A model generated the notes under the pieces. It was not told where the DNA came from. It did no database searches and saw only the letters and a program-made list of their open reading frames with translations. A stretch of DNA of 64,000 nucleotides from Halarcobacter sp. Its GTDB lineage: Bacteria > Campylobacterota > Campylobacteria > Campylobacterales > Arcobacteraceae. The stretch is taken from positions 1-64,000 of the forward strand of contig JAQYVX010000006.1 in the NCBI GenBank assembly GCA_030145305.1, given 5' to 3'. Shown one piece after another: positions 1-64,000 of this stretch. The stretch's first letter is position 1, and each line of letters opens with the position of its first letter. The translations under genes and the position numbers were made by a program.

Positions 1-49
1 CTCACACTCTCTCCATCTAACTCTCGTTTGATGTCGTTCGTCTGTTTTT

Positions 50-86
50 GGACGGGAATTATAATAGATTTCTCCCCCCTTGTCAA
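50..86 (-). promoter_or_regulatory. Strong sigma-70 promoter firing off the left edge (rRNA/tRNA type)
   Basis: Read on the minus strand there is a perfect -35 box TTGACA (plus 81-86), a 17-base spacer, and a perfect -10 box TATAAT (plus 58-63), with the start predicted near position 51. The discriminator is GC-rich (TTCCCGTCC), which is typical of stringently controlled rRNA and tRNA promoters, and the sequence upstream of -35 is AT-rich like an UP element. Positions 1-50 would be the transcribed leader, with no reading frame. I infer a stable-RNA operon to the left of the window. The gene itself is not visible. Confidence 0.75.
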
Positions 87-147
87 GGATTTATTCTTTC
101 ATTCTGCTTAAATTTTGAATTTTATGGAGTTTGTGATGTTTTTGCAC

Positions 148-771
148 CTAATTCTTATAAACAAAGCCTGTTTTTGGTTCTATTATAAGTTCTTGAGAGT
201 CATTATTTTGGTCTTTTAGAGTAATTATACATTTTGAAGTAATTTCATATTCATAATATTCATTTTTATATGAACTTAATTTAGAATATACTTTTCCTTC
301 ATTTCCAAAAGATATTTGCCCTAAACTACTTGTTTTATTACACGAAACATTTATTTCTTTTATTCCAAACTCTTTTGTTAGTAAAACATATTTAGAACTA
401 TTTTTTTTATATATACATTTATTTGTTGAATAGATTTTTTTATTTGTCAGTGGGTCTGCTAATGCTTCATCTAATCCGGGATGTCCTTTTTCATTTTTAT
501 CTGTATATATAGTGTAATATAAACCGCCAATATTACTATCACATCTAAAAAACTTTAAAGTCCATCTTCTTTTATGCCAAAGTTCATTTTCAATTTTTTC
601 TTTATTATCTATTAAAGCTTGATATCTTGCTTGCTTTAAATACAAAACAATTCTATTAGTTGCATACTCTAAGTCACTATTATTTGATTTCTTCACATAA
701 AAACTTCCTATAAAAATTAAAATAGTAATAACTAAGATAACTTCTAATAAAGAAAAAGCTTTTTTCATCAA
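148..771 (-). CDS. Pseudopilin-like protein with prepilin N-terminal methylation signal
   Basis: The 207-aa protein begins MMKKAFSLLEVILVITILIF. This is a short basic leader, a prepilin peptidase site (cut expected at A|FSLLE, with Glu at +5) and a single hydrophobic helix, as in type IV pilins and type II secretion pseudopilins. The rest is a soluble domain with four cysteines (two may pair) and no further membrane segment. Its start overlaps the upstream glycosyltransferase gene by 4 bases, so it is the last gene of a coupled four-gene unit. No other pilus gene is nearby, so it may be a minor pseudopilin acting with components encoded elsewhere. The exact role is unknown. Confidence 0.8.
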   Translation of the reverse strand: MMKKAFSLLEVILVITILIFIGSFYVKKSNNSDLEYATNRIVLYLKQARYQALIDNKEKIENELWHKRRWTLKFFRCDSNIGGLYYTIYTDKNEKGHPGLDEALADPLTNKKIYSTNKCIYKKNSSKYVLLTKEFGIKEINVSCNKTSSLGQISFGNEGKVYSKLSSYKNEYYEYEITSKCIITLKDQNNDSQELIIEPKTGFVYKN

Positions 772-1964
772 TATTTAATTACATATATTGTCAATAAGAC
801 TTTTCCTAGATAGACAATTGGTATTTTTATATCATAAGAAAAGGGTTTTTTATAAGTAATATAATATTCGTTTCCTTGTTCTATTCCATAAAATTGTAAT
901 CTAAGTAGTAATTCTTTTTCATCACTTTGTATTTTATTAATATTTTTTACTTTTAATTCTTGAGCTATTTCTTTTGCAAAGTTATACTTATATATAAAGT
1001 GTTTTTCTGGATTTTCTAATAATAAATATATTGGTTTATTAAAAATTGTCAAAGTCACATTTATAAAAAGTACAAATAGAACTAAAAGAAGTGTGTAATT
1101 ATGCCTATATCTAAACTGTGGAAGTCTAACTCTTAAAGTATGTAAAAATGTCCTAAGCATATAAGGTAAAAATATTACTACAAAAGGAGCATAATCTTCT
1201 ATATAAATTTGTTGTCTAAAAGAAAAAATTAGTGAGAATATTAAAGAAGTTGTTGAAATATACCAAACTAGTGTTCTTTCATTTTTTATTCCACTTCTAT
1301 ATATCGTATAAAAAAAGTATATAAATAATAAAGGAGAAAATATTGAAGCATAAATTGCAAAGGTATCTACTAAAAAGCCTCTGGGTTTACCACCTGAATC
1401 AAATCCATATATTCCCATAGATAATCCAAAAAGGAAAAGAGATACAAACAAAAGTGTTTTATCTTTTTTACTTAAAGCATAAAAGAAAATTGCAAGGAAG
1501 AAAATTGCAAAAGAATTATCTATAAATAAAAAAAGAAATAACAAAACATAGCAATGTTTATTTGTTCTTTTATAATAATATATATACAAAAGTGTAAAAA
1601 AAGTTACAATAATTGCACTATTTACTAATATTGAAGCACTAAGAAGACCTGGCAAAATCATGAATATTGTAATAGAAATTAATCTGTCACTTTCTTTCTT
1701 AAAGAAGTTTTCATTTAATTGGTACATTAATAAAACACTAAGAAGATAAAAAATCAAAAAAGGTAAACGTAAAGCTATATCATTTTGTCCAAATAAATAA
1801 ATTGAACTATTCGTTAAAACTGTTAATAAAGAATTATTAATAAATACGTTTAAGGCCTCTTTATATGATATGCTTAAGGTATTCGCTGTATAAAGTAGTA
1901 TAGATAATACTATAAATAGAACTAAGTAAAATATGTATTTATATGTACTATCTTTTAAAATCAT
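768..1964 (-). CDS. Polytopic membrane glycosyltransferase, GT39/ArnT-like
   Basis: 398 aa with roughly ten hydrophobic segments. An early loop carries NDIALRLPFLIFYLLSV, resembling the region after the catalytic loop in PMT/ArnT-type GT-C transferases that use polyprenyl-phosphate sugars. The C-terminal ~80 residues are soluble and presumably periplasmic. It overlaps trpG/pabA upstream and the pseudopilin gene downstream by 4 bases each. I infer transfer of a sugar to an envelope acceptor; the donor and acceptor cannot be told. An O-antigen polymerase-like protein is a less likely alternative. Confidence 0.65.
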   Translation of the reverse strand: MILKDSTYKYIFYLVLFIVLSILLYTANTLSISYKEALNVFINNSLLTVLTNSSIYLFGQNDIALRLPFLIFYLLSVLLMYQLNENFFKKESDRLISITIFMILPGLLSASILVNSAIIVTFFTLLYIYYYKRTNKHCYVLLFLFLFIDNSFAIFFLAIFFYALSKKDKTLLFVSLFLFGLSMGIYGFDSGGKPRGFLVDTFAIYASIFSPLLFIYFFYTIYRSGIKNERTLVWYISTTSLIFSLIFSFRQQIYIEDYAPFVVIFLPYMLRTFLHTLRVRLPQFRYRHNYTLLLVLFVLFINVTLTIFNKPIYLLLENPEKHFIYKYNFAKEIAQELKVKNINKIQSDEKELLLRLQFYGIEQGNEYYITYKKPFSYDIKIPIVYLGKVLLTIYVIKY

Positions 1965-2530
1965 GATCTTAAAAAATTATCTATAATTTTAAATCCATGC
2001 TCACTCATAATTGACTCAGGATGAAATTGAACACCATAAATATTTCTATTTTCTATTTCTAACGACATAATTTCATTATCATCCATACTGTACGAAGTTG
2101 GAATTATGCAAGAAGGAAGATTCTCTTTTTTTACTGTTAAAGAATGATATCTTGTTTGAGTAAATTCTTTTGGCAAATCTTTAAAAAGTAAAGTATCTTT
2201 TACTACTTTCATTTTGGAAGTTTTACCATGCATCATATTCTTAGCTTTAATTACCTCTGCTCCAAAAACTTGTGCAATACATTGATGTCCTAGACAAATA
2301 CCAAATATTGGCTTCTTATCTTTAAAATACTTTATAACTTCTAAGCATATTCCCGCATCATTTGGAGTAGCAGGACCAGGAGAGATAATTATTTTTTCAG
2401 GATTTAAAGCCTCTATTTCTTTAATTGTAAGCTCATCATTTCTAATTACTTTTAAATCTGCCCCTAATTCTAAACAATATTGAACTATATTATAGGTAAA
2501 AGAATCGTAATTATCTATCATTAATATCAT
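1961..2530 (-). CDS. pabA: Anthranilate/aminodeoxychorismate synthase glutaminase subunit
   Basis: 189 aa, full length for a class I glutamine amidotransferase of the TrpG/PabA family, which releases ammonia from glutamine for the chorismate-binding partner (TrpE or PabB). The N-terminus is MIDNYDSFTYN. The oxyanion strand is ISPGPATP, the nucleophile is Cys79 in GICLGHQ, and the His170/Glu172 dyad lies in HPES. No trpE or pabB is adjacent, so it may serve folate, tryptophan or both. TrpG and PabA cannot be separated from sequence alone, so the symbol is a best guess. It overlaps both neighbours by 4 bases. Confidence 0.88.
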   Translation of the reverse strand: MILMIDNYDSFTYNIVQYCLELGADLKVIRNDELTIKEIEALNPEKIIISPGPATPNDAGICLEVIKYFKDKKPIFGICLGHQCIAQVFGAEVIKAKNMMHGKTSKMKVVKDTLLFKDLPKEFTQTRYHSLTVKKENLPSCIIPTSYSMDDNEIMSLEIENRNIYGVQFHPESIMSEHGFKIIDNFLRS

Positions 2531-2790
2531 TTTTTCAATTCCTCTTGGTATTTTCTCATACCTGCGTTTATTTCAGAATATTGTTCTTGGGTAACATTGT
2601 CATCTTGAGACCATTTTACTTCATCAATTTGCCCATTATAAGAAGAGCCTAATTCTTCTATTTTTATTGAAAATTCTTCTAGATCATTACAAACTTCTTT
2701 TTTATTGATTCCTGTATCAGTTAATTCAATAAACCAGTCGTGAGGATTCTCACCTCTATTTTTTATTCTTGCTTCAAAAATTACACTCAT
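2527..2790 (-). CDS. Small conserved protein of unknown function (87 aa)
   Basis: I do not recognise a named family. The protein is soluble and acidic with one cysteine, has no signal peptide, and its C-terminal third is predicted helical and charged (ending MRKYQEELKK). It is the first gene of the leftward unit and overlaps the glutaminase gene by 4 bases (ATGA), so translation is likely coupled. A ribosome-binding site AGGGA precedes the ATG. Coupling to pabA is the only functional hint. Confidence 0.75.
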   Translation of the reverse strand: MSVIFEARIKNRGENPHDWFIELTDTGINKKEVCNDLEEFSIKIEELGSSYNGQIDEVKWSQDDNVTQEQYSEINAGMRKYQEELKK

Positions 2791-2880
2791 TTAATTCCCT
2801 TTTTAAAAACATATTATAACAAATTAAGATTAAATTGTATTTTTTATTAAAAATAATTATACTACTTATTAATTAAAGTA

Positions 2881-2914
2881 TTGATTTTACATAATTTAAG
2901 ATATAATTTTTAAA
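2881..2914 (+). promoter_or_regulatory. Promoter placing the transcription start at the ATG (leaderless mRNA)
   Basis: TATAAT lies at 2902-2907, and the ATG of the next gene begins at 2914, seven bases after the end of the -10 box. There is no Shine-Dalgarno sequence in the gap. A TTGATT sequence at 2881-2886 may be the -35 box, with a short 15-base spacer. The start codon itself is well supported because it begins the signal peptide. Confidence 0.55.
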
Positions 2915-5190
2915 TGTATTTTAAAACCTTAATAATAGTCTTTATTTTATTTGGATCAACTTTATATTCAAAAGAATTAGAAAAAATATCATTACAACTA
3001 GATTGGCTGCATCAATTTCAATTTGCAGGTTATTATATTGCTAAAGAGAAAGGCTTTTATAATGATGTCAATTTAGATGTAGATATCAAAGAATTTAATT
3101 CAAATACTAAATTAGTAGATGATATTCTTAATTCAAAAACTGATTATGCAATAGGAAAATCTTCATTAATAATGGATGCACTTGAAAATAAAGAAATCCT
3201 ATTATTATCTGCAATTTATAAAAGTTCTCCTATTGTTTTAATTTCATTAAATAAGTCTGGAATAAAAAAACCAATTGATTTAATAAATAAAAAAATCATG
3301 CTAACAAAAGATGCAAAATCTTCTCCTAGTATAATATCAATGCTAACCTCCCAAGGGGTAAGTATTGAGAATAGTAATATTTTGCCACACTCTTTTAAGA
3401 TAAATGATTTAATTAATAATAAAACTGATGCAATGGCATGTTATTTATCTAATGAGCCATATTTGTTAAAACAAAAAGGAATAGATTTTACAATTCACAA
3501 TCCAAGTGATTATGGTTTTGATTTTTATGGAGGTTTACTTTTTACTTCAAAAAAAGAGTTACATAACAACTCCTTAAGAGTCAAAAAGTTTCAAAGTTCG
3601 AGCTTAAAAGCTTGGAAATATGCTTTTGATAATATAAATGAAACAGCAGAAATAATCTATGAAAAATACAATACTCAGAATAAAACATTAGAAGCTATAA
3701 TATTTGAAGGAGAAACACTTAAAAAGCTTGCTAACTTAAAAGAAGGAAAAGTAGGAGAAATTGATCAAAATAAAATTGAAGAGATAAAAAGATTATATTT
3801 TTTATTAGGAATAACTAGCAATAACAAAAATTTTGAAATTAATGATTTAATATATAATCCAAATAAAATATATTTAACAAAAGAAGAAAAAGAATACTTA
3901 GAAAAAAATGAAATCACACTTTTAACAAACTCAAATTTTCCACCATTTACAATAATTAAAAATAGTTCTCTATCTGGCATTGAAATTGATTATTGGAATT
4001 TAATTAATAAAAAACTACAAATTATTTCTGCAAATACACAAACTATAGAAAAAAATTCTTTTGCCATTGACATATTAAAAAACAATCAAAATAGTATAAA
4101 ATATGCATTTTCTGAAAATGACAATAATAGTTTTTTAAAAAAAACAAATACTATAGATGAACTATCAATTGGTATTGTAACATTAACTGATAAACCTTTT
4201 ATAGCTAGTATTTCTGAGATAGATAATAAGAAAATTGCTATTATAAAATATTCTAGTTTTAATGAGAACCTAAAACTGGAATATCCAAAAATTAATTTTA
4301 TAGAAACAAAAAATTTCAAAGAGAGTTTGAAGCTTTTGTCAGAAAAAAAAGTTTTTGGAGTAATTGATAAATTACCATTACTTTCATATAATATAACAAA
4401 AAACTCTCTTACAAATATAAAAATATCTGGAACCTTAGACAAAAAATTTCATATGAAACTTTTAGTTAACAAAGAGAATCCACTTCTGTTAAATATTCTT
4501 AACAAAACAATCTCTACCATAAGCAGTAAAGAAAGAGATGAAATTAATAAAAAATATTATTCAATAATATATCAAGCATCAATTGATTATTCTTGGATAT
4601 ATAAAATTGTAATTCCACTTCTAATTATATTATTTATAGTAATGATTTTAAATTTTAGATTAAAAAAAGAAATAAAAAAACGTAAAAAAATTGAAAGAGA
4701 GTTAAATAAAGTGGCAAATATGGACTCTTTAACAAATATTTATAATAGAAGAAAAATTGAATCCTTATATGAAAATGAACTCGCAAGAATAAAACGTTAT
4801 AAAAGAGACCTTTCTGTTATTTTCTTTGATGTAGATGATTTTAAACAAATTAATGACTCTTTAGGCCATGTTATTGGTGATTATGTATTAGTAAAAATTG
4901 CATACCTAATAAAAGATAATATAAGAAATGAAGATTTCTTTGGAAGATGGGGTGGAGAAGAATTTTTAATAGTTTTGCCTGAAACAAATAAAGAAAAAGC
5001 TTTAAAAGTAGCTTGTATTTTAAGGGATAAAATAAGTTCATATGATTTTTGCATAAATAAAAAGATTACTTGTAGCTTTGGTGTTTCCCAATTTAAAGAT
5101 TTAGATTCCGCAGACTCATTATTAACAAGAGCTGACAATGCCATGTATCATGTGAAAAAAAATGGCAAGAATGAAGTTAAAGCGGTATAA
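2914..5190 (+). CDS. Periplasmic-sensing diguanylate cyclase: NMT1 + SBP3 + GGDEF
   Basis: 758 aa. Order of parts: signal peptide or anchor (1-20); an NMT1/THI5-like binding domain (about 22-300, with ISLQLDWLHQFQFAGYY typical of pyrimidine-precursor and riboflavin-type binding proteins); a second solute-binding domain of the SBP_bac_3 type (about 325-550, TLLTNSNFPPFT); one membrane helix (about 565-587); a short linker; and a GGDEF domain. The active loop is GGEEF at 680-684, and an intact inhibitory I-site RNED sits at 671-674. It should make cyclic di-GMP in response to one or two periplasmic ligands, acting as a one-protein receptor rather than a transporter. No ABC genes are adjacent. 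The ligands are unknown. Confidence 0.9.
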   Translation: MYFKTLIIVFILFGSTLYSKELEKISLQLDWLHQFQFAGYYIAKEKGFYNDVNLDVDIKEFNSNTKLVDDILNSKTDYAIGKSSLIMDALENKEILLLSAIYKSSPIVLISLNKSGIKKPIDLINKKIMLTKDAKSSPSIISMLTSQGVSIENSNILPHSFKINDLINNKTDAMACYLSNEPYLLKQKGIDFTIHNPSDYGFDFYGGLLFTSKKELHNNSLRVKKFQSSSLKAWKYAFDNINETAEIIYEKYNTQNKTLEAIIFEGETLKKLANLKEGKVGEIDQNKIEEIKRLYFLLGITSNNKNFEINDLIYNPNKIYLTKEEKEYLEKNEITLLTNSNFPPFTIIKNSSLSGIEIDYWNLINKKLQIISANTQTIEKNSFAIDILKNNQNSIKYAFSENDNNSFLKKTNTIDELSIGIVTLTDKPFIASISEIDNKKIAIIKYSSFNENLKLEYPKINFIETKNFKESLKLLSEKKVFGVIDKLPLLSYNITKNSLTNIKISGTLDKKFHMKLLVNKENPLLLNILNKTISTISSKERDEINKKYYSIIYQASIDYSWIYKIVIPLLIILFIVMILNFRLKKEIKKRKKIERELNKVANMDSLTNIYNRRKIESLYENELARIKRYKRDLSVIFFDVDDFKQINDSLGHVIGDYVLVKIAYLIKDNIRNEDFFGRWGGEEFLIVLPETNKEKALKVACILRDKISSYDFCINKKITCSFGVSQFKDLDSADSLLTRADNAMYHVKKNGKNEVKAV

Positions 5191-5206
5191 AACCACTTTA
5201 ACTTCA
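5172..5206. terminator. Bidirectional terminator between convergent genes
   Basis: A 15-bp inverted repeat with one mismatch (TGAAGTTAAAGCGGT at 5172-5186, ACCACTTTAACTTCA at 5192-5206) around a 5-base loop overlaps the end of the GGDEF gene and precedes the stop of the convergent decarboxylase gene. It can serve both strands. Confidence 0.65.
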
Positions 5207-5210
5207 TAAA

Positions 5211-7025
5211 TTATAGTTGAAACTGTTTTATAAAATCATCACTAATATCAATAATTTTTCTATCTCTTAAACTTTGAATTACCTCTTTTGAACAATCAAC
5301 ATCATCAGGCCATCTTCTTTTAAAATTATCTAATGAATTTTTATTTGTACCATCAATACAAATTGTCTTATCTTCAATAAAAATATCTCTATTTGAATCC
5401 ATATTATTTACAACTCTCCAAACTAACATATATGCATTATCTACATCATTTTGATTTGAAGCATCTATTATTATTAAGATTTTTAAGTTTTTATATAATG
5501 GCTTTAAATCATTGAAAAGTTCTTTTTGTTTTCTATTTTTAAGAACGGTAATTACAGTTACTGGATTTTTCGTATCAGTAAAGTATTGTTTCAAATCTTT
5601 TATTTCACTTGTTATTTCTTGCATTTTTAAAAGTAATTCTTCATCACTTAGCAAATCTATACCAAGTTCTTCTACTTCTTCACCTGTACAATCAAGTCCA
5701 AGTTTTCCACCAACTGCAAACTTCGGACTTGAATGGTCTAGAGCATCAACTACTCCTCTTGTAATTAGTATTTCTTCAATATCAACTCTATTTAAAATAT
5801 GTCTAGTAATTGCATCATGATCAGTTAATAAAGGTGCTTCTTCATTCACAAAAATAGCATGTTTTACAAAAGACATCTGCCCTACTCCCCAGAAAGCATG
5901 CATCATTTGTTGTGCATGTCCGGGGTATAAGGTTTTAATTTTTGCTAAAATTAAATTATGGAAAACGCCATTTTCTGGCATATAATAATCTATTAAATCA
6001 GGTGCCGTTGTTTTAAGTAATGGTAAGAAAATTCTTTCCGTTGCATGTCCCATATATTTATCTTCTAACGGTGGTTTACCAACTACCGTTGCTAAATATA
6101 CAGGATCTTTTTTATGAGTAATTGCGGTAACTTCCATAAAAGGATACTCTTCTTCAAGAGTATAATAACCTGTATGGTCTCCAAAAGGACCTTCAATTTT
6201 TAATTTACTAGTATCAACAAAGCCTTCAATTACATAATCATTGTCTCTTGGTACATAAATATCATTTGTAATTGACTTAACTAATTGTGCGCTTTTATTT
6301 TTTACAAAACCATAAAGCATTAATTCAAAAACTCCAATTGGAAGTGGTGCTTGACCACACCAAATATACATAGGATCCCCACCAATTCCAATTGAAATTG
6401 GCATTTTTTTGCCTGCTTTTTTATATTCATGGAAGAAATGGTTTGAATCTTTATGTATTTGCCAATGAAGGCCTAAAGTATTATCTGAATAAACTTGAAG
6501 TCTATACATTCCTAAGTTTTTCATCTCACCATTTAAAGAAGTAGTGTAAACTTGTCCCATAGTAATAAAAGGGCCACCATCTTGCTCCCAAGTTGTCAAT
6601 ACAGGTAAATCTGAAAGTTTTGCATCAGTTCCAAGTTTAATAACTTCTTGACACTCACCTTTGCCTTTATTTTTTTTAGGAATTGTATTTTTTAAAGCAA
6701 ATAATTTTCCAAAAGTTGATAGTTTTTCACCAATAGTTGTTGGTGGTTTCATTTTAAGTAAACTTTGGATTTCATTACCTATTTTATCGCCATCACCAAT
6801 AAAAAGCTTAACAGCTTTTTCATTACAAAAAACATTCATAAGTACTGGAATGTCAAACTTTTTATTGTTCTTTTTATCTACTACATTTGTAAAAAGAAGT
6901 GCTTTTGAATCTTCTTTTTTAACTTCAATATATGCAATGTGAGGTATTTCTAAATAAATATCTAATTCATCATCAATAACTCTTAATAAGTCGTTCTTTT
7001 TTAATATTTCTATTGCTTCTTTCAT
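5211..7025 (-). CDS. Menaquinone biosynthesis decarboxylase, UbiD family
   Basis: 604 aa, the length of the UbiD-like decarboxylases assigned to the futalosine menaquinone route (SCO4490-type), longer than E. coli UbiD. UbiD hallmarks include GPFGDHTGYY, with a prenylated-FMN and Mn2+ site expected, and the stretch YLATVVGKPPLEDKYMGHATER. The enzyme probably decarboxylates the 1,4-dihydroxy-6-naphthoate-type intermediate. Campylobacterota make menaquinone this way, and the quinone is the partner of the Nuo and Frd complexes nearby. The gene stands alone between a convergent and a divergent neighbour. GGAG six bases before the ATG supports the start. Confidence 0.88.
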   Translation of the reverse strand: MKEAIEILKKNDLLRVIDDELDIYLEIPHIAYIEVKKEDSKALLFTNVVDKKNNKKFDIPVLMNVFCNEKAVKLFIGDGDKIGNEIQSLLKMKPPTTIGEKLSTFGKLFALKNTIPKKNKGKGECQEVIKLGTDAKLSDLPVLTTWEQDGGPFITMGQVYTTSLNGEMKNLGMYRLQVYSDNTLGLHWQIHKDSNHFFHEYKKAGKKMPISIGIGGDPMYIWCGQAPLPIGVFELMLYGFVKNKSAQLVKSITNDIYVPRDNDYVIEGFVDTSKLKIEGPFGDHTGYYTLEEEYPFMEVTAITHKKDPVYLATVVGKPPLEDKYMGHATERIFLPLLKTTAPDLIDYYMPENGVFHNLILAKIKTLYPGHAQQMMHAFWGVGQMSFVKHAIFVNEEAPLLTDHDAITRHILNRVDIEEILITRGVVDALDHSSPKFAVGGKLGLDCTGEEVEELGIDLLSDEELLLKMQEITSEIKDLKQYFTDTKNPVTVITVLKNRKQKELFNDLKPLYKNLKILIIIDASNQNDVDNAYMLVWRVVNNMDSNRDIFIEDKTICIDGTNKNSLDNFKRRWPDDVDCSKEVIQSLRDRKIIDISDDFIKQFQL

Positions 7026-7109
7026 TAGTTCTCCAAAATAACCTTATAATTAGTATAAATCTTATATCATTTTATCCATAAAAAATAGTTGATTGTAGAG
7101 GTTTTATAT

Positions 7110-8267
7110 ATGATTTATAATTTTGATGAAATTATTGATAGAAAAAACACTAATTGTGTTAAATATGATGCATTAAATGTATACTTTGGTGAAGAAAATT
7201 TACAACCCTTATGGGTTGCAGATATGGATTTTAAAACGCCTGAACATATAAATAATGCTTTAATAAAAAGAGCAAATCATGGAATCTATGGCTATGCAAA
7301 GCCAAGTGAAAAAACTTTTATTTTAGTTAAAAACTGGATGAAAAAAAGACATAATTGGAATATTGATACTTCTTGGATTAGTTTTGTAAATGGTGTAGTT
7401 CCTGCTTATAGTGCTGCTATTGAAGCATTTTCTAATGAAGGAGATGAAATAATTGTTCAAACACCAGTTTATTTTCCATTATTTAAAAGTATTAAAGAGA
7501 ATAATAGAGTAGTAATAAAAAATCCATTAAAAGAAAAAGATGGGTATTATACTATGGATTTAGAAGATTTAGAGGCTAAAATAACTTCAAAAACAAAATT
7601 ACTTGCACTTTGTTCACCTCATAATCCAGTTGGAAGAGTTTGGAATAAAGAAGAATTAGAAGAATTAGCAAAAATTTGTTTAAAGCATAATATTATTATT
7701 ATAAGTGATGAAATTCATGCAGATTTAGTCTTCAAAAAATTCACGCCTCTTGCTTCAATATCAAACGAAATTTCAAATATTACACTTACACTTAACTCTC
7801 CTGGGAAAACTTTTAATATTGCAGGATTAAATTGCGGTTATGCAATAAGTGAAAATAAAGAAATATTAGAGAAATTCCAAAAAGAAGTGAAGAAAAGAGA
7901 GATTAACTCCATAAATGTTTTTGCATTTGTGGCATTAGAGGCTGCTTACGAATTTTGTGAGCAGTGGTTAGAAGAATTATTGGTTTACTTAAAAAATAAT
8001 ATTACTTTTACAAAAAAATACTTTGAAAAAAATAATCAAAAGATTAATTTTAATGAACCAGAAGCTACTTATTTACTTTGGTTAAGCTTTAACAAGTGTT
8101 CTAGTTCCCATGAAGAAGTCAAACAAAAGTTACAAAAGGAGTCGAGAGTTGCATTAAATGATGGACTAAGCTTTGGAACCGAAGGAAAGGGCTATTTTAG
8201 ATTAAATTGTGCTCTACCAAAGGCAAATTTAGAAAAAGCATTGTGTAAAATAGTTACAAGTTTTTAA
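7110..8267 (+). CDS. patB: PatB/MalY-type PLP-dependent C-S beta-lyase
   Basis: 385 aa from the ATG at 7110, which has AGAGG eight bases upstream; an in-frame TTG at 7089 lacks such a site. The fold-type I aminotransferase family of PatB/MalY cystathionine beta-lyases is shown by the N-terminus (FDEIIDRKNTNCVKYD), ALCSPHNPVGRVW, the PLP-binding SDEIHADL, and the Schiff-base Lys233 in SPGKTFNIAGL. It should cleave cystathionine or related cysteine S-conjugates to homocysteine or thiol, pyruvate and ammonia. The true substrate is not fixed by sequence. It is monocistronic, with a terminator downstream. Confidence 0.87.
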   Translation: MIYNFDEIIDRKNTNCVKYDALNVYFGEENLQPLWVADMDFKTPEHINNALIKRANHGIYGYAKPSEKTFILVKNWMKKRHNWNIDTSWISFVNGVVPAYSAAIEAFSNEGDEIIVQTPVYFPLFKSIKENNRVVIKNPLKEKDGYYTMDLEDLEAKITSKTKLLALCSPHNPVGRVWNKEELEELAKICLKHNIIIISDEIHADLVFKKFTPLASISNEISNITLTLNSPGKTFNIAGLNCGYAISENKEILEKFQKEVKKREINSINVFAFVALEAAYEFCEQWLEELLVYLKNNITFTKKYFEKNNQKINFNEPEATYLLWLSFNKCSSSHEEVKQKLQKESRVALNDGLSFGTEGKGYFRLNCALPKANLEKALCKIVTSF

Positions 8268-8288
8268 CATAAAAAAAAGAGAGTATTA

Positions 8289-8328
8289 CAATTCTTCACA
8301 ACTTTAGAATTGAATGTCACTTTTTTTT
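8289..8328 (+). terminator. Intrinsic terminator after patB
   Basis: CAATTCT (8289-8295) pairs with AGAATTG (8306-8312), and a run of eight T follows at 8321-8328. An A-run at 8272-8279 can also pair with the T-run to extend the stem. It separates patB from the nuo operon. Confidence 0.55.
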
Positions 8329-8340
8329 AACATATGTTCA

Positions 8341-8373
8341 TTTACAAATAGTAATTATTGTACAATTTTCAAA
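8341..8373 (+). promoter_or_regulatory. Probable nuo operon promoter
   Basis: TACAAT at 8361-8366 preceded by TTG, with an AT-rich upstream tract and TTTACA at 8341-8346 (spacer only 14, so the -35 is doubtful). Transcription would start near 8373, 25 bases before nuoA, and GGGAT precedes the nuoA ATG. This is the only clear promoter-like sequence before the 14-gene run. Confidence 0.4.
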
Positions 8374-8397
8374 ACAATAAAAAATATGGGATAGATT

Positions 8398-8760
8398 ATG
8401 TCAACACATCTGATTCTTTCATCAGTTATATTTGTTGCAATTGCATTTATTTTAGTAGCTGTATTCATACTAACTAAATACCTTGGACCAAATAATACTG
8501 AAAATAAATATAAAAATACCACTTATGAAAGTGGTGTTACAAATCCAGTTGGAAGCACAAATATAAGATTTTCTGTTAAATTTTATTTAGTTGCAATAGG
8601 TTTTTTACTTTTTGATGTAGAAATTATTTTCATGTTTCCTTGGGCAGTAAATATTCTAGAACTTGGCTTTGCAGGTCTTATTAAAATGTTTATTTTTATA
8701 GGATTACTATTTGCAGGCTTATTATATATGTATAAGAAAAAGGCATTATCATGGGATTAG
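8398..8760 (+). CDS. nuoA: NADH-quinone oxidoreductase subunit A
   Basis: 120 aa with three membrane helices. The conserved loop between helices 1 and 2 contains YKNTTYESGVTNPVGS (the cysteine usual in the YECG of many homologues is Ser here), followed by FYLVAIGFLLFDVEIIFMFPWA, the signature of NuoA. It sits at the junction of the membrane and peripheral arms of complex I near the quinone site. It is first in the operon and overlaps nuoB by 10 bases. Confidence 0.96.
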   Translation: MSTHLILSSVIFVAIAFILVAVFILTKYLGPNNTENKYKNTTYESGVTNPVGSTNIRFSVKFYLVAIGFLLFDVEIIFMFPWAVNILELGFAGLIKMFIFIGLLFAGLLYMYKKKALSWD

Positions 8761-9266
8761 GAGCAGAATCGAACTTAGGTGACTCAATTGTTACCACAAA
8801 ACTTGACGAGGCTATTAACTGGGCAAGATCTTACTCAATGTGGCCAATGGCTTTTGGAACTGCATGCTGTGGTATCGAATTTATGTCAGTAGCAGCTGCT
8901 AAATATGATATTTCTAGATTTGGGGCAGAAGTTGTAAGGTTTTCACCAAGACAAGCTGACTTATTGATTGTTGCTGGAACTATATCATATAAGCAAGCAC
9001 CTGTATTAAAAAAAATCTGGGACCAAATGTGTGAACCTAAATGGGTTATTTCTATGGGAGCATGTGCTTGTTCTGGTGGATTTTATGATAACTATACAAC
9101 CTTACAAGGGATTGATGAATTAATTCCAGTTGATGAATATGTTGCAGGTTGCCCACCAAGACCAGAAGCTGTTTTAGATGCAATTATGAATATTCAAAAG
9201 AAATCTTACGATGAATCAATCATAAAAAATAGAAAAACAACTTATAAAGGGATTTTAGATGCATAA
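8751..9266 (+). CDS. nuoB: NADH-quinone oxidoreductase subunit B (N2 cluster)
   Basis: 171 aa. It carries the last [4Fe-4S] cluster (N2) before quinone. The ligands are visible as the tandem Cys pair in GTACCGIEF, the Cys of GACACSGG and the Cys of [19 protein letters not shown] and [15 protein letters not shown] are standard NuoB strings. The gene overlaps nuoA by 10 bases and nuoCD by 8, so translation is probably coupled. Confidence 0.97.
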
Positions 9267-10893
9267 ACCTGATATGTTAATTGATGCTACTTTAATAAAA
9301 TCAACAATAACTAAACTTAAAAATGAAGAAGATTACACACTGTTATTAGATATAACAGCTGTTGATAATTCTGAATTTCCTGAAGCAACTCCTTCAAGAT
9401 TTTCTGTAATTTATATTTTAAGAACTAGTGATTTCAAAAAGCATTTTACAATTAAAGCTTTTGTAGATGATGACACTTTAGAAGTAGATTCAATTACGGA
9501 TCTTTATTTTGCTGCTGATTGGGCAGAAAGAGAAACTTATGATCAATATGGTATTAAATTTAAAGGTCACCCAAATCTAAAAAGAGTTTTAAATCACCAC
9601 CAATTTGTAGGACATCCTTTACGAAAAGATTATCCTGTTACAAAAGGACAAATTTGTACTGAAACTGAAGATTTAATGGATGAAATGACTCCACTTCTTC
9701 ATAAAAAAGGTTATAAAGATAGTGATTTAGAAGATTTAATGATGCTAAACATTGGACCTTCTCATCCAGCTTCACATGGAACAATTAGAAACTTTGTTGC
9801 ACTAGAAGGTGAAACAATAACTGCTTGTGTAACAGAAATTGGTTATTTACATAGAGGTTTTGAAAAATCTTGTGAAACTCATAATTATTCACAAATTATT
9901 CCATATACAGATAGACTTAATTATTGTAGTGCAATGCTTAACAATATTGGTTATGCAAAAGCTATTGAAGATATGTTAGGTATTGATATAACACCACGAG
10001 CTAAAATGATTAGAATCGTAATTGGTGAATTAAGTAGAATTACCGACCACCTTGTATGTAATGGTGCAAACATGGTTGACCTTGGTGGACTTACTAACTT
10101 CTGGTATCTTTTCGCTCCAAGAGATAAAGCTTATGATTTATTCTCAAAATTAACAGGTGCTAGGCTTACAAATTCGTATACTAGAATTGGTGGTTTAGAG
10201 TTTGATTTATATGACGGTTTTGAAAAAGATTTAGAAGATGTTTTAATTGATGTTGAAAAAGCAATTGTTGATGCTTTATCTTTAATAGAACATAATAGAA
10301 TTTTCCACGATAGAACACAAGATGTTGGGATAATTAAACCAGATTTTGCAATAAGTGCAGGAATTACTGGTGTAAATTTAAGAGCAGCTGGAATTCCAAG
10401 AGATTTAAGAAAAGATACTCCATATTATGGTTATGAGAATTTTGATTTTGACGTAGTTGTTGGAAGTCATGGTGATGTTTATGACAGAATGATGTGTAGA
10501 TTTGAAGAAATGAAACAATCTATGAGAATTATTAGACAAGCAATGAAAGAAATGCCAAGTGGCGAAATCAATGTAAAACACCCAGCAATTTATCTTCCTA
10601 GTAAAAATGATGTTTATGGAAATATTGAAGGTTTAATGAACCAATTTAAACTTACTTTTGAAGGTATTAAAGTACCTAAAGGTGAATTTTATTCAGCAAC
10701 AGAAGCTGGAAATGGTGAATTAGGTTTCCATATTACAAGTGATGGCTCAGGAGTTCCATATAAAATAAAATGTAGAGCCCCATGTTATTATGCGCTTGGA
10801 GCATATGCAAGAATAGTTGAAGGAAATATGTTAGCAGATGCTGTTGTTACAATGGCAAGTATGAACTTTATTGCAGGGGAGTTTGATAGATAA
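9259..10893 (+). CDS. nuoCD: Fused NADH-quinone oxidoreductase subunits C and D
   Basis: 544 aa in one uninterrupted frame. Residues about 1-140 are NuoC ([20 protein letters not shown], then RKDYP). A linker of about 25 residues follows, then residues about 165-544 are NuoD ([33 protein letters not shown], and the C-terminal GEFDR). NuoD forms the quinone cavity with NuoB. Fusion of C and D is known in E. coli and others, while many bacteria keep them separate. No frameshift or internal stop is seen. nuoE starts at the last base of its stop codon. Confidence 0.95.
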
Positions 10894-11369
10894 TGAGTAA
10901 ATTTAAATATACTGAAGAAAATGAAAAAGAGTTTGCAAGAATTGCAGCAAAATATCCTAAAATAGAGGCAATGATGTTACCTGCTTTATGGTTAGTTCAA
11001 GAACAAGAAGGTTGGGTAAGTCCTGATTCAATGGTTTTTGTAGCTGATAAATTAGGAAAAACACCTATTGAAGTTTATGAGTTTGCAACTTTTTATACAA
11101 TGTTTAATTTAAAGCCAATTGGAACTTATCATATTGAGTTATGTAAAACTCTTTCATGTATGATTATGGGAGCACCAGCTCTTAAGAAATTTATCAAAGA
11201 TACTATTGGAATAGAACCAGGTGAAACTTCACAAGATGGAAAATTTCATTTGACTGAAGTAGAATGTCAAGGAGCTTGTGGTGGAGCGCCAATGATTGCA
11301 TTAAATCATACATATCATGAAAACTTGACAGTTGATAAACTTAAAAAAATTATTCAGGAGTGTAAATAA
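10893..11369 (+). CDS. nuoE: NADH-quinone oxidoreductase subunit E ([2Fe-2S] N1a)
   Basis: 158 aa thioredoxin-like [2Fe-2S] protein. The four ligands follow the family pattern: CKTLSC (C-x4-C) and CQGAC (C-x3-C), then GGAPM. It works with NuoF in the electron-input module. Its presence is notable because Campylobacter and Helicobacter lack canonical NuoE and NuoF and carry unrelated proteins at these operon positions. It overlaps both neighbours by one base. Confidence 0.95.
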   Translation: MSKFKYTEENEKEFARIAAKYPKIEAMMLPALWLVQEQEGWVSPDSMVFVADKLGKTPIEVYEFATFYTMFNLKPIGTYHIELCKTLSCMIMGAPALKKFIKDTIGIEPGETSQDGKFHLTEVECQGACGGAPMIALNHTYHENLTVDKLKKIIQECK

Positions 11370-12631
11370 TGGCTGCTGATATTGTAAAAATTGTAAGTAA
11401 AAACTTTGACATCCCAGATTCTCATAAATTAGAAGTAGCTTTAAAAAATGGAAGATATTCTTCTATTGATAAACTTTTTTCTATGACTCCTGAAGATGTT
11501 ACAGAAGAAGTTTGTAAATCTGGACTTAGAGGAAAAGGTGGAGGTGGAGCTGCATGTGGACCTAAATGGAAACTTATGCCTCCAATTGATGAGCGTCCTA
11601 GATATTTAATTTGTAATGGGGATGAATCAGAACCTGGTACTTTTAAAGATAGACAACTTTTCCAATATGATCCACATTTATTAATTGAAGGAATTATTTG
11701 TACTTGTTATGCAATTGGTGCACATGAGTCATTTATCTATATAAGAGGTGAATATAAATTTTTTATTGATCAATTAAATAATGCTATTGATGAAGCTTAT
11801 GAGAAAGGAATCATTGGAAAGAAAGTTATGAATAAATATGATTTTCCAATTGATATTACTGTGCATAGAGGTGGTGGAGCATATATTTGTGGTGAAAAAT
11901 CTGCACTTATTGAATCACTAGAAGGAAAACGTGGACATCCAAGACTTAAACCTCATGGTAAAGAATGTGAGTGGTTTTACGATATGCCTGCAACTGTAAA
12001 CAATGTTGAAACAATTGCATCTGTACCTCATATTGTTGAAAATGGTTATGAAGCATATACAAAATATGGAACAGAAAAAGCTCCTGGAACAATGTTATTT
12101 GCAATGAGTGGCCCTGTTAAAAATCCAGGTGTTTACGAAATGCCATATGGAAATAAAATGCTTGATGTTATCAATGAAATTGGTGGAGGAATGCAAGATG
12201 GATTAAAGTTAAAAGCTGTAATCCCAGGTGGTGCATCTTGTCCAATTTTAACAGCCCAAGAAGTTGAGAAAGCTTATTTAGATTATGAATCTATGTGGGA
12301 TATTGGTTCAACTTTAGGAACAGGGGGAATGATGATTATTCCTGAAAATGTTTCCATGGTTGATGTAGCTAAAAATTTAATTGAATTTTATCATCATGAA
12401 TCTTGTGGTCAATGTACACCTTGTAGAGAAGGTACAGGCTGGATTGATACAATTTTAAAAAAAGTAATTGATGGTAATGGTTCAGAAGATGATTTAGAAA
12501 CAATTTTAGATGTTTGTGAAACTATGAATGGTAAAACAATTTGTGTATTTGCACCTGCTGTTAAAGATATCATTAAAAGTATAGTAATCAAATATAGACA
12601 CGAATTTGTAGAACATTTTAATAAAAAATAA
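11369..12631 (+). CDS. nuoF: NADH-quinone oxidoreductase subunit F (FMN, N3) with altered nucleotide loop
   Basis: 420 aa, normal length. N3 cluster ligands are Cys346, Cys349 and Cys352 (SCGQCTPCREG), plus a later Cys. GDESEPGTFKDR and the FMN-binding region are present. The glycine-rich loop at 52-67 reads GLRGKGGGGAACGPKW, where the family usually has GLRGRGGAGFPTGLKW, so the Phe that packs on NADH adenine is Ala61. The usual GEETAL is GEKSAL at 175-180 (Lys177). These changes touch the nucleotide site, so the electron donor may not be plain NADH. The gene overlaps nuoE by one base, and gltA follows after 22 bases. Confidence 0.94.
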   Translation: MAADIVKIVSKNFDIPDSHKLEVALKNGRYSSIDKLFSMTPEDVTEEVCKSGLRGKGGGGAACGPKWKLMPPIDERPRYLICNGDESEPGTFKDRQLFQYDPHLLIEGIICTCYAIGAHESFIYIRGEYKFFIDQLNNAIDEAYEKGIIGKKVMNKYDFPIDITVHRGGGAYICGEKSALIESLEGKRGHPRLKPHGKECEWFYDMPATVNNVETIASVPHIVENGYEAYTKYGTEKAPGTMLFAMSGPVKNPGVYEMPYGNKMLDVINEIGGGMQDGLKLKAVIPGGASCPILTAQEVEKAYLDYESMWDIGSTLGTGGMMIIPENVSMVDVAKNLIEFYHHESCGQCTPCREGTGWIDTILKKVIDGNGSEDDLETILDVCETMNGKTICVFAPAVKDIIKSIVIKYRHEFVEHFNKK

Positions 12632-12653
12632 TTAAACTAATAAAGGAGATATT

Positions 12654-13940
12654 ATGGGGAAGAATACTTTTACATTAACAGATAATAGAGATGGTAAATC
12701 TTATGAATATGACATTATAAGTGGAACAAGAGGACCTGAGGTTGTAGATATCAGAACTTTTTATAAAGACTCAGGTATGTTTACTTACGATCCAGGATAC
12801 ACGTCAACTGCATCTTGTGATTCTAAAATTACATATATTGATGGTGAGAATTCTGAATTAAGATATAGAGGTCATTTAATTCAAGATTTAGCTGGTAAAC
12901 ATTCATACTTAGACGTATGTTATTTATTAATGAGAGGTAGATTACCAAATCCTGTGGAATCAAAAGGTTTTGATTTAGAAATCAGACATAGATCTTTTTT
13001 ACATGAAGCGGTAATTAGAATATTTGATGCTTTCCCTGATGGTGCTCATCCAATGGCAACACTTGGAGCTGCTACTATGTCTCTTGCAACAATATACAAA
13101 GACCATGTAAATCTTGAAGATGAGAATCAATTTAAAGAGATGAGAAGAAGAATTATTGCAAAAATGCCAACAATTGCAGCAATGGCATATAGAAATTCTA
13201 TTGGTGTACCAATGATTTATCCAGATGTAGATAGATATTTTACTGAAAACTTTTTATATATGATGAGAGCTTATCCAGGTGGTAAGATGAAAAATCTTGG
13301 AAATGGTTTAACAGAAGAAATTAAGCAAGTTGAAGTTGATGCACTTGATGCAATTTTCACTCTTCATGCTGATCATGAACAAAATGCTTCAACAACAACT
13401 GTTAGAGCTGTAGGTTCTACAGAAGCACATCCTTATGTATCAATTGCATCTGGTATTGCTGCACTTTGGGGTTCTGCTCATGGTGGTGCAAATGAAAAAG
13501 TTATGGATCAATTAAGATTAATTGGTGATGTTAAAAATGTACCAACTTATATCGCAAAAGCAAAAGATAAAAATGATCCATTTAGACTTATGGGATTTGG
13601 ACATAGAGTTTATAAAAATAGAGATCCAAGAGCTGAGTCATTAAAAGGATTACAAGATCAATTAAGAGCTGAATTAAATCTTGATTCTAAATTATTAGAT
13701 ATTGCAGCAGCAGTTGAAGAAGCAGCATTAAGTGATGATTATTTTAAAGATAGAGGTTTATATCCAAATATTGACTTCTATTCAGGAGTAATTCTAACTG
13801 CACTTAAAATCCCAGTACAAATGTTTACACCAATTTTTGTTATAGGTAGAACTGTTGGATGGATTACTCAATGGTCTGAGTTAAAACAAGATCCAAGTGC
13901 AAAAATTGCTAGACCTAGACAATTATACACAGGTAAATAA
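12654..13940 (+). CDS. gltA: Citrate synthase, embedded in the nuo operon
   Basis: 428 aa, a type II-sized citrate synthase with the small N-terminal domain (FTLTDNRDGKSYEYDI, about 1-60). Catalytic features include HADHEQNAST, GSAHGGANEKV, His317 in GFGHRVYKN, and an Asp in the NIDFYSG segment. It condenses acetyl-CoA and oxaloacetate to citrate. It lies between nuoF and nuoG on the same strand with its own strong AAAGGAG site and no terminator or promoter on either side, so it is probably co-transcribed with complex I. Type II enzymes are often inhibited by NADH, which would fit the location. PrpC at 57330 is a separate paralogue. Confidence 0.95.
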   Translation: MGKNTFTLTDNRDGKSYEYDIISGTRGPEVVDIRTFYKDSGMFTYDPGYTSTASCDSKITYIDGENSELRYRGHLIQDLAGKHSYLDVCYLLMRGRLPNPVESKGFDLEIRHRSFLHEAVIRIFDAFPDGAHPMATLGAATMSLATIYKDHVNLEDENQFKEMRRRIIAKMPTIAAMAYRNSIGVPMIYPDVDRYFTENFLYMMRAYPGGKMKNLGNGLTEEIKQVEVDALDAIFTLHADHEQNASTTTVRAVGSTEAHPYVSIASGIAALWGSAHGGANEKVMDQLRLIGDVKNVPTYIAKAKDKNDPFRLMGFGHRVYKNRDPRAESLKGLQDQLRAELNLDSKLLDIAAAVEEAALSDDYFKDRGLYPNIDFYSGVILTALKIPVQMFTPIFVIGRTVGWITQWSELKQDPSAKIARPRQLYTGK

Positions 13941-13976
13941 AAAAATTAAGCGGTCAAAAAAAGGAGATGACACAAT

Positions 13977-15416
13977 ATGAGTGAACTTGTTAAATTAACA
14001 GTAAATGGGAATGAAATAGAAGCAGAAAAAGGAAGTCTATTAATAGACTCTCTTTTGGATAGAGATATTAGCATTCCCCATTTTTGCTATCACCAAGCTT
14101 TAGGAAAAGATGGAAACTGTAGAATGTGTATGGTTGAAATCGAAGGTCAAAAAAGACCACAAATTGCGTGTGATACTCCTATTAAAGAGGGAATGAGTGT
14201 AAGAACGCAAGGTGAAAATATCGAAAAAGTTAGACGTGATATTTTGGAACTTGAACTTATTAATCACCCTATTGACTGTCCAACTTGTGATCAAGCAGGA
14301 GAGTGTAAACTTCAAGATTACTATATGGAATCAGGATTTTATGATTCAAGAGTTGAAGTAAAAGACAAAGTAACTGCAAGAAAAAGAATTGAACTTGGAA
14401 GTAATGTTATGCTTGACCAAGAAAGATGTGTGCTTTGTACTAGATGTATAAGATTTTGCTCAGATATAACAGGAACAAATGAACTAGGAGTTATTAATAG
14501 AGCTGACCACTCAACTATTGGTATTTTCCCTGGACGTCCATTATCAAATCCATATGCTATGAATGTTGTAGATTTATGTCCTGTTGGAGCTTTAACATCA
14601 CAAGATTTTAGATTTAAACAAAGAGTATGGTTTTTAGAAACTTTTGATGCAATTTGTAATGGTTGTTCAAGAGGCTGTAATATTACAGTTGATCATAGAA
14701 AAGAAAAATATAAAGATGATCAAATATTTAGATTTAAACCAAGAGTTAATAAAGCAGTTAATGGTTGGTTTATGTGTGATGAAGGAAGACTATCATACAA
14801 GAATGAAGGTGAAAATAGATTTGTAACGCCATTAGTAAATAATACTGAAGTGGCACTTGATAATACAATTACAAAAACATTTAAACTTTTAACTGAAGAA
14901 AAAAAGAATATTTTATTTTTATTAGATCCAAATTTATCATATGAAGAAATGAAGAATGCAAAAAGCTTAGCAAATGTTGTAAAAGCAAATCTAAGTGGTT
15001 ATTCTCCTCAATATATTGATGAAACATTTGGTGATGATTATTTAAAGAAAAACGATAGAAGTTCAAATAGAGCTTCTTTTAAAGAATTAGAAATAAATGA
15101 AGATGAGAAAATCTTTAACGATTTAGTAAAAGATGCTTCTTTAGTTGTTATCTTAGGAAATAACTATTTTGATAAGCATCTAGATTTATTAGAAAATAAA
15201 AAAGTAATAAGCTGTTTCTCTCATAAGTGTGAAACTATCTCAAAATCTGATGTTGCAATACCAACTGCATCATTTTATGAAAAAAGTGGAACATATACAA
15301 ACTTTGCAGGAAACAAACAAAAGGTGATTTCAAAAATGAAGAAAAATAGACCAATGGAAACTATAACTTCAATAATTGAACATATTAAAACTATGGTAGA
15401 TAAAGGTAATCTATGA
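13977..15416 (+). CDS. nuoG: NADH-quinone oxidoreductase subunit G, short form
   Basis: 479 aa against roughly 780-910 in many bacteria. Intact parts: the N-terminal [2Fe-2S] domain (HFCYHQALGKDGNCRMC), the His-Cys [4Fe-4S] domain (HPIDCPTCDQAGECKLQD), the double cluster domain (CVLCTRCIRFC, then DLCPVGAL), and an N7-like site CNGCSRGC with a distant Cys in WFMCDEGR. The molybdopterin-oxidoreductase-like body is reduced to about 190 poorly conserved residues (about 290-479). There is no frameshift near the end, and nuoH overlaps the stop by 4 bases, so the short form looks native. AAAAGGAG precedes the start. Confidence 0.93.
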   Translation: MSELVKLTVNGNEIEAEKGSLLIDSLLDRDISIPHFCYHQALGKDGNCRMCMVEIEGQKRPQIACDTPIKEGMSVRTQGENIEKVRRDILELELINHPIDCPTCDQAGECKLQDYYMESGFYDSRVEVKDKVTARKRIELGSNVMLDQERCVLCTRCIRFCSDITGTNELGVINRADHSTIGIFPGRPLSNPYAMNVVDLCPVGALTSQDFRFKQRVWFLETFDAICNGCSRGCNITVDHRKEKYKDDQIFRFKPRVNKAVNGWFMCDEGRLSYKNEGENRFVTPLVNNTEVALDNTITKTFKLLTEEKKNILFLLDPNLSYEEMKNAKSLANVVKANLSGYSPQYIDETFGDDYLKKNDRSSNRASFKELEINEDEKIFNDLVKDASLVVILGNNYFDKHLDLLENKKVISCFSHKCETISKSDVAIPTASFYEKSGTYTNFAGNKQKVISKMKKNRPMETITSIIEHIKTMVDKGNL

Positions 15417-16696
15417 GTACTGCTTCAATAGTAATAATAATTGTAAATATTCTTCTAGCTAAAATCTTATCAGTTGGAACTACTCCAATTATGGTTTGGT
15501 GGGAAAGAAGAATAGCTGGTTTAATTCAAGATAGAACAGGTCCAAATAGAGCTTCTATTGGTGGGATTAGACTTGGTGGTCTAATTCAAGCAATTGCTGA
15601 TATGTTAAAACTTGTATTTAAAGAGGATTTTACACCCTCTCATATTAAATATAATTTTTTATATACTATTGCCCCGGCTATTGTATTTATCTGTTCATTC
15701 TTAACTATGGCTGTTATTCCATTTGCTGATAACTTAGTTATTGATGGAGAAAGTTATATTATGCAAGCTATTCCTACAACTCTTGGAATCATGTGGTTCT
15801 TAGCATTTGCAGGACTATCTGTATTTGGAATTATTTTGGGTGGTTATTCATCTGAAAGTAAATATGGACTTCTAGGTGGAATTAGAGCATCAGCTCAAGT
15901 TATTTCATATGAAGCTGCTATGGGATTATCAATTATCTCTATTTTATTAACTTATGGTTCTATTCATTTAGGAGATATGGTTAACGCTCAAAGTGGAGTT
16001 ATATTTGGATTTATTCCAGCATGGGGGATTTTCTTACAACCTTTAGCTGCAATCATTTTTATTGTAACTGCATTTGCAGAAACTAATAGAACACCATTTG
16101 ATATAGCAGAAGGTGAATCTGAAATTGTTGCTGGTTATCATACTGAATATTCTGCTATGAGATTTGGTTTATTCCAAGTTGGAGAATATGCTGCGATGGC
16201 TGCATCATCAGCTATTATAGTAACACTATTCTTTGGTGGTTATCATATTCCTTGGGTAGATACACAAACTTTACAAAGTAATATGAATATTATTTTATTA
16301 ATTTTATTAATTATTCTTCCAATTACTACAATTTTATTACATAAATGGATGAATAAAAATTATAATTGGCTTGATAAAAAAGACAAAAGACAAAAAGAAA
16401 AAAATATATTAATTAAAGCATTTTGGGGAATTACTCTTGCATTAATGATTACATTTATCTTCCTTCTTACTACAGGGTTAAGTGAAAATGGAACTAATAT
16501 TGCAACTGCTGTTATTCAAATTGGAACATTTATTACAAAATTCTTTATGATGAGTTTTGTATTTATTTGGATTAGATGGACTTTATTAAGATTTAGATAT
16601 GACCACCTACAAATGTTAGGATGGAAAGTACTAATACCACTATCTATTTTAAATATCGTAATTACTGCTATTACCGTTGTAGCAATAGGAAAATAA
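15413..16696 (+). CDS. nuoH: NADH-quinone oxidoreductase subunit H, enlarged
   Basis: 427 aa against about 325-350 usual. The quinone-pocket sequences are normal (MVWWERRIAGLIQDRTGPNR, AETNRTPFDIAEGESE, EYSAMRFGLFQ). Between the conserved FGGY segment and the last conserved helices (WIRWTLLRFRYDHLQMLGWK) lie about 90 extra residues holding a hydrophobic helix, a charged loop (WLDKKDKRQKEKN) and another hydrophobic helix. This suggests two added membrane spans. The reading frame is continuous and overlaps nuoG by 4 bases. Confidence 0.94.
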   Translation: MSTASIVIIIVNILLAKILSVGTTPIMVWWERRIAGLIQDRTGPNRASIGGIRLGGLIQAIADMLKLVFKEDFTPSHIKYNFLYTIAPAIVFICSFLTMAVIPFADNLVIDGESYIMQAIPTTLGIMWFLAFAGLSVFGIILGGYSSESKYGLLGGIRASAQVISYEAAMGLSIISILLTYGSIHLGDMVNAQSGVIFGFIPAWGIFLQPLAAIIFIVTAFAETNRTPFDIAEGESEIVAGYHTEYSAMRFGLFQVGEYAAMAASSAIIVTLFFGGYHIPWVDTQTLQSNMNIILLILLIILPITTILLHKWMNKNYNWLDKKDKRQKEKNILIKAFWGITLALMITFIFLLTTGLSENGTNIATAVIQIGTFITKFFMMSFVFIWIRWTLLRFRYDHLQMLGWKVLIPLSILNIVITAITVVAIGK

Positions 16697-16697
16697 T

Positions 16698-17204
16698 ATG
16701 GGAATTAAAATTGTACCAAGACATGGAAAGTCGTTAAAAGATAGATTATACCTCCCTGCAATATTTGGAGGAATGAAAACAACTTTTACACACTTCAGAG
16801 AAAATTTAGGTGATGTATCAAAAATAAAAACTATGCAATATCCAGAAGTTCAACCTACTGATATTACAGATAGATATAGAGGGGTGCATAGACTTACAAA
16901 ATGGGATGATGGAAGTGAAAAATGTGTTGCATGTTATATGTGTGCAACTGCATGTCCTGCCCAATGTATTTTTATTGATGCAGAAGAAAGATTTGACGAA
17001 AAAGCTGAAAAAAGACCTAAACAATTTAAAATTGACCTTTTAGAGTGTGTTTTTTGTGGTTATTGTGTTGAAGCTTGCCCTTGTGATGCTATTAGAATGG
17101 ATACTGGAATATTTTCTTTTACAGGAAGTACAAGAGAAGAATTCGTAGTTGATAAAGAAAAACTTATGTCGTATGAACGTTCAAAGGATTTTGATAATGA
17201 GTGA
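16698..17204 (+). CDS. nuoI: NADH-quinone oxidoreductase subunit I (two [4Fe-4S])
   Basis: 168 aa. Two ferredoxin-type cluster motifs carry N6a and N6b: CVACYMCATACPAQC and CVFCGYCVEACPCDA. It relays electrons between NuoG and NuoB. It begins one base after nuoH ends, and nuoJ starts inside its last codons (8-base overlap). Confidence 0.96.
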   Translation: MGIKIVPRHGKSLKDRLYLPAIFGGMKTTFTHFRENLGDVSKIKTMQYPEVQPTDITDRYRGVHRLTKWDDGSEKCVACYMCATACPAQCIFIDAEERFDEKAEKRPKQFKIDLLECVFCGYCVEACPCDAIRMDTGIFSFTGSTREEFVVDKEKLMSYERSKDFDNE

Positions 17205-17712
17205 TTTTATTTTTATTGCCCTTAGTTTATTAGCAATTGCGGGTGCTGTAATGATGTTAGTATATAAAAATCCAATGTATTCAGCACTTGGATTACTTAT
17301 ATCTATTCTAGCAGTTGCAGGTTTATTTGCTTTATTAAATGCTGTTTTCCTTTTCATGGTGCAAATAATTGTTTATGCAGGTGCTATTATGACATTAATG
17401 CTTTTCTTACTTATGTTTCTTAACATTAAAGAAAATGACTTACCAAAGGAACCAAATAAGTATCTTTTGATTGGAATTGGTGCAATTATAATGATTCCTT
17501 TTAATGTTGTTATTTTAAAAGCTGTATCAAATTTACCAAATTCAGATATGGAAATTATGGAAGGTACATTTGGAGATATAAAACCAATTGGAATGCAATT
17601 ATATAATGATTGGATTGTACCATTTGAATTAATTTCTATCTTACTTCTTATTGCCCTAATAGGATCAATTGTATTAATAAAAAGAAACAAAATAAATAAG
17701 GAAAACTCATGA
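17197..17712 (+). CDS. nuoJ: NADH-quinone oxidoreductase subunit J
   Basis: 171 aa from the ATG at 17197 (MSDFIFIALSLLAI), with AAAGGA nine bases upstream. A longer in-frame start at 17149 would add 16 hydrophilic residues that do not fit the family. Five hydrophobic spans are seen, with the conserved helix 3 region MVQIIVYAGAIMTLMLFLLM, which contains the pi-bulge and hinge of NuoJ. It overlaps nuoI by 8 bases and nuoK by 4. Confidence 0.94.
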   Translation: MSDFIFIALSLLAIAGAVMMLVYKNPMYSALGLLISILAVAGLFALLNAVFLFMVQIIVYAGAIMTLMLFLLMFLNIKENDLPKEPNKYLLIGIGAIIMIPFNVVILKAVSNLPNSDMEIMEGTFGDIKPIGMQLYNDWIVPFELISILLLIALIGSIVLIKRNKINKENS

Positions 17713-18023
17713 TTAGTCTAACCTCATATGCTTTTGTCTCTATGATTCTTTTCTCTATTGGAGTAATTGGAGTAATTGCAAGAAGAAATATTTTTATAAT
17801 TTATATGTCTATTGAATTAATGCTAAATGCAGTTACTTTATTTTTAGTTACCTTTGCTAGATATCATTTTAATATGGATCCACAAATTATAACTATTATG
17901 GTAATTTCAATTGCTGCTGCTGAAGCTGCAATTTTCTTTTCTGTGATTATACTTTTATATCGATCAAAAAAATCACTTGATACTGATATTTTCACAACAC
18001 TTAAACAAGGAGAGAAACTATGA
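17709..18023 (+). CDS. nuoK: NADH-quinone oxidoreductase subunit K
   Basis: 104 aa with three membrane helices. The buried glutamates needed for proton movement are present in YMSIELMLNA and AAAEAAIFF. It is an MrpC-like subunit of the membrane arm. It overlaps nuoJ and nuoL by 4 bases each. Confidence 0.96.
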   Translation: MISLTSYAFVSMILFSIGVIGVIARRNIFIIYMSIELMLNAVTLFLVTFARYHFNMDPQIITIMVISIAAAEAAIFFSVIILLYRSKKSLDTDIFTTLKQGEKL

Positions 18024-19909
18024 TGGATACTTCGTTATTAGTGTGGATTATTTTAGCTCCTTTATTAGGTGCTTTATTAAATGGTGGTTTTTACTTTTAT
18101 CATATAAAGAAAAAACCAATTCCTGAAATAGTTTTTTCTATTATTGGAACAGGAACACCTTTAATTGCTTTTTTAATTACACTAACACTATTTTTAGATA
18201 TGGTGGATACTGGGAATACTTATAAACAAGTTTTATTTACTTGGTTACATATTGATAATTTGAATATAGCAATGGGATTTTTAGGTGATAACTTAGCAAT
18301 TTTTATGTCTATGTTTGTAACATTTATTGGATGGCTAATTCATATTTATGCAATTGGGTATATGAGAGGAGATGAAGGATTTGGTAAATTCTTTGCTTAC
18401 TTTAACTTATTCTTAGCATCAATGTTAATTCTAGTTCTTGCTGATAATCCTGTTATTTTATTTATTGGTTGGGAAGGTGTTGGATTATGTTCTTATCTTC
18501 TAATTGCATTTTATTATACTGATAAAGATAATGTTCTTGCAGGAAATAAAGCATTTATTGCTAATAGAGTTGGAGACTTTGGATTTTTATTAGGGATAGT
18601 TACTCTATTCTTTGCTTTAGGAGGAGTTGATTTAAATTTTGCCTCACTTGAAGCAAACATTGGAAATGCATCACCTTCATTACTAGCACTTTCAGGTTTT
18701 CTATTATTTGTAGGAGCTATGGGTAAATCTGCACAGATTCCATTATTTGTGTGGCTTCCTGATGCAATGGCAGGACCAACACCAATTTCAGCACTTATTC
18801 ACGCAGCTACTATGGTAACAGCGGGGGTTTATATGGTTTCAAGATTTCATTTCTTATATACTGGAATTGAAGGAATTGGTATATTTATTGCTTATATAGG
18901 AGCATTTTCAGCACTATTTGCAGCAATTATTGCAACTAGACAACAAGATATTAAAAAAATTCTTGCTTATTCAACTATGTCTCAATTAGGTTATATGTTT
19001 ATAGCTGTTGGACTTGGTTTTTATAGTTCTGGATTATTTCATGTATTAACACATGCCTTTTTCAAAGCTATGTTATTTATGGGTGCTGGTGGTATAATTA
19101 TAGCACTTCATCATCAACAAAATATCTTTAAAATAGCTCAACATAGAGCCTCTTTACCAATTATATCAGCTACTTTTTTAATTGGAGTTATTGCAATTTC
19201 AGGTATTCCTCCATTTTCAGGTTTCTTTTCAAAAGACGCAATTTTAGCAGCAGCCTTTCAAGAAGGCCAATACTTAATTTGGTTAATTGGTATGTTTACA
19301 GCCTTTTTAACAGCATATTATATGTTTAGAATGTATTTTATTCTATTTATTGCACCAAATAAACATGGAAAGTCTTATGTTTATACATCAAGAACAATTA
19401 CTATACCACTTGTAATATTAGCTATTGGAGCTATTGGAGCTGGATTCTTAAATCTACCTGCAATTTTAGGTGGAGAACATATGGTTGACACTTGGTTATC
19501 AAAATTAAATTCAACACAACTTCATATGTCTCATCTTACAGAGTATGTATTAATGATTGTTTCAGTTGCTGTTGCAGCTTCTGGTATTTTTGTAGCTTAC
19601 AAAAAATATGCAAACTTTGATGTATTTAAACCTGAAGAAGAAAAAGGTTTAATTGCAAACAAATTTTATGTTGATGAATTCTATAACATTGTATTCGTAC
19701 AGTTTGCTAAAAAAATATCAAGATTTATTGATAAAGTTATTGATGATAAAATCATTGATGGATTTATTATGTCTTCATCTAACCAATTTATTGAATTTGG
19801 TAAAAAAGTTGCAACAATACAAAATGCTAATGTAAGATTTTATGCAGCATTCATGCTAATTGGTATGAGTGCTATATTTATATATTTATTTTTTTCTTTA
19901 GGACTATAA
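18020..19909 (+). CDS. nuoL: NADH-quinone oxidoreductase subunit L (antiporter-like)
   Basis: 629 aa, full length, with about 16 spans including the C-terminal lateral helix. Key antiporter-like residues are visible: Glu in FIGWEGVGLCSYLLI, Lys in GAMGKSAQIPLFVWLPDAM, and His and Lys in HAFFKAMLFMGAG. It is the distal proton-pumping subunit. Two adjacent ATG codons at the start make the exact first residue uncertain by one. It overlaps nuoK by 4 bases. Confidence 0.96.
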   Translation: MMDTSLLVWIILAPLLGALLNGGFYFYHIKKKPIPEIVFSIIGTGTPLIAFLITLTLFLDMVDTGNTYKQVLFTWLHIDNLNIAMGFLGDNLAIFMSMFVTFIGWLIHIYAIGYMRGDEGFGKFFAYFNLFLASMLILVLADNPVILFIGWEGVGLCSYLLIAFYYTDKDNVLAGNKAFIANRVGDFGFLLGIVTLFFALGGVDLNFASLEANIGNASPSLLALSGFLLFVGAMGKSAQIPLFVWLPDAMAGPTPISALIHAATMVTAGVYMVSRFHFLYTGIEGIGIFIAYIGAFSALFAAIIATRQQDIKKILAYSTMSQLGYMFIAVGLGFYSSGLFHVLTHAFFKAMLFMGAGGIIIALHHQQNIFKIAQHRASLPIISATFLIGVIAISGIPPFSGFFSKDAILAAAFQEGQYLIWLIGMFTAFLTAYYMFRMYFILFIAPNKHGKSYVYTSRTITIPLVILAIGAIGAGFLNLPAILGGEHMVDTWLSKLNSTQLHMSHLTEYVLMIVSVAVAASGIFVAYKKYANFDVFKPEEEKGLIANKFYVDEFYNIVFVQFAKKISRFIDKVIDDKIIDGFIMSSSNQFIEFGKKVATIQNANVRFYAAFMLIGMSAIFIYLFFSLGL

Positions 19910-19910
19910 G

Positions 19911-21401
19911 ATGAGTGCAGATATTTTATCATTTATTATCTTTTTACCAGCGGTTGTTGCTTTTGCTCTGATGATTACAACAAAACATATAGAAACAGTT
20001 AGAAATATTGCATTTTTAACTACTGTAATTATTTTAGCACTTGTACTTAAAATTTATATTCAATTTGAACCAAGTGCAGGTATGCAGTTTGTCACAAATG
20101 TTCCATGGATTACTTCATATGGTATTAACTATTATATTGGTGTTGACGGTTTTTCTTTAACTATTTTAATGATGATTGCTATTTTAATTCCAACAGCTTA
20201 TCTTTTATTATGGGAAGGTAGAACAAAAGGTTACTGGATTAATATGTTATTAGTTCAAGCTGGAGTTACAGGAACACTATTATCTTTAGATGTGATTCTT
20301 TTTTACTTCTTCTGGGAAGTTATGCTTTTACCAGTATTCTTAATGATTGGTATTTATGGTTTTGGAGATAAAGTTGCCACAACTATTAAAGTAACAGTTT
20401 ATACAATGGCTGGTTCTTTATTAATGTTTATAGCTATTTTATATCTAGGGGTTGCATACCATAATGAGTTTGGAATCTGGTCATTTCAATATGATTCTTT
20501 AACACAAATTACTTCATTATCATATAATGAAAGAATATGGCTATTCTTGGCATTTCTTACAGCCTTTGCAATTAAAATTCCTCTTTGGCCATTTCATACA
20601 TGGATTATGGAAACTTATAAAAATGCCCCTACTGGTGCAGTTTTCTTATTATCATCAATTATGGCTAAACTTGGGGTTTATTCGATTGTAAGATTCTTAA
20701 TTCCTATTTTCCCTGAAATTTATATTGAGTTTTCAACGTGGTTTGTATTTATTGGATTATTTGGTTTAGTTTATTATGGAATTGCAGCACTTATGCAAGA
20801 CGACATTAAAAGAATGTTTGCATACTCTTCAGCTTCACACTTAAGTTTTATTGCTGCTGGTATTTTCTCTTTAAATTCATTTGGTATTAATGGAGCTTTA
20901 TATTTAATTATTGCCCATGCAATTGCAACAGGAGCACTATTTTTATTAGTTGGGCTAATTCATGATGAAACTGGATATAAAACGATTAAAGATTTAGGTG
21001 GACTTGCTAAACAATCACCAATATTTACAACGATTTTTGCAATTATGCTATTTGCAAATGTTGGACTTCCAGGAACAAATGGTTTTGTTGCTGAATTGTT
21101 AATTATATTTGGAGTTTATGAATTCAACCATACACTAGGTTATATTTCGGCACTTACAGTAATAATTGGAGCTTCTTACATGCTATGGATGTTCCAAAGA
21201 GCAATTTTACAAAAAAGAGAAGCTGATAATGGAAAAGATTTAAAATTTAGAGATCTAAAAATTAAAGAAATTATTGGATTAACTCCTTGGGTTATTTTAA
21301 TCTTTCTAATGGGAGTTTATCCTGATATTTTCATTGATAAATTTGAACCTACTGTTACCCATTATTTAAATGATATTTTACAAATTGGAGCCTTAAAATA
21401 A
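19911..21401 (+). CDS. nuoM: NADH-quinone oxidoreductase subunit M (antiporter-like)
   Basis: 496 aa, about 14 spans. Family strings include [31 protein letters not shown] (conserved Glu), [23 protein letters not shown] (conserved Lys) and [14 protein letters not shown]. It pumps protons in the membrane arm. It is spaced one base from nuoL, and its last base overlaps nuoN. Confidence 0.96.
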
Positions 21402-22906
21402 TGAATGAATTAATACAAATTTTACCAGTTTTAACTGTATTAGTAGCAGCTGTTGCTTTGATGTTTATGAGTATGTATGGTGAAAAATTTACTACTAAAA
21501 CTTATATAATTGTTTCATCTTTAGCTTTAGTTTTAGCTCTAATTTTTTCTTTTATACCATTTGGAGAATTATATTCACTAAGACCTTATTCTAATATTTT
21601 TAATGATGTGTTAATCTTTGATACTTTTTCAAATTTCTTCCATATATTATTAATTTTAGGGACATTATTCACTTTATTAATCGGTGAGCATTATTTCCAA
21701 GAAAGATTATACTTTAAAGGAGAATTTTTCTCTATTTTATTATTTTCTTTATTTGGTATGATGTTACTTGCAAATGCAAATGAATTAGTTACAGCTTATA
21801 TAGCACTTGAAATTGCATCATTTTCTGTTTATATTATGGTGGGATACAATAGTAGTGACAGTAAAAGAGTTGAAGCAATTTTTAAATATCTAGTACTTGG
21901 TTCTTTTATTGGTGCCTTTTACCTTTTAGGTGTAGTTTTAGTTTATGGGGCAACACAAACAACAAACTTGAGTGAAATATCATTATTTGTTACTTCTCAT
22001 ACAAACAGTGAACTTAGTTTAGTTTATATTGGATTTACATTAATTTTATTTACATTTTTATTTAAAATTGCAGCGTTCCCATTCCAATCTTGGTTATTAG
22101 ATGTGTATAGAGGTGCTCCAATGATCATCACTGCATACATGGCATCAACATTTAAGATTGCAATCTTTTCATTCTTCTTAAGAGCTATAATTCAAGATAT
22201 AACTCCAATGATTGACTTCTGGGACTCAATTATTTACTTCATTACAATATTTACACTTGTATTTGGAACATGGCTAGCTATTACTCAGAAAATTGTAAAA
22301 AGAATGCTTGCAGCTTCTTCAATTGTTCATACAGGATATTTATTATTAGCATTTATAGCACTAGGACAAAATATACACGCAGCATATGCAACAGTATTTT
22401 ATTTAATAGCATATTTAATATCAGCTCTTGGTTCATTTGGAATCATTTCACATATTATCTCTGAAACAAAGGTTAAAGTTACTTATGATGATTTTAAAGG
22501 ATTATCAAAAGAAAGACCATTTTTAGCAGCAATGATGACTATATTTTTATTTTCACTTGCAGGAATTCCTTCAACAGTAGGATTTATTGGTAAATTTTAT
22601 GTATTCACAGAAGCAATTAATGCTGGATTTGCAGCACTAGCTATTTTAGCAATTATTGCTACTTTTATTTCAGTTTACTACTATTTTAAACTAATTGCTA
22701 TGATGTATTTTTATCCAACAAAAGAAGAGTGTTTATCAAATGATTTTAATGATAAAAGAATCTCTACCTATGCAATTGGATTTTTAGCAATCATAACAGT
22801 TCTTGGAGGTATAGGTACAGCAATTGTATTCTTTATACCTGTATTAAATATCGACACTCTAATCAATATCACACAATTATCTATTCAATCACTATTTATA
22901 AAATAG
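21401..22906 (+). CDS. nuoN: NADH-quinone oxidoreductase subunit N (antiporter-like)
   Basis: 501 aa, about 14 spans. The antiporter-like features are [36 protein letters not shown] and [17 protein letters not shown]. It is the last gene of the operon, and a terminator-like hairpin follows about 65 bases later. Confidence 0.96.
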
Positions 22907-22970
22907 TGATGTGTGAATACGTAACATATATGTATAATATTTTTAAAGCTTCTATAAAAACCACTTAAAC

Positions 22971-22999
22971 AAAAAAGCCCTATAAATAGGACTTTTTTG
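22971..22999 (+). terminator. Intrinsic terminator of the nuo operon
   Basis: AAAAAAGCCCTA (22971-22982) and TAGGACTTTTTT (22987-22998) form a 12-bp stem with one mismatch around a 4-base loop, ending in a T-run. The rest of the 221-base gap holds the frd promoter; I see nothing else in it. Confidence 0.7.
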
Positions 23000-23078
23000 T
23001 TTTATATCTATCTCTCTCGCACAATATTTGTACATAATTAATTTTTAAAAAAGTTTCTAATTATAAGCACTATTTAGC

Positions 23079-23121
23079 TATACTATTGCTATTCAAACAC
23101 AAATAAATTCATTGGAAAGGA
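23079..23121 (+). promoter_or_regulatory. Probable frd promoter and ribosome-binding site
   Basis: TATACT at 23079-23084 within an AT-rich, phased tract, with no clear -35 box, as is common for sigma-70 promoters in this group. Transcription would start near 23091. AAAGGA at about 23116-23121 precedes the frdC ATG. Confidence 0.4.
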
Positions 23122-23127
23122 TGTCAA

Positions 23128-23919
23128 ATGAGTGACCTAATAGAAGGTTATTTAGGTAAGACTGTAGAAAGAAAAAAGAGTAGAGTACCAGCAAAGCTTG
23201 ATTATATTCAAAGTGCAACTGGTTTAATTCTGGGTCTTTTTATGTGGGGACATATGTTACTAGTCTCGTCTATTTTAGTTAGTAAAGATTTTATGTATGA
23301 CATTACAAAATTATTAGAGGCTAGCTTCATATTTGAAGGTGGTAGTCCATTAATAGTATCTATTTTTGCATTAGTAATTTTTATTATATTTATTGTGCAT
23401 GCTGGAATGGGTATGAGAAAATTACCTGGTAATTTTAAACAATATCAAGTAATGAAAGCACATGCTAATAATATGAATCATGAAGATACAAAACTATGGT
23501 TTGTTCAAGCTTTCACTGGTTTTGCTATGTTCTTCTTAGGTTCAATTCACTTATATATTATTATGACACATTCTGATGCAATTGGTCCATATGCAAGTGC
23601 TGATAGAGTATGGTCTGAATGGATGTGGCCTTTATACATTCTTTTATTGTTAGCTGTTGAATTTCACGGTACAATTGGTTTATACAGATTAGCTGTTAAA
23701 TGGGGATGGTTTGATGGTGATGATCCAAAAGCCACTAGAAAAAAATTAAAAATTTGGAAAAAATCTTTAACTTGGTTCTTCTTAATTTTAGGTTTTGCTA
23801 CCCTTGCTGCTTATATGAAAATAGGATATGAGAATGCTGCTGCTGGAAAAGTAGGAGAAAGATATACGCCAACTGCACAAGTTATGGAATATAAAATTAA
23901 TAATGGGAGAGTTGCGTAA
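23128..23919 (+). CDS. frdC: Fumarate reductase cytochrome b subunit
   Basis: 263 aa diheme membrane anchor of the Wolinella type, with five hydrophobic spans and histidines positioned for heme b ([47 protein letters not shown]). It moves electrons between menaquinol and FrdAB. Gene order C-A-B and this size match Campylobacterota fumarate reductases rather than the E. coli four-subunit form. It overlaps frdA by one base. Confidence 0.95.
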
Positions 23920-25904
23920 TGAAAATTAATTATTGTGATGCATTAGTTATTGGTGGAGGACTTGCTGGCTTAAGAGCGGCTGTTGCTGCACAGAAAAAAG
24001 GCTTAAGCACTGTTGTTTTATCATTAGTTCCTGTTAAAAGATCTCATAGTGCTGCTGCTCAAGGTGGAATGCAAGCATCTTTAGGTAACTCTAAAATGTC
24101 TGATGGTGATAATGAAGATATGCACTTTGCTGATACTGTAAAAGGTTCAGACTGGGGATGTGATCAAGAAGTTGCAAGAATGTTTGTACACACTGCACCA
24201 AAAGCAATTAGAGAACTAGCTGGTTGGGGTGTTCCTTGGACTAGAGTTAGAGAAGGTTCAAGAGAAGCTGTTATTAATGCTAAAAAAACAACTATTACTG
24301 AAGATGCGGATAGACATGGGTTAATTATGTCTAGAGACTTTGGTGGTACTAAAAAATGGAGAACCTGTTACACTGCTGATGCAACTGGCCATACTATGTT
24401 ATTTGGTGTTGCAAATGAAGCATTAAAACATGATGTTGATATTAGAGATAGAAAAGAAGCATTATCATTAATCCATGAAGATGGAAGATGTTATGGTTCA
24501 ATTGTCCGAGATTTAATTACAGGTGAATTAGAAGCATATGTTGCAAAAGGTACTTGTATCGCAACGGGTGGATATGGAAGAGTATTTAAACAAACTACAA
24601 ATGCTGTAATTTGTGAAGGTATAGGAGCTGCAATTGCACTAGAAACTGGTGTTGCAACTTTAGGAAATATGGAAGCTGTTCAATTTCACCCAACACCAAT
24701 CGTTCCTTCAGGAATTCTTTTAACTGAGGGTTGTAGAGGTGATGGTGGAATTTTAAGAGATGTTGACGGTCATAGATTTATGCCAGATTACGAACCTGAG
24801 AAAAAAGAACTTGCTTCAAGAGATGTTGTTTCTAGAAGAATGATTGAACATATTAGAAATGGTAAAGGTGTACCTTCTCCATATGGTGATCATATTTGGT
24901 TAGATATTTCTATTTTAGGTCGTGAGCATATTGAAAAAAACTTAAGAGATGTACAAGAAATTTGTCAAATCTTTAATGGTATTGATCCAGCTGATGAAGG
25001 TAAAAAAGGTTGGGCTCCCGTTCTTCCTATGCAACATTACTCAATGGGTGGAATTAGAACTAAACCAACTGGTGAATCTCAAACTTTAAGTGGACTATTC
25101 TCTTGTGGTGAAGCTGCTTGTTGGGATATGCATGGATTTAATAGACTTGGAGGAAACTCAGTTTCTGAAACAGTTGTTGCAGGTATGATTATTGGTAACT
25201 ATTTTGCAGATTATTGTTTAGAAAATGATATATCAATTCCAACTGCTACTATTCAAAAAGAACTTGATAAACAAGATGCTTATTTAGATGAAATCTTAGC
25301 TTATAATGGTACTGAAGATATTTTTAGAATTAAAAATAGAATGCAAAACCTAATGGATGAAAAAGTTGGTATTTTTAGAGATGGTAAAGGTTTAAGTGAA
25401 GCTGTTGATGAGTTAGAAGAATTACTTAAAAAAACTAAACATATCAATGTTAAATCTAAAGAAAAAGTTGGAAATCCAGAACTTGAAGAAGCATATAGAG
25501 TTCCAAGAATGCTTAAAGTTGCACTATGTGTTGCTAAAGGTGGAAGAGAAAGAACTGAATCAAGAGGCGCACATTATCGAGAAGACTTCTTAAAAAGAGA
25601 TGATGCAAATTGGTTAAATAGAACATTAACTTCATGGCCTAATGAAAATGATACACAACCTACACTTGCATATGAAGATTTAGATATTATGTCTATGGAA
25701 ATGCCTCCAGCCTTTAGAGGATATGGAGCTAAGGGTATGATTATTGAACATGCCTTATCTGAAAAAAGACAAGCAGAAGTTGATGAGATTACTGAAAAAA
25801 TGCAAGCAGAAGGTAAAGATAGACATGAAATTCAAGATGCCTTAATGTCATTTGATTTACCAATGAATTATAAAGAGAAAAATGAAAGAGCAGGAGACTT
25901 GTAA
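23919..25904 (+). CDS. frdA: Fumarate reductase flavoprotein subunit
   Basis: 661 aa, full length. FAD dinucleotide fold at the start ([17 protein letters not shown]). His43 in [10 protein letters not shown] is the covalent FAD attachment site, and AVQFHPTPI and the active-site region [12 protein letters not shown] are standard. It reduces fumarate to succinate. In a cell that also has gltA and sucCD, and with no sdh genes visible here, it may run in both directions. It overlaps frdC and frdB by one base each. Confidence 0.96.
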
Positions 25905-26641
25905 TGAGCGTAGAAAAAGGTAGAGAAATAACCATATCCGTACTAAAGTTTAATCCAAGATCAAAGGTTTCAAAACCTCATTATGTGGATTTTAAATTAG
26001 AAGAAACTCCAGGTATGACACTTTTTATTGCTTTAATGAAAATTAGAGAAGAGTATGATCCTGATTTATCATTTGACTTTGTATGTCGAGCAGGAATTTG
26101 TGGTTCTTGTGGAATGGTAGTAAATGGAAAACCAGCTCTTGCTTGTAGAACATTAATTGCAAATTATCCTGATGGGAAATTAACACTTCTTCCAATGCCT
26201 GCCTTTGAATTAATCAAAGATTTATCTGTAAATACAGGTAAATGGATGGATGCAATGTCAAAAAGAGTTGAATCATGGATTGTTGATAATGATGAAAATC
26301 ATGTTGATATTTCAAAAATAGAAGAAAGAATTGATCCAGATATTGCTGATCAAACATTTGAATTAGATAGATGTATTGAATGTGGTATTTGTGTTGCTTC
26401 TTGTGGTACTATGCTTATGAGACCAGATTTTGTAGGACCTGTTGGACTTAACAGAGTTGCAAGATTTGAAGTAGACCCTCACGATAAAAGAACAGCTGAG
26501 GATTTCTATGAATTAATTGGTGATGATGATGGAATCTTTGGTTGTATGTCTTTAATGGCATGTGAAGATCATTGTCCAAAACATTTACCGTTACAAAATA
26601 AAATTGCATATTTAAGAAGAAGATTAGTAGCACTTAGATAA
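25904..26641 (+). CDS. frdB: Fumarate reductase iron-sulfur subunit
   Basis: 245 aa. Clusters visible: [2Fe-2S] in [21 protein letters not shown], with the 20-residue spacing usual for the family; [4Fe-4S] in [11 protein letters not shown]; and [3Fe-4S] with Cys in [14 protein letters not shown]. It passes electrons between FrdC heme and FrdA FAD. A perfect palindrome and then a terminator follow. Confidence 0.96.
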
Positions 26642-26646
26642 TCATA

Positions 26647-26678
26647 TATTATATGGGAGTTTAAACTCCCATATAATA
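26647..26678. repeat. Perfect 32-base palindrome just after frdB
   Basis: The two 16-base arms meet with no spacer (centre TTT|AAA between 26662 and 26663) and contain GGGAG/CTCCC. No T-run follows on the plus strand. It may form the 3' end of the frd mRNA or a protein site. It begins five bases after the frdB stop codon. Confidence 0.8.
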
Positions 26679-26691
26679 AAATAAGTATAAA

Positions 26692-26731
26692 AAGTCAATT
26701 ATCCCATTTGATAGAGGATAATTGGCTTTTT
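26692..26731 (+). terminator. Intrinsic terminator of the frd operon
   Basis: AAGTCAATTATCC (26692-26704) pairs with GGATAATTGGCTT (26716-26728) with one G-T pair, followed by a T-rich tract to 26738. It overlaps the extreme 5' open frame of the next gene and therefore argues against the longest start for that gene. Confidence 0.75.
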
Positions 26732-26775
26732 GTATTTTAAAGACAATAAATATTAATAGCCCAAAAGGATGGAAA

Positions 26776-29118
26776 TTGAGTTTAACAAGTGATTACTTTT
26801 TACTATATCATGGGATAAATGATATGTTACAAACAGTAAATTATGAAACAAATGAATACAAAGACAAAGAAGATTTTTTTGATATTTGTGCACTTATATT
26901 ATGTGCAAATAGAAAAGATTATGAAAAATTTATTACATTATCAAGTTTTAAAAAACTTGTTTATAAAATTACAACAAAAGAGATTAAAAATCTTGAAGAG
27001 TTATATCAATTACAATACTCTCTTCTTGAGACAATTAAAAATGATACTAAAAACTATCAAATAGAAAAAATGCATAAAAGTTTTGAATATTTAAAAAAAG
27101 AAAATATAATTGAAAAAACTTCATATAATAAACTGATTTCACTTTTTGACCCTAAAGAACTTGCTATTTCAGAAGATGAAATTGAAGTACTTGATGAAAT
27201 TCAAATTGAAAATAAAAAACCTTTTAAAGAAGCTAAACATGAACTTGATTCTTTAATTGATGACTTACAAGATATTTTTATAACAAAAGATTTTATAAAA
27301 GAATTAGAAGAAACTTCAAATTATTTATCAAATCAAAAGTTCTCTATTGGGATAACTGGCGTAATGAACGCAGGTAAATCTACAATGTTAAATGCACTAA
27401 TGGGGCAAGAAATTTTAGGAAGTGCTGTTGTTCCGGAAACTGCAAATTTAACAATTGTTAAATATGGGAAACCTGAAGCAAAAGTATTTTTTTGGAATAA
27501 AAGTGAGTGGGATAGGATTGAGCAAGCAGGAAATGAAATTGACTCAATTAAAGAGTTTGTAAAAGAGACAAAAAATATATTTAAAGATGAACTTTTTAAT
27601 TTAATCAAAGAAGAATCATATAGTCAAAGTGTAGATATAAATAATCTAGCAGCTTACACATCAGCAGAAGCTAGTGGAAAAAAATGTAATCTTGTAAAAT
27701 ATGTAGAGTTAAAATCTGATTTAAATTTTCTTAGTGATGGTATAGAAATAGTTGACACACCAGGATTAGATGACCCTGTTATACAAAGAGAAGAAATTAC
27801 AAAAGAATATCTAGCCAACTGTGATTTAATGCTTCATTTAATGAATGTATCTCAAAGTGCAACACTAAAAGATGTAGAGTTTATAATCGATGCCCTACTT
27901 TATCAAAATATAACAAAATTATTAATTGTTATTACAAGAGCCGATACTGTTTCAAAAGAGCAATTAGAAGAAGTGATTTCTTATACAAAATCCTCCATTG
28001 AAGCAAAATTAAAAGAGCAAAATAAAGATTCTCAATTAGATTACATTCTAAATCATATTAAATTTATTCCAATTTCTGGGAAAATGGCACTTTTTCATAG
28101 AACAGGAAAAAGTGAAGAAGCTATTAAAGCTGGTTATTCTCTTCAAGATACAGGAATATTAGAAATTGAAGATTATTTAAATGAAACTTTATTTGGTGCT
28201 AATTCTTCTAAATCTGATTTAATTATTAAAGGGGCAAAAGTACAATTAGGGAAAACTTGTGAAAAAGAGTTAAAATCCTTTAATTATGAATTAGTTTTAC
28301 TTTCTAAATCAAAAGAAGAACTTGAAGAAGATTTGGATAGTTTTAATAAAAAGAAAAATGTAAATGAAAAAATCTTTAAATCAATGAATGAAGATATTAA
28401 TTTATATAAAATAGACGCAAAAAATTATGTTACTACTTTAGAAGATTTCCTTTCAACTGAACTTATTGATTTACAAAATGTTATAAAACAACGAGTTTTT
28501 TCAGATATCAAATATAGTTTTGAAAAAACGAAAAAAAGATCTGAAAACTCAAGAATTAGATTAATAGTAGAAACTGCAATAAAAGATGGTATCATCGATA
28601 TAATAAGAGATTATAGATATAAATTTATCAAAAAATCTCAAAGTATTGGAGAAATTTGTGAACAAAAATATCAAGATTTAGGTTTTGTTATTGGACATAA
28701 AAATGATAATTTTGACGCAAGAGGATTTTTTCAAGATGATTTTAAAAATGGTTTCTTAACCTCTTCAAATGAAGTTTTAATATCAAAAATCTTAAATGAA
28801 GTATCAAAAAGTAAAGCCTCTAAACTTTCAGAATTTGATAGAAATATTGCTTCGTATATAAAAGAAGAATTTGAACCAATTGAAAAAAATATTATGGAAA
28901 AAGCAAACAAAGTTTCAGAAATCTTAATTGAAAACTTTTTTAATGAAATTGCCGAACCTTTAAACGTTCTTGAACATAAATTAAAAAAAGATGAAAAATC
29001 ACTACAAGATAGAATTGCTTCATTTGAAGAGAATGAAATAAACAAAGATGAATTAACATTAAAAATTCATAAAAAAATTAAAAAACTAGAAATGATAAAC
29101 AAAGGACTTAAAGCATGA
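26776..29118 (+). CDS. Dynamin-like GTPase, first of a pair (DLP1-like)
   Basis: About 780 aa from a TTG at 26776 that has AAGGA six bases upstream; a longer frame from 26722 runs through the frd terminator, and ATG at 26824 is an alternative. A helical N-terminal region (about 1-170) is followed by a dynamin-type GTPase: P-loop GVMNAGKST (about 195-203), switch region with a following Thr, DTPGLDDP, and TRAD as the base-recognition motif. Long helical bundles make up the rest. Campylobacter jejuni has an adjacent DLP1/DLP2 pair that forms a membrane-tethering hetero-oligomer; this gene is the probable counterpart of its first member. It overlaps the next gene by 4 bases. Confidence 0.88.
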   Translation: MSLTSDYFLLYHGINDMLQTVNYETNEYKDKEDFFDICALILCANRKDYEKFITLSSFKKLVYKITTKEIKNLEELYQLQYSLLETIKNDTKNYQIEKMHKSFEYLKKENIIEKTSYNKLISLFDPKELAISEDEIEVLDEIQIENKKPFKEAKHELDSLIDDLQDIFITKDFIKELEETSNYLSNQKFSIGITGVMNAGKSTMLNALMGQEILGSAVVPETANLTIVKYGKPEAKVFFWNKSEWDRIEQAGNEIDSIKEFVKETKNIFKDELFNLIKEESYSQSVDINNLAAYTSAEASGKKCNLVKYVELKSDLNFLSDGIEIVDTPGLDDPVIQREEITKEYLANCDLMLHLMNVSQSATLKDVEFIIDALLYQNITKLLIVITRADTVSKEQLEEVISYTKSSIEAKLKEQNKDSQLDYILNHIKFIPISGKMALFHRTGKSEEAIKAGYSLQDTGILEIEDYLNETLFGANSSKSDLIIKGAKVQLGKTCEKELKSFNYELVLLSKSKEELEEDLDSFNKKKNVNEKIFKSMNEDINLYKIDAKNYVTTLEDFLSTELIDLQNVIKQRVFSDIKYSFEKTKKRSENSRIRLIVETAIKDGIIDIIRDYRYKFIKKSQSIGEICEQKYQDLGFVIGHKNDNFDARGFFQDDFKNGFLTSSNEVLISKILNEVSKSKASKLSEFDRNIASYIKEEFEPIEKNIMEKANKVSEILIENFFNEIAEPLNVLEHKLKKDEKSLQDRIASFEENEINKDELTLKIHKKIKKLEMINKGLKA

Positions 29119-31118
29119 GTATTTTAAGTAATTTTGTAAGAGAATACAAAGAAAAATTTATTGAAAAAGAAGAAGTATTTGAAAAGGGCTTAATAGGAGA
29201 TATTAAAAGAATAAAAGCAAAATTATTAGATGATAAATTCTTGCCTTCCGTTCAATTAAAAAATATTTTAGATAAGCAATTAAGACGAGCAATGTATCCT
29301 ATGGAAGTTGCGATTACAGGTCAATTTTCTTCAGGTAAATCTACTTTTCTAAATGCTCTACTTTCAAAAAATATTTTGCCAACAGGAATTACTCCTGTTA
29401 CCTCAAAAGTAAATTTTATAAACTATGGAGAAGAGTATAAATTAAAAATTACCTATTACTCAGGAGCTCAAGAATACGCTCCAATTGAAGCAATTTCTGA
29501 TTTTACAGACCAAAGAAAAAATGAAATGAAAGATATTAAATATCTTACACTTTTTGCTCCAATGGAAATTCTAAAAGATATTTCTTTTGTTGATACTCCA
29601 GGATTAAACTCTCAATCACAAAGTGATACAGATACTACTAGAAGTGTATTAAGAGATGTTGGAGGAATTATTTGGTTAACTTTGATTGATAATGCTGGAA
29701 AGATGTCAGAATCCCAAGTTTTAGAAGAATATATGGAGCATTTTAAGAATAAATCCTTATGTGTTTTAAACCAAAAAGATAAATTTAATGAAGAACAAAT
29801 TCAAACTACAACAAAATATGTAAAAGAAAAATTTGGAAAATACTTTTCACAAATAACACCAATATCTGCAAAAATGGCATTAGAATCAAGAGCACACCAT
29901 AATGATGTTTTAATAAAAGATAAACAAGACAAACTTTTAAAGAATATAAGAAGTGCACTAACTGGTAATATAGCTTCAATTACAAAAGATTTTGACGACT
30001 ATTATAAAGAAGTAGATGCTATTAATAATCTAGATACATCTAATAATGATAAGATGTTAGAAGAATCAAATATTCAAGAAGTAATTGAGTTTATTAATAA
30101 TACAATTGCTCCTCAAGCTGCTGAATCAAAAGAGTTTGCAATTAAAAAGAATCTAAAAGCTATTTGTGATATTTTGATAAAAGAGTATGAAACTATTATT
30201 GCTGTGTACAATTCTTTAACTGAGATTTTAGCGAAGGCAGAAGAAGATGTTTTAAAAGATTTTGACCAAATTCAAAAAACTTATTCAAAAGAGCTATTTT
30301 CTGTCTATAACTCTTTAGAAGCTATTATGGAAAGAATGTCCCATGAAACATATAAAAACATAAAAAAACAAAAAGCATATAGATTTGAAAAAAAGAATGG
30401 CTTTTTAAATAAAGATAAGTATGAAAAAATTGAATATGAAACGTATTGGATTGATTCAGATAATATTTACAAAAATCTATTTTATGATGACCAAACAATT
30501 GATAAAATGTTTAGACGTGCCATGAAACAATTAAAAGAAGTAGAATTAAATTCTGATCAAGCATATAGAACAGTTTACAGAAATATAAAACAAAAAGTTC
30601 ACAGATGGCAAGAACCATATGAACTTATTAAAAAGAATAGAGAAATTGCCTCAGATTTAGAATTTTCATCCACAAGACACTTTGCAGCAAAAGTTTATGA
30701 AAATGTCTTAAAACAATATCATCGTTCAATTTTAGAAAATATTTCAGCTTTAAGGAAAAAATTTGCATATTTCAATGGTGCATTATCTTACTCTTATATT
30801 CAAACTACACAAGCAACCATTGCTCATTTTGAACAGCAAATATCAGAATCTGTTACCTTGTATGAAAAAGAACCAACAAGATTTACAATTAATCATCCAA
30901 GAGAAGATGAGATTCTAACAAAACTAAAAGCAAATTTTGGATTTGAAAAAATTGAAGACTTCTTAACATCAAAAAGAAATTACCTTTTTAAAATAATTCA
31001 ATACTCAAAAAAACAATATTTAGAATTAAATAAAGAACAAATTAGCTTTGTAGAATCTAAAAAAGAGCAGTATATTAAGAAAATTGAGGATATTAAAAAA
31101 ATAAAAAAACAGATATAA
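29115..31118 (+). CDS. Dynamin-like GTPase, second of a pair (DLP2-like)
   Basis: 667 aa. The GTPase domain starts near residue 60: P-loop GQFSSGKST (69-77), Thr switch in PTGITPVTSK, DTPGLNSQ, and NQKD as guanine motif. The remainder is predicted helical (trunk and stalk), with a lysine-rich C-terminus that may touch membrane lipids. The 4-base overlap with the first GTPase gene points to stoichiometric co-production, as expected for a heteromeric pair. No transmembrane helix is obvious. Confidence 0.9.
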   Translation: MSILSNFVREYKEKFIEKEEVFEKGLIGDIKRIKAKLLDDKFLPSVQLKNILDKQLRRAMYPMEVAITGQFSSGKSTFLNALLSKNILPTGITPVTSKVNFINYGEEYKLKITYYSGAQEYAPIEAISDFTDQRKNEMKDIKYLTLFAPMEILKDISFVDTPGLNSQSQSDTDTTRSVLRDVGGIIWLTLIDNAGKMSESQVLEEYMEHFKNKSLCVLNQKDKFNEEQIQTTTKYVKEKFGKYFSQITPISAKMALESRAHHNDVLIKDKQDKLLKNIRSALTGNIASITKDFDDYYKEVDAINNLDTSNNDKMLEESNIQEVIEFINNTIAPQAAESKEFAIKKNLKAICDILIKEYETIIAVYNSLTEILAKAEEDVLKDFDQIQKTYSKELFSVYNSLEAIMERMSHETYKNIKKQKAYRFEKKNGFLNKDKYEKIEYETYWIDSDNIYKNLFYDDQTIDKMFRRAMKQLKEVELNSDQAYRTVYRNIKQKVHRWQEPYELIKKNREIASDLEFSSTRHFAAKVYENVLKQYHRSILENISALRKKFAYFNGALSYSYIQTTQATIAHFEQQISESVTLYEKEPTRFTINHPREDEILTKLKANFGFEKIEDFLTSKRNYLFKIIQYSKKQYLELNKEQISFVESKKEQYIKKIEDIKKIKKQI

Positions 31119-31134
31119 ACTTTTATGTTATAAG

Positions 31135-31168
31135 TAGAGTAAATATTAATTATTAATTGTTTACTCTA
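31135..31168 (+). terminator. Hairpin terminator after the dynamin pair
   Basis: TAGAGTAAA (31135-31143) and TTTACTCTA (31160-31168) form a 9-bp stem, and the AT-rich loop can pair further. The T-rich tail is weak, so efficiency is uncertain. Confidence 0.5.
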
Positions 31169-31202
31169 ATATCTTTGTTTAAACTAATTGTAATATTAAA
31201 AA

Positions 31203-31226
31203 GTCGACTGTGTCGAATATTCGCAC
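31203..31226. promoter_or_regulatory. Palindromic site upstream of the acetolactate-synthase-like gene
   Basis: A perfect CGAATATTCG palindrome (31214-31223) sits inside GTG...CAC, and another palindrome, GTCGAC, lies at 31203-31208. CG-containing dyads stand out in this AT-rich DNA. The site is about 95 bases upstream of the predicted start of transcription, so an activator or operator role is possible. Confidence 0.35.
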
Positions 31227-31305
31227 TTTATTAAAATTTGTTACAAGTTAATGAAGTATTGCTATAACTTAACACTTATTTAACTCAAATTGTGTGAAAC
31301 TTCCA

Positions 31306-31311
31306 TATAAT
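31306..31311 (+). promoter_or_regulatory. -10 box for the acetolactate-synthase-like gene
   Basis: A perfect TATAAT, with transcription expected near 31318 and an ATG at 31336 preceded by GGAG. No convincing -35 box is present, which would suit an activated promoter. Confidence 0.45.
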
Positions 31312-31335
31312 TTAATAAAAAAAAATGGAGAAAAG

Positions 31336-32982
31336 ATGAAAGCATCTGATTTATTTGTAAAAGCATTAGAGAATGAAGGCGTTGAATATATTTTTGGTAT
31401 TCCTGGAGAAGAAAACTTAGATTTTCTAGAATCTTTAAGAGAGTCAAACATAAAACTAATTTTAACTAGACACGAGCAAGGTGCAGGTTTTATGGCTGCT
31501 ACTTATGGAAGACTTACAGGAAAAGTTGGAGTATGTATTTCAACACTTGGCCCTGGAGCTACAAACTTTTCAACAGCTGCTGCTTACGCACAACTTGGTG
31601 GAATGCCTATGTTAATGATTACTGGTCAAAAACCAATTAAAAAATCTAAACAAGGTAGATTCCAAATTATTGACATTGTTGGAATGATGAAACCAATGAC
31701 AAAATATGCAAAACAAGTTGTAAATGGAAATAATATTCCATCTATGGTTAGAGAAGCATTTAAAATAGCAACAACTGAAAGACCAGGTGCTGTTCATATT
31801 GAATTACCTGAAGATATTGCAGATGAAGAAGTTGAAGACAATATTTACCCAGTAAGAGATTTTAAATACCCAGCTGCTGTTAAATCAGCTGTTGCTGATG
31901 CTGTTAAAATGATTGAAAAAGCTAAAAGACCATTATTATTAATTGGAGCTGGTGCTAATAGAAATAGAATTGGTAGTGCATTAACTGACTTTGTTAATGA
32001 AACTGGAATTCCATTTTTCTCAACTCAAATGGGTAAAGGTGTAATTGATGAAAATCACAAATTATGTTTAAGTACAGCAGCACTTTCAAAAGATGACTTT
32101 ATTCATTGTGCAATTGAAAGAGCAGATTTAATTATTAATGTTGGACATGATGTTATTGAAAAGCCACCATTTTTTATGGAAAATAAACCTGATGCAACAA
32201 AAGTTTTACACGTAAACTTCTTCCCATCAGAAGTAGATGATACATACTTCCCACAAATGGACTTAATAGGTGATATTGCTACAAATATGTTGCAAATTTC
32301 AAATGCAATTTCTAAACAAGAACATTGGGATTTTGATTATTATATTAGATTAGCTGACGAAATTAGAACTAGACTTTCAAAATACTTTGGAGACACTAGA
32401 TTCCCAATTTTACCTCAAAGAGCAGTTAGAACTATTAGAGAAACTTTAGATGACAAAGATATTGTAACTTTAGATAATGGTATTTATAAAATTTGGTTTG
32501 CTAGAAACTATAGATGTGCCTTACCAAATACACTTTTATTAGATAATGCCTTAGCAACTATGGGAGCAGGTCTTCCTTCTGGAATGGCAGCTAAAATGGT
32601 TAGTCCAGATTCAAAAGTTGTTTCTGTTTGTGGTGATGGTGGATTTATGATGAACTCACAAGAGATGGAAACAGCAGTAAGACTTGGACTTGACTTAACA
32701 GTAATTATTTTAAATGATAACTCATATGGAATGATTAAATGGAAACAAGCAGGTATGGGATTTGAGAACTATGGACTTGATTTAGAAAACCCTGATTTTG
32801 TAAAATATGCAGAAGCTTATGGAGCATCAGGACATAGACCAACATCTTGTGAAGAATTTGCTGAAGTTCTAGATAAATGTGTAAATGGAAAAGGTGTTCA
32901 CCTTATTGATTTAGCTGTAGATTATTCTTTAAACCATGCAATTTTAAATGATTTATTAGCTAAAAAGCAGTGTTTGATATAA
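31336..32982 (+). CDS. ThDP-dependent enzyme, acetolactate synthase large-subunit family
   Basis: 548 aa from the ATG at 31336 (GGAG five bases upstream); an in-frame ATG at 31294 lies upstream of the predicted promoter start and lacks support. It has the three-domain ThDP fold: ThDP-activating Glu in LTRHEQGAGFMAATYGR, GPGATNF, and the ThDP/Mg motif GDGG (433-436) through NDN. No regulatory small-subunit gene is adjacent, which fits catabolic acetolactate synthase (AlsS) or another pyruvate-decarboxylating carboligase rather than the ilvBH type. An aldehyde dehydrogenase follows after 32 bases, so the pair may handle an aldehyde or 2-oxo acid. Substrate not certain. Confidence 0.78.
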   Translation: MKASDLFVKALENEGVEYIFGIPGEENLDFLESLRESNIKLILTRHEQGAGFMAATYGRLTGKVGVCISTLGPGATNFSTAAAYAQLGGMPMLMITGQKPIKKSKQGRFQIIDIVGMMKPMTKYAKQVVNGNNIPSMVREAFKIATTERPGAVHIELPEDIADEEVEDNIYPVRDFKYPAAVKSAVADAVKMIEKAKRPLLLIGAGANRNRIGSALTDFVNETGIPFFSTQMGKGVIDENHKLCLSTAALSKDDFIHCAIERADLIINVGHDVIEKPPFFMENKPDATKVLHVNFFPSEVDDTYFPQMDLIGDIATNMLQISNAISKQEHWDFDYYIRLADEIRTRLSKYFGDTRFPILPQRAVRTIRETLDDKDIVTLDNGIYKIWFARNYRCALPNTLLLDNALATMGAGLPSGMAAKMVSPDSKVVSVCGDGGFMMNSQEMETAVRLGLDLTVIILNDNSYGMIKWKQAGMGFENYGLDLENPDFVKYAEAYGASGHRPTSCEEFAEVLDKCVNGKGVHLIDLAVDYSLNHAILNDLLAKKQCLI

Positions 32983-33014
32983 TATCAGATAAATTTAAAT
33001 AAAGAAGGACGATA

Positions 33015-34406
33015 ATGAGTATAATTGAAGTAAGATCACCATTTGATGATAGCGTAGTTGGTTCTGTTCCATTTGGTTCAGTTCCTGAAGTAGAAGCAGC
33101 TTTAGATTTAGCAAAAGCTACTTTTTTAGACCATGAGAATGCACTTCCAAAATACAAAAGAATTGAGATTTTAGAAAAAGTTGTTGAAATTATGTCATCA
33201 CAAATTGACGAATTAACAAAACTTTGTGCCTCTGAAGGTGGTAAACCTTGGATGGATTCTCAAGTTGAAGTATATAGAGCAATTAATGGTGTTAAACTTG
33301 CAATTGAAGCTTTAGGATCTTATGAAGGAAAAGAAGTAGCGATGGGTCATACATCATCTTCTGCTAATAGAATGGCTTATACTTTCAAAGAACCTATTGG
33401 TGTTGTTGCTGCAGTTTCTGCATTTAATCACCCATTAAACCTAGCAGTTCACCAAGTAATTCCAGCATTAGCTGTTGGTTGTTCTGTTATTATAAAACCC
33501 GCAACACAAACTCCAATGTCAGCTTTAAGATTAATTGAGATTTTAAAAGAAGCTGGACTTCCTAATGGTTGGGCACAAGCAATCGTTTGTGATAGAAAAG
33601 GTGGGGAATTATTAGCAACTAGTCCTAAAGTAAATGCCTTAACATTTATTGGTTCTGGTGCTGTTGGTTGGTACTTAAACTCTAAAGTTTCTCAAGGAAC
33701 TAGAGTTGCCTTAGAACATGGGGGAGTTGCACCTGTTATTGTTGAAGCTGACGCTGATATTGATGATTTAATTCCTTCAATTGGAAAAGGTGGTTTCTAC
33801 CACGCTGGTCAAGTTTGTGTTTCTGTTCAAAGAGTATTTGTTCATGAATCAATTGTTGATGAAGTAGCTTCTAAATTATCTTCTTATGCATCTGCATTAG
33901 TTGTAGGAGATCAATTAGATCCTAAAACTGAAGTTGGTCCACTAATTAATAACAACGAAGTAAATAGAGTTGAAGAATGGGTTAATGAAGCAGTTACTAA
34001 AGGTGGGAAAATCCTAACTGGTGGGAAAAGAATTTCTGCATCTTGTTATGAACCAACAGTAATTTTAAATCCTGCTGATGATGCAATTGTATCTACTAAA
34101 GAAGTATTTGGTCCTGTTGTTTGTATTTACTCATACAACGATATTGAAGAAGCTTTTGATAGAGCAAATGCGTTAGATGTTTCTTTCCAAGCGGCAGTTT
34201 TCACTAAAAATATTGATACTGCTTTAAGAGCTGTAAAAAGATTAAATGGAACGGCTGTTATGGTTAATGATCATACAGCATTTAGAGTTGACTGGATGCC
34301 GTTTGGAGGAGCTAAAGCTTCTGGACTTGGTATGGGTGGAATTCACCATTCAATGGAAGAATGCTCAAATGAAAAAATGATGGTAATTAAATCGCCATCT
34401 TTATAA
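33015..34406 (+). CDS. Aldehyde dehydrogenase family protein
   Basis: 463 aa NAD(P)-dependent aldehyde dehydrogenase. Asn in FNHPLN, coenzyme-binding KPATQTPMSA, FIGSGAVG, the general base Glu in LEHGGVAP, and nucleophile Cys268 in GQVCVSVQR are all present. The shorter length and CVSVQR motif resemble lactaldehyde/semialdehyde-type members rather than betaine aldehyde dehydrogenases. AAGAAGGA precedes the ATG. Probably co-transcribed with the ThDP enzyme. The natural aldehyde is unknown. Confidence 0.88.
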   Translation: MSIIEVRSPFDDSVVGSVPFGSVPEVEAALDLAKATFLDHENALPKYKRIEILEKVVEIMSSQIDELTKLCASEGGKPWMDSQVEVYRAINGVKLAIEALGSYEGKEVAMGHTSSSANRMAYTFKEPIGVVAAVSAFNHPLNLAVHQVIPALAVGCSVIIKPATQTPMSALRLIEILKEAGLPNGWAQAIVCDRKGGELLATSPKVNALTFIGSGAVGWYLNSKVSQGTRVALEHGGVAPVIVEADADIDDLIPSIGKGGFYHAGQVCVSVQRVFVHESIVDEVASKLSSYASALVVGDQLDPKTEVGPLINNNEVNRVEEWVNEAVTKGGKILTGGKRISASCYEPTVILNPADDAIVSTKEVFGPVVCIYSYNDIEEAFDRANALDVSFQAAVFTKNIDTALRAVKRLNGTAVMVNDHTAFRVDWMPFGGAKASGLGMGGIHHSMEECSNEKMMVIKSPSL

Positions 34407-34427
34407 AATTTATAAAAACTATTTATA

Positions 34428-34458
34428 GAGGAAGATTAAATCTTCCTCTTCTTCCTTT
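34428..34458 (+). terminator. Intrinsic terminator after the aldehyde dehydrogenase
   Basis: GAGGAAGATT (34428-34437) and AATCTTCCTC (34439-34448) are perfectly complementary, and a pyrimidine-rich tail ending in TTTT follows. Confidence 0.75.
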
Positions 34459-34543
34459 TAACTAAACAAATCTAAATAAATTAAGCCCTGTATCATCAAT
34501 ATTTTGGTATAAAAAGCCATTAAAATAATCTTTGTTTTAAAGA

Positions 34544-34565
34544 TATACTAAAATATGGAAAAGGT
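34544..34565 (+). promoter_or_regulatory. Probable sucCD promoter and ribosome-binding site
   Basis: TATACT at 34544-34549 after an AT-rich stretch, with transcription expected near 34557 and AAAAGG just before the sucC ATG. No strong -35 box. Confidence 0.35.
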
Positions 34566-34570
34566 ACTTT

Positions 34571-35767
34571 ATGAATTTACATGAATATCAAGCAAAAAAT
34601 TTATATAGAAAATATGATATTCCTACTACAAAAGGAAAATTATTAACTCATCCCTCACAATTAGACGATATATTAAGAACAATTGGAAAAGATAAATGGG
34701 TTATAAAAGCACAAGTTCATTCAGGTGGACGAGGGAAAGCTGGTGGAGTTAAATTAGTTGAATCTAAAAGTGAAGCTAATGAAGAAGTTAGAAGACTTTT
34801 AGGTTCAAGATTAGTAACAAACCAAACATCCGCCAAAGGACAACCAATAAACTCAATTTTTATTGAAGAGCCTTGTGATATTCTTGATGAAATTTATTTA
34901 GCCTTTGCAGTTGATAGAACAACACAAAGAATTATGATAATTACATCTTCTGAAGGTGGAATGGAAATTGAAGAAGTTGCAGAAAAAAGTCCTGAAAAAA
35001 TTCTAAGAAATCCTATTAATCCTGTTGTTGGAATTATGCCAGCACAATGTAGACAAATTTGTGATGATTTAGGATTAGACAAAACATTATCTGCTCAAAT
35101 GATTGATTTACTACAAAAAACTTATAAAATGTTTGTGGAAAATGATTTATCTTTAGTAGAAGTAAATCCACTTGTAATTACAAAACAAGGTTATTTAATG
35201 TGTCTTGATGGAAAAGTACAAGTAGATAATTCAAGCCTTTATAGACAAGCAAAAATGAATGAAATTAGAGATGAATCACAAGAAGATGAGAGAGAATTAA
35301 AAGCTGAAAAATTAGACTTAAACTATGTCTCACTTGATGGGAATATAGCCTGTATGGTAAATGGTGCTGGTTTAGCTATGGCTACTATGGATTTAATTCA
35401 AACTTATGGGGGAGAACCTGCTAACTTTTTGGATGTTGGTGGAAGTGTAAATGAAAAAAGAGTTATTGAAGCTTTTGAAATCATTTTATCAGATACAAAA
35501 GTAAATGGTATTTTAGTAAATATTTTTGGTGGAATTGTAAGATGTGATATTATTGCAGGTGGAATTATAAGCGCAGCTCAAAAAATGAACTTGCATATTC
35601 CAATTGTTGTAAGACTTGAAGGTACAAATGCTAAAGAAGGTCTTGAACTAATTAGAAACTCTAGTGTATCCGTTTATGAAGAAGCAAATTTAGATAAAGC
35701 GGCTAAAAAAATCATTGAGTTAACAAACTTAGATTCAAAAAAGAATACAGAAAAGGAAGAGAACTAA
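34571..35767 (+). CDS. sucC: Succinyl-CoA synthetase beta subunit
   Basis: 398 aa. The N-terminal ATP-grasp domain starts [12 protein letters not shown], with [17 protein letters not shown] for nucleotide binding and EVNPLV for metal. The C-terminal CoA-ligase part contains [10 protein letters not shown]. With SucD it interconverts succinyl-CoA and succinate with phosphorylation of ADP or GDP. It ends one base into sucD. Confidence 0.96.
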
Positions 35768-36636
35768 TGGCTATTTTAATAAATAAAGATACAAAAGTAT
35801 TAGTTCAAGGTTTAACTGGATCACAAGCTAGTTTCCATACACAAAGAGCTATTGAATATGGAACAAATGTAGTTAGTGGTGTAGTTCCAGGACGTAGAGG
35901 ACAAACTCACTTAAACCTTCCAATTTATAATACAGTTGAATGTGCAAAAAGATTAACAGGAGCTAATGCTTCTATAATCTACGTACCAGCTCCTTTTTGT
36001 AAAGATGCAATTATTGAAGCTAGTGAAAATGGTATGGAAATAATTGTATGCATAACAGAAGGTATTCCAACTATTGATATGCTAGATATTAAAGCTGCAA
36101 TTGATTTAAATGGTTCAACGCTAATTGGACCAAACTGTCCAGGAATAATAACTCCAGGCGAATGTAAAATGGGAATAATGCCAGAATCAATTCATATGCC
36201 AGGATCAGTTGGAATTGTTTCAAGATCAGGAACTTTAACTTATGAAGCAGTTAATCAATCAACTTTAGCTGGATTTGGACAAAGTACTTGTGTAGGAATT
36301 GGTGGAGATGCAGTTCCTGGCTCTGATTTTATTGATATTCTAAAAAGATTTGAAGAAGACCCTTTTACAAAAGCAATTGTAATGATTGGTGAAATTGGGG
36401 GAGCTAAAGAAGAAGCAGCTGCTGAATATATCAAATCTCATATTACAAAACCTGTTGTTTCATATATTGCAGGAGTTACAGCTCCAAAAGGCAAAAGAAT
36501 GGGACATGCTGGTGCTATTATTGATGGAGGGAAAGGAACTGCCTTTGAAAAATATGCAGCACTACAAAGAGCTGGGGTTACAACAGTTAGAACCATAACA
36601 GCAATTGCAGATGCCTTGAAAGAAGTTCATCCTTAA
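35767..36636 (+). CDS. sucD: Succinyl-CoA synthetase alpha subunit
   Basis: 289 aa. CoA-binding Rossmann domain ([20 protein letters not shown]), and the phosphorylated histidine in [23 protein letters not shown] and [10 protein letters not shown] are family strings. It overlaps sucC by one base, so the two subunits are made together. Confidence 0.97.
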
Positions 36637-36649
36637 ACACCTTAAACAT

Positions 36650-36680
36650 AAGAGTAAAACTACTAATAGTTTTTGCTCTT
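36650..36680 (+). terminator. Hairpin after sucD
   Basis: AAGAGTAAAAC and its near complement GTTTTTGCTCTT form a stem with one bulge and one G-T pair around a short loop. There is no downstream T-run, so it may stabilise the mRNA end rather than terminate. Confidence 0.45.
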
Positions 36681-36885
36681 CATGTATTAATTAGTAAAAA
36701 ATGATAAAAAAAATTTATTTTTTTACTAATTTTTCTTAAATTAAATACTATTACTCCCAAAAATTTATTTTACAAAGTCCATTAAATAGGCTTATTTTAA
36801 AACAAGAATATTTTTAAGTTTCAATTTAGCTTATTTATTTTTTTTTGTTTTATAATTCTGCTTGTAGAATAAGAAAAAATTAAGT
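36681..36885. other. AT-rich intergenic stretch, no gene seen
   Basis: This part of the 373-base gap between sucD and the next gene has long A and T runs and no credible reading frame on either strand. The only motif I can support is the -10 box at 36851-36856. The remainder of the gap holds RNA element copy 1 and a short leader. Confidence 0.6.
36851..36856 (+). promoter_or_regulatory. -10 box in front of RNA element copy 1
   Basis: A perfect TATAAT, preceded by T-rich DNA, predicts a transcript starting near 36863, about 23 bases before the structured element. It makes the element a likely 5' leader or a short RNA. Confidence 0.5.
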
Positions 36886-36963
36886 ATTTGAAAACCCATC
36901 AAAGCATTTGGCCGTGCACTTTATTGATTTTCAGATTTGTTGTATTCAAAGCTGCTTGGATAT
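36886..36963 (+). ncRNA. Structured RNA element, copy 1 (unknown class)
   Basis: An enclosing helix P1 pairs 36886-36894 (ATTTGAAAA) with 36928-36936 (TTTTCAGAT). Inside is a conserved stretch: CCCATC, then a hairpin AAAGCA / TGC-AC-TTT with loop TTTGGCCG (36901-36922). After P1 comes the linker TTGTT, then hairpin P2 (36942-36949 with 36956-36963, loop AGCTGC). The 32-base core 36891-36922 matches copy 2 at 31 positions. The element ends 46 bases before a small gene, with a further short hairpin (GACAA/TTGTC, 36973-36987) in between. It may be a cis-regulatory leader or a small RNA. I do not recognise a known riboswitch consensus. Confidence 0.65.
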
Positions 36964-37009
36964 ATTTATATTGACAAAACTGTTGTCCATTACTTTTTAG
37001 GAGTATAAA

Positions 37010-37237
37010 ATGTTAAAAATATTATTATCAACGCTATTACTATCACTAGCGTTATTTGCAAATGTAACAATTGAAGATGAATTAGCAAAATGTGAAGATA
37101 TATATGTTTCATGTTCTGCAAAATGTGAAGAAGTAGAAGATTCAAAATCAGAACAATGTATTGAAAAATGTGACAAAACATACTATGACTGTGAATCAAA
37201 AGTTATCGAAAAATTTGAAGAAAAAACACAAAACTAA
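37010..37237 (+). CDS. Small secreted protein with mirror-symmetric cysteine pattern
   Basis: 75 aa. A signal peptide (MLKILLSTLLLSLALFA) is followed by a mature ~57-residue, mostly helical and acidic domain. The six cysteines are spaced C-x6-C-x3-C-x10-C-x3-C-x6-C, which is symmetric about the middle. The central C-x3-C-x10-C-x3-C resembles the twin CX3C arrangement of disulfide-linked helical hairpins. It is probably an oxidised periplasmic protein. Function unknown. AGGAG precedes the ATG and RNA element copy 1 lies just upstream. Confidence 0.8.
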   Translation: MLKILLSTLLLSLALFANVTIEDELAKCEDIYVSCSAKCEEVEDSKSEQCIEKCDKTYYDCESKVIEKFEEKTQN

Positions 37238-37297
37238 TTAATTTTATTAAAATAGCTTATTCTACATTTTATATTAGTATAGCTCTTAGGATAAATA

Positions 37298-37708
37298 ATG
37301 AAAAACAATTTGTATAAAAATTTAGTAAAACAATATTATGAAGAATTATGGAATAAACAAAATAGAAATTATATAGATATATTATTTGATGATAATATTA
37401 CTTTTAGAGGCTCTTTTAATGTAGAAGGAAAAGGCAAAAAAGAGTTTGAAAAGTATATGGATAATGTCTTAATAGGAATTCCTAATTTGTATCATGGAGT
37501 TGAAATTATGGTTTTTGAAAATGAGCTTTTAGCAACAAGAGCTGTATATAATGGAACACATAAAGGGGAACTTTTTGGTTTTGAAGCAACTAACAATAGA
37601 ATAAAATATAACGGAGCTTCATTTTTTAGATTTAATAATGATAAAATTGCTGATGTATGGGTTCTAGGAGATTTAGTAACTTTACATAAACAGTTAGTTC
37701 ATAAATAA
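37298..37708 (+). CDS. SnoaL-like / ester cyclase family protein
   Basis: 136 aa, an NTF2-like alpha+beta barrel of the SnoaL-like ester cyclase group, judged by the N-terminal YYEELWNKQN, FRGSFNVEGKGKKEF, and the C-terminal FRFNNDKIADVWVLGD. The family includes polyketide cyclases and many uncharacterised small proteins, so no substrate can be named. No signal peptide. AGGAT precedes the ATG. It lies between the two RNA elements. Confidence 0.75.
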   Translation: MKNNLYKNLVKQYYEELWNKQNRNYIDILFDDNITFRGSFNVEGKGKKEFEKYMDNVLIGIPNLYHGVEIMVFENELLATRAVYNGTHKGELFGFEATNNRIKYNGASFFRFNNDKIADVWVLGDLVTLHKQLVHK

Positions 37709-37774
37709 TAAAACTATTTTAAATCAGATTAGTAATTTTTTTATGCTAATAAGAGAAAAGAAGAGGTTCAAAAA

Positions 37775-37854
37775 TCCTAAAAACCCATCAAAGCATTTGG
37801 CCGTGCATTTTAAAAAGTTTTTAGGAATTGTTGTACTCTATTATTAAGAGTTAC
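37775..37854 (+). ncRNA. Structured RNA element, copy 2 (unknown class)
   Basis: P1 pairs 37775-37784 (TCCTAAAAAC) with 37817-37826 (GTTTTTAGGA), ten perfect pairs whose sequence differs from copy 1. The enclosed core 37780-37811 differs from copy 1 at one base, a C to T in a predicted bulge of the inner hairpin. The linker TTGTT (37828-37832) is conserved, and P2 (37833-37839 with 37847-37854, one bulge) again keeps pairing while changing sequence. It lies 96 bases before a small gene. A -10-like TATGCTAAT at about 37742-37750 could start the transcript just upstream. The remaining leader can form two more weak hairpins. Confidence 0.65.
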
Positions 37855-37950
37855 TTTATACTAACAAATTAAACTTAGCATTTTGTTAAATAAAGTCTAA
37901 ATGTATAAAATACTTTTTTTATCATTTAGTTTAAATTTATAGGAAAGAAT

Positions 37951-38181
37951 ATGATAAGATGTGATGGTGATTTTATAAATAATTATTCAATAGAAGAACC
38001 TATAAACAAAATAGTTTTTCAAATTAGTAGTTGCATAAAAAATCATCAAGATTATAAAGGTGCGATTAAATTAATTTTAGACAATAATCTTAAATTAGAA
38101 GATGTCGTATTAAGAACAGTTAGATTAACTTTTAAAGATGTTGTTGAATTAGCAAATAGACTAATTCTTAGTAAATCATAA
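37951..38181 (+). CDS. Small protein of unknown function, paralogue of the gene at 38378
   Basis: 76 aa, no signal peptide, predicted helical. Aligned to the protein at 38378 it shares INxIxxQ, IK, Y, A, the block DNNLKLED/ENNLSLDQ, T, L, LA and a C-terminal SK, so the two are tandem paralogues. GGAAAG precedes the ATG. It is the first gene after RNA element copy 2, and the next ATG follows its stop codon directly. I recognise no named family. Confidence 0.72.
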   Translation: MIRCDGDFINNYSIEEPINKIVFQISSCIKNHQDYKGAIKLILDNNLKLEDVVLRTVRLTFKDVVELANRLILSKS

Positions 38182-38385
38182 ATGGAAAAAAATATGGAAT
38201 CACTTATTTATGAATTAAGAGCAAATGATATTAAAGAAAAAGATATCGAAGCTATAATGAATAGAATTAAAAATAGAGTTTCTGAAAAAAATGTTGATAT
38301 TGAGCTAGAAAAACTTGGATATCCAAAAATATTTACAATTGATTATGACGATTATGAATATGATTATGGAGATGATGATGATTAG
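38182..38385 (+). CDS. Small acidic-tailed protein of unknown function
   Basis: 67 aa. A helical, charged N-terminal part is followed by an extreme acidic tail rich in Asp and Tyr (DYDDYEYDYGDDDD). The ATG abuts the previous stop codon; an internal ATG at 38194 is an alternative start. There is no good Shine-Dalgarno site, so translation probably depends on coupling. Its last codons overlap the start of the next gene. The tail could mimic nucleic acid or bind metal, but that is a guess. Confidence 0.6.
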   Translation: MEKNMESLIYELRANDIKEKDIEAIMNRIKNRVSEKNVDIELEKLGYPKIFTIDYDDYEYDYGDDDD

Positions 38386-38587
38386 TGCAAATCCAAATGC
38401 TAGTATCAATGAAATAATTTATCAAGTGGTGTATTTGATTAAACATAAAGATAATTACAACTTAGCAGCAAATTTTTTATTGGAAAATAATTTAAGTCTG
38501 GATCAACTTAGTAAAAAAACTCTTAAATTATCCCAACTTGAAATTGCAAAATTAGCAGATTCTATAATAGAAAGTAAAAACTCTTAA
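38378..38587 (+). CDS. Small protein of unknown function, paralogue of the gene at 37951
   Basis: 69 aa from the ATG at 38378, which has GGAG six bases upstream. ATGs at 38372 and 38375 are also possible, whereas a longer frame reading into the upstream gene is unlikely. Homologous over its length to the 76-aa protein at 37951 (see that entry), with the pattern of a short helical bundle. It overlaps the acidic-tailed gene by 8 bases. The order paralogue, acidic protein, paralogue suggests one functional unit. Confidence 0.72.
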   Translation: MISANPNASINEIIYQVVYLIKHKDNYNLAANFLLENNLSLDQLSKKTLKLSQLEIAKLADSIIESKNS

Positions 38588-38601
38588 AATAAATTAAGAT
38601 A

Positions 38602-38630
38602 AAAATAAGAAGGAATTCCCTTCTTATTTT
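38602..38630. terminator. Bidirectional terminator
   Basis: AAAATAAGAAGG (38602-38613) and CCTTCTTATTTT (38619-38630) form a perfect 12-bp stem with a 5-base loop. It has T-runs on either strand and separates the small-gene cluster from the convergent DsrE-like gene. Confidence 0.85.
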
Positions 38631-39050
38631 CTAGTAACTTAATGTTGTAAATTCACTATTAAGTAACTGAGTTGCTACTTTAGCTGGAGTTGCTACTGTA
38701 ATTCCTTCAAGTAATACTGATTTATCTAAATTTGCATTTGGAAGATATAAAGGACAAACTTCTACTTTTGCACCTTTTTTCATAATTGCTTTTAACATCA
38801 TTTTAGGACTTTTGTCTATTGGCTTTAAAACTGGACTTTTTTTACCTTTTACAGCTAAATCTCCTGCTGCAGAACAAAGAGTCATATTTACAGCTTTATG
38901 TTGTTTTAAAGTCATCATTGACAAAACCATAGCCATTAATTGAGTTTGACCATCTTGGGCTGTTAGAACTACATTTAAGCCTTTATTTTCTGCCATAGCA
39001 CCTGTTGTTAATAGTGCACCTAAAGTTACAACTGATAAAAATTTCTTCAT
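38631..39050 (-). CDS. Periplasmic DsrE-like protein
   Basis: 139 aa from the ATG at 39050 (MKKFLSVVTLGALLTTGAMA, a signal peptide), with GGAG upstream; an in-frame ATG at 39089 would place 13 polar residues before the signal. The mature part has the DsrE/F-type alpha/beta fold (LNVVLTAQDGQTQLMAMVLSM, then VEVCPLYLPNANLDKSVLLEG) with two cysteines in strand-loop positions. Related proteins act in sulfur transfer, but a periplasmic member has no assigned partner here. Confidence 0.78.
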   Translation of the reverse strand: MKKFLSVVTLGALLTTGAMAENKGLNVVLTAQDGQTQLMAMVLSMMTLKQHKAVNMTLCSAAGDLAVKGKKSPVLKPIDKSPKMMLKAIMKKGAKVEVCPLYLPNANLDKSVLLEGITVATPAKVATQLLNSEFTTLSY

Positions 39051-39213
39051 TTTTTTTCTCCAAAGTGATAAATTTTGATCAATTCTCATGCAATGAAAGT
39101 ATAGAGAGTTTTAACTTAAAATAGTTGAATAAAAATTTAGAATTTATTAGTAATTAACCTTTGTAATATAAAAACTAAAGTAGAATTACCAACTTAAATT
39201 AACGTAGGAAATC

Positions 39214-39957
39214 ATGATATTAAGCCAAGAAGAAATAAATAATTTTAACATAAATGGTTTTTTAGTTCTAAAAGATTTTGTTCCAGAAAAACTTTGTAAT
39301 GAAATACTAAAAAAAACTAAAGAGCATTTAGATAAGAAAATTGCTCCCATTGAAAGTGAAGAAGAGTATATGAATCTTAATCAAGATAACATCACAGTTA
39401 GAAGACTAAGACAAGTATATAATAGAGAAGAAATTTTCCGTAAATGGATGACTTATGAAGAGATAAGACCTATTTTAAAACAAATTTTAAATGATACACC
39501 GGTATTAACATTAGCTCATCATAACTCAATTATGACTAAATTACCACAAGATAGCACACGAACATTTTGGCATCAAGATGGACGTTATTGGAATTTTGAA
39601 AATGATAATTTAGTTTCAGTTTGGTTGGCTCTTGATGATGAATACTTAGAAAATGGACTTTTAGAATTTATTCCCTCTTCACATAAACTTCATTTAGAAA
39701 AAAATCAGTTTGATGAAAAAAGTAATTTTTTAGACGAAAATCCAAAAAATAGAGAATTAATCAAAAAAAAAGTACATACTAATTTACAAAAGGGTGATGT
39801 AGTTTTATTTCATTGTAAAACCTTACATCATGCAAATAAAAATAATACGAATAAAGCAAAATTTTCTTTTGTTTATACAGTTCGTGCAAAATCTAATAAG
39901 GCACTTAAAAATACAAGAAGTGACTTTAAAGAAATAATTCTTGGAGATGAATTTTGA
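39214..39957 (+). CDS. Phytanoyl-CoA dioxygenase (PhyH) family protein
   Basis: 247 aa Fe(II)/2-oxoglutarate-dependent dioxygenase. The facial triad is visible as His120 and Asp122 in FWHQDGRYW and a distal His (205 or 206 in TLHHAN), with an Arg for 2-oxoglutarate near VRAKS. Early strings NGFLVLKDFVP are typical. The substrate is unknown; bacterial members hydroxylate diverse small molecules. Its last four bases overlap the start of tex. Confidence 0.85.
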   Translation: MILSQEEINNFNINGFLVLKDFVPEKLCNEILKKTKEHLDKKIAPIESEEEYMNLNQDNITVRRLRQVYNREEIFRKWMTYEEIRPILKQILNDTPVLTLAHHNSIMTKLPQDSTRTFWHQDGRYWNFENDNLVSVWLALDDEYLENGLLEFIPSSHKLHLEKNQFDEKSNFLDENPKNRELIKKKVHTNLQKGDVVLFHCKTLHHANKNNTNKAKFSFVYTVRAKSNKALKNTRSDFKEIILGDEF

Positions 39958-42080
39958 TTCAAAACTTAAACAAACACTTACTAGCTCTTTTAAAAGAAAA
40001 AACTTCTTTTTCAGAAGCCACTATACAAAATATTTTAAAACTTTTGGAAGAAGGATGTACTATTCCTTTTATTGCAAGGTATAGAAAAGATTTAACTTCA
40101 AATGCAACAGATGAACAACTTAGAGAGTTTGAGGATATTTATAACTATTCTTTAAAATTATTAAAAAGAAAAGAAGAAATCATTTCTATTTTAGAAGAGA
40201 GAAACTTCTTGGATGACAAAATAAAGACTCATATAAATAGTGCAAAAACTCTACAAATACTTGAAGATATTTACGCACCTTTTAAAGATAAAAAATCATC
40301 AAGAACAAGTAATGCAATAAAAAATGGATTAGAACCATTTGCTAATATAATTCAATCCATGAGATACACTACTCAAGAAATAAATCAAAAAGCGAAATCA
40401 TTTTTAAATAAAGAGATTAAAACAATTGAAGATGCAATTAGCGGAGCTAGTGATATAATAGCTCAAAGATATGCAGATGATTTTAGAACGAAAGAGATTA
40501 TTAGAAATCTTATTTTTAATCATGGAGTTTTAGAAACAAAAGCTTCAAAAACTTTTGATAAAAATGGACTATATAGAAACTTTGAAAAAGTAAGTGAAAA
40601 AGTAAAATATATTAAATCATATAGAGTATTGGCTATTTTAAGAGCTGTAAATGAAAAACAATTAACAGTAAAAATTGAACTTGATGAAAATCATATTTTA
40701 GAAAATATAAAAAAATATAAAATTCCAGCAAATGCAAATAGTAGTAAAGAGTTAGTATTTCTAAGTTATAAAGATGGTTTAAAAAGATTACTTTTACCTA
40801 GTTTAAAAAGAGAAGTATTAGCAAATTTAAAAGAAAAGGCTGCTAATGAGGCAATAACTCTTTTTGGGAAAAATTTAAAGGAACTCCTTCTAACACCTCC
40901 TCTTATAAATCAAGTGATTTTAGGAATGGATCCAGGATACGTTTCTGGTTGTAAACTAGCTGTTATTGATGAAAATGGTGATTATTTAGACTCAAAAGTG
41001 ATTTATCCTACAAAGCCAAAAGAGGATTTTGTAAATTCTGCTAAAACCATACTTGAACTAATAAAAAAATACAAAATAAATTCAATAGCAATAGGTAATG
41101 GAACCGCTTCACAAGAAACAGCAAGCTTTATTTCTAAGTTAATAAAAGAAAATGATTTAGACATAAAATATGCAATTGTAAGTGAAATAGGAGCAAGTGT
41201 TTACTCAGCTTCTAAAATTGCAATACAAGAATATCCCAATTTAGATGTAACAATAAGAGGAGCTATTTCAATTGCTCAAAGATTAAGAGATCCAATGGCA
41301 GCTTTAGTAAAAATAGAGCCAAAATCACTTGGAATTGGACAATATCAGCATGATGTAAACCAAAAAGATTTGAATTTAAAACTAGAAAATGTAACTGTAG
41401 ATTTAGTAAATAAAGTGGGAGTTGATATAAACTCAGCTTCATATAAACTCCTTTCATTTATTTCAGGAATTAGTGAAACTATGTCAAAAAATATAGTTTC
41501 CCACAAAAATAAAATTAAAAAATTTACTTCAAAAGAAGAGTTACTAAAAGTAAAAGGAATAGGAGATAAAGCTTATGAACAAGCAGTTGGTTTTTTAAGA
41601 ATTAAAGATGGAAAATCAATACTTGATAATACAGCTATTCATCCACAAAATTATGATGTAGCAAAAATTCTCCAAGAAAAATATAAAATCGAAGATTTAA
41701 AAGAGATTCAAATAGAAGCTATATCAAAAGAGTTGAATTGCCCTCCTCTACTTTTAAAAGATATTATAAATGAGCTTTTAAAACCAGGTTATGATGTAAG
41801 AGCTGAATTTGATGAAGTAGAATTTTCAAAAGATATAAATACAATCGAAGATTTAAAAGAAGGCTTTATTATAAGTGGAGTGGTAAGAAATATAACAGAC
41901 TTTGGGGCTTTTGTAGATATTGGTCTAAAAAATGATGCTTTACTACATATCTCCGAAATATCTGAAAAAAGAGTCTCGCACCCAAGTGAAATTTTAAGTA
42001 TAAATCAACAATTAAAAAAAATAAAAATTTCAAGTATTGACTTAGAAAAACAAAGAGTTGGATTAAGCTTAAAATTTTAG
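39954..42080 (+). CDS. tex: Tex-family RNA-binding transcription accessory protein
   Basis: 708 aa beginning at a TTG that overlaps the previous stop (TTGA). Order: helical N-terminal region (CTIPFIARYRKDLTSNATDEQL), YqgF-like RNase H fold (VILGMDPGYVSGCKLAVID), helix-hairpin-helix pair (KVKGIGDKAYEQAVGFLRI), and a C-terminal S1 domain (GFIISGVVRNITDFGAFVDIG). Tex binds nucleic acid and affects transcription; the detailed role is not settled. The 4-base overlap suggests coupling to the dioxygenase. Confidence 0.93.
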   Translation: MIQNLNKHLLALLKEKTSFSEATIQNILKLLEEGCTIPFIARYRKDLTSNATDEQLREFEDIYNYSLKLLKRKEEIISILEERNFLDDKIKTHINSAKTLQILEDIYAPFKDKKSSRTSNAIKNGLEPFANIIQSMRYTTQEINQKAKSFLNKEIKTIEDAISGASDIIAQRYADDFRTKEIIRNLIFNHGVLETKASKTFDKNGLYRNFEKVSEKVKYIKSYRVLAILRAVNEKQLTVKIELDENHILENIKKYKIPANANSSKELVFLSYKDGLKRLLLPSLKREVLANLKEKAANEAITLFGKNLKELLLTPPLINQVILGMDPGYVSGCKLAVIDENGDYLDSKVIYPTKPKEDFVNSAKTILELIKKYKINSIAIGNGTASQETASFISKLIKENDLDIKYAIVSEIGASVYSASKIAIQEYPNLDVTIRGAISIAQRLRDPMAALVKIEPKSLGIGQYQHDVNQKDLNLKLENVTVDLVNKVGVDINSASYKLLSFISGISETMSKNIVSHKNKIKKFTSKEELLKVKGIGDKAYEQAVGFLRIKDGKSILDNTAIHPQNYDVAKILQEKYKIEDLKEIQIEAISKELNCPPLLLKDIINELLKPGYDVRAEFDEVEFSKDINTIEDLKEGFIISGVVRNITDFGAFVDIGLKNDALLHISEISEKRVSHPSEILSINQQLKKIKISSIDLEKQRVGLSLKF

Positions 42081-42089
42081 TAATTTAAT

Positions 42090-42116
42090 AAAAACTAGAG
42101 TTAAACTCTAGTTTTT
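42090..42116. terminator. Bidirectional terminator between tex and ridA
   Basis: AAAAACTAGAGT (42090-42101) and ACTCTAGTTTTT (42105-42116) form a 12-bp perfect stem with a 3-base loop. The right arm contains the ridA stop codon. Confidence 0.8.
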
Positions 42117-42491
42117 AAAAGCTATAGCATCTACTTCAACTAAAACATTCTTAGGTAATGTTTTAACTGCAACAGTAGCCCGTGCAGGTGCATCTGAAGC
42201 GCCAAAATACTCTGCATATACTTCATTAAAAGCAAGAAAATTATCCATATCAGATAAATAACAAGTAGTTTTTAAAACATTTCCATATGAAGAGTTTGCT
42301 TCTTCTAAAACTGCTTTAAGATTTTCCATTACTTGCTTAGTTTGTTCTTTTACTCCACCTTCAACTATTTCCATATTTTCTGGATTTAACGGAATTTGAC
42401 CTGACAAAAATACAAGCTTTTCAAACGATGTACCTTGATTGTATGGTCCAATAGCTGCTGGTGCTTTTTTTGTTGATATAATTTGTTTCAT
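42108..42491 (-). CDS. ridA: RidA/YjgF-family enamine/imine deaminase
   Basis: 127 aa, the normal length. Strings AAIGPYNQG, FLSGQIPLNPE, the catalytic Arg in PARATVAV, and the C-terminal VEVDAIA are typical of the RidA subgroup, which hydrolyses reactive 2-aminoacrylate and related imines formed by PLP enzymes. Monocistronic. The stop codon lies in the shared terminator. Confidence 0.93.
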   Translation of the reverse strand: MKQIISTKKAPAAIGPYNQGTSFEKLVFLSGQIPLNPENMEIVEGGVKEQTKQVMENLKAVLEEANSSYGNVLKTTCYLSDMDNFLAFNEVYAEYFGASDAPARATVAVKTLPKNVLVEVDAIAFKN

Positions 42492-42565
42492 AATATTTTA
42501 TCCTTATTTAAAAAAATTATTATACTCTATTATTCTAAAGATATATTTTAGTAAGAAAAAAGAAT

Positions 42566-43285
42566 TTAAAAAGAAATTCTATTTTTTCCCTCTTTTTTAC
42601 TTTTATATAAAAGTTTATCTACTTTTATAATTTGTTTTGAAAATTCTTCATTTTTATTTAACTCAATTACTCCAAAACTAGCAGTGATTCTTATTTTCTT
42701 TTCAAAAATATTATCTTCCACACACTTCTTAAATCTTTGAGTTAATTTTATTGCATTTTCTAAATTAGTATTGGGGCAAATAACCATAAACTCTTCCCCA
42801 CCCCATCTTATTATCATATCTTCAAATCTTGTATGATCTTCAATTATTGTAGATAACTCTTTTAAAATATAATCACCTACATCATGCCCATAAATATCGT
42901 TAATTTTTTTAAAATCATCTATATCATACATAATTAAAGAAGAGCTATGATCAGAATTTTTCAAGCCATTTATTTCATTTGTAATATACTCTAAGCCCTT
43001 TCTTCTGTTTATAATTCCAATAAGGGGATCGGTATTTGCAAATTTTATAATCTTTTGTAGTTCAATGAATCTTTTTATCATAAAAATTAGCATTAAAATA
43101 GAACTTATTGCTAAAGTTGCAACAAATACATCTAAATTATTATCTCTAATAAAATTTGATACAGTATTTGATACTTCATATTTAAGAAAGAGAATAAAGG
43201 TAAGCGTTATCAAGGATATTAATATAAGCGTATCAACCCATAATTTTTTGTTCTCAAAATAAAAGCTTTTAGCTTTTTTGTACAT
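42566..43285 (-). CDS. Membrane-bound diguanylate cyclase
   Basis: 239 aa from the ATG at 43285, which has AAGG eight bases upstream; a GTG at 43294 lies within that site. Two membrane helices (about residues 18-35 and 53-70) enclose a very short periplasmic loop, followed by a GGDEF domain with GGEEF and an intact I-site (RFED five residues before it). It should make cyclic di-GMP and be product-inhibited. There is no sensing domain beyond the membrane hairpin, so the signal is probably membrane-related or constitutive. Confidence 0.88.
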   Translation of the reverse strand: MYKKAKSFYFENKKLWVDTLILISLITLTFILFLKYEVSNTVSNFIRDNNLDVFVATLAISSILMLIFMIKRFIELQKIIKFANTDPLIGIINRRKGLEYITNEINGLKNSDHSSSLIMYDIDDFKKINDIYGHDVGDYILKELSTIIEDHTRFEDMIIRWGGEEFMVICPNTNLENAIKLTQRFKKCVEDNIFEKKIRITASFGVIELNKNEEFSKQIIKVDKLLYKSKKEGKNRISF

Positions 43286-43393
43286 TAAACTCACCTTGCA
43301 AAATAATGAGCGATTTTATCATGATTAAATTATTAACACTTTTAGTAATTAAATAAATTAAAAAATTTTATTTAATTTTTATAATTGTATGTT

Positions 43394-44008
43394 TTATTTA
43401 ATTAAGTCAATTAAAGTATATGCAATAATTAACATTAAGATAGCAATTGAAATATCTAATATTTTCCAAGTAATTGGTTTTTTAAATAAAGGAATTAAAA
43501 ATCTAGAGCCAAAAGCAAGAGTAAAAAACCAAACACTAGAAGCTAAAACTGAACCAAATAAAAAATATAATTTAAAGCTATTCTCTAAATTTGCTCCAAT
43601 TCCACCAATTAGTAAAACTGTATCTAAATATGTATGTGGGTTTAAATAAGTAAATACAAAAAGTAAACTAAGCACTTTTTTCAAAGGGTTAGTTTTTATT
43701 TCATCATCAATTTTTAGAGATTCATTTTTAAAAGCAGATTTGAAAGATAAAAAAGCATAAAAACATAAAAATGCAATTCCAAAAATTGCAATTGAGTTTA
43801 TAAAAATTTGCTTGCCTTGAATAAAGTACCCAAGTCCATAAACCCCTGAAGCTATTAGAATAAAATCAGAAAATATACAAAAAAGAGCAGCTTTAAAAAC
43901 ATGTTGTTTTAAAAGACCTAATTTTAATACATAAGCATTTTGTGCTCCAATTGCAACAATTAAAGTAATTGTTACAATAAAACCTTTAAGAAATACGTCA
44001 ATTTCCAT
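43394..44008 (-). CDS. LysE/ArgO-type amino acid exporter
   Basis: 204 aa, six predicted membrane helices. VAIGAQNAYVLKLGLLKQH near the N-terminus and FTYLNPHTYLDTVLLIGGIG in the middle are the LysE/ArgO signature. It likely exports basic amino acids (lysine or arginine). It starts directly after the MarC gene ends (no gap) as the last gene of the ABC transporter operon, so import and export of amino acids may be balanced by one transcript. Confidence 0.88.
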   Translation of the reverse strand: MEIDVFLKGFIVTITLIVAIGAQNAYVLKLGLLKQHVFKAALFCIFSDFILIASGVYGLGYFIQGKQIFINSIAIFGIAFLCFYAFLSFKSAFKNESLKIDDEIKTNPLKKVLSLLFVFTYLNPHTYLDTVLLIGGIGANLENSFKLYFLFGSVLASSVWFFTLAFGSRFLIPLFKKPITWKILDISIAILMLIIAYTLIDLIK

Positions 44009-44629
44009 CTATAAATAACTCTTTGTTAAATTTACAATCCCTGAGATCACAAACTGAACGGCAATAGCACCAACAATAAGCCCCATTAGTCTTGTAATAA
44101 TATTTTGACCCGTTAATCCCAAATATTTTTTAATATATATAGAATTTTTTAATACTAAGTAAAAAAGTAAAGCATTCACACAAAAGGCTAGAGATATAGA
44201 AATTAAATCAATATAAGTTTCAGCTTGATGTTTAAAAATTACGATTGTTGTAAATAATCCTGTACCAAATGCAATTGGTATACCAATTGGAATAATGGCA
44301 AGGTCTTCATTATTTTTAACTTCTTCTTCTGTTTTTTCTTTCGTACTTCCATTAACCATTGATATTGCCATTAATAAAAGAATTATTCCACCCATTACTT
44401 TTAATGAATCTTCTGCTATTCCAAAAATTCTTAAAATAAAATCTCCAGTTATTAGAACAACAAAAAAAGCTATTAAAATAGTAAGAGTTGATTTTTTAGC
44501 AACTGAATTCATTTCAGTTTTTGTAATATTTGTGCTCAATAAAGATAAAGCTAGGGCACTAATTCCTATTGGGTCCATAATAGCAAAGAATGTTATTCCT
44601 TGCTGTAAAAAATTTTGAACTAATTCCAA
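44009..44629 (-). CDS. MarC-family membrane protein
   Basis: 206 aa, six hydrophobic helices. FFAIMDPIGISALALSLL and GIPIAFGTGLFTTIVI are characteristic of the MarC/UPF0056 family, whose biochemical function is unresolved (a transport role is suspected). It sits with zero spacing between the permease and LysE genes. Confidence 0.87.
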   Translation of the reverse strand: MELVQNFLQQGITFFAIMDPIGISALALSLLSTNITKTEMNSVAKKSTLTILIAFFVVLITGDFILRIFGIAEDSLKVMGGIILLLMAISMVNGSTKEKTEEEVKNNEDLAIIPIGIPIAFGTGLFTTIVIFKHQAETYIDLISISLAFCVNALLFYLVLKNSIYIKKYLGLTGQNIITRLMGLIVGAIAVQFVISGIVNLTKSYL

Positions 44630-45601
44630 TTAGTTCATTCCACCACTAGCTATCATATTTTTTTCAATTCTATGTCCAATATAACTTAGAATGGAGGTAA
44701 TACATAGATATACAAGTGCAATTACTATCCAGGTTTCAAAGGGAGAGAAAGTATTAGCAACAATTTCTTTTCCAACTTTTGTTAAATCTGTAATAGAAAT
44801 AACTGAAACTAAAGACGAGTCTTTTACCAGGGCAATCATCTCTCCAACTAAAGTTGGAAGTGCTCTTTTAAAAGCTTGAGGTAATATAATATATCTCATT
44901 GCTTGAAAATTTGAAATTCCTAAAGAACTAGCCGCTTCAAGTTGACCTTTGTCAATTGATTGAATAGCACCTCTTAAAATCTCTGCCATATATGCACCAA
45001 AGAAAATACCAAGAGCCAAAACTCCAGCTACAAATCTTTCAAGTTCAAAGATATTTGCAACAATAAAATAGAAAAGGAAAATCTGTACAAGTAAAGGAGT
45101 TCCCCTGATTATAGTAATATAAACAGTAGCAATATCTTTTAAAAACTGATAAGAAGATAATTTCATTAAAGCAATTATAATACCTATAAAAAAAGTTAGA
45201 ATTGCAGCAAAAAATGATATTTTTAGTGTTATTAAAAGTCCTTTTAAAACGGGACCTATTTTTGTTTCATTCTTTGTAGCAATATAATCGCCTTCATAAA
45301 CATCTTCACCTAATGTATAATCAAAGTCATAATTACTATCTAAATCTTTTAATATTACTTTCTCATCAGCTTTTTGAATATAGTATACACCATCTTCTTG
45401 AACTAATTTACCATCACTTGGTGCTTCTTGAGTAATTATTTCTGTATACATAAAGTAATCAGGAATAGAATTCCACTTCCAAACATAATTCATGTTTGAT
45501 GCTGCTATGTATAAAGAATACCCTACTAATATATAAAAAGCTAAGGCAATTAAATGCCCTAGATTTTTATTTTGTGCTAAACTTTGATGTCTTTTCCCCA
45601 T
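44630..45601 (-). CDS. Amino acid ABC transporter permease with periplasmic insertion
   Basis: 323 aa, longer than the usual 220-240 for His/Glu/Gln-type permeases. The C-terminal 220 residues are standard, with the EAA loop near EAASSLGISNFQAMRYIILPQAFKRALP. The extra N-terminal part has a membrane helix and then about 85 soluble residues (IPDYFMYTEII through TKNETK) before the transporter core, presumably periplasmic. It is the only permease in the operon and probably acts as a homodimer with the ATPase at 47307. Three bases separate it from the binding-protein gene upstream. Confidence 0.9.
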   Translation of the reverse strand: MGKRHQSLAQNKNLGHLIALAFYILVGYSLYIAASNMNYVWKWNSIPDYFMYTEIITQEAPSDGKLVQEDGVYYIQKADEKVILKDLDSNYDFDYTLGEDVYEGDYIATKNETKIGPVLKGLLITLKISFFAAILTFFIGIIIALMKLSSYQFLKDIATVYITIIRGTPLLVQIFLFYFIVANIFELERFVAGVLALGIFFGAYMAEILRGAIQSIDKGQLEAASSLGISNFQAMRYIILPQAFKRALPTLVGEMIALVKDSSLVSVISITDLTKVGKEIVANTFSPFETWIVIALVYLCITSILSYIGHRIEKNMIASGGMN

Positions 45602-45604
45602 TTA

Positions 45605-46420
45605 TTATTGAACTCTTTTCAACCAAGTAGTATCAACTAACCATTTTTTATATAAATCATCAGAGAAATTAAGAACTTTGTCTTCTTGCATTTGTCTTAA
45701 GAAATTATTTAACCAATTAAGAAAATCTGGATCACCTTTTCTAATAGCCCACCCTAAAGGCTCATATGTAAGAGGTATATCTAAATGAACTAATTTACCT
45801 TTACCTTTATCAGACATAAATAACACATTGTATGGTTGATCATAAACCATTGCATCTGCTCTACCACCTAATACTTCAGAAGCAGCATCTGATTCAGTTT
45901 CAAAAGTTAGTATTTTTGCATTTTTGTAGAATTTTTTAGTTGCAATTTCACCTGTGACTCCAAGTTTAGTTACAATTGTATATTCAGGTTTATCCAAATC
46001 AGCAGCTGTTTTAATTTTATCAGCTAAGCCATTTCTCATCATAACTGTTTGTCCCACAACAATATATGGATTTGCAAAATTGATTTTCAAATTTCTTTGT
46101 TGAGTAATAGTCATCCCCGACATGATAATATCACATTTATTAGTAATTAAAGCTGCAATAATCCCATCCCATGCAGTAGGAAGTAGTTTTAGTTTAACTC
46201 CCATTTCTTTAGCCATTTTCTTTGCCATATCCACATCATAACCAATAATTCTACCTTTTTTGTCTTTCATTTCAAAAGGCATATATCCAGGTTCCATACA
46301 TACTTGTAATTCACCTCTTTGTACAATTTGGTTAAGTGTTGACTTTTGCCATAAATTCATGTCATCTGCAAATAAATTTACAGTAGCAAATACCACAAGT
46401 GCCAAAATTAGTTTTTTCAT
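45605..46420 (-). CDS. Amino acid ABC transporter substrate-binding protein, copy B
   Basis: 271 aa, signal peptide (MKKLILALVVFATVNLFA) and an SBP_bac_3 domain with MPFEMKDKKGRIIGYDVDMAK, DIIMSGMTITQQRNLKINFA, and a C-terminal lobe ending LKRVQ. It is highly similar along its whole length to the protein encoded just upstream (46461). The two probably bind related amino acids and share one permease. Ligand not known. Confidence 0.91.
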   Translation of the reverse strand: MKKLILALVVFATVNLFADDMNLWQKSTLNQIVQRGELQVCMEPGYMPFEMKDKKGRIIGYDVDMAKKMAKEMGVKLKLLPTAWDGIIAALITNKCDIIMSGMTITQQRNLKINFANPYIVVGQTVMMRNGLADKIKTAADLDKPEYTIVTKLGVTGEIATKKFYKNAKILTFETESDAASEVLGGRADAMVYDQPYNVLFMSDKGKGKLVHLDIPLTYEPLGWAIRKGDPDFLNWLNNFLRQMQEDKVLNFSDDLYKKWLVDTTWLKRVQ

Positions 46421-46460
46421 CTTTACTCCTTAATTTGTTAAGATTGATCTTCGTTAATTA

Positions 46461-47279
46461 CTATTGGACTTGTTTAAGCCATTTTGTATCAATAAACCAT
46501 TTTTTATATAATCTTCCGTCTAAATTAGTTATTTTATCTTCTTTAATTTGTTTTAAGAAATTATTTAACCAGTTAAGGAAATCAGGATCACCTTTTCTAA
46601 TAGCAAATGCCAAAGGCTCATAAGTAAGTGACTTATCTAAATGAACTAAATTACTTCCACCTTTACTGTCCATAAACACAGTATTAAATGGTTTATCATT
46701 AATAAATGCAGCTGCTCTTCCACCTAAAACTTCAGAAACAGATTGTCCTTCAGTATCAAATGTAATTACTTTTGCTTTTTTAAAAAATTTTCTTGCAACA
46801 ATTTCACCTGTTTGACCAAGTTTTGCAACTACTGTATATTTTTCATTATCTAAAGCTTTTGCATCTTTAATTTCATTTTCTAATTTTTTGTTTAATAATA
46901 ATGTCTGTCCTACAACAATGTATGGATCAGAAAAATTAACTTTCAAATTTCTTTTTTGTGTAATTGTCATTCCAGATATAATTACATCAAACTTATTTGT
47001 AATAAGTCCTGCAATAATTCCATCAAAAGTTGTTGGTACAAATTTTATTTTTACACCCATTGCTTTTGCCATTGCTTTTGCAATATCAACATCGTAACCA
47101 ATTAATCTACCTTTTTTATCTTTCATCTCAAAAGGCATATAACCAGGTTCTAATCCAACTCTTAACTCACCTTTTTGTAATATCTTATTTAATGTAGATT
47201 TTTTCCACATATTTATATCATCTGCAAATAAAGTATTAATATTTAAAATTAATAAAACTACTACTAAAATCTTTTTCAT
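46461..47279 (-). CDS. Amino acid ABC transporter substrate-binding protein, copy A
   Basis: 272 aa with signal peptide (MKKILVVVLLILNINTLFA) and the same SBP_bac_3 architecture as copy B (MPFEMKDKKGRLIGYDVDIAK, DVIISGMTITQKRNLKVNFS, ending LKQVQ). This is a tandem duplication, with differences concentrated in pocket-adjacent loops. It follows the ATPase gene by 27 bases. Confidence 0.91.
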   Translation of the reverse strand: MKKILVVVLLILNINTLFADDINMWKKSTLNKILQKGELRVGLEPGYMPFEMKDKKGRLIGYDVDIAKAMAKAMGVKIKFVPTTFDGIIAGLITNKFDVIISGMTITQKRNLKVNFSDPYIVVGQTLLLNKKLENEIKDAKALDNEKYTVVAKLGQTGEIVARKFFKKAKVITFDTEGQSVSEVLGGRAAAFINDKPFNTVFMDSKGGSNLVHLDKSLTYEPLAFAIRKGDPDFLNWLNNFLKQIKEDKITNLDGRLYKKWFIDTKWLKQVQ

Positions 47280-47306
47280 CTTCTTTTCTTGTCCTTCATA
47301 ACTTTC

Positions 47307-48047
47307 TTAATGCGTTAATATTTCTTTTAGAAATTTCTTTGCTCTTTCACTTTTTGGATTGTTAAAGAACTCTTTTGGTGAATTTTCTTCAACAATAACC
47401 CCCTCATCCATAAAAACAATTCTATCACCAACTTCTTTTGCGAAACCCATTTCATGTGTAACACATACAATTGTAAAATTTTCTTGTGCTAAATCTTTCA
47501 TAACAGATAACACATCTCCAATTGTTTCAGGGTCTAAGGCAGAAGTAGGTTCATCAAAAAGTATAACTTTTGGTTTCATTGCAAGACTTCTTGCAATTGC
47601 AACTCGTTGTTTTTGTCCACCTGATAAATCACCTGGATAAGAATTAGCTTTCTCTTCAAGTTTCACTTTTGCAAGTAATTCCATTGCAATTTTCTTAGCT
47701 TCAGATTTTTTTACCTTTTTAACTAAACCTGGTGCTAATGTAATATTTTCTAATATTGTTAAATGTGGAAAAAGATTGAAATGTTGGAATACCATTCCAA
47801 CTTCTCCTCTAATTTCTTGTAAGTTCTTTTTGCTTGCGTGAATATCAATATTATCAACAATTATTTTACCATTGTCAATATCTTCTAAACCATTAATACA
47901 TCGGATAAGTGTGGATTTACCTGAACCAGAAGGTCCACAAACAACTACGATTTCAGCTTTTTTCACATAAAAATTTATATTTTTTAAGACGTGGAAATCA
48001 TCAAAAAATTTATTGATTTTTTCCATATTTATAATATTATCACTCAT
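47307..48047 (-). CDS. Amino acid ABC transporter ATP-binding protein
   Basis: 246 aa. Walker [11 protein letters not shown]-loop in [12 protein letters not shown], signature [15 protein letters not shown], Walker [15 protein letters not shown] and H-loop CVTHEMGF are all intact, so it is a working GlnQ/HisP-type ATPase. It is the first gene of the leftward transporter operon. The promoter should lie in the 146-base gap shared with the divergent EamA gene. Confidence 0.93.
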
Positions 48048-48193
48048 TAGCTCTCTTTTTTTAGATTAGAACATAATATTATAATAATACGTGTTAAACT
48101 TAAATTAATGTGTAACAACTATACAATTAAAACGAAATTTTTAAATTTATCTATAAAAAGATATAATCTTTTTTTAAATTTTGGAGAGAACAA

Positions 48194-49069
48194 TTGAATA
48201 AAAAAAAACTACTAGAGCTTAGAGCTGACTTCCTTTTATTAACTGTTGCTATATCATGGGGAGTAACTTTTTTGATGGTTCAAGATGCTATAAAAACTGT
48301 TCCAGTTTATGCATTTTTATTTTTTAGATTTGGAATTGCAACTATACTAATGGCAATAATTTCATATAAATATTTTAAAGAATTAAATAAAGAAGCCATT
48401 ATTTATGGAGTAATTCTAGGCATTTTCCTTTTTTCAGGCTTTGCTACACAAACCTTTGGTTTATCATTTACAAAAAGTTCTATTATTGCTTTTTTAACAG
48501 GATTAAATGTAATAATTGTTCCATTTTTAGCTTTTATACTTTTTAAACAACATGTAAGACCAATGGTCCTAATAGGTTCTATTTTAGCCGTTTTTGGATT
48601 ATATCTACTGACTATGAGTGGAGAATTGAAGATTGGTACAGGTGAATTACTAGGACTTATTTGTGCTGCATTTTTTGCCTTACAAATTGTTTTTACTGAT
48701 AAATACTCTAAAAAAGTAAATGTTTTTATGCTTGTATTATTTCAATTTCTAACCGTTACTATTCTTTCTTTAATATTTTCATTAAGTTTAGATAGTGTAA
48801 CTTTTAACTTAGATTTTAATTATATTTTCTTAAAAGCTGTACTTATTACAGCTGTTGTTGCAACTGTTTATGCTTTTTTAATTCAAACATATATGCAACA
48901 ATTTACGACCCCTACAAAAACAGCAGTAATTTTCTCGATGGAGCCAGTTAGTGCAGGAGTTTATGGTTATTTTGTAGGAAATGAAATTTTAACTTCTATT
49001 CAATTAACTGGGGCTATATTGATTATTTTTGCAGTTATTTTAGCTGAAATAAAATTTAAAAAAGAGTAA
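48194..49069 (+). CDS. EamA/DMT-family transporter
   Basis: 291 aa, ten membrane helices in two EamA repeats (AISWGVTFLMVQDAIKTVP and, in the second half, YAFLIQTYMQQFTTPTKTAVIFSMEPV). Starts at a TTG with GGAGAG six bases upstream. Family members export metabolites such as amino acids or other small molecules; the substrate here is unknown. It is divergent from the ABC transporter operon. Confidence 0.88.
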   Translation: MNKKKLLELRADFLLLTVAISWGVTFLMVQDAIKTVPVYAFLFFRFGIATILMAIISYKYFKELNKEAIIYGVILGIFLFSGFATQTFGLSFTKSSIIAFLTGLNVIIVPFLAFILFKQHVRPMVLIGSILAVFGLYLLTMSGELKIGTGELLGLICAAFFALQIVFTDKYSKKVNVFMLVLFQFLTVTILSLIFSLSLDSVTFNLDFNYIFLKAVLITAVVATVYAFLIQTYMQQFTTPTKTAVIFSMEPVSAGVYGYFVGNEILTSIQLTGAILIIFAVILAEIKFKKE

Positions 49070-49142
49070 TCTCTTAGAAATGCTTTTCTTTTGCAACTAT
49101 ATGTATATATAATTTCTTATATTTTATTATTGGAGTTAAAAA

Positions 49143-50255
49143 ATGAAAAAATTTTTATATATTACTGATCAAAGTGAATACACAGACCATAGTTTTATAG
49201 GGCCACTTTTTGAAAAATATTTAAAAGAGTATTTCGAAATTGATATTGTATATTTTAGTGAATTTAAATCTATTTTTGAAAAGAAAGATGACCATAGATT
49301 TATTTTACCAATTGCGGATAAAGCAAAGGTATTACAAGAGTTAAAAAATAATGATATTGATATTTCTTCATATTCCTATGTAATTGTAAGAAATAGTGGA
49401 GAGATTTTAAAACATGTTCTATCCCAAAGTGGTACATATGATTTTAAAGTTGGATATAGATTGTCTTTTCCAAAAAGAAGAGCAAAAATGCAAGTTGAGA
49501 AAGCTAATAATAAAGCTAGCTTTTTAAAGTATTTAAATAATACATTAACAACATATTCAGAAACAAAAATGATTAACCAATGTGATATATTTATGCCAAC
49601 TTCACAACAAATGCAAGATGAATATTTTGAAGGAGTTACAACTAAAACTTTTATTTGCCCACCTGCAATTGATCCAGAAGTTTTACATGAAAACTTACAA
49701 CATGAAAAAGATGAAAAAAGATTCTTTTATGCAGGAACTTTAGATAAATTAAGAGAATTTGAAACTGTTTTAGAAGCTTTTAACGATGTTAGAAGTAAAG
49801 AATGGAAACTAACTATTTCTACAAAAGATCCTGAATATGCTTCTAAAGTTGTAAATTCTTATAGTACTTTAGCAAATAATGTAGAAATACATAATGCAAA
49901 AAATAAACAAGAACTATTAGATTTAATTGCAGCTGCTGATATTGGGGTTTCAATATTACCTGAGATTCCTCTATTTAACACTTCAACTCCTGTGAAAATA
50001 ATGGATTATTATTCATCTGCTGTTCCTTGTATTATGACAAATAATGCAAATAATAATACAATTTTTACAGATGATTTTGATGCATGGTTTTGTAAATTCG
50101 ATAAAAATTCAATAAAAGAAAAAATTGAATATATCATCAGTCTTTCAAAAGAAGATGTTGCTAAAGTAGGTATTAAAGGACAAGAAAGATTATTAGAAAT
50201 AAGAAACTATAAAATTATTGCTAGAAGTCTTGCTGAAACTTTTGATTTATTATAA
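49143..50255 (+). CDS. GT4-like glycosyltransferase
   Basis: 370 aa with a two-domain GT-B layout. The C-terminal donor domain is visible in RFFYAGTLDKLREFETVLEAF, ADIGVSILPE and STPVKIMDYYSSAVPCIMTN, which take the place of the usual E-x7-E region. The N-terminal half is poorly conserved, so the acceptor cannot be guessed. Monocistronic, GGAG before the ATG, terminator after. Confidence 0.75.
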   Translation: MKKFLYITDQSEYTDHSFIGPLFEKYLKEYFEIDIVYFSEFKSIFEKKDDHRFILPIADKAKVLQELKNNDIDISSYSYVIVRNSGEILKHVLSQSGTYDFKVGYRLSFPKRRAKMQVEKANNKASFLKYLNNTLTTYSETKMINQCDIFMPTSQQMQDEYFEGVTTKTFICPPAIDPEVLHENLQHEKDEKRFFYAGTLDKLREFETVLEAFNDVRSKEWKLTISTKDPEYASKVVNSYSTLANNVEIHNAKNKQELLDLIAAADIGVSILPEIPLFNTSTPVKIMDYYSSAVPCIMTNNANNNTIFTDDFDAWFCKFDKNSIKEKIEYIISLSKEDVAKVGIKGQERLLEIRNYKIIARSLAETFDLL

Positions 50256-50257
50256 AA

Positions 50258-50286
50258 AAGAGATAAAATAAGAGAGTTTATCTCTT
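50258..50286. terminator. Bidirectional terminator
   Basis: AAGAGATAAA (50258-50267) pairs with TTTATCTCTT (50277-50286), and an overlapping alternative stem uses ATAAGAGA with TCTCTTAT. It lies between the convergent glycosyltransferase and methyltransferase genes. Confidence 0.7.
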
Positions 50287-51073
50287 ATTTATCCCAAGAA
50301 ATAACTGCCCATTTAACATAATCCACAGTCTCTTCTTTATGTTTAATTACTTCTTCATAATACTTTTCTAAGCTTATGATTTCATCTTTAGATAAGTCAC
50401 CAATACTCCAAGAAACTGATTTGATAAAATCCTCTTTTGAAGTATAAACAGTATTACGACCTTCACTTCTTACAAAATTAACTTTTGCATTAATTCCTAA
50501 AGAATATAATATATTTAATACATAAATATAATCAGGTTTTTTTATAACTTTTTTTTGCATAGCTTCTAGAATTTCATCTGATAAAAATGAACCTCCAACT
50601 TTATATGAAATATAAACTCTTTTTTTAGCTTTATTATCTAACTTAAGTAAAGCCTCTTTCATATTAGTAACTTCCATTGATCTTGAAGCAATTACAATAT
50701 CAGTGTTAGGAACATCATCCCAAGAATCATACCAAGATTTATTAATTGTATTAATATTGTTTATCTCTTTTTCTTTTGCATTTTGTTCTAAAATTTCAAG
50801 CATACCTAAAGAGTAATCTAAACTATTAACTTCTTTTAGTTTCTGAGCAAGCTTTAAAGATAAATTTCCAACCCCACAACCCACATCTAATAAAGTTTCG
50901 CAAGCACTTATATCAACTAAAGCTAAAAACTCATCATTGTAAATAGAGTTATGAACTCTTTTATTCATAGTTACAGCTTTTTTATCCCAAGCTTCTTGTG
51001 ATTTCATTTTAAAAGTTGACTTCTCTTTTTGCTTTATGTAAAGCTCATTAAAATCAATATCTTCAAAAGTCAT
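50285..51073 (-). CDS. Class I SAM-dependent methyltransferase
   Basis: 262 aa. The SAM-binding motif I is LLDVGCGVGNLSLKLA (about residue 61 on), with SLDYSLGMLEIL as motif post-I. An N-terminal helical extension of about 45 residues (KSQEAWDKKA) resembles methyltransferases of small-molecule or cofactor pathways. The target is unknown. It is the last gene of the recQ-thyA-folA run, nine bases after folA, with AAAGG before the ATG. Confidence 0.8.
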   Translation of the reverse strand: MTFEDIDFNELYIKQKEKSTFKMKSQEAWDKKAVTMNKRVHNSIYNDEFLALVDISACETLLDVGCGVGNLSLKLAQKLKEVNSLDYSLGMLEILEQNAKEKEINNINTINKSWYDSWDDVPNTDIVIASRSMEVTNMKEALLKLDNKAKKRVYISYKVGGSFLSDEILEAMQKKVIKKPDYIYVLNILYSLGINAKVNFVRSEGRNTVYTSKEDFIKSVSWSIGDLSKDEIISLEKYYEEVIKHKEETVDYVKWAVISWDK

Positions 51074-51082
51074 ATTTTACCT

Positions 51083-51586
51083 TTAATCTTTTTTTACCCA
51101 AACCTTAAATTTCCAAGCTGGGCTCTCTATATTTTCGTTTTCTCTTACCTCATCATATATTTCTTCTTTTGATAAATCCCAAGTTGAAAAATCAATAGGT
51201 TTTAAAAAAGCATCAGCCTCACCTTCAAAATCTACCTCAGATAAATACATTTTATCAACATAAGGAAACAAACTTTCATAAATATTTGCTCCACCTATTA
51301 TAAAAAGTTCTTCTTCTGCTGATTCTCTTGCAAAATTAAATGCTTTATGAACATCATTAAAAGTATGTACTCCTTCATGTTCAAATCCAGAATTTGACAA
51401 AACTAAAGAAGTTCTATTTGGAAGAGGTTTTCCAATACTTTCAAAAGTTTTTCTTCCCATTAAAATATGATGTCCTGATGTAATAGTTTTAAAATTTTTA
51501 AAATCTTCACTTATATGCCATAACATTTGATTATTTAAACCAATTTCCCAATTTTTACCATATGCTACAATCATTGAAATTATCAT
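51083..51586 (-). CDS. folA: Dihydrofolate reductase
   Basis: 167 aa. ISMIVAYGKNWEIGLNNQMLWH, the active acidic residue in the HISEDFKNFK helix, GRKTFESIGKPLPNR and EELFIIGGANIYESL are all diagnostic. It reduces dihydrofolate produced by ThyA next door, so the pair closes the thymidylate cycle. It starts 23 bases after thyA ends. Confidence 0.95.
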   Translation of the reverse strand: MIISMIVAYGKNWEIGLNNQMLWHISEDFKNFKTITSGHHILMGRKTFESIGKPLPNRTSLVLSNSGFEHEGVHTFNDVHKAFNFARESAEEELFIIGGANIYESLFPYVDKMYLSEVDFEGEADAFLKPIDFSTWDLSKEEIYDEVRENENIESPAWKFKVWVKKD

Positions 51587-51609
51587 TTTTATTGCCTTTT
51601 TATTACTTT

Positions 51610-52473
51610 TTATACTGCCATTTGAGCTTTAATAGCTTCATGACATTCATAATCAACTAATTCAAAATCTTCCATTTTAAAATCATTTATATCTTTTATT
51701 TTACTATTTATTTTCATTTTAGGCTTTGAAAAAGCTTCTCTTGTTAACTGTAAATTTACTTGTTCTAAATGATTTGAATAAATATGTGCATCTCCAAAAG
51801 TATGAACAAAATCCCCTACTTCCAAATCACAAACTTGTGCAATCATCATTGTTAATAAAGCATAAGAAGCTATATTAAAAGGAACACCTAAAAATACATC
51901 TGCACTTCTTTGATAAAGTTGACAAGATAATTTTCCTTCGGCCACATAAAACTGAAAAAAAGTATGACAAGGAGGTAAAGCCATTTTTTCAATCTCTCCC
52001 ACATTCCAAGCTGAGAGTATCATTCTTCTTGAATCAGGATTAGTTTTTATTTGATTAATTAAATCTGCTAATTGGTCAATTGCTTTTCCATCTGTTCCCA
52101 TCCATGAACGCCATTGAGCACCATATACAGGTCCTAGTTCTTTTACAGTATCTGTATTTATATATCCTAAAGCCTTTCCTTGAGCATTGGCATTAGCTGT
52201 CCATACAGTTTTTTTATCAATTATATTCTCACGCTTTTCACCAAAATTAATTTCTGCTAATCTTCTTTCATCCGTACTTCCTTCAATAAACCATAAAAGC
52301 TCAGATATAATTGCTTTTAAATGTGTTTTCTTTGTAGTTACAAGAGGGAAACCTTCACTTAAATTAAATCTCATTTGATATCCAAAAACTGAAATTGTAC
52401 CAGTACCTGTTCTATCTTCTTTTTTTACACCTTTTTCTAAAATGTGCTCTAACAAATCTAAATATTGTTTCAA
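51610..52473 (-). CDS. thyA: Thymidylate synthase
   Basis: 287 aa. Nucleophile Cys in [13 protein letters not shown], and the dUMP-phosphate Arg and neighbouring residues in [22 protein letters not shown]. Arg near the start in [17 protein letters not shown] is also typical. It makes dTMP with methylene-tetrahydrofolate. ATG overlaps the recQ stop by 4 bases. Most sequenced Campylobacter and Helicobacter use ThyX, so a ThyA-FolA pair is a useful marker of the Arcobacter side of the group. Confidence 0.96.
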
Positions 52474-54578
52474 TTTTCTTCCTTCTGCAAGTATTCATAT
52501 ATATACATGTACTGTCTTAATTCTTTAAAGTTTTCATACTCTAAACCTTGCTTTATCCATTGAGTAATAAGTTCAGGAACTTTCAATGGCTCTAAAAGCT
52601 CTTCTTTTTTATTTTTTGATATTTTACCATGTTTGGCTAAAAGTGAAATATGACTTAACACAGAAGTAATTCCTAAATCTCTAATTTGTGAAATTTCTTC
52701 TAAAGTTTTACCCTCTTCTATTAGCTCAAAGCTTTCCAAGTATGTTTTTGTAAGCTTTTTTAATATTGGATTTTCATCTAATTTTTCTTTATGTTCTTCT
52801 TTAATATTTTTACAAAGCTCTAAAAAAGGCTCTCCATATTTTTCAAACTTAACAAGCCCTACTCCATTTACTTCTAACATTTCTTCTTTTGTAATAGGAA
52901 GTTTTAAGGCAAACTCTTTTAAGCTTTTATCTCCAAAGATAACATAAGCTGGAACTTCATGCTCCAAAGCTATTTTTCTTCTTAATGTTTTAAACTCTTC
53001 AAAAATCTTTTCATCAAAACTTAATTCTATTTCCTCTTCTTCTTGTTTTACTAATAATCCTAATTTATCAGAATCAATTAAAACTTTTTGAGTCCCTTTT
53101 AGAATTTGCATTCCAAGATTTGTGATTTTTAAAGCTCTAAATTCACCTAAATTCAAGGCTTCATCATCAATTAATTTATCACAAATTGCTATCCATTCAT
53201 TTTTACTTTTATCATGTCCTATATTATAAACACTTAAGCTGTTATGTGCAAAATCTAAAATTTTTTGATTTTTTGAACCTCTTAATACATCAACAATATG
53301 ATTTATTCCAAATTTCTGCTCTGTTCTATAAATTGCAGATAGAAGTTTTTGAGCATCTACACTTACATCACAAAGTTCAATTTCTCCTCTAGTACAATTA
53401 TCACACAAAGTTTTACAATCATCAATTTCATCTTCAAAATACTTAGCAATCAATTTATGTCTACAATTATTTGAAACACAATATCTATACATAGCTTCAA
53501 GCTTATCAAGTCCTGTTTGCTTATATGAATTATCAATAGCTTCTTCTATTTGTATTTTTCTTTTTACCTCATCAGCTTTTGAATATAACAAATAAACATA
53601 AGACATTAGACCATCACGACCACCTCTACCTATTTCTTGGTAGTAATTTTCTAAGGTTTTTGGTAAAGAAGTATGAATTACGAAACGTATATTTGATTTA
53701 TCGATTCCCATTCCAAAAGCAATAGTGGCAACAACAATATCAATTTTTTCATATACAAAATCATCATAAACTTCATCTTTTATTTTAGCACTTAAACCTG
53801 CATGATAGGCTTTTGAACTATAACCATTTTCACTTAAGAATTTTGCGGTACTTTCTGCTTCTTTTCGTGTAAAAGTATATATAATTCCACATAAACCTTT
53901 ATGGGTTTTAAGAAAGTTTATTATCTGATTTTTACCATTTCCTATTCGTGGTTCAACTCTTATATCAAGATTATCTCTTATGGTTTTAGCACGAAAATGT
54001 TTTGGATTTTCTAAATTTAAACTAGAAGAAATATCAGCTTCAACTTTTTTAGTTGCAGTTGCAGTAAATGCACAAATAGAAGTATTTGGAAAAAATCTTT
54101 TTAATCTATCTAAATTTCTATATTCAGCTCTAAATTCATGTCCCCAAGCAGAAACACAATGAGCTTCATCAATCACAAAGTAGTTTATATTAATACGCTG
54201 TAAAATACCTACAAATTCATTTGAAGTAAATCTCTCTGGGGCTACATATATAAATTTTAATTCCCCTGCTAGAAGTTTTTGCATTGTAAAAGAATTTTCA
54301 TCATTTGTTTGTGATGAAGAAATCATCGAAGCTGAGATATCTAAGTCATTCAAAGCTTTTATTTGGTCTTGCATAAGAGCAATAAGTGGAGAGATTACAA
54401 CTGTAACCCCTGACATAAGAAGAGTTGGGAGTTGATAACAAAGTGATTTTCCACCACCAGTTGGTAATATAGTTAAAACATCTTGTTTATTTAATATAGT
54501 ATCAACTACTTCTTCTTGAAAGCTTCTAAAATTATCATGTCCAAAAGTATTTTTTAGGATTTTTTGTTTATTATTCAT
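52470..54578 (-). CDS. recQ: RecQ-family ATP-dependent DNA helicase
   Basis: 702 aa. Helicase motifs: [11 protein letters not shown] (I), [19 protein letters not shown] (II and aromatic loop), FTATATKK (III), and [10 protein letters not shown] (VI). These are followed by the zinc-binding RQC cysteines ([18 protein letters not shown]) and an HRDC domain (about 510-590), then a helical C-terminus of the helix-turn-helix RQC-like sort ([20 protein letters not shown]). A 3'-5' helicase in recombination repair. First gene of a leftward run with thyA. Confidence 0.94.
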
Positions 54579-54668
54579 GAAAAGATAGTAGCATATTTTG
54601 AATATACTTTTATTAAAATACTAGGCTTGATAATAATAGCTTTTAAAGTGATTATAAATTAAAAAATC

Positions 54669-55238
54669 TTACTTTTTCTTAATCTGATTGAAATAATGTT
54701 CCAATTGAAGAATACAATTTTCAAAAATATTACCATCTTGTGATTTTTGAGCACTTGATAAACAACCTTGAATGGAAGCAACTACATAAATTGCAAGTTG
54801 TTTAATATTATTATGCTCTATTTCATCTTGTTCTTTTGCTTTTGTTAATGCTTCTTCAAATATCTCTTCAAATCTAAAAAAGACTTTTTCTAAAGCTATT
54901 TTAAAATCATCATCTTGATGTGAGAGTTCCTGAACTAGGGAGTTTAACCTACATCCATATATAAAATTAAAAGAGTCTGTATTTTTTAAAACTTTAAAAA
55001 TAGAATCCACATAATTTTCATTTACATCTAAAATTACAGAATATTTACTATTAATATATCCGTATATATGCACATCAATAACAGATAAAACAAGCTCTTT
55101 TTTTGATTTAAAATAATGGTACATAGAACCTTTATTCATTTTTGCTTTTTTTAAAATTTTATCAACTGAAGTTGAATAATACCCATTCTCGTATATTTCA
55201 TTAAAAGTAACTTCTAATAATTTTTCTTTTGAAGTCAT
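54669..55238 (-). CDS. TetR-family transcriptional regulator
   Basis: 189 aa. The N-terminal HTH is clear (TSKEKLLEVTFNEIYENGYYSTSVDKILKKAK, then MNKGSMYHYFKSKKELV). The C-terminal ligand domain is helical and typical of the TetR_C (YxaF/AcrR-like) group. It starts five bases after the putative regulator gene upstream ends, so the two regulators are probably on one transcript facing away from the prp genes. Ligand unknown. Confidence 0.88.
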   Translation of the reverse strand: MTSKEKLLEVTFNEIYENGYYSTSVDKILKKAKMNKGSMYHYFKSKKELVLSVIDVHIYGYINSKYSVILDVNENYVDSIFKVLKNTDSFNFIYGCRLNSLVQELSHQDDDFKIALEKVFFRFEEIFEEALTKAKEQDEIEHNNIKQLAIYVVASIQGCLSSAQKSQDGNIFENCILQLEHYFNQIKKK

Positions 55239-55243
55239 TTATT

Positions 55244-56221
55244 TTAGTACCTCTTTTGTCCAGGTTTTGGTTGACTTACTTGTTTTTGCAACTCAATACT
55301 CAAATTATGATAAAAAAGTTCTCCATAATCTGTTGTTCTATTTATTGTCTCATAAGCTTGTGCTAGTGAATTATTATACATAACCGCATCTTGTAAAATT
55401 TTTATTATCTTAATAGATTCTAGAAAGTTTACATGAGAAGGTGCTTCAATAGGTGAAGAATAATACTTGTGCATTCTTTCTACTAGATTTTTATTTCTAA
55501 TTTCTATAAAAACAGATTCAATGGGAGATTTGAAAAAAAGAATTTTTTGCTTAACATTAATTGAAATATAAGTAGTTTCCATTCCATAAATTTTTCTTGA
55601 AAAAGAATCAAATAAAAATAATTTTTTATTATAGTTATTGTTAAATAATTCATAAATAAGTTCAAGAATTTTCAATTTTTCATCTTTTGTATAAAAGTTG
55701 CCAATCGTTGCAAAACAAAATGTTAATACTGATTTTATAGAATACCATTCTGTAGTATCATAATCATATCGAAGCATTTGTTCTATTCTTGCTTGTTTTA
55801 ACTCTTCAATCTCTGGAGAGGTTTTAGTTCTATACACTTTTTTAACAGCAGTATCTCTATACATGGGCCCTGGAAATTGTGCTTGAATTACAAATCGTCT
55901 ATTTTGTTCTAAATCCATAAGATATTTTAAACGCCCTTGATAATCTTCATCAATAATTCGAACCTCTTTTTGAGGAATTTGTGTTATTGATTTAATAAAC
56001 TCTTCACCACTACAACCTTCATCCCAAATAAAATCTGGATATCTAAAGATATTACAAATCTTTACTTTTACATCATCATTTGGTTCAATATCTGCAATAT
56101 TATCTATCCAAGAAGTAACTGTTCTTCTGTCTTTTTGGATTAATGAAGCAAATTTTGATATGCTTAAATTTGATCTTTTAAATATCTCTATAAACTTTTC
56201 AATACCATTTTTAAATACCAT
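55244..56221 (-). CDS. Putative regulator divergent from the methylcitrate genes
   Basis: 325 aa with no strongly recognised family beyond an N-terminal helix-turn-helix-like segment (about 14-40, NLSISKFASLIQKDRRTVTSW), followed by a long mixed domain of about 280 residues that may sense an effector. There are no membrane helices. Divergent from prpB across 175 bases that hold two dyads, one over its own predicted -10 box. I infer a local regulator of propionate use unrelated to the sigma-54 activator PrpR. AAGG precedes the ATG. Confidence 0.65.
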   Translation of the reverse strand: MVFKNGIEKFIEIFKRSNLSISKFASLIQKDRRTVTSWIDNIADIEPNDDVKVKICNIFRYPDFIWDEGCSGEEFIKSITQIPQKEVRIIDEDYQGRLKYLMDLEQNRRFVIQAQFPGPMYRDTAVKKVYRTKTSPEIEELKQARIEQMLRYDYDTTEWYSIKSVLTFCFATIGNFYTKDEKLKILELIYELFNNNYNKKLFLFDSFSRKIYGMETTYISINVKQKILFFKSPIESVFIEIRNKNLVERMHKYYSSPIEAPSHVNFLESIKIIKILQDAVMYNNSLAQAYETINRTTDYGELFYHNLSIELQKQVSQPKPGQKRY

Positions 56222-56245
56222 TTTATAACCTTAATACAAACTTCT

Positions 56246-56292
56246 TTGGTATTGTACCAATTTAATACATAAGAACAAATATTGTACATATT
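56246..56292. promoter_or_regulatory. Paired dyad operators between the regulator and prpB
   Basis: Dyad 1 is TTGGTA-TTG-TACCAA (56246-56260), perfect. Dyad 2 is AATAT-TGTAC-ATATT (56278-56292), perfect. Each contains TATTGTAC (56250-56257 and 56280-56287), exactly 30 bases apart, so on the same DNA face. Dyad 1 covers the predicted minus-strand -10 box TACAAT of the divergent regulator (-35-like TTGTTC at 56273-56278). Both lie upstream of the prpB promoter, near -121 and -89. Confidence 0.5.
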
Positions 56293-56361
56293 AGATATTT
56301 ATAATAAAAAGTTGTAATTTCTAAAACAAAAACTATACATTACTTAAATAATAAACTGCTG

Positions 56362-56392
56362 TATAATACTCCTAACTAAAACAACGAAGGAT
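56362..56392 (+). promoter_or_regulatory. prpB promoter and ribosome-binding site
   Basis: TATAAT at 56362-56367 preceded by CTGCTG; the start is expected near 56374. GAAGGA at about 56386-56391 serves the prpB ATG. No sigma-54 (-24/-12) sequence is visible. Confidence 0.55.
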
Positions 56393-56396
56393 ATAC

Positions 56397-57281
56397 ATGA
56401 GTGCAGGTAAAAAATTTAGAGAAGCGTTAAGTGAAGAAACTCCTTTACAAATTGTTGGGACTATCAATGCTTATCAAGCATTACAAGCTACAAAAGTAGG
56501 ATACAAAGCAATTTACCTTTCAGGTGGAGGAATTGCAAATGCATCTTATGGTTTACCAGATTTAGGTATGACTATGATTGAAGACGTATGTATTGACATT
56601 AGAAGAGTTACATCAATTTGTGATACACCATTAATTGTTGATGCTGATACAGGTTGGGGACATGCATTTAACGTAGCACGTACTGTTAAAGAATTTATTA
56701 GATCTGGTGCTGCTGGATTACATATTGAAGATCAAGTTGCTGCAAAAAGATGTGGACATAGACCTAATAAAGAGTTAGTATCTACTGAAGAAATGTGTGA
56801 TAGAATAAGAGCAGCTGTTGATGCTAAAAATCAATTAGACCCTGATTTTTATATCATTGCAAGAACTGATGCGCATGCATCTGAAGGTCAAGAAGCAGCA
56901 GTAGCTAGGGCATTAGCATATGTTGAAGCTGGAGCTGATGCAATTTTTGCAGAAGCGGTTCATACATTAAAAGAGTATAAAGAATTTACTGATCAAATGA
57001 GTGTTCCAGTATTAGCAAATATTACTGAATTTGGAGCAACTCCAATGTTCACAACTGAAGAATTAGGTGAAGTTGGAATTGAAATGGTACTTTATCCATT
57101 ATCAGCATTTAGAGCAATGAATAAAGCTGCTTTAACTGTATACCAAGACTTAAGAGAAAAAGGTACACAAGAAGGTACTTTAGAACTAATGCAAACAAGA
57201 ATGGAACTTTACGATATGTTAAATTACCATGATTATGAAAGAAAAATGGATTCTTTATTTGCAGCTGGAAAATCTAAGTAA
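56397..57281 (+). CDS. prpB: 2-methylisocitrate lyase
   Basis: 294 aa, isocitrate lyase superfamily, methylisocitrate subgroup. The catalytic loop AAKRCGHRP contains Cys119. [23 protein letters not shown] and IARTDAHA provide metal and substrate residues. It splits 2-methylisocitrate into succinate and pyruvate, the last step of the methylcitrate cycle. prpC follows after 48 bases with its own strong GGAAAAGGA site. Confidence 0.96.
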
Positions 57282-57329
57282 TCTTTTAAAATAACATAAT
57301 TAAATAAACTAGGGAAAAGGAAAAAGAAT

Positions 57330-58478
57330 ATGAGTACTACAACTACAGGATTTAAACCAAAAAAATCTGTTGCACTTTCAGGTACAGCAGCTGGTAATAC
57401 AGCTATTTGTACAGTTGGGAAAACTGGAAATGATTTACATTACAGAGGATATGATATTTTAGAATTTGCTGAAAAAGCAGAATTTGAAGAAATTGCATAT
57501 TTAATCGTACATGAGAAATTACCAAATGTTGAAGAATTAAAAGCTTATAAAGAGAAACTTAGATCTTTTAGAGATATTCCAAATGGTGTTAAAGTTGCTT
57601 TAGAGCAATTACCAAAAACTTCTCACCCTATGGATGTTATGAGAACAGGTTGTTCAGTACTTGGTGCTATAGAATCTGAAGATGAATCTCATCCAAAAGA
57701 TGCGGCACAAGATATAATTAATAGACTAATGGGATCATTTGGATCTATGCTTTTATACTGGTACCACTATGCATATAATGGAAAAAGAATTGATGTTGTA
57801 ACTGATGATGATACTATTGGTGGTCATTTCTTACACCTACTACATGGTGAAAAACCAAAAGAATCTTGGGTAAAAGCTATGCATGTATCTTTAATTCTTT
57901 ACGCAGAACATGAATTTAATGCTTCTACGTTTACATCAAGAGTAATTTCTGGAACAAATTCAGATATGTTCTCATGTATCACTGGTGCAATTGGAGCTTT
58001 AAGAGGTCCTAAACATGGTGGAGCGAATGAAGTAGCATTTAGAATTCAAGAAAGATACACATCAGCTGATCAAGCAGAAGAAGATATTAAAGCAAGAATG
58101 GCAAAAAAAGAAATTATTATTGGTTTTGGACACCCTGTATATACTACAAGTGACCCAAGAAATGTAGTAATTAAAAGAGTTGCTAAAACACTATCTGAAG
58201 AAAATAACGACATGCTTATGTATGATGTAGCTGAAAGAATTGAAACAATTATGTGGGAACAAAAGAAAATGTTTCCAAATCTTGATTGGTTCTCTGCTGT
58301 TTCTTATAATCAAATGGGAATTCCAACAGATATGTTTACTCCAATCTTTATTATTTCAAGAGTTACAGGATGGGGAGCACATGCAATTGAGCAAAGAGAA
58401 GATGGTAAAATTATTAGACCATCAGCTAATTATACCGGTCCTGAAGGTTTAAAATTCGTTCCTTTAGAGCAAAGATAA
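57330..58478 (+). CDS. prpC: 2-methylcitrate synthase
   Basis: 382 aa citrate-synthase-fold enzyme without the N-terminal domain of the 428-aa GltA encoded at 12654. Catalytic features: [23 protein letters not shown], His in [13 protein letters not shown], and an Asp in LDWFSAVSY. It condenses propionyl-CoA with oxaloacetate. Size, sequence and position between prpB and acnD identify it as PrpC. Confidence 0.95.
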
Positions 58479-58504
58479 AAAATTAAATACTAATAAAATA
58501 TTCT

Positions 58505-58553
58505 AGTGCCACTTTGGCAAACACTATAAGGATGGGCTTTCGCTCATCCTTTT
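58505..58553 (+). terminator. Hairpins between prpC and acnD (attenuator-like)
   Basis: AGTGCCA and its partner strands (58505-58525) form a first hairpin. A second, AAGGATGGGC-TTTC-GCTCATCCTT (58528-58551), has one G-T pair and a short T-run. It looks like an intrinsic terminator lying inside the presumed operon, so expression of acnD may be reduced relative to prpBC. Confidence 0.6.
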
Positions 58554-58578
58554 AAATTCAAACAAAATGGATATAAAA

Positions 58579-61173
58579 ATGACAAATGATAAATATCTAA
58601 AAAAGTTAGAAGGTTTTGACACAAGCTTTTATGATGTAAAAGCAGCTGTTGAAGATATTACTCCTGGCTCTTTTGAAAAACTAAACTATATTTCAAGAGT
58701 ATTAGCAGAAAACTTACTTAGAAAATGCCCAAGTGAAGATTTAAAAGATTCACTTGTACAATTAATAGAAAAAAGAACAGATAAAGACTTCCCTTGGTAC
58801 CCATCAAGAGTTGTTACTCATGATATTTTAGGACTTACAGCTTTAGTTGATTTAGCTGGTTTAAGAGAAGCTGTTGCAGCTGAAGGTGGGGATCCAAAAA
58901 AAGTTAATCCTGTTGTTCCTACTCAATTAATCGTTGATCACTCTTTAGCAGTAGAATGTGGTGGATTTGATCCAGATGCTTTCCAAAAAAACAGAGATAC
59001 AGAAGATAGAAGAAATGCTGATAGATTTCACTTTATTAACTGGACAAAAGAAGCATTTGATAATGTAGATGTTATTCCTCCAGGAAATGGTATCATGCAT
59101 CAAATAAACCTTGAAAAAATGTCTCCTGTTATTCATAACATTGATGGTATTGCATCTCCTGATACATTAGTTGGTACAGATTCACATACTCCTCATGTTG
59201 ATGCACTTGGTGTTTATGCACTTGGTGTTGGTGGATTAGAAGCTGAAAATGTAATGTTAGGAAATCCTTCATATATGAGAGTTCCTGAAGTTATCGGAAT
59301 CAAAGTTGTTGGTGTAAGAGCGCCAGGAATTACTGCAACTGATATTGCTTTAACATTAACATCGTTCTTAAGAGAAAATAATGTAATTTCTGCATTCTTA
59401 GAATTCTTTGGTGAAGGTTTAAAGTTCTTAAATCTTGGTGATAGAGCTACTATTTCTAACATGACTCCTGAATATGGTGCAAGTGCAGCTATGTTTGGTA
59501 TTGATGAACAAACTTTAGATTACTTAACATTAACAGGTAGAGAATCCGAGCAAGTTAAACTTGTTGAAGCATATGCTAAAGCAAATGGTTTATGGGCAAC
59601 TTCATTAGCTAAAGCTACTTACGCTAGAGAAATTGAATTTGATTTATCTAATGTTACTAGAAGTATAGCAGGACCTTCTAAACCTCATAAACTAGTTCCT
59701 ACAAATACATTAGTATCAGAAGGTTTAATTAAAGACTTTAAAGAAGAAGATGAAACTAAAATCCCAGATGGTGGAATTTTAATTGCAGCTATTACTTCAT
59801 GTACTAATACTTCTAATCCTAGAAATGTTATTGCAGCTGGTTTACTTGCTAAAAAAGCAAATGAATTAGGACTAAAGAGAAAACCATGGGTTAAATCTTC
59901 ATTAGCACCAGGTTCAAAAGTAGTTGAAACATATTTAAAAGATGCTAACTTACTTCCTGAACTTGAAAAATTAGGATTTGGTATTGTTGGTTTTGCATGT
60001 ACTACTTGTAATGGTATGTCTGGAGCTCTTGATCCAGCTATCCAAAAAGAAGTTGTAGATAATGATATCTATTCAACTGCTGTACTTTCTGGTAACAGAA
60101 ACTTTGATGGTAGAATCCACCCTTACGTAAAAGAAGCATTTTTAGCATCTCCTGCACTTGTTGTAGCTTATGCATTAGCAGGTTCAATTAGATTTGATAT
60201 TGAAACTGATTCTTTAGGTACAGATTCAAATGGTAACCCTATTACATTAAAAGATTTATGGCCAACAGATGAAGAGATTAATGCAGTTGAAAAAGCTTCA
60301 GTACGTCCAGAAATGTTTGATGCTATTTATGATCCAATGTTCGCTAAAAGTGCATTAGGTGATATTGAAATATCTCCATTCTATAACTGGAATACGCAAT
60401 CTACATATATTAATAAGCCACCATACTGGGAAGCTGAATATATGCAAATGCCTGAGCTTAAAGGTATGAGACCATTAGGTGTATTCCCTGATAATATCAC
60501 TACAGATCACTTATCTCCATCTAATGCTATTTTACCAACTTCAGCGTCTGGTGAGTATTGTTTAAAAATGGGTCTTCCAGTTGAAGATTTAAACTCTTAT
60601 GCAACACATAGAGGGGATCATCATACAGCATCACGTGCAACTTTAGCAAATCCAAAATTATTTAACGAAATGGTTAAAAATGAAGATGGAAGTGTTAAAC
60701 AAGGTTCTTTAACTAAAATCATGCCAGAAGGTACTGAGTCTAGAATGTGGGAAGCTATTGAAACTTACACAAATAGAAAACAACCTTTAATAATTATTGC
60801 TGGAACTAACTACGGTCAAGGGTCTTCTAGAGACTGGGCTGCAAAAGGTGTTAGACTTGCAGGTGTTGAAGTTTTAATTGCTGAGTCGATTGAAAGAATA
60901 CATAGAACTAACTTAGTTGGAATGGGTGTATTACCACTTCAATTTAAAGATGGGGATACTAGACATACTTATAGTATTGATGGTTCTGAAACATTTGATA
61001 TTCTAGGAGACATTACTCCTAGAACTGATTTAACAGTTGTAATGACTAGAGCAAATGGTGAAAAAATTGAATTCCCTGTTACTTGTAGATTAGACACTTC
61101 ATCTGAAGTTGATGTTTACAAAAATGGTGGTATTTTACAAAAATTCGCTAAAGATGTTATTGCATCTAAATAA
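58579..61173 (+). CDS. acnD: Fe/S-dependent 2-methylisocitrate (methylcitrate) dehydratase
   Basis: 864 aa from the ATG at 58579 with GGA eight bases upstream; an ATG at 58567 would add four residues. AcnD-type aconitase rather than AcnA: KLNYISRVLAENLLRKCP, cluster ligands in ITSCTNTSNPRN and CTTCNGMSG, and the substrate loop GQGSSRDWAAKGVRLAGV. It dehydrates 2-methylcitrate to 2-methylaconitate and needs PrpF, which is encoded next. It takes the place of PrpD. Confidence 0.94.
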   Translation: MTNDKYLKKLEGFDTSFYDVKAAVEDITPGSFEKLNYISRVLAENLLRKCPSEDLKDSLVQLIEKRTDKDFPWYPSRVVTHDILGLTALVDLAGLREAVAAEGGDPKKVNPVVPTQLIVDHSLAVECGGFDPDAFQKNRDTEDRRNADRFHFINWTKEAFDNVDVIPPGNGIMHQINLEKMSPVIHNIDGIASPDTLVGTDSHTPHVDALGVYALGVGGLEAENVMLGNPSYMRVPEVIGIKVVGVRAPGITATDIALTLTSFLRENNVISAFLEFFGEGLKFLNLGDRATISNMTPEYGASAAMFGIDEQTLDYLTLTGRESEQVKLVEAYAKANGLWATSLAKATYAREIEFDLSNVTRSIAGPSKPHKLVPTNTLVSEGLIKDFKEEDETKIPDGGILIAAITSCTNTSNPRNVIAAGLLAKKANELGLKRKPWVKSSLAPGSKVVETYLKDANLLPELEKLGFGIVGFACTTCNGMSGALDPAIQKEVVDNDIYSTAVLSGNRNFDGRIHPYVKEAFLASPALVVAYALAGSIRFDIETDSLGTDSNGNPITLKDLWPTDEEINAVEKASVRPEMFDAIYDPMFAKSALGDIEISPFYNWNTQSTYINKPPYWEAEYMQMPELKGMRPLGVFPDNITTDHLSPSNAILPTSASGEYCLKMGLPVEDLNSYATHRGDHHTASRATLANPKLFNEMVKNEDGSVKQGSLTKIMPEGTESRMWEAIETYTNRKQPLIIIAGTNYGQGSSRDWAAKGVRLAGVEVLIAESIERIHRTNLVGMGVLPLQFKDGDTRHTYSIDGSETFDILGDITPRTDLTVVMTRANGEKIEFPVTCRLDTSSEVDVYKNGGILQKFAKDVIASK

Positions 61174-61181
61174 ATAATTAT

Positions 61182-61209
61182 CTAAAAAGCATCTTCTGAT
61201 GCTTTTTAG
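61182..61209 (+). terminator. Strong intrinsic terminator between acnD and prpF
   Basis: CTAAAAAGCATC (61182-61193) and GATGCTTTTTAG (61198-61209) make a perfect 12-bp stem with a TTCT loop; the T-run is inside the stem's right arm. A promoter for prpF may lie in the following 80 bases of AT-rich DNA (for example TTGATT near 61247). Confidence 0.75.
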
Positions 61210-61292
61210 AATTTAGATCTTAGTTAAAATTTCTAAAAGAAATCTCTTGATTTTTTTCAAAAGTTTTAAAAAATATTTTTCAAGGAAAAACA

Positions 61293-62471
61293 ATGAGTAA
61301 TTATAAACCACAATTTAAAGTAAGAGCTACATATATGAGAGGTGGAACTTCTAAGGGAACATTTTTTAATATTGCAGATTTACCAAAAGAAGCACAAGAA
61401 GATTCAAAAAAAAGAGATAAATTACTTCAAAGAATTGTAGGAAGTCCTGATGTTTATAAAAAACAAATGGATGGAATGGGAGGAGCTTCTTCTTCTACTT
61501 CAAAAGCTATCTTAGTTGGAAAATCAGATGTTGAAGGTCATGATGTAGATTATTACTTTTGCCAAGTTGCTATTGATAAAGATTTTGTAGATATGAGTGG
61601 AAACTGTGGAAACTTAAGCTCTGCTGTTGGACCATTTGCAATTCATGAAGGAATGGTAGATAACGTTCCAGAAAATGGTGTTTGTTGTGTAAGAATCTGG
61701 CAAGCAAATATCAAAAAAACTATTCTTTGTTATGTTACTATGGAAAATGGTATGGTTAAAGAAATGGGTGATTATGAAATTGATGGTGTTGCTTTTCCTG
61801 CCCAAGAAATTCAATTAGAATTTGTTGAACCAGTTGATCCAAGTGAAGAGTTATTCCCTACAGGAAATTTAATTGATGACTTAGAAGTTGAAGGTGTTGG
61901 TACTTTTAAAGCTACGATGATAACAGCTGGTATTCCAACTGTATTTGTAAATGCTGATGCTATTGGATATAAAGGTACTGAGTTACAAGGTGATATTAAC
62001 TCTGATACACAAGCCTTAGCAAGATTTGAAAAAATTAGAGTTGCAGGTGCCCTGAAAATGGGATTAATTACAGATCCGAAAGAGGCTGAGAGTAGACAAC
62101 ATACTCCAAAAATTGCATTTGTATCTCCTGCTCAAGATTTCATTACATCTAGTGGTAAAGAAGTAAAAGCATCAGAAATGGATTTACACGTAAGAGCATT
62201 ATCTATGCAACAATTACACCATGCGATGATGGGAACAGCAAGTGTGGCTATTGGTGTTGCTGCTTGTATTCCAGGAACTTTAGTAAATATAGCTAGCGGT
62301 GGTGGTGAAAAAAATACAGTTACTTTTGGTCATCCATCAGGTGCTATTAAAGTAGGAGCCATACTTTCACAAAAAGATGGAAAACTTATAGTTGAAAAAG
62401 CTAGTATGAGTAGAAGTGCTAGAATTATAATGGACGGAAATGTTCATGTTCCTGCTGGAACAATGGATTAA
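61293..62471 (+). CDS. prpF: 2-methylaconitate cis-trans isomerase
   Basis: 392 aa, PrpF family with the diaminopimelate epimerase-like double fold. MRGGTSKGTFF at the N-terminus, DMSGNCGNLSSAVGPFA around the first catalytic residue, and the conserved H-P-S-G segment (FGHPSGAIKVGA) are visible. It isomerises the 2-methylaconitate released by AcnD so that 2-methylisocitrate can form. AAGGA precedes the ATG. Confidence 0.95.
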   Translation: MSNYKPQFKVRATYMRGGTSKGTFFNIADLPKEAQEDSKKRDKLLQRIVGSPDVYKKQMDGMGGASSSTSKAILVGKSDVEGHDVDYYFCQVAIDKDFVDMSGNCGNLSSAVGPFAIHEGMVDNVPENGVCCVRIWQANIKKTILCYVTMENGMVKEMGDYEIDGVAFPAQEIQLEFVEPVDPSEELFPTGNLIDDLEVEGVGTFKATMITAGIPTVFVNADAIGYKGTELQGDINSDTQALARFEKIRVAGALKMGLITDPKEAESRQHTPKIAFVSPAQDFITSSGKEVKASEMDLHVRALSMQQLHHAMMGTASVAIGVAACIPGTLVNIASGGGEKNTVTFGHPSGAIKVGAILSQKDGKLIVEKASMSRSARIIMDGNVHVPAGTMD

Positions 62472-62494
62472 GATTCTAAATAGTTCAAGTTAGA

Positions 62495-62518
62495 GAAGAT
62501 AGTTTAAAAACTATCTTC
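62495..62518. terminator. Bidirectional terminator between prpF and the thioredoxin-like gene
   Basis: GAAGATAGTTT (62495-62505) and AAACTATCTTC (62508-62518) are perfectly complementary. The hairpin overlaps the end of the convergent gene. Confidence 0.75.
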
Positions 62519-62887
62519 ATCATTTAATACAGCTAGGATATTTTTTTTCTTTTGGTATCCTTGAAATTCATAATTTATATTTAAATTTCCATCTTCTTTA
62601 GTAACAATATAAGAAGTGGGATAATATTTAATTACAAAGGAGTATTTTTTTAATAACTCTTTATAAACTAAAGTATCATCATTTACTTTAAAAATTTCCA
62701 AATCTTTTTTTTCTTTTTGAATATCTTCTAAAATAGATACTTGCTTAGCACACCAAGGACAAGACTCTGTGCTAAACATTAAAAAAATATTTTTATTCTC
62801 TTTTAATTCTTCTATATTTTTCAAGACTTTGATTTCAGAAGCAAAAACTGAACTAATAAAAAGACAAAATAATATAAACTTTTTCAT
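62504..62887 (-). CDS. Periplasmic thioredoxin-fold protein (CPWC)
   Basis: 127 aa with a signal peptide (MKKFILFCLFISSVFA) and a thioredoxin-like domain carrying the redox motif CPWC in MFSTESCPWCAKQ, plus a cis-Pro near YYPTSYIV. It resembles SoxW/DsbE-like small periplasmic thioredoxins and could keep partner cysteines reduced or isomerise disulfides. The partner is unknown. Nine bases separate it from the isochorismatase-family gene upstream. Confidence 0.83.
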   Translation of the reverse strand: MKKFILFCLFISSVFASEIKVLKNIEELKENKNIFLMFSTESCPWCAKQVSILEDIQKEKKDLEIFKVNDDTLVYKELLKKYSFVIKYYPTSYIVTKEDGNLNINYEFQGYQKKKNILAVLNDEDSF

Positions 62888-62896
62888 ATAAATTTT

Positions 62897-63439
62897 CTAC
62901 TTTACTAATTTTGAAATTTCTTTAAATACAGGACTTTTAGAATTCACTGTTAATTCAAAAAGCAAACATTCGTAAGTTGTAGGAATAACTCCTGCTTGAA
63001 CAAGTCTTTGTATAGCAATTTGTTTGTCTTTATCTTTTCGTGAATCAACACAATCTGTTACAAGGACAGGTTGTAATCCATTTTCTATTAAATCTAAAGC
63101 TGTTTGAAGTACACAAACATGTGTTTCAATACCTGCTAAGATTACAATTTTCTTTCCTGTTGCCTTTATTGCAGCTAATCCATCTTCATTTCCACAACAA
63201 GAAAATGTTGTTTTCTCAAAATGAGGATATTCTTGAACAAGCTCTTTTAAACTAGGAATTGTTTCCCCTATTCCTTTTTTATATTGTTCATTTATAATAA
63301 AAGGAATTTCATGTAGTTTTAAACCTTTAACTAAAGTTATTAAATTCTTTTCTAACTCTTCATTATTTTGAATATGTGGAAATAGTCTTTCTTGAACATC
63401 TACTTGCACATAAACACAATCTTCAACTCTTATTTTCAT
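62897..63439 (-). CDS. Isochorismatase-family cysteine hydrolase
   Basis: 180 aa. The catalytic triad typical of the family is Asp14 (QVDVQERL), Lys76 (FEKTTFSC) and Cys109 (GIETHVCVLQTALD). The family includes nicotinamidases and isochorismatases. The short length and motif order match the YcaC-like or uncharacterised hydrolase group rather than PncA. Substrate unknown. AGGAG precedes the ATG. Confidence 0.86.
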   Translation of the reverse strand: MKIRVEDCVYVQVDVQERLFPHIQNNEELEKNLITLVKGLKLHEIPFIINEQYKKGIGETIPSLKELVQEYPHFEKTTFSCCGNEDGLAAIKATGKKIVILAGIETHVCVLQTALDLIENGLQPVLVTDCVDSRKDKDKQIAIQRLVQAGVIPTTYECLLFELTVNSKSPVFKEISKLVK

Positions 63440-63508
63440 CTTTTCTCCTAAAAATAGTAAACTCTAAAAAGAAAATTGTACTAAAAGTTAGTAACAATAA
63501 ACTAGCAT

Positions 63509-64000
63509 TTATACAAAGGCTACTTTTTCTGCTCGTTCTAATAACTCTTTAGCACCTTGGTCTATAAAAGTTTGTGCTAAATTTTGTCCAATAGTTTCAA
63601 ACTCTTCAATATCTGCTGTTATGTCTTCGCTAATATCTTCGCTTCCATCAGGCATTCCAACTATTGCTTGAACTCTAATTGAATTTTCGTCAATAATCGT
63701 AGCTTTTACTCCAATTGGAACTTGACAACCACCTTCTAAGGTATCAACAAATCCTCTTTCAATAGTTGATTCAATATGAGCTTCTTTATCATTTAAAACT
63801 GAAACTATCTCTATAATTTTTGGGTCTGTTGTTGTTTCAATACCTAAAGTTGCTTGTCCCATTGAAGGAATCATAATATCAGTTGAAATAGGTGAAAAGA
63901 ATTTTACTTCTTTTTCAATTCCAAGTTTTTGAATACCTGTTGCTGCTAAAATAATTGCATCATACTCGCCAGCATTTAGTTTGGCTATTCTTGTATTAAT
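63509..64000 (-). CDS. hemC: Hydroxymethylbilane synthase, C-terminal part
   Basis: Partial: the frame stays open to the right edge of the window (in phase at 64000), giving about 163 residues of the C-terminal half. TRIAKLNAGEYDAIILAATG matches domain 2, and the dipyrromethane cofactor Cys lies in LEGGCQVPIGVKA. The enzyme joins four porphobilinogens on the heme path. The first half lies outside the window. Confidence 0.94.
   Translation of the reverse strand: MNTRIAKLNAGEYDAIILAATGIQKLGIEKEVKFFSPISTDIMIPSMGQATLGIETTTDPKIIEIVSVLNDKEAHIESTIERGFVDTLEGGCQVPIGVKATIIDENSIRVQAIVGMPDGSEDISEDITADIEEFETIGQNLAQTFIDQGAKELLERAEKVAFV

Follow-up and report, generated by a model that had tools for sequence, protein, structure and literature searches.

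Autogenous protein-binding leaders, such as those of ribosomal protein operons, serve a single operon; in them a variable stem carries a small conserved stem-loop, and the ribosome-binding site (RBS) is occluded. In FourU RNA thermometers, a run of uridines pairs with the AGGA of the Shine-Dalgarno (SD) sequence. An RNA thermometer of Campylobacter jejuni is described in PMC7592916. In Epsilonproteobacteria, the type I toxin mRNAs of the aapA/IsoA system carry local helices that mask the SD sequence and also engage in a long-distance interaction between their 5' and 3' parts (PMC6733600).

The locus analyzed here lies in a window of 64,000 nucleotides from a Halarcobacter sp. contig. Two neighboring genes in this window share at their start, as judged by sequence comparison, a folded RNA that had not been described before and is conserved in related genera. 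The two copies (36886-36963 and 37775-37854, forward strand) consist of a stem, P1, that encloses the stem-loop P2, and of a hairpin, P3. A helix over the RBS (P5, with the apical hairpin P4) follows, and a long-range helix, P0, would join the 5' end of the transcript to the region around the first stop codon (Table 1). P0, P1, P2, P3, P5 and the positions of the SD sequences and start codons were established by comparison among relatives. Like the aapA/IsoA mRNAs, which occur in the same bacterial group, this is a structured mRNA with SD-masking helices and a 5'-3' interaction (P0, in 24 of 24 units). However, the 5'-3' helix of those mRNAs masks the SD sequence, whereas the predicted folds indicate that P0 does not; the product there is a short toxic peptide of about 30 codons, whereas here it is a Cys-rich, exported-looking operon protein; and the P1[P2] loop module lacks a described counterpart in the aapA/IsoA system. 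Translational riboswitches are similar in having a conserved 5' domain and a helix over the RBS, but the RNA described here has no conserved junction, is distributed with a single operon, dispenses with its sensor module in some relatives, and matches no Rfam family. Autogenous leaders share with it the single operon, the conserved stem-loop on a variable stem and the RBS occlusion; the difference is that nearly all loci have just one product in common, the exported-looking CYS protein. FourU thermometers are comparable in some genera, where a U-run pairs with the AGGA of the SD sequence, but other genera lack this register, and a large conserved module is situated upstream. The architecture would be that of structured regulatory leaders, with an unusual long-range closure.

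Table 1. Positions of the leader elements and operon genes in the window.
Feature	Positions	Strand	Basis
Copy 1, promoter -10 box TATAAT	36851-36856	+	TATAAT-N-TAGAATAAG unique in genome; conserved upstream of CYS leaders
P0 5' arm TGTAGAATAAG, expected transcript start region	36863-36873	+	exact complement of 37256-37266
Copy 1, P1 5' strand	36886-36894	+	covariation
Copy 1, P2 stem-loop GCAU-UUGGCC-GUGC, near-invariant	36904-36917	+	comparison of copies
Copy 1, P1 3' strand	36928-36936	+	covariation
Copy 1, P3 hairpin GTATTCAA/TTGGATAT	36942-36963	+	double changes at 8 of 8 pairs in relatives
Copy 1, P5 5' arm UUUAUAUU, partner 37002-37009	36965-36972	+	family-wide permutation 0/5000; copy 1 alone weak
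Copy 1, P4 hairpin GACAA/TTGTC	36973-36987	+	comparison of P4 hairpins
Copy 1, SD AGGAG and P5 3' arm AGUAUAAA, reaching start codon	36999-37009	+	sequence, duplex test
CYS gene, 75 aa, signal-like start, CX6CX3C...CX3CX6C	37010-37237	+	ORF, family alignment
P0 3' arm CTTATTCTACA, 18 nt past CYS stop	37256-37266	+	complementarity
SnoaL-like gene, same operon	37298-37708	+	Pfam SnoaL, E 1.3e-25
Copy 2, weak -10-like box TATGCT	37742-37747	+	sequence
Copy 2, P1 5' strand	37775-37784	+	folding, covariation
Copy 2, P2 stem-loop	37793-37806	+	core match, covariation
Copy 2, P1 3' strand	37817-37826	+	folding, covariation
Copy 2, P3 hairpin ACTCT/AGAGT	37835-37851	+	folding, covariation
Copy 2, P5 ahead of 13-codon ORF: 37853-37859/37890-37896, extended by 37863-37868/37882-37887	37853-37896	+	duplex energy
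13-codon ORF MYKILFLSFSLNL after copy 2	37901-37942	+	sequence, similar short ORFs in relatives
h76, 76-aa helical protein	37951-38181	+	ORF, family comparison
acid67, 67-aa protein with acidic tail	38182-38385	+	ORF, family comparison
Second h76 paralogue, 69 aa	38378-38587	+	ORF, family comparison

A preliminary description of this DNA had drawn attention to a 32-base core shared by the copies (36891-36922 and 37780-37811). Direct comparison gave the same result, with 31 of 32 bases identical and C36919/T37808 as the sole mismatch. With as many as three mismatches allowed, the window contains the 24-mer CCCATCAAAGCATTTGGCCGTGCA two times, whereas 100 shuffles do not contain it at all, and a search of the 3.03-Mb genome at this threshold found no third copy. 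The claimed exchange of letters under preserved pairing also holds, both for P1 (ATTTGAAAA/TTTTCAGAT in copy 1, TCCTAAAAAC/GTTTTTAGGA in copy 2) and for P3, which had been named P2 in that description and is shorter in copy 2. The linker TTGTTGTA ahead of P3 is conserved, and genes for small proteins follow as stated: the 75-aa gene directly after copy 1, the 13-codon ORF and then the 76-aa gene after copy 2. The -10 boxes said to precede both copies are of unequal quality, since that of copy 1 is the consensus TATAAT and that of copy 2 merely TATGCT. The RBS-covering helix and the long-range 5'-3' pairing had been overlooked. By folding energy, copy 2 is moderately supported (z -2.31) and copy 1 is not (z +0.45); the case for the structure lies in the covariation. 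A tRNA search of the window was negative.

Covariation was evident in an unfitted alignment of 12 copies, where both sides changed at 8 of 21 pairs and the covariation score exceeded those of all 500 shuffles and all slid controls. An alignment of 28 copies contained double changes at 16 of 21 pairs (75 cells versus 23.6 in shuffles, with 0/500 reaching the observed value), but leans towards the covariance model. A second test of P1 and P2 therefore used 29 copies aligned by MAFFT alone. It yielded 23 cells versus 10.8, a covariation score reached by 0/500 shuffles, and lower values for slid controls, whereas the number of double-change pairs failed to separate from shuffles (73/500) because P1 is partly misaligned in this alignment. 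P2 itself is almost invariant. In G036 (L029) and G261 (L045), whose loops read UUGGCG and UGGUC, its first pair is A-U and not G-C, and inspection by eye suggests UAA-UUGGCG-UUA for G072 (G numbers denote genomes). Kissing of palindromic GGCC loops was considered and rejected, as the variants UUGGCG, UUGGUC and UUUAGA are not self-complementary. The internal loop between P1 and P2 reads CCCAUCAAA in close relatives; further out it is unconserved and varies in letters and length. P1[P2] is missing or altered in several relatives that keep the remainder (G057, G058, G062-G064, G079, G081, G082), and is thus not essential to the leader. In G084 (L078, reverse complement, core at 3821), P1 encloses the usual P2 stem-loop as its reverse complement (GCACCGCCAAATGC). 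Such an inversion between the P1 arms would abolish any signal carried by the RNA loop, so that G084, judging from its sequence, may be a natural loss mutant. A role of the P3 5' arm as anti-SD sequence is plausible where P3 contains GUACUC and the SD region reads GGAGUAU, but was dismissed because it is not kept where P3 differs (G093, G097).

The element is narrowly distributed. A 23-mer of the core was present in 7 of 16 genomes of the genus at up to three mismatches, and the same search in other genera of the family found none. The first covariance model (A2, R1), built from 12 copies, matched 31 times among the 104 family genomes, in 20 genomes that belong to seven genera; two of these matches are both strands of a single place in G084, which leaves about 30 copies. 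The second model (R2), built from 28 copies, added one genome from another family of the order, G261, and found nothing beyond the family and G261 among 397 genomes of the class. The element was absent from g2, a large group within the same family. Among the element-bearing records are 'Arcobacter sp.' BM102, EP1 and SZUA-449 and one 'uncultured Campylobacterales bacterium'. Every covariance-model match is located at an operon of the CYS/h76/acid67 type. A phage or other mobile origin was also considered and rejected: an exact 22-mer had no viral match, and the one 533-kb viral contig matched by a looser pattern fails the covariance model, as do the off-target contig matches examined, from Paenibacillus, Bradyrhizobium, Bacteroidetes and others. 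The preliminary description could match the copies to none of the riboswitch consensus sequences that it considered, and Rfam 15 gave nothing at gathering score in the window; a permissive search of the region and 18 copies returned scattered, inconsistent matches below threshold. As outlined by Stav et al. (2019; PMC6429828), the genome of Arcobacter sp. L was included in a screen for structured RNAs, in which most new intergenic candidates from Arcobacter were rare, restricted to that genus and left unnamed. The element could correspond to one of the unnamed Arcobacter candidates of that screen.

Most relatives share one leader plan: TATAAT, the motif UAGAAUAAG at the expected transcript start, P1[P2], P3, the conserved stretch UUUAUACUAAC, the hairpin P4, the SD sequence and the start codon. 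The stretch after P3 is complementary to the RBS of its own gene, either as AUUUAUACU with AGUAUAAAU or as CUUUUAUA with UAUAGGAG. The mean duplex energy of P5 was -6.31 kcal/mol for own arms and -5.08 kcal/mol (sd 0.26) for arms permuted among 35 leaders, and none of 5000 permutations was as good. Where the start region has changed, the P5 arms have followed it in G079 (AUUUGUACU with GGGUAUAAAUG), G072 (AUUUAUACU with AGUGUAAAUG) and G061 (UUUAUACU with AGUAUAGA). In addition, the SD sequence is mostly paired in predicted folds (unpaired probability 0.02-0.55 across 24 full-length units), and the P4 hairpin persists when its letters change, as from AACUU/AAGUU to GACUU/AAGUC in G081. On the basis of these observations, from the complementarity to the maintenance of P4, the leader is called RBS-occluding. 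P5 is strong in copy 2 of the window (-7.5 versus -1.8 kcal/mol shuffled) and weak in copy 1 (-4.4 kcal/mol, equaled by 18% of shuffles), and is not evident in G080, G083, G084 and the second copies of G056 and G035. These last two have no -10-like box in the 75 nt upstream, and that of G056 begins a few nt past the SnoaL stop codon. The lack of a recognizable promoter in these copies, together with the covariation, favors action at the RNA level over a DNA operator. Further upstream, at 36780-36850 and in the equivalent region before CYS promoters, T-tracts containing a recurring TTTAAGTTT...TTTTAG-like stretch and a AAAAAGCCACTT-like motif precede the -10 box; this region is possibly a site for a further regulator.

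All 24 units that carry the motif UAGAAUAAG after TATAAT, G261 included, also contain its reverse complement in the region of the CYS stop codon, at a distance of 339-471 nt downstream; only two of these units have a G-U pair, one each. Nine core pairs of P0 are nearly invariant, and the flanking pairs covary (G-C in 15 and A-U in 6; G-C in 16 and A-U in 6), a degree of pairing that shuffles reached in 1/500 and 0/500 cases. As a control at the same loci, a complement of at least 10 nt between the matching regions was found for 15 of 20 CYS genes versus 2 of 154 other genes. P0 is retained in units without P1[P2] (G057, G058, G063, G064, G079, G081, G082), and second copies do not have it. Direct control of SD exposure by P0 was rejected, as predicted folds without the 3' arm leave the accessibility of the SD sequence unchanged. 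A switch in which the 5' end would pair with the arm after P3 was likewise discarded, as this pairing is no better than chance (mean -2.9 versus -2.3 kcal/mol shuffled).

The CYS proteins comprise 64-119 aa; they start with a stretch resembling an export signal and contain six invariant Cys in the symmetric arrangement CX6CX3C...CX3CX6C. A profile search matched 31 of 104 family genomes. No Pfam family was found for them, and in the PDB they weakly matched hairpin-type peptides of plants (E 0.02-0.4), a likeness that is suggestive only. The neighbors of CYS form varying sets of an M42-type peptidase (Pfam E 7e-7), RimK, SnoaL, a 2OG-Fe(II) oxygenase, one or two h76-type proteins and the 67-aa acidic-tailed protein. 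Both h76-type genes of the window (37951-38181 and 38378-38587) encode small all-helical proteins and are paralogues within one operon. The acid67 core, IYELRANxI...KNRLSEENxDxEL.KLGY.K.FT.DYDDY followed by an acidic tail, occurs in 45 of 298 genomes of the class and is thus far more widespread than the RNA element. A PDB model search gave no significant match for acid67 and h76, whose members have no consistent Pfam family, and PADLOC returned one weak match only. Genes for ZntB-, MgtE-, MscK/MscS-, RimB-, RimK- and DoeB/AstE-like proteins adjoin in some genomes, with a recurring set at L061 (G060), L064 (G061), L072 (G093) and L073 (G036). A role of the operon in ion, osmotic or envelope stress would be a guess from this neighborhood. 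A link to the osmoprotectant NAGGN was examined as well and is unsupported, the M42-type gene having no NCBIfam match. Downstream of second copies of the element there is usually a gene of the h76 or acidic type, in many cases preceded by a short ORF whose beginning resembles that of CYS; such MLK-type ORFs lie in relatives at a position like that of 37901-37942. Copy 2 thus seems to have arisen by duplication of the leader, followed by decay of the associated CYS gene, and the 13-codon ORF is probably the remnant of the CYS signal peptide.

Both copies are probably modules of a structured leader that acts in cis and, as an RNA on/off switch, regulates the translation of a single conserved operon by occluding the RBS, with the P2 loop read by a factor. 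P5, which pairs the segment after P3 with the SD sequence, or the SD sequence and start codon, of the next ORF, would keep initiation low by default. A trans-acting factor may then read the conserved UUUGGCC loop of P2 and shift the folding towards exposure or stronger masking of the RBS. This factor would most likely be an RNA-binding protein, or otherwise an RNA or a small ligand. A protein or RNA is likelier than a small molecule because only the apical loop is conserved, the leader is confined to one operon family, and relatives can do without P1[P2]. P0 would close the CYS mRNA into a loop, and thereby either protect the 5' end or couple CYS to the downstream genes. Copy 2, after its presumed duplication and the decay of CYS to 13 codons, would now serve the genes for the 76-, 67- and 69-aa proteins. 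As for the new leader, small RNA or ribozyme envisaged in the preliminary description, the undescribed structured mRNA leader is retained, and with it the near-invariant apical loop on compensatory stems. A ribozyme or free small RNA is disfavored on the sequence evidence, as the copies run into an RBS and an ORF and the second copies of G056 and G035 have no recognizable promoter of their own.

A new metabolite or ion riboswitch, with P1-P2 as aptamer and P3-P5 as expression platform and perhaps responding to an osmotic or metal-ion cue, is unlikely. Such a device would explain the leader position, the invariant loop, the covarying stems and the RBS-covering helix downstream (own versus permuted, 0/5000), and the ZntB-, MgtE- and MscS-like neighbors in some genomes would fit the cue. 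However, conservation of the P1/P2 internal loop is limited to close relatives, which leaves no conserved junction for a ligand pocket, and relatives that retain the operon have lost P1[P2]. Moreover, riboswitches usually serve several operons, whereas this element accompanies one operon family, and it has no Rfam match. A quite improbable alternative is an RNA thermometer or sensor of ionic strength, in which the AU-rich P5 with its U-G pairs over the SD sequence melts unaided and P1[P2] merely stabilizes the leader. The FourU-like pairing of CUUUUAUA with UAUAGGAG in G036, G090, G094, G261 and the third G060 copy is of this kind, but other genera, including most of the window's genus, use the register AUUUAUACU/AGUAUAAAU, and a thermometer would leave the near-invariant P2 loop without a reason. 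It is very doubtful that the signal resides in the DNA, as an operator, promoter part or recombination site in which TAGAATAAG and CTTATTCTA are paired sites for a looping repressor or an invertase. The almost invariant nine core bases of the long-range repeat and the inverted P1 interior of G084 would be expected of such sites; that letters of P1 and P3 change while pairing is kept, that the repeat flanks covary as complements, and that the second copies of G056 and G035 lack a -10 box within 75 nt would not. Finally, a type I toxin-antitoxin unit with CYS as the toxin, silenced through 5'-3' pairing and SD-masking helices as in Helicobacter aapA/IsoA (PMC6733600), is hardly credible, for P0 does not cover the SD sequence and CYS is no short hydrophobic peptide but a Cys-rich protein of 64-119 aa with an export signal-like start, encoded in an operon.

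As a tentative and rather doubtful extension, the translational leader with a factor-read P2 loop may define a class of regulatory mRNA that is new: an RBS helix would be opened or closed by a factor reading the UUUGGCC loop, and the 5' end of the same transcript would be anchored at the site immediately behind the first stop codon. The RNA is conserved in seven Arcobacter-type genera and one genome of another family although no Rfam family exists for it, and it marks an uncharacterized operon for an exported-looking six-Cys protein, an M42-type peptidase, RimK, SnoaL, and small helical and acidic proteins. The pairing between the 5' end and the region after the stop codon, if confirmed, would extend the architecture of type I toxin mRNAs to a different kind of operon. 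If the extended reading is true, translational control, protection of the 5' end and coupling to downstream genes would be combined in one closed-loop fold.
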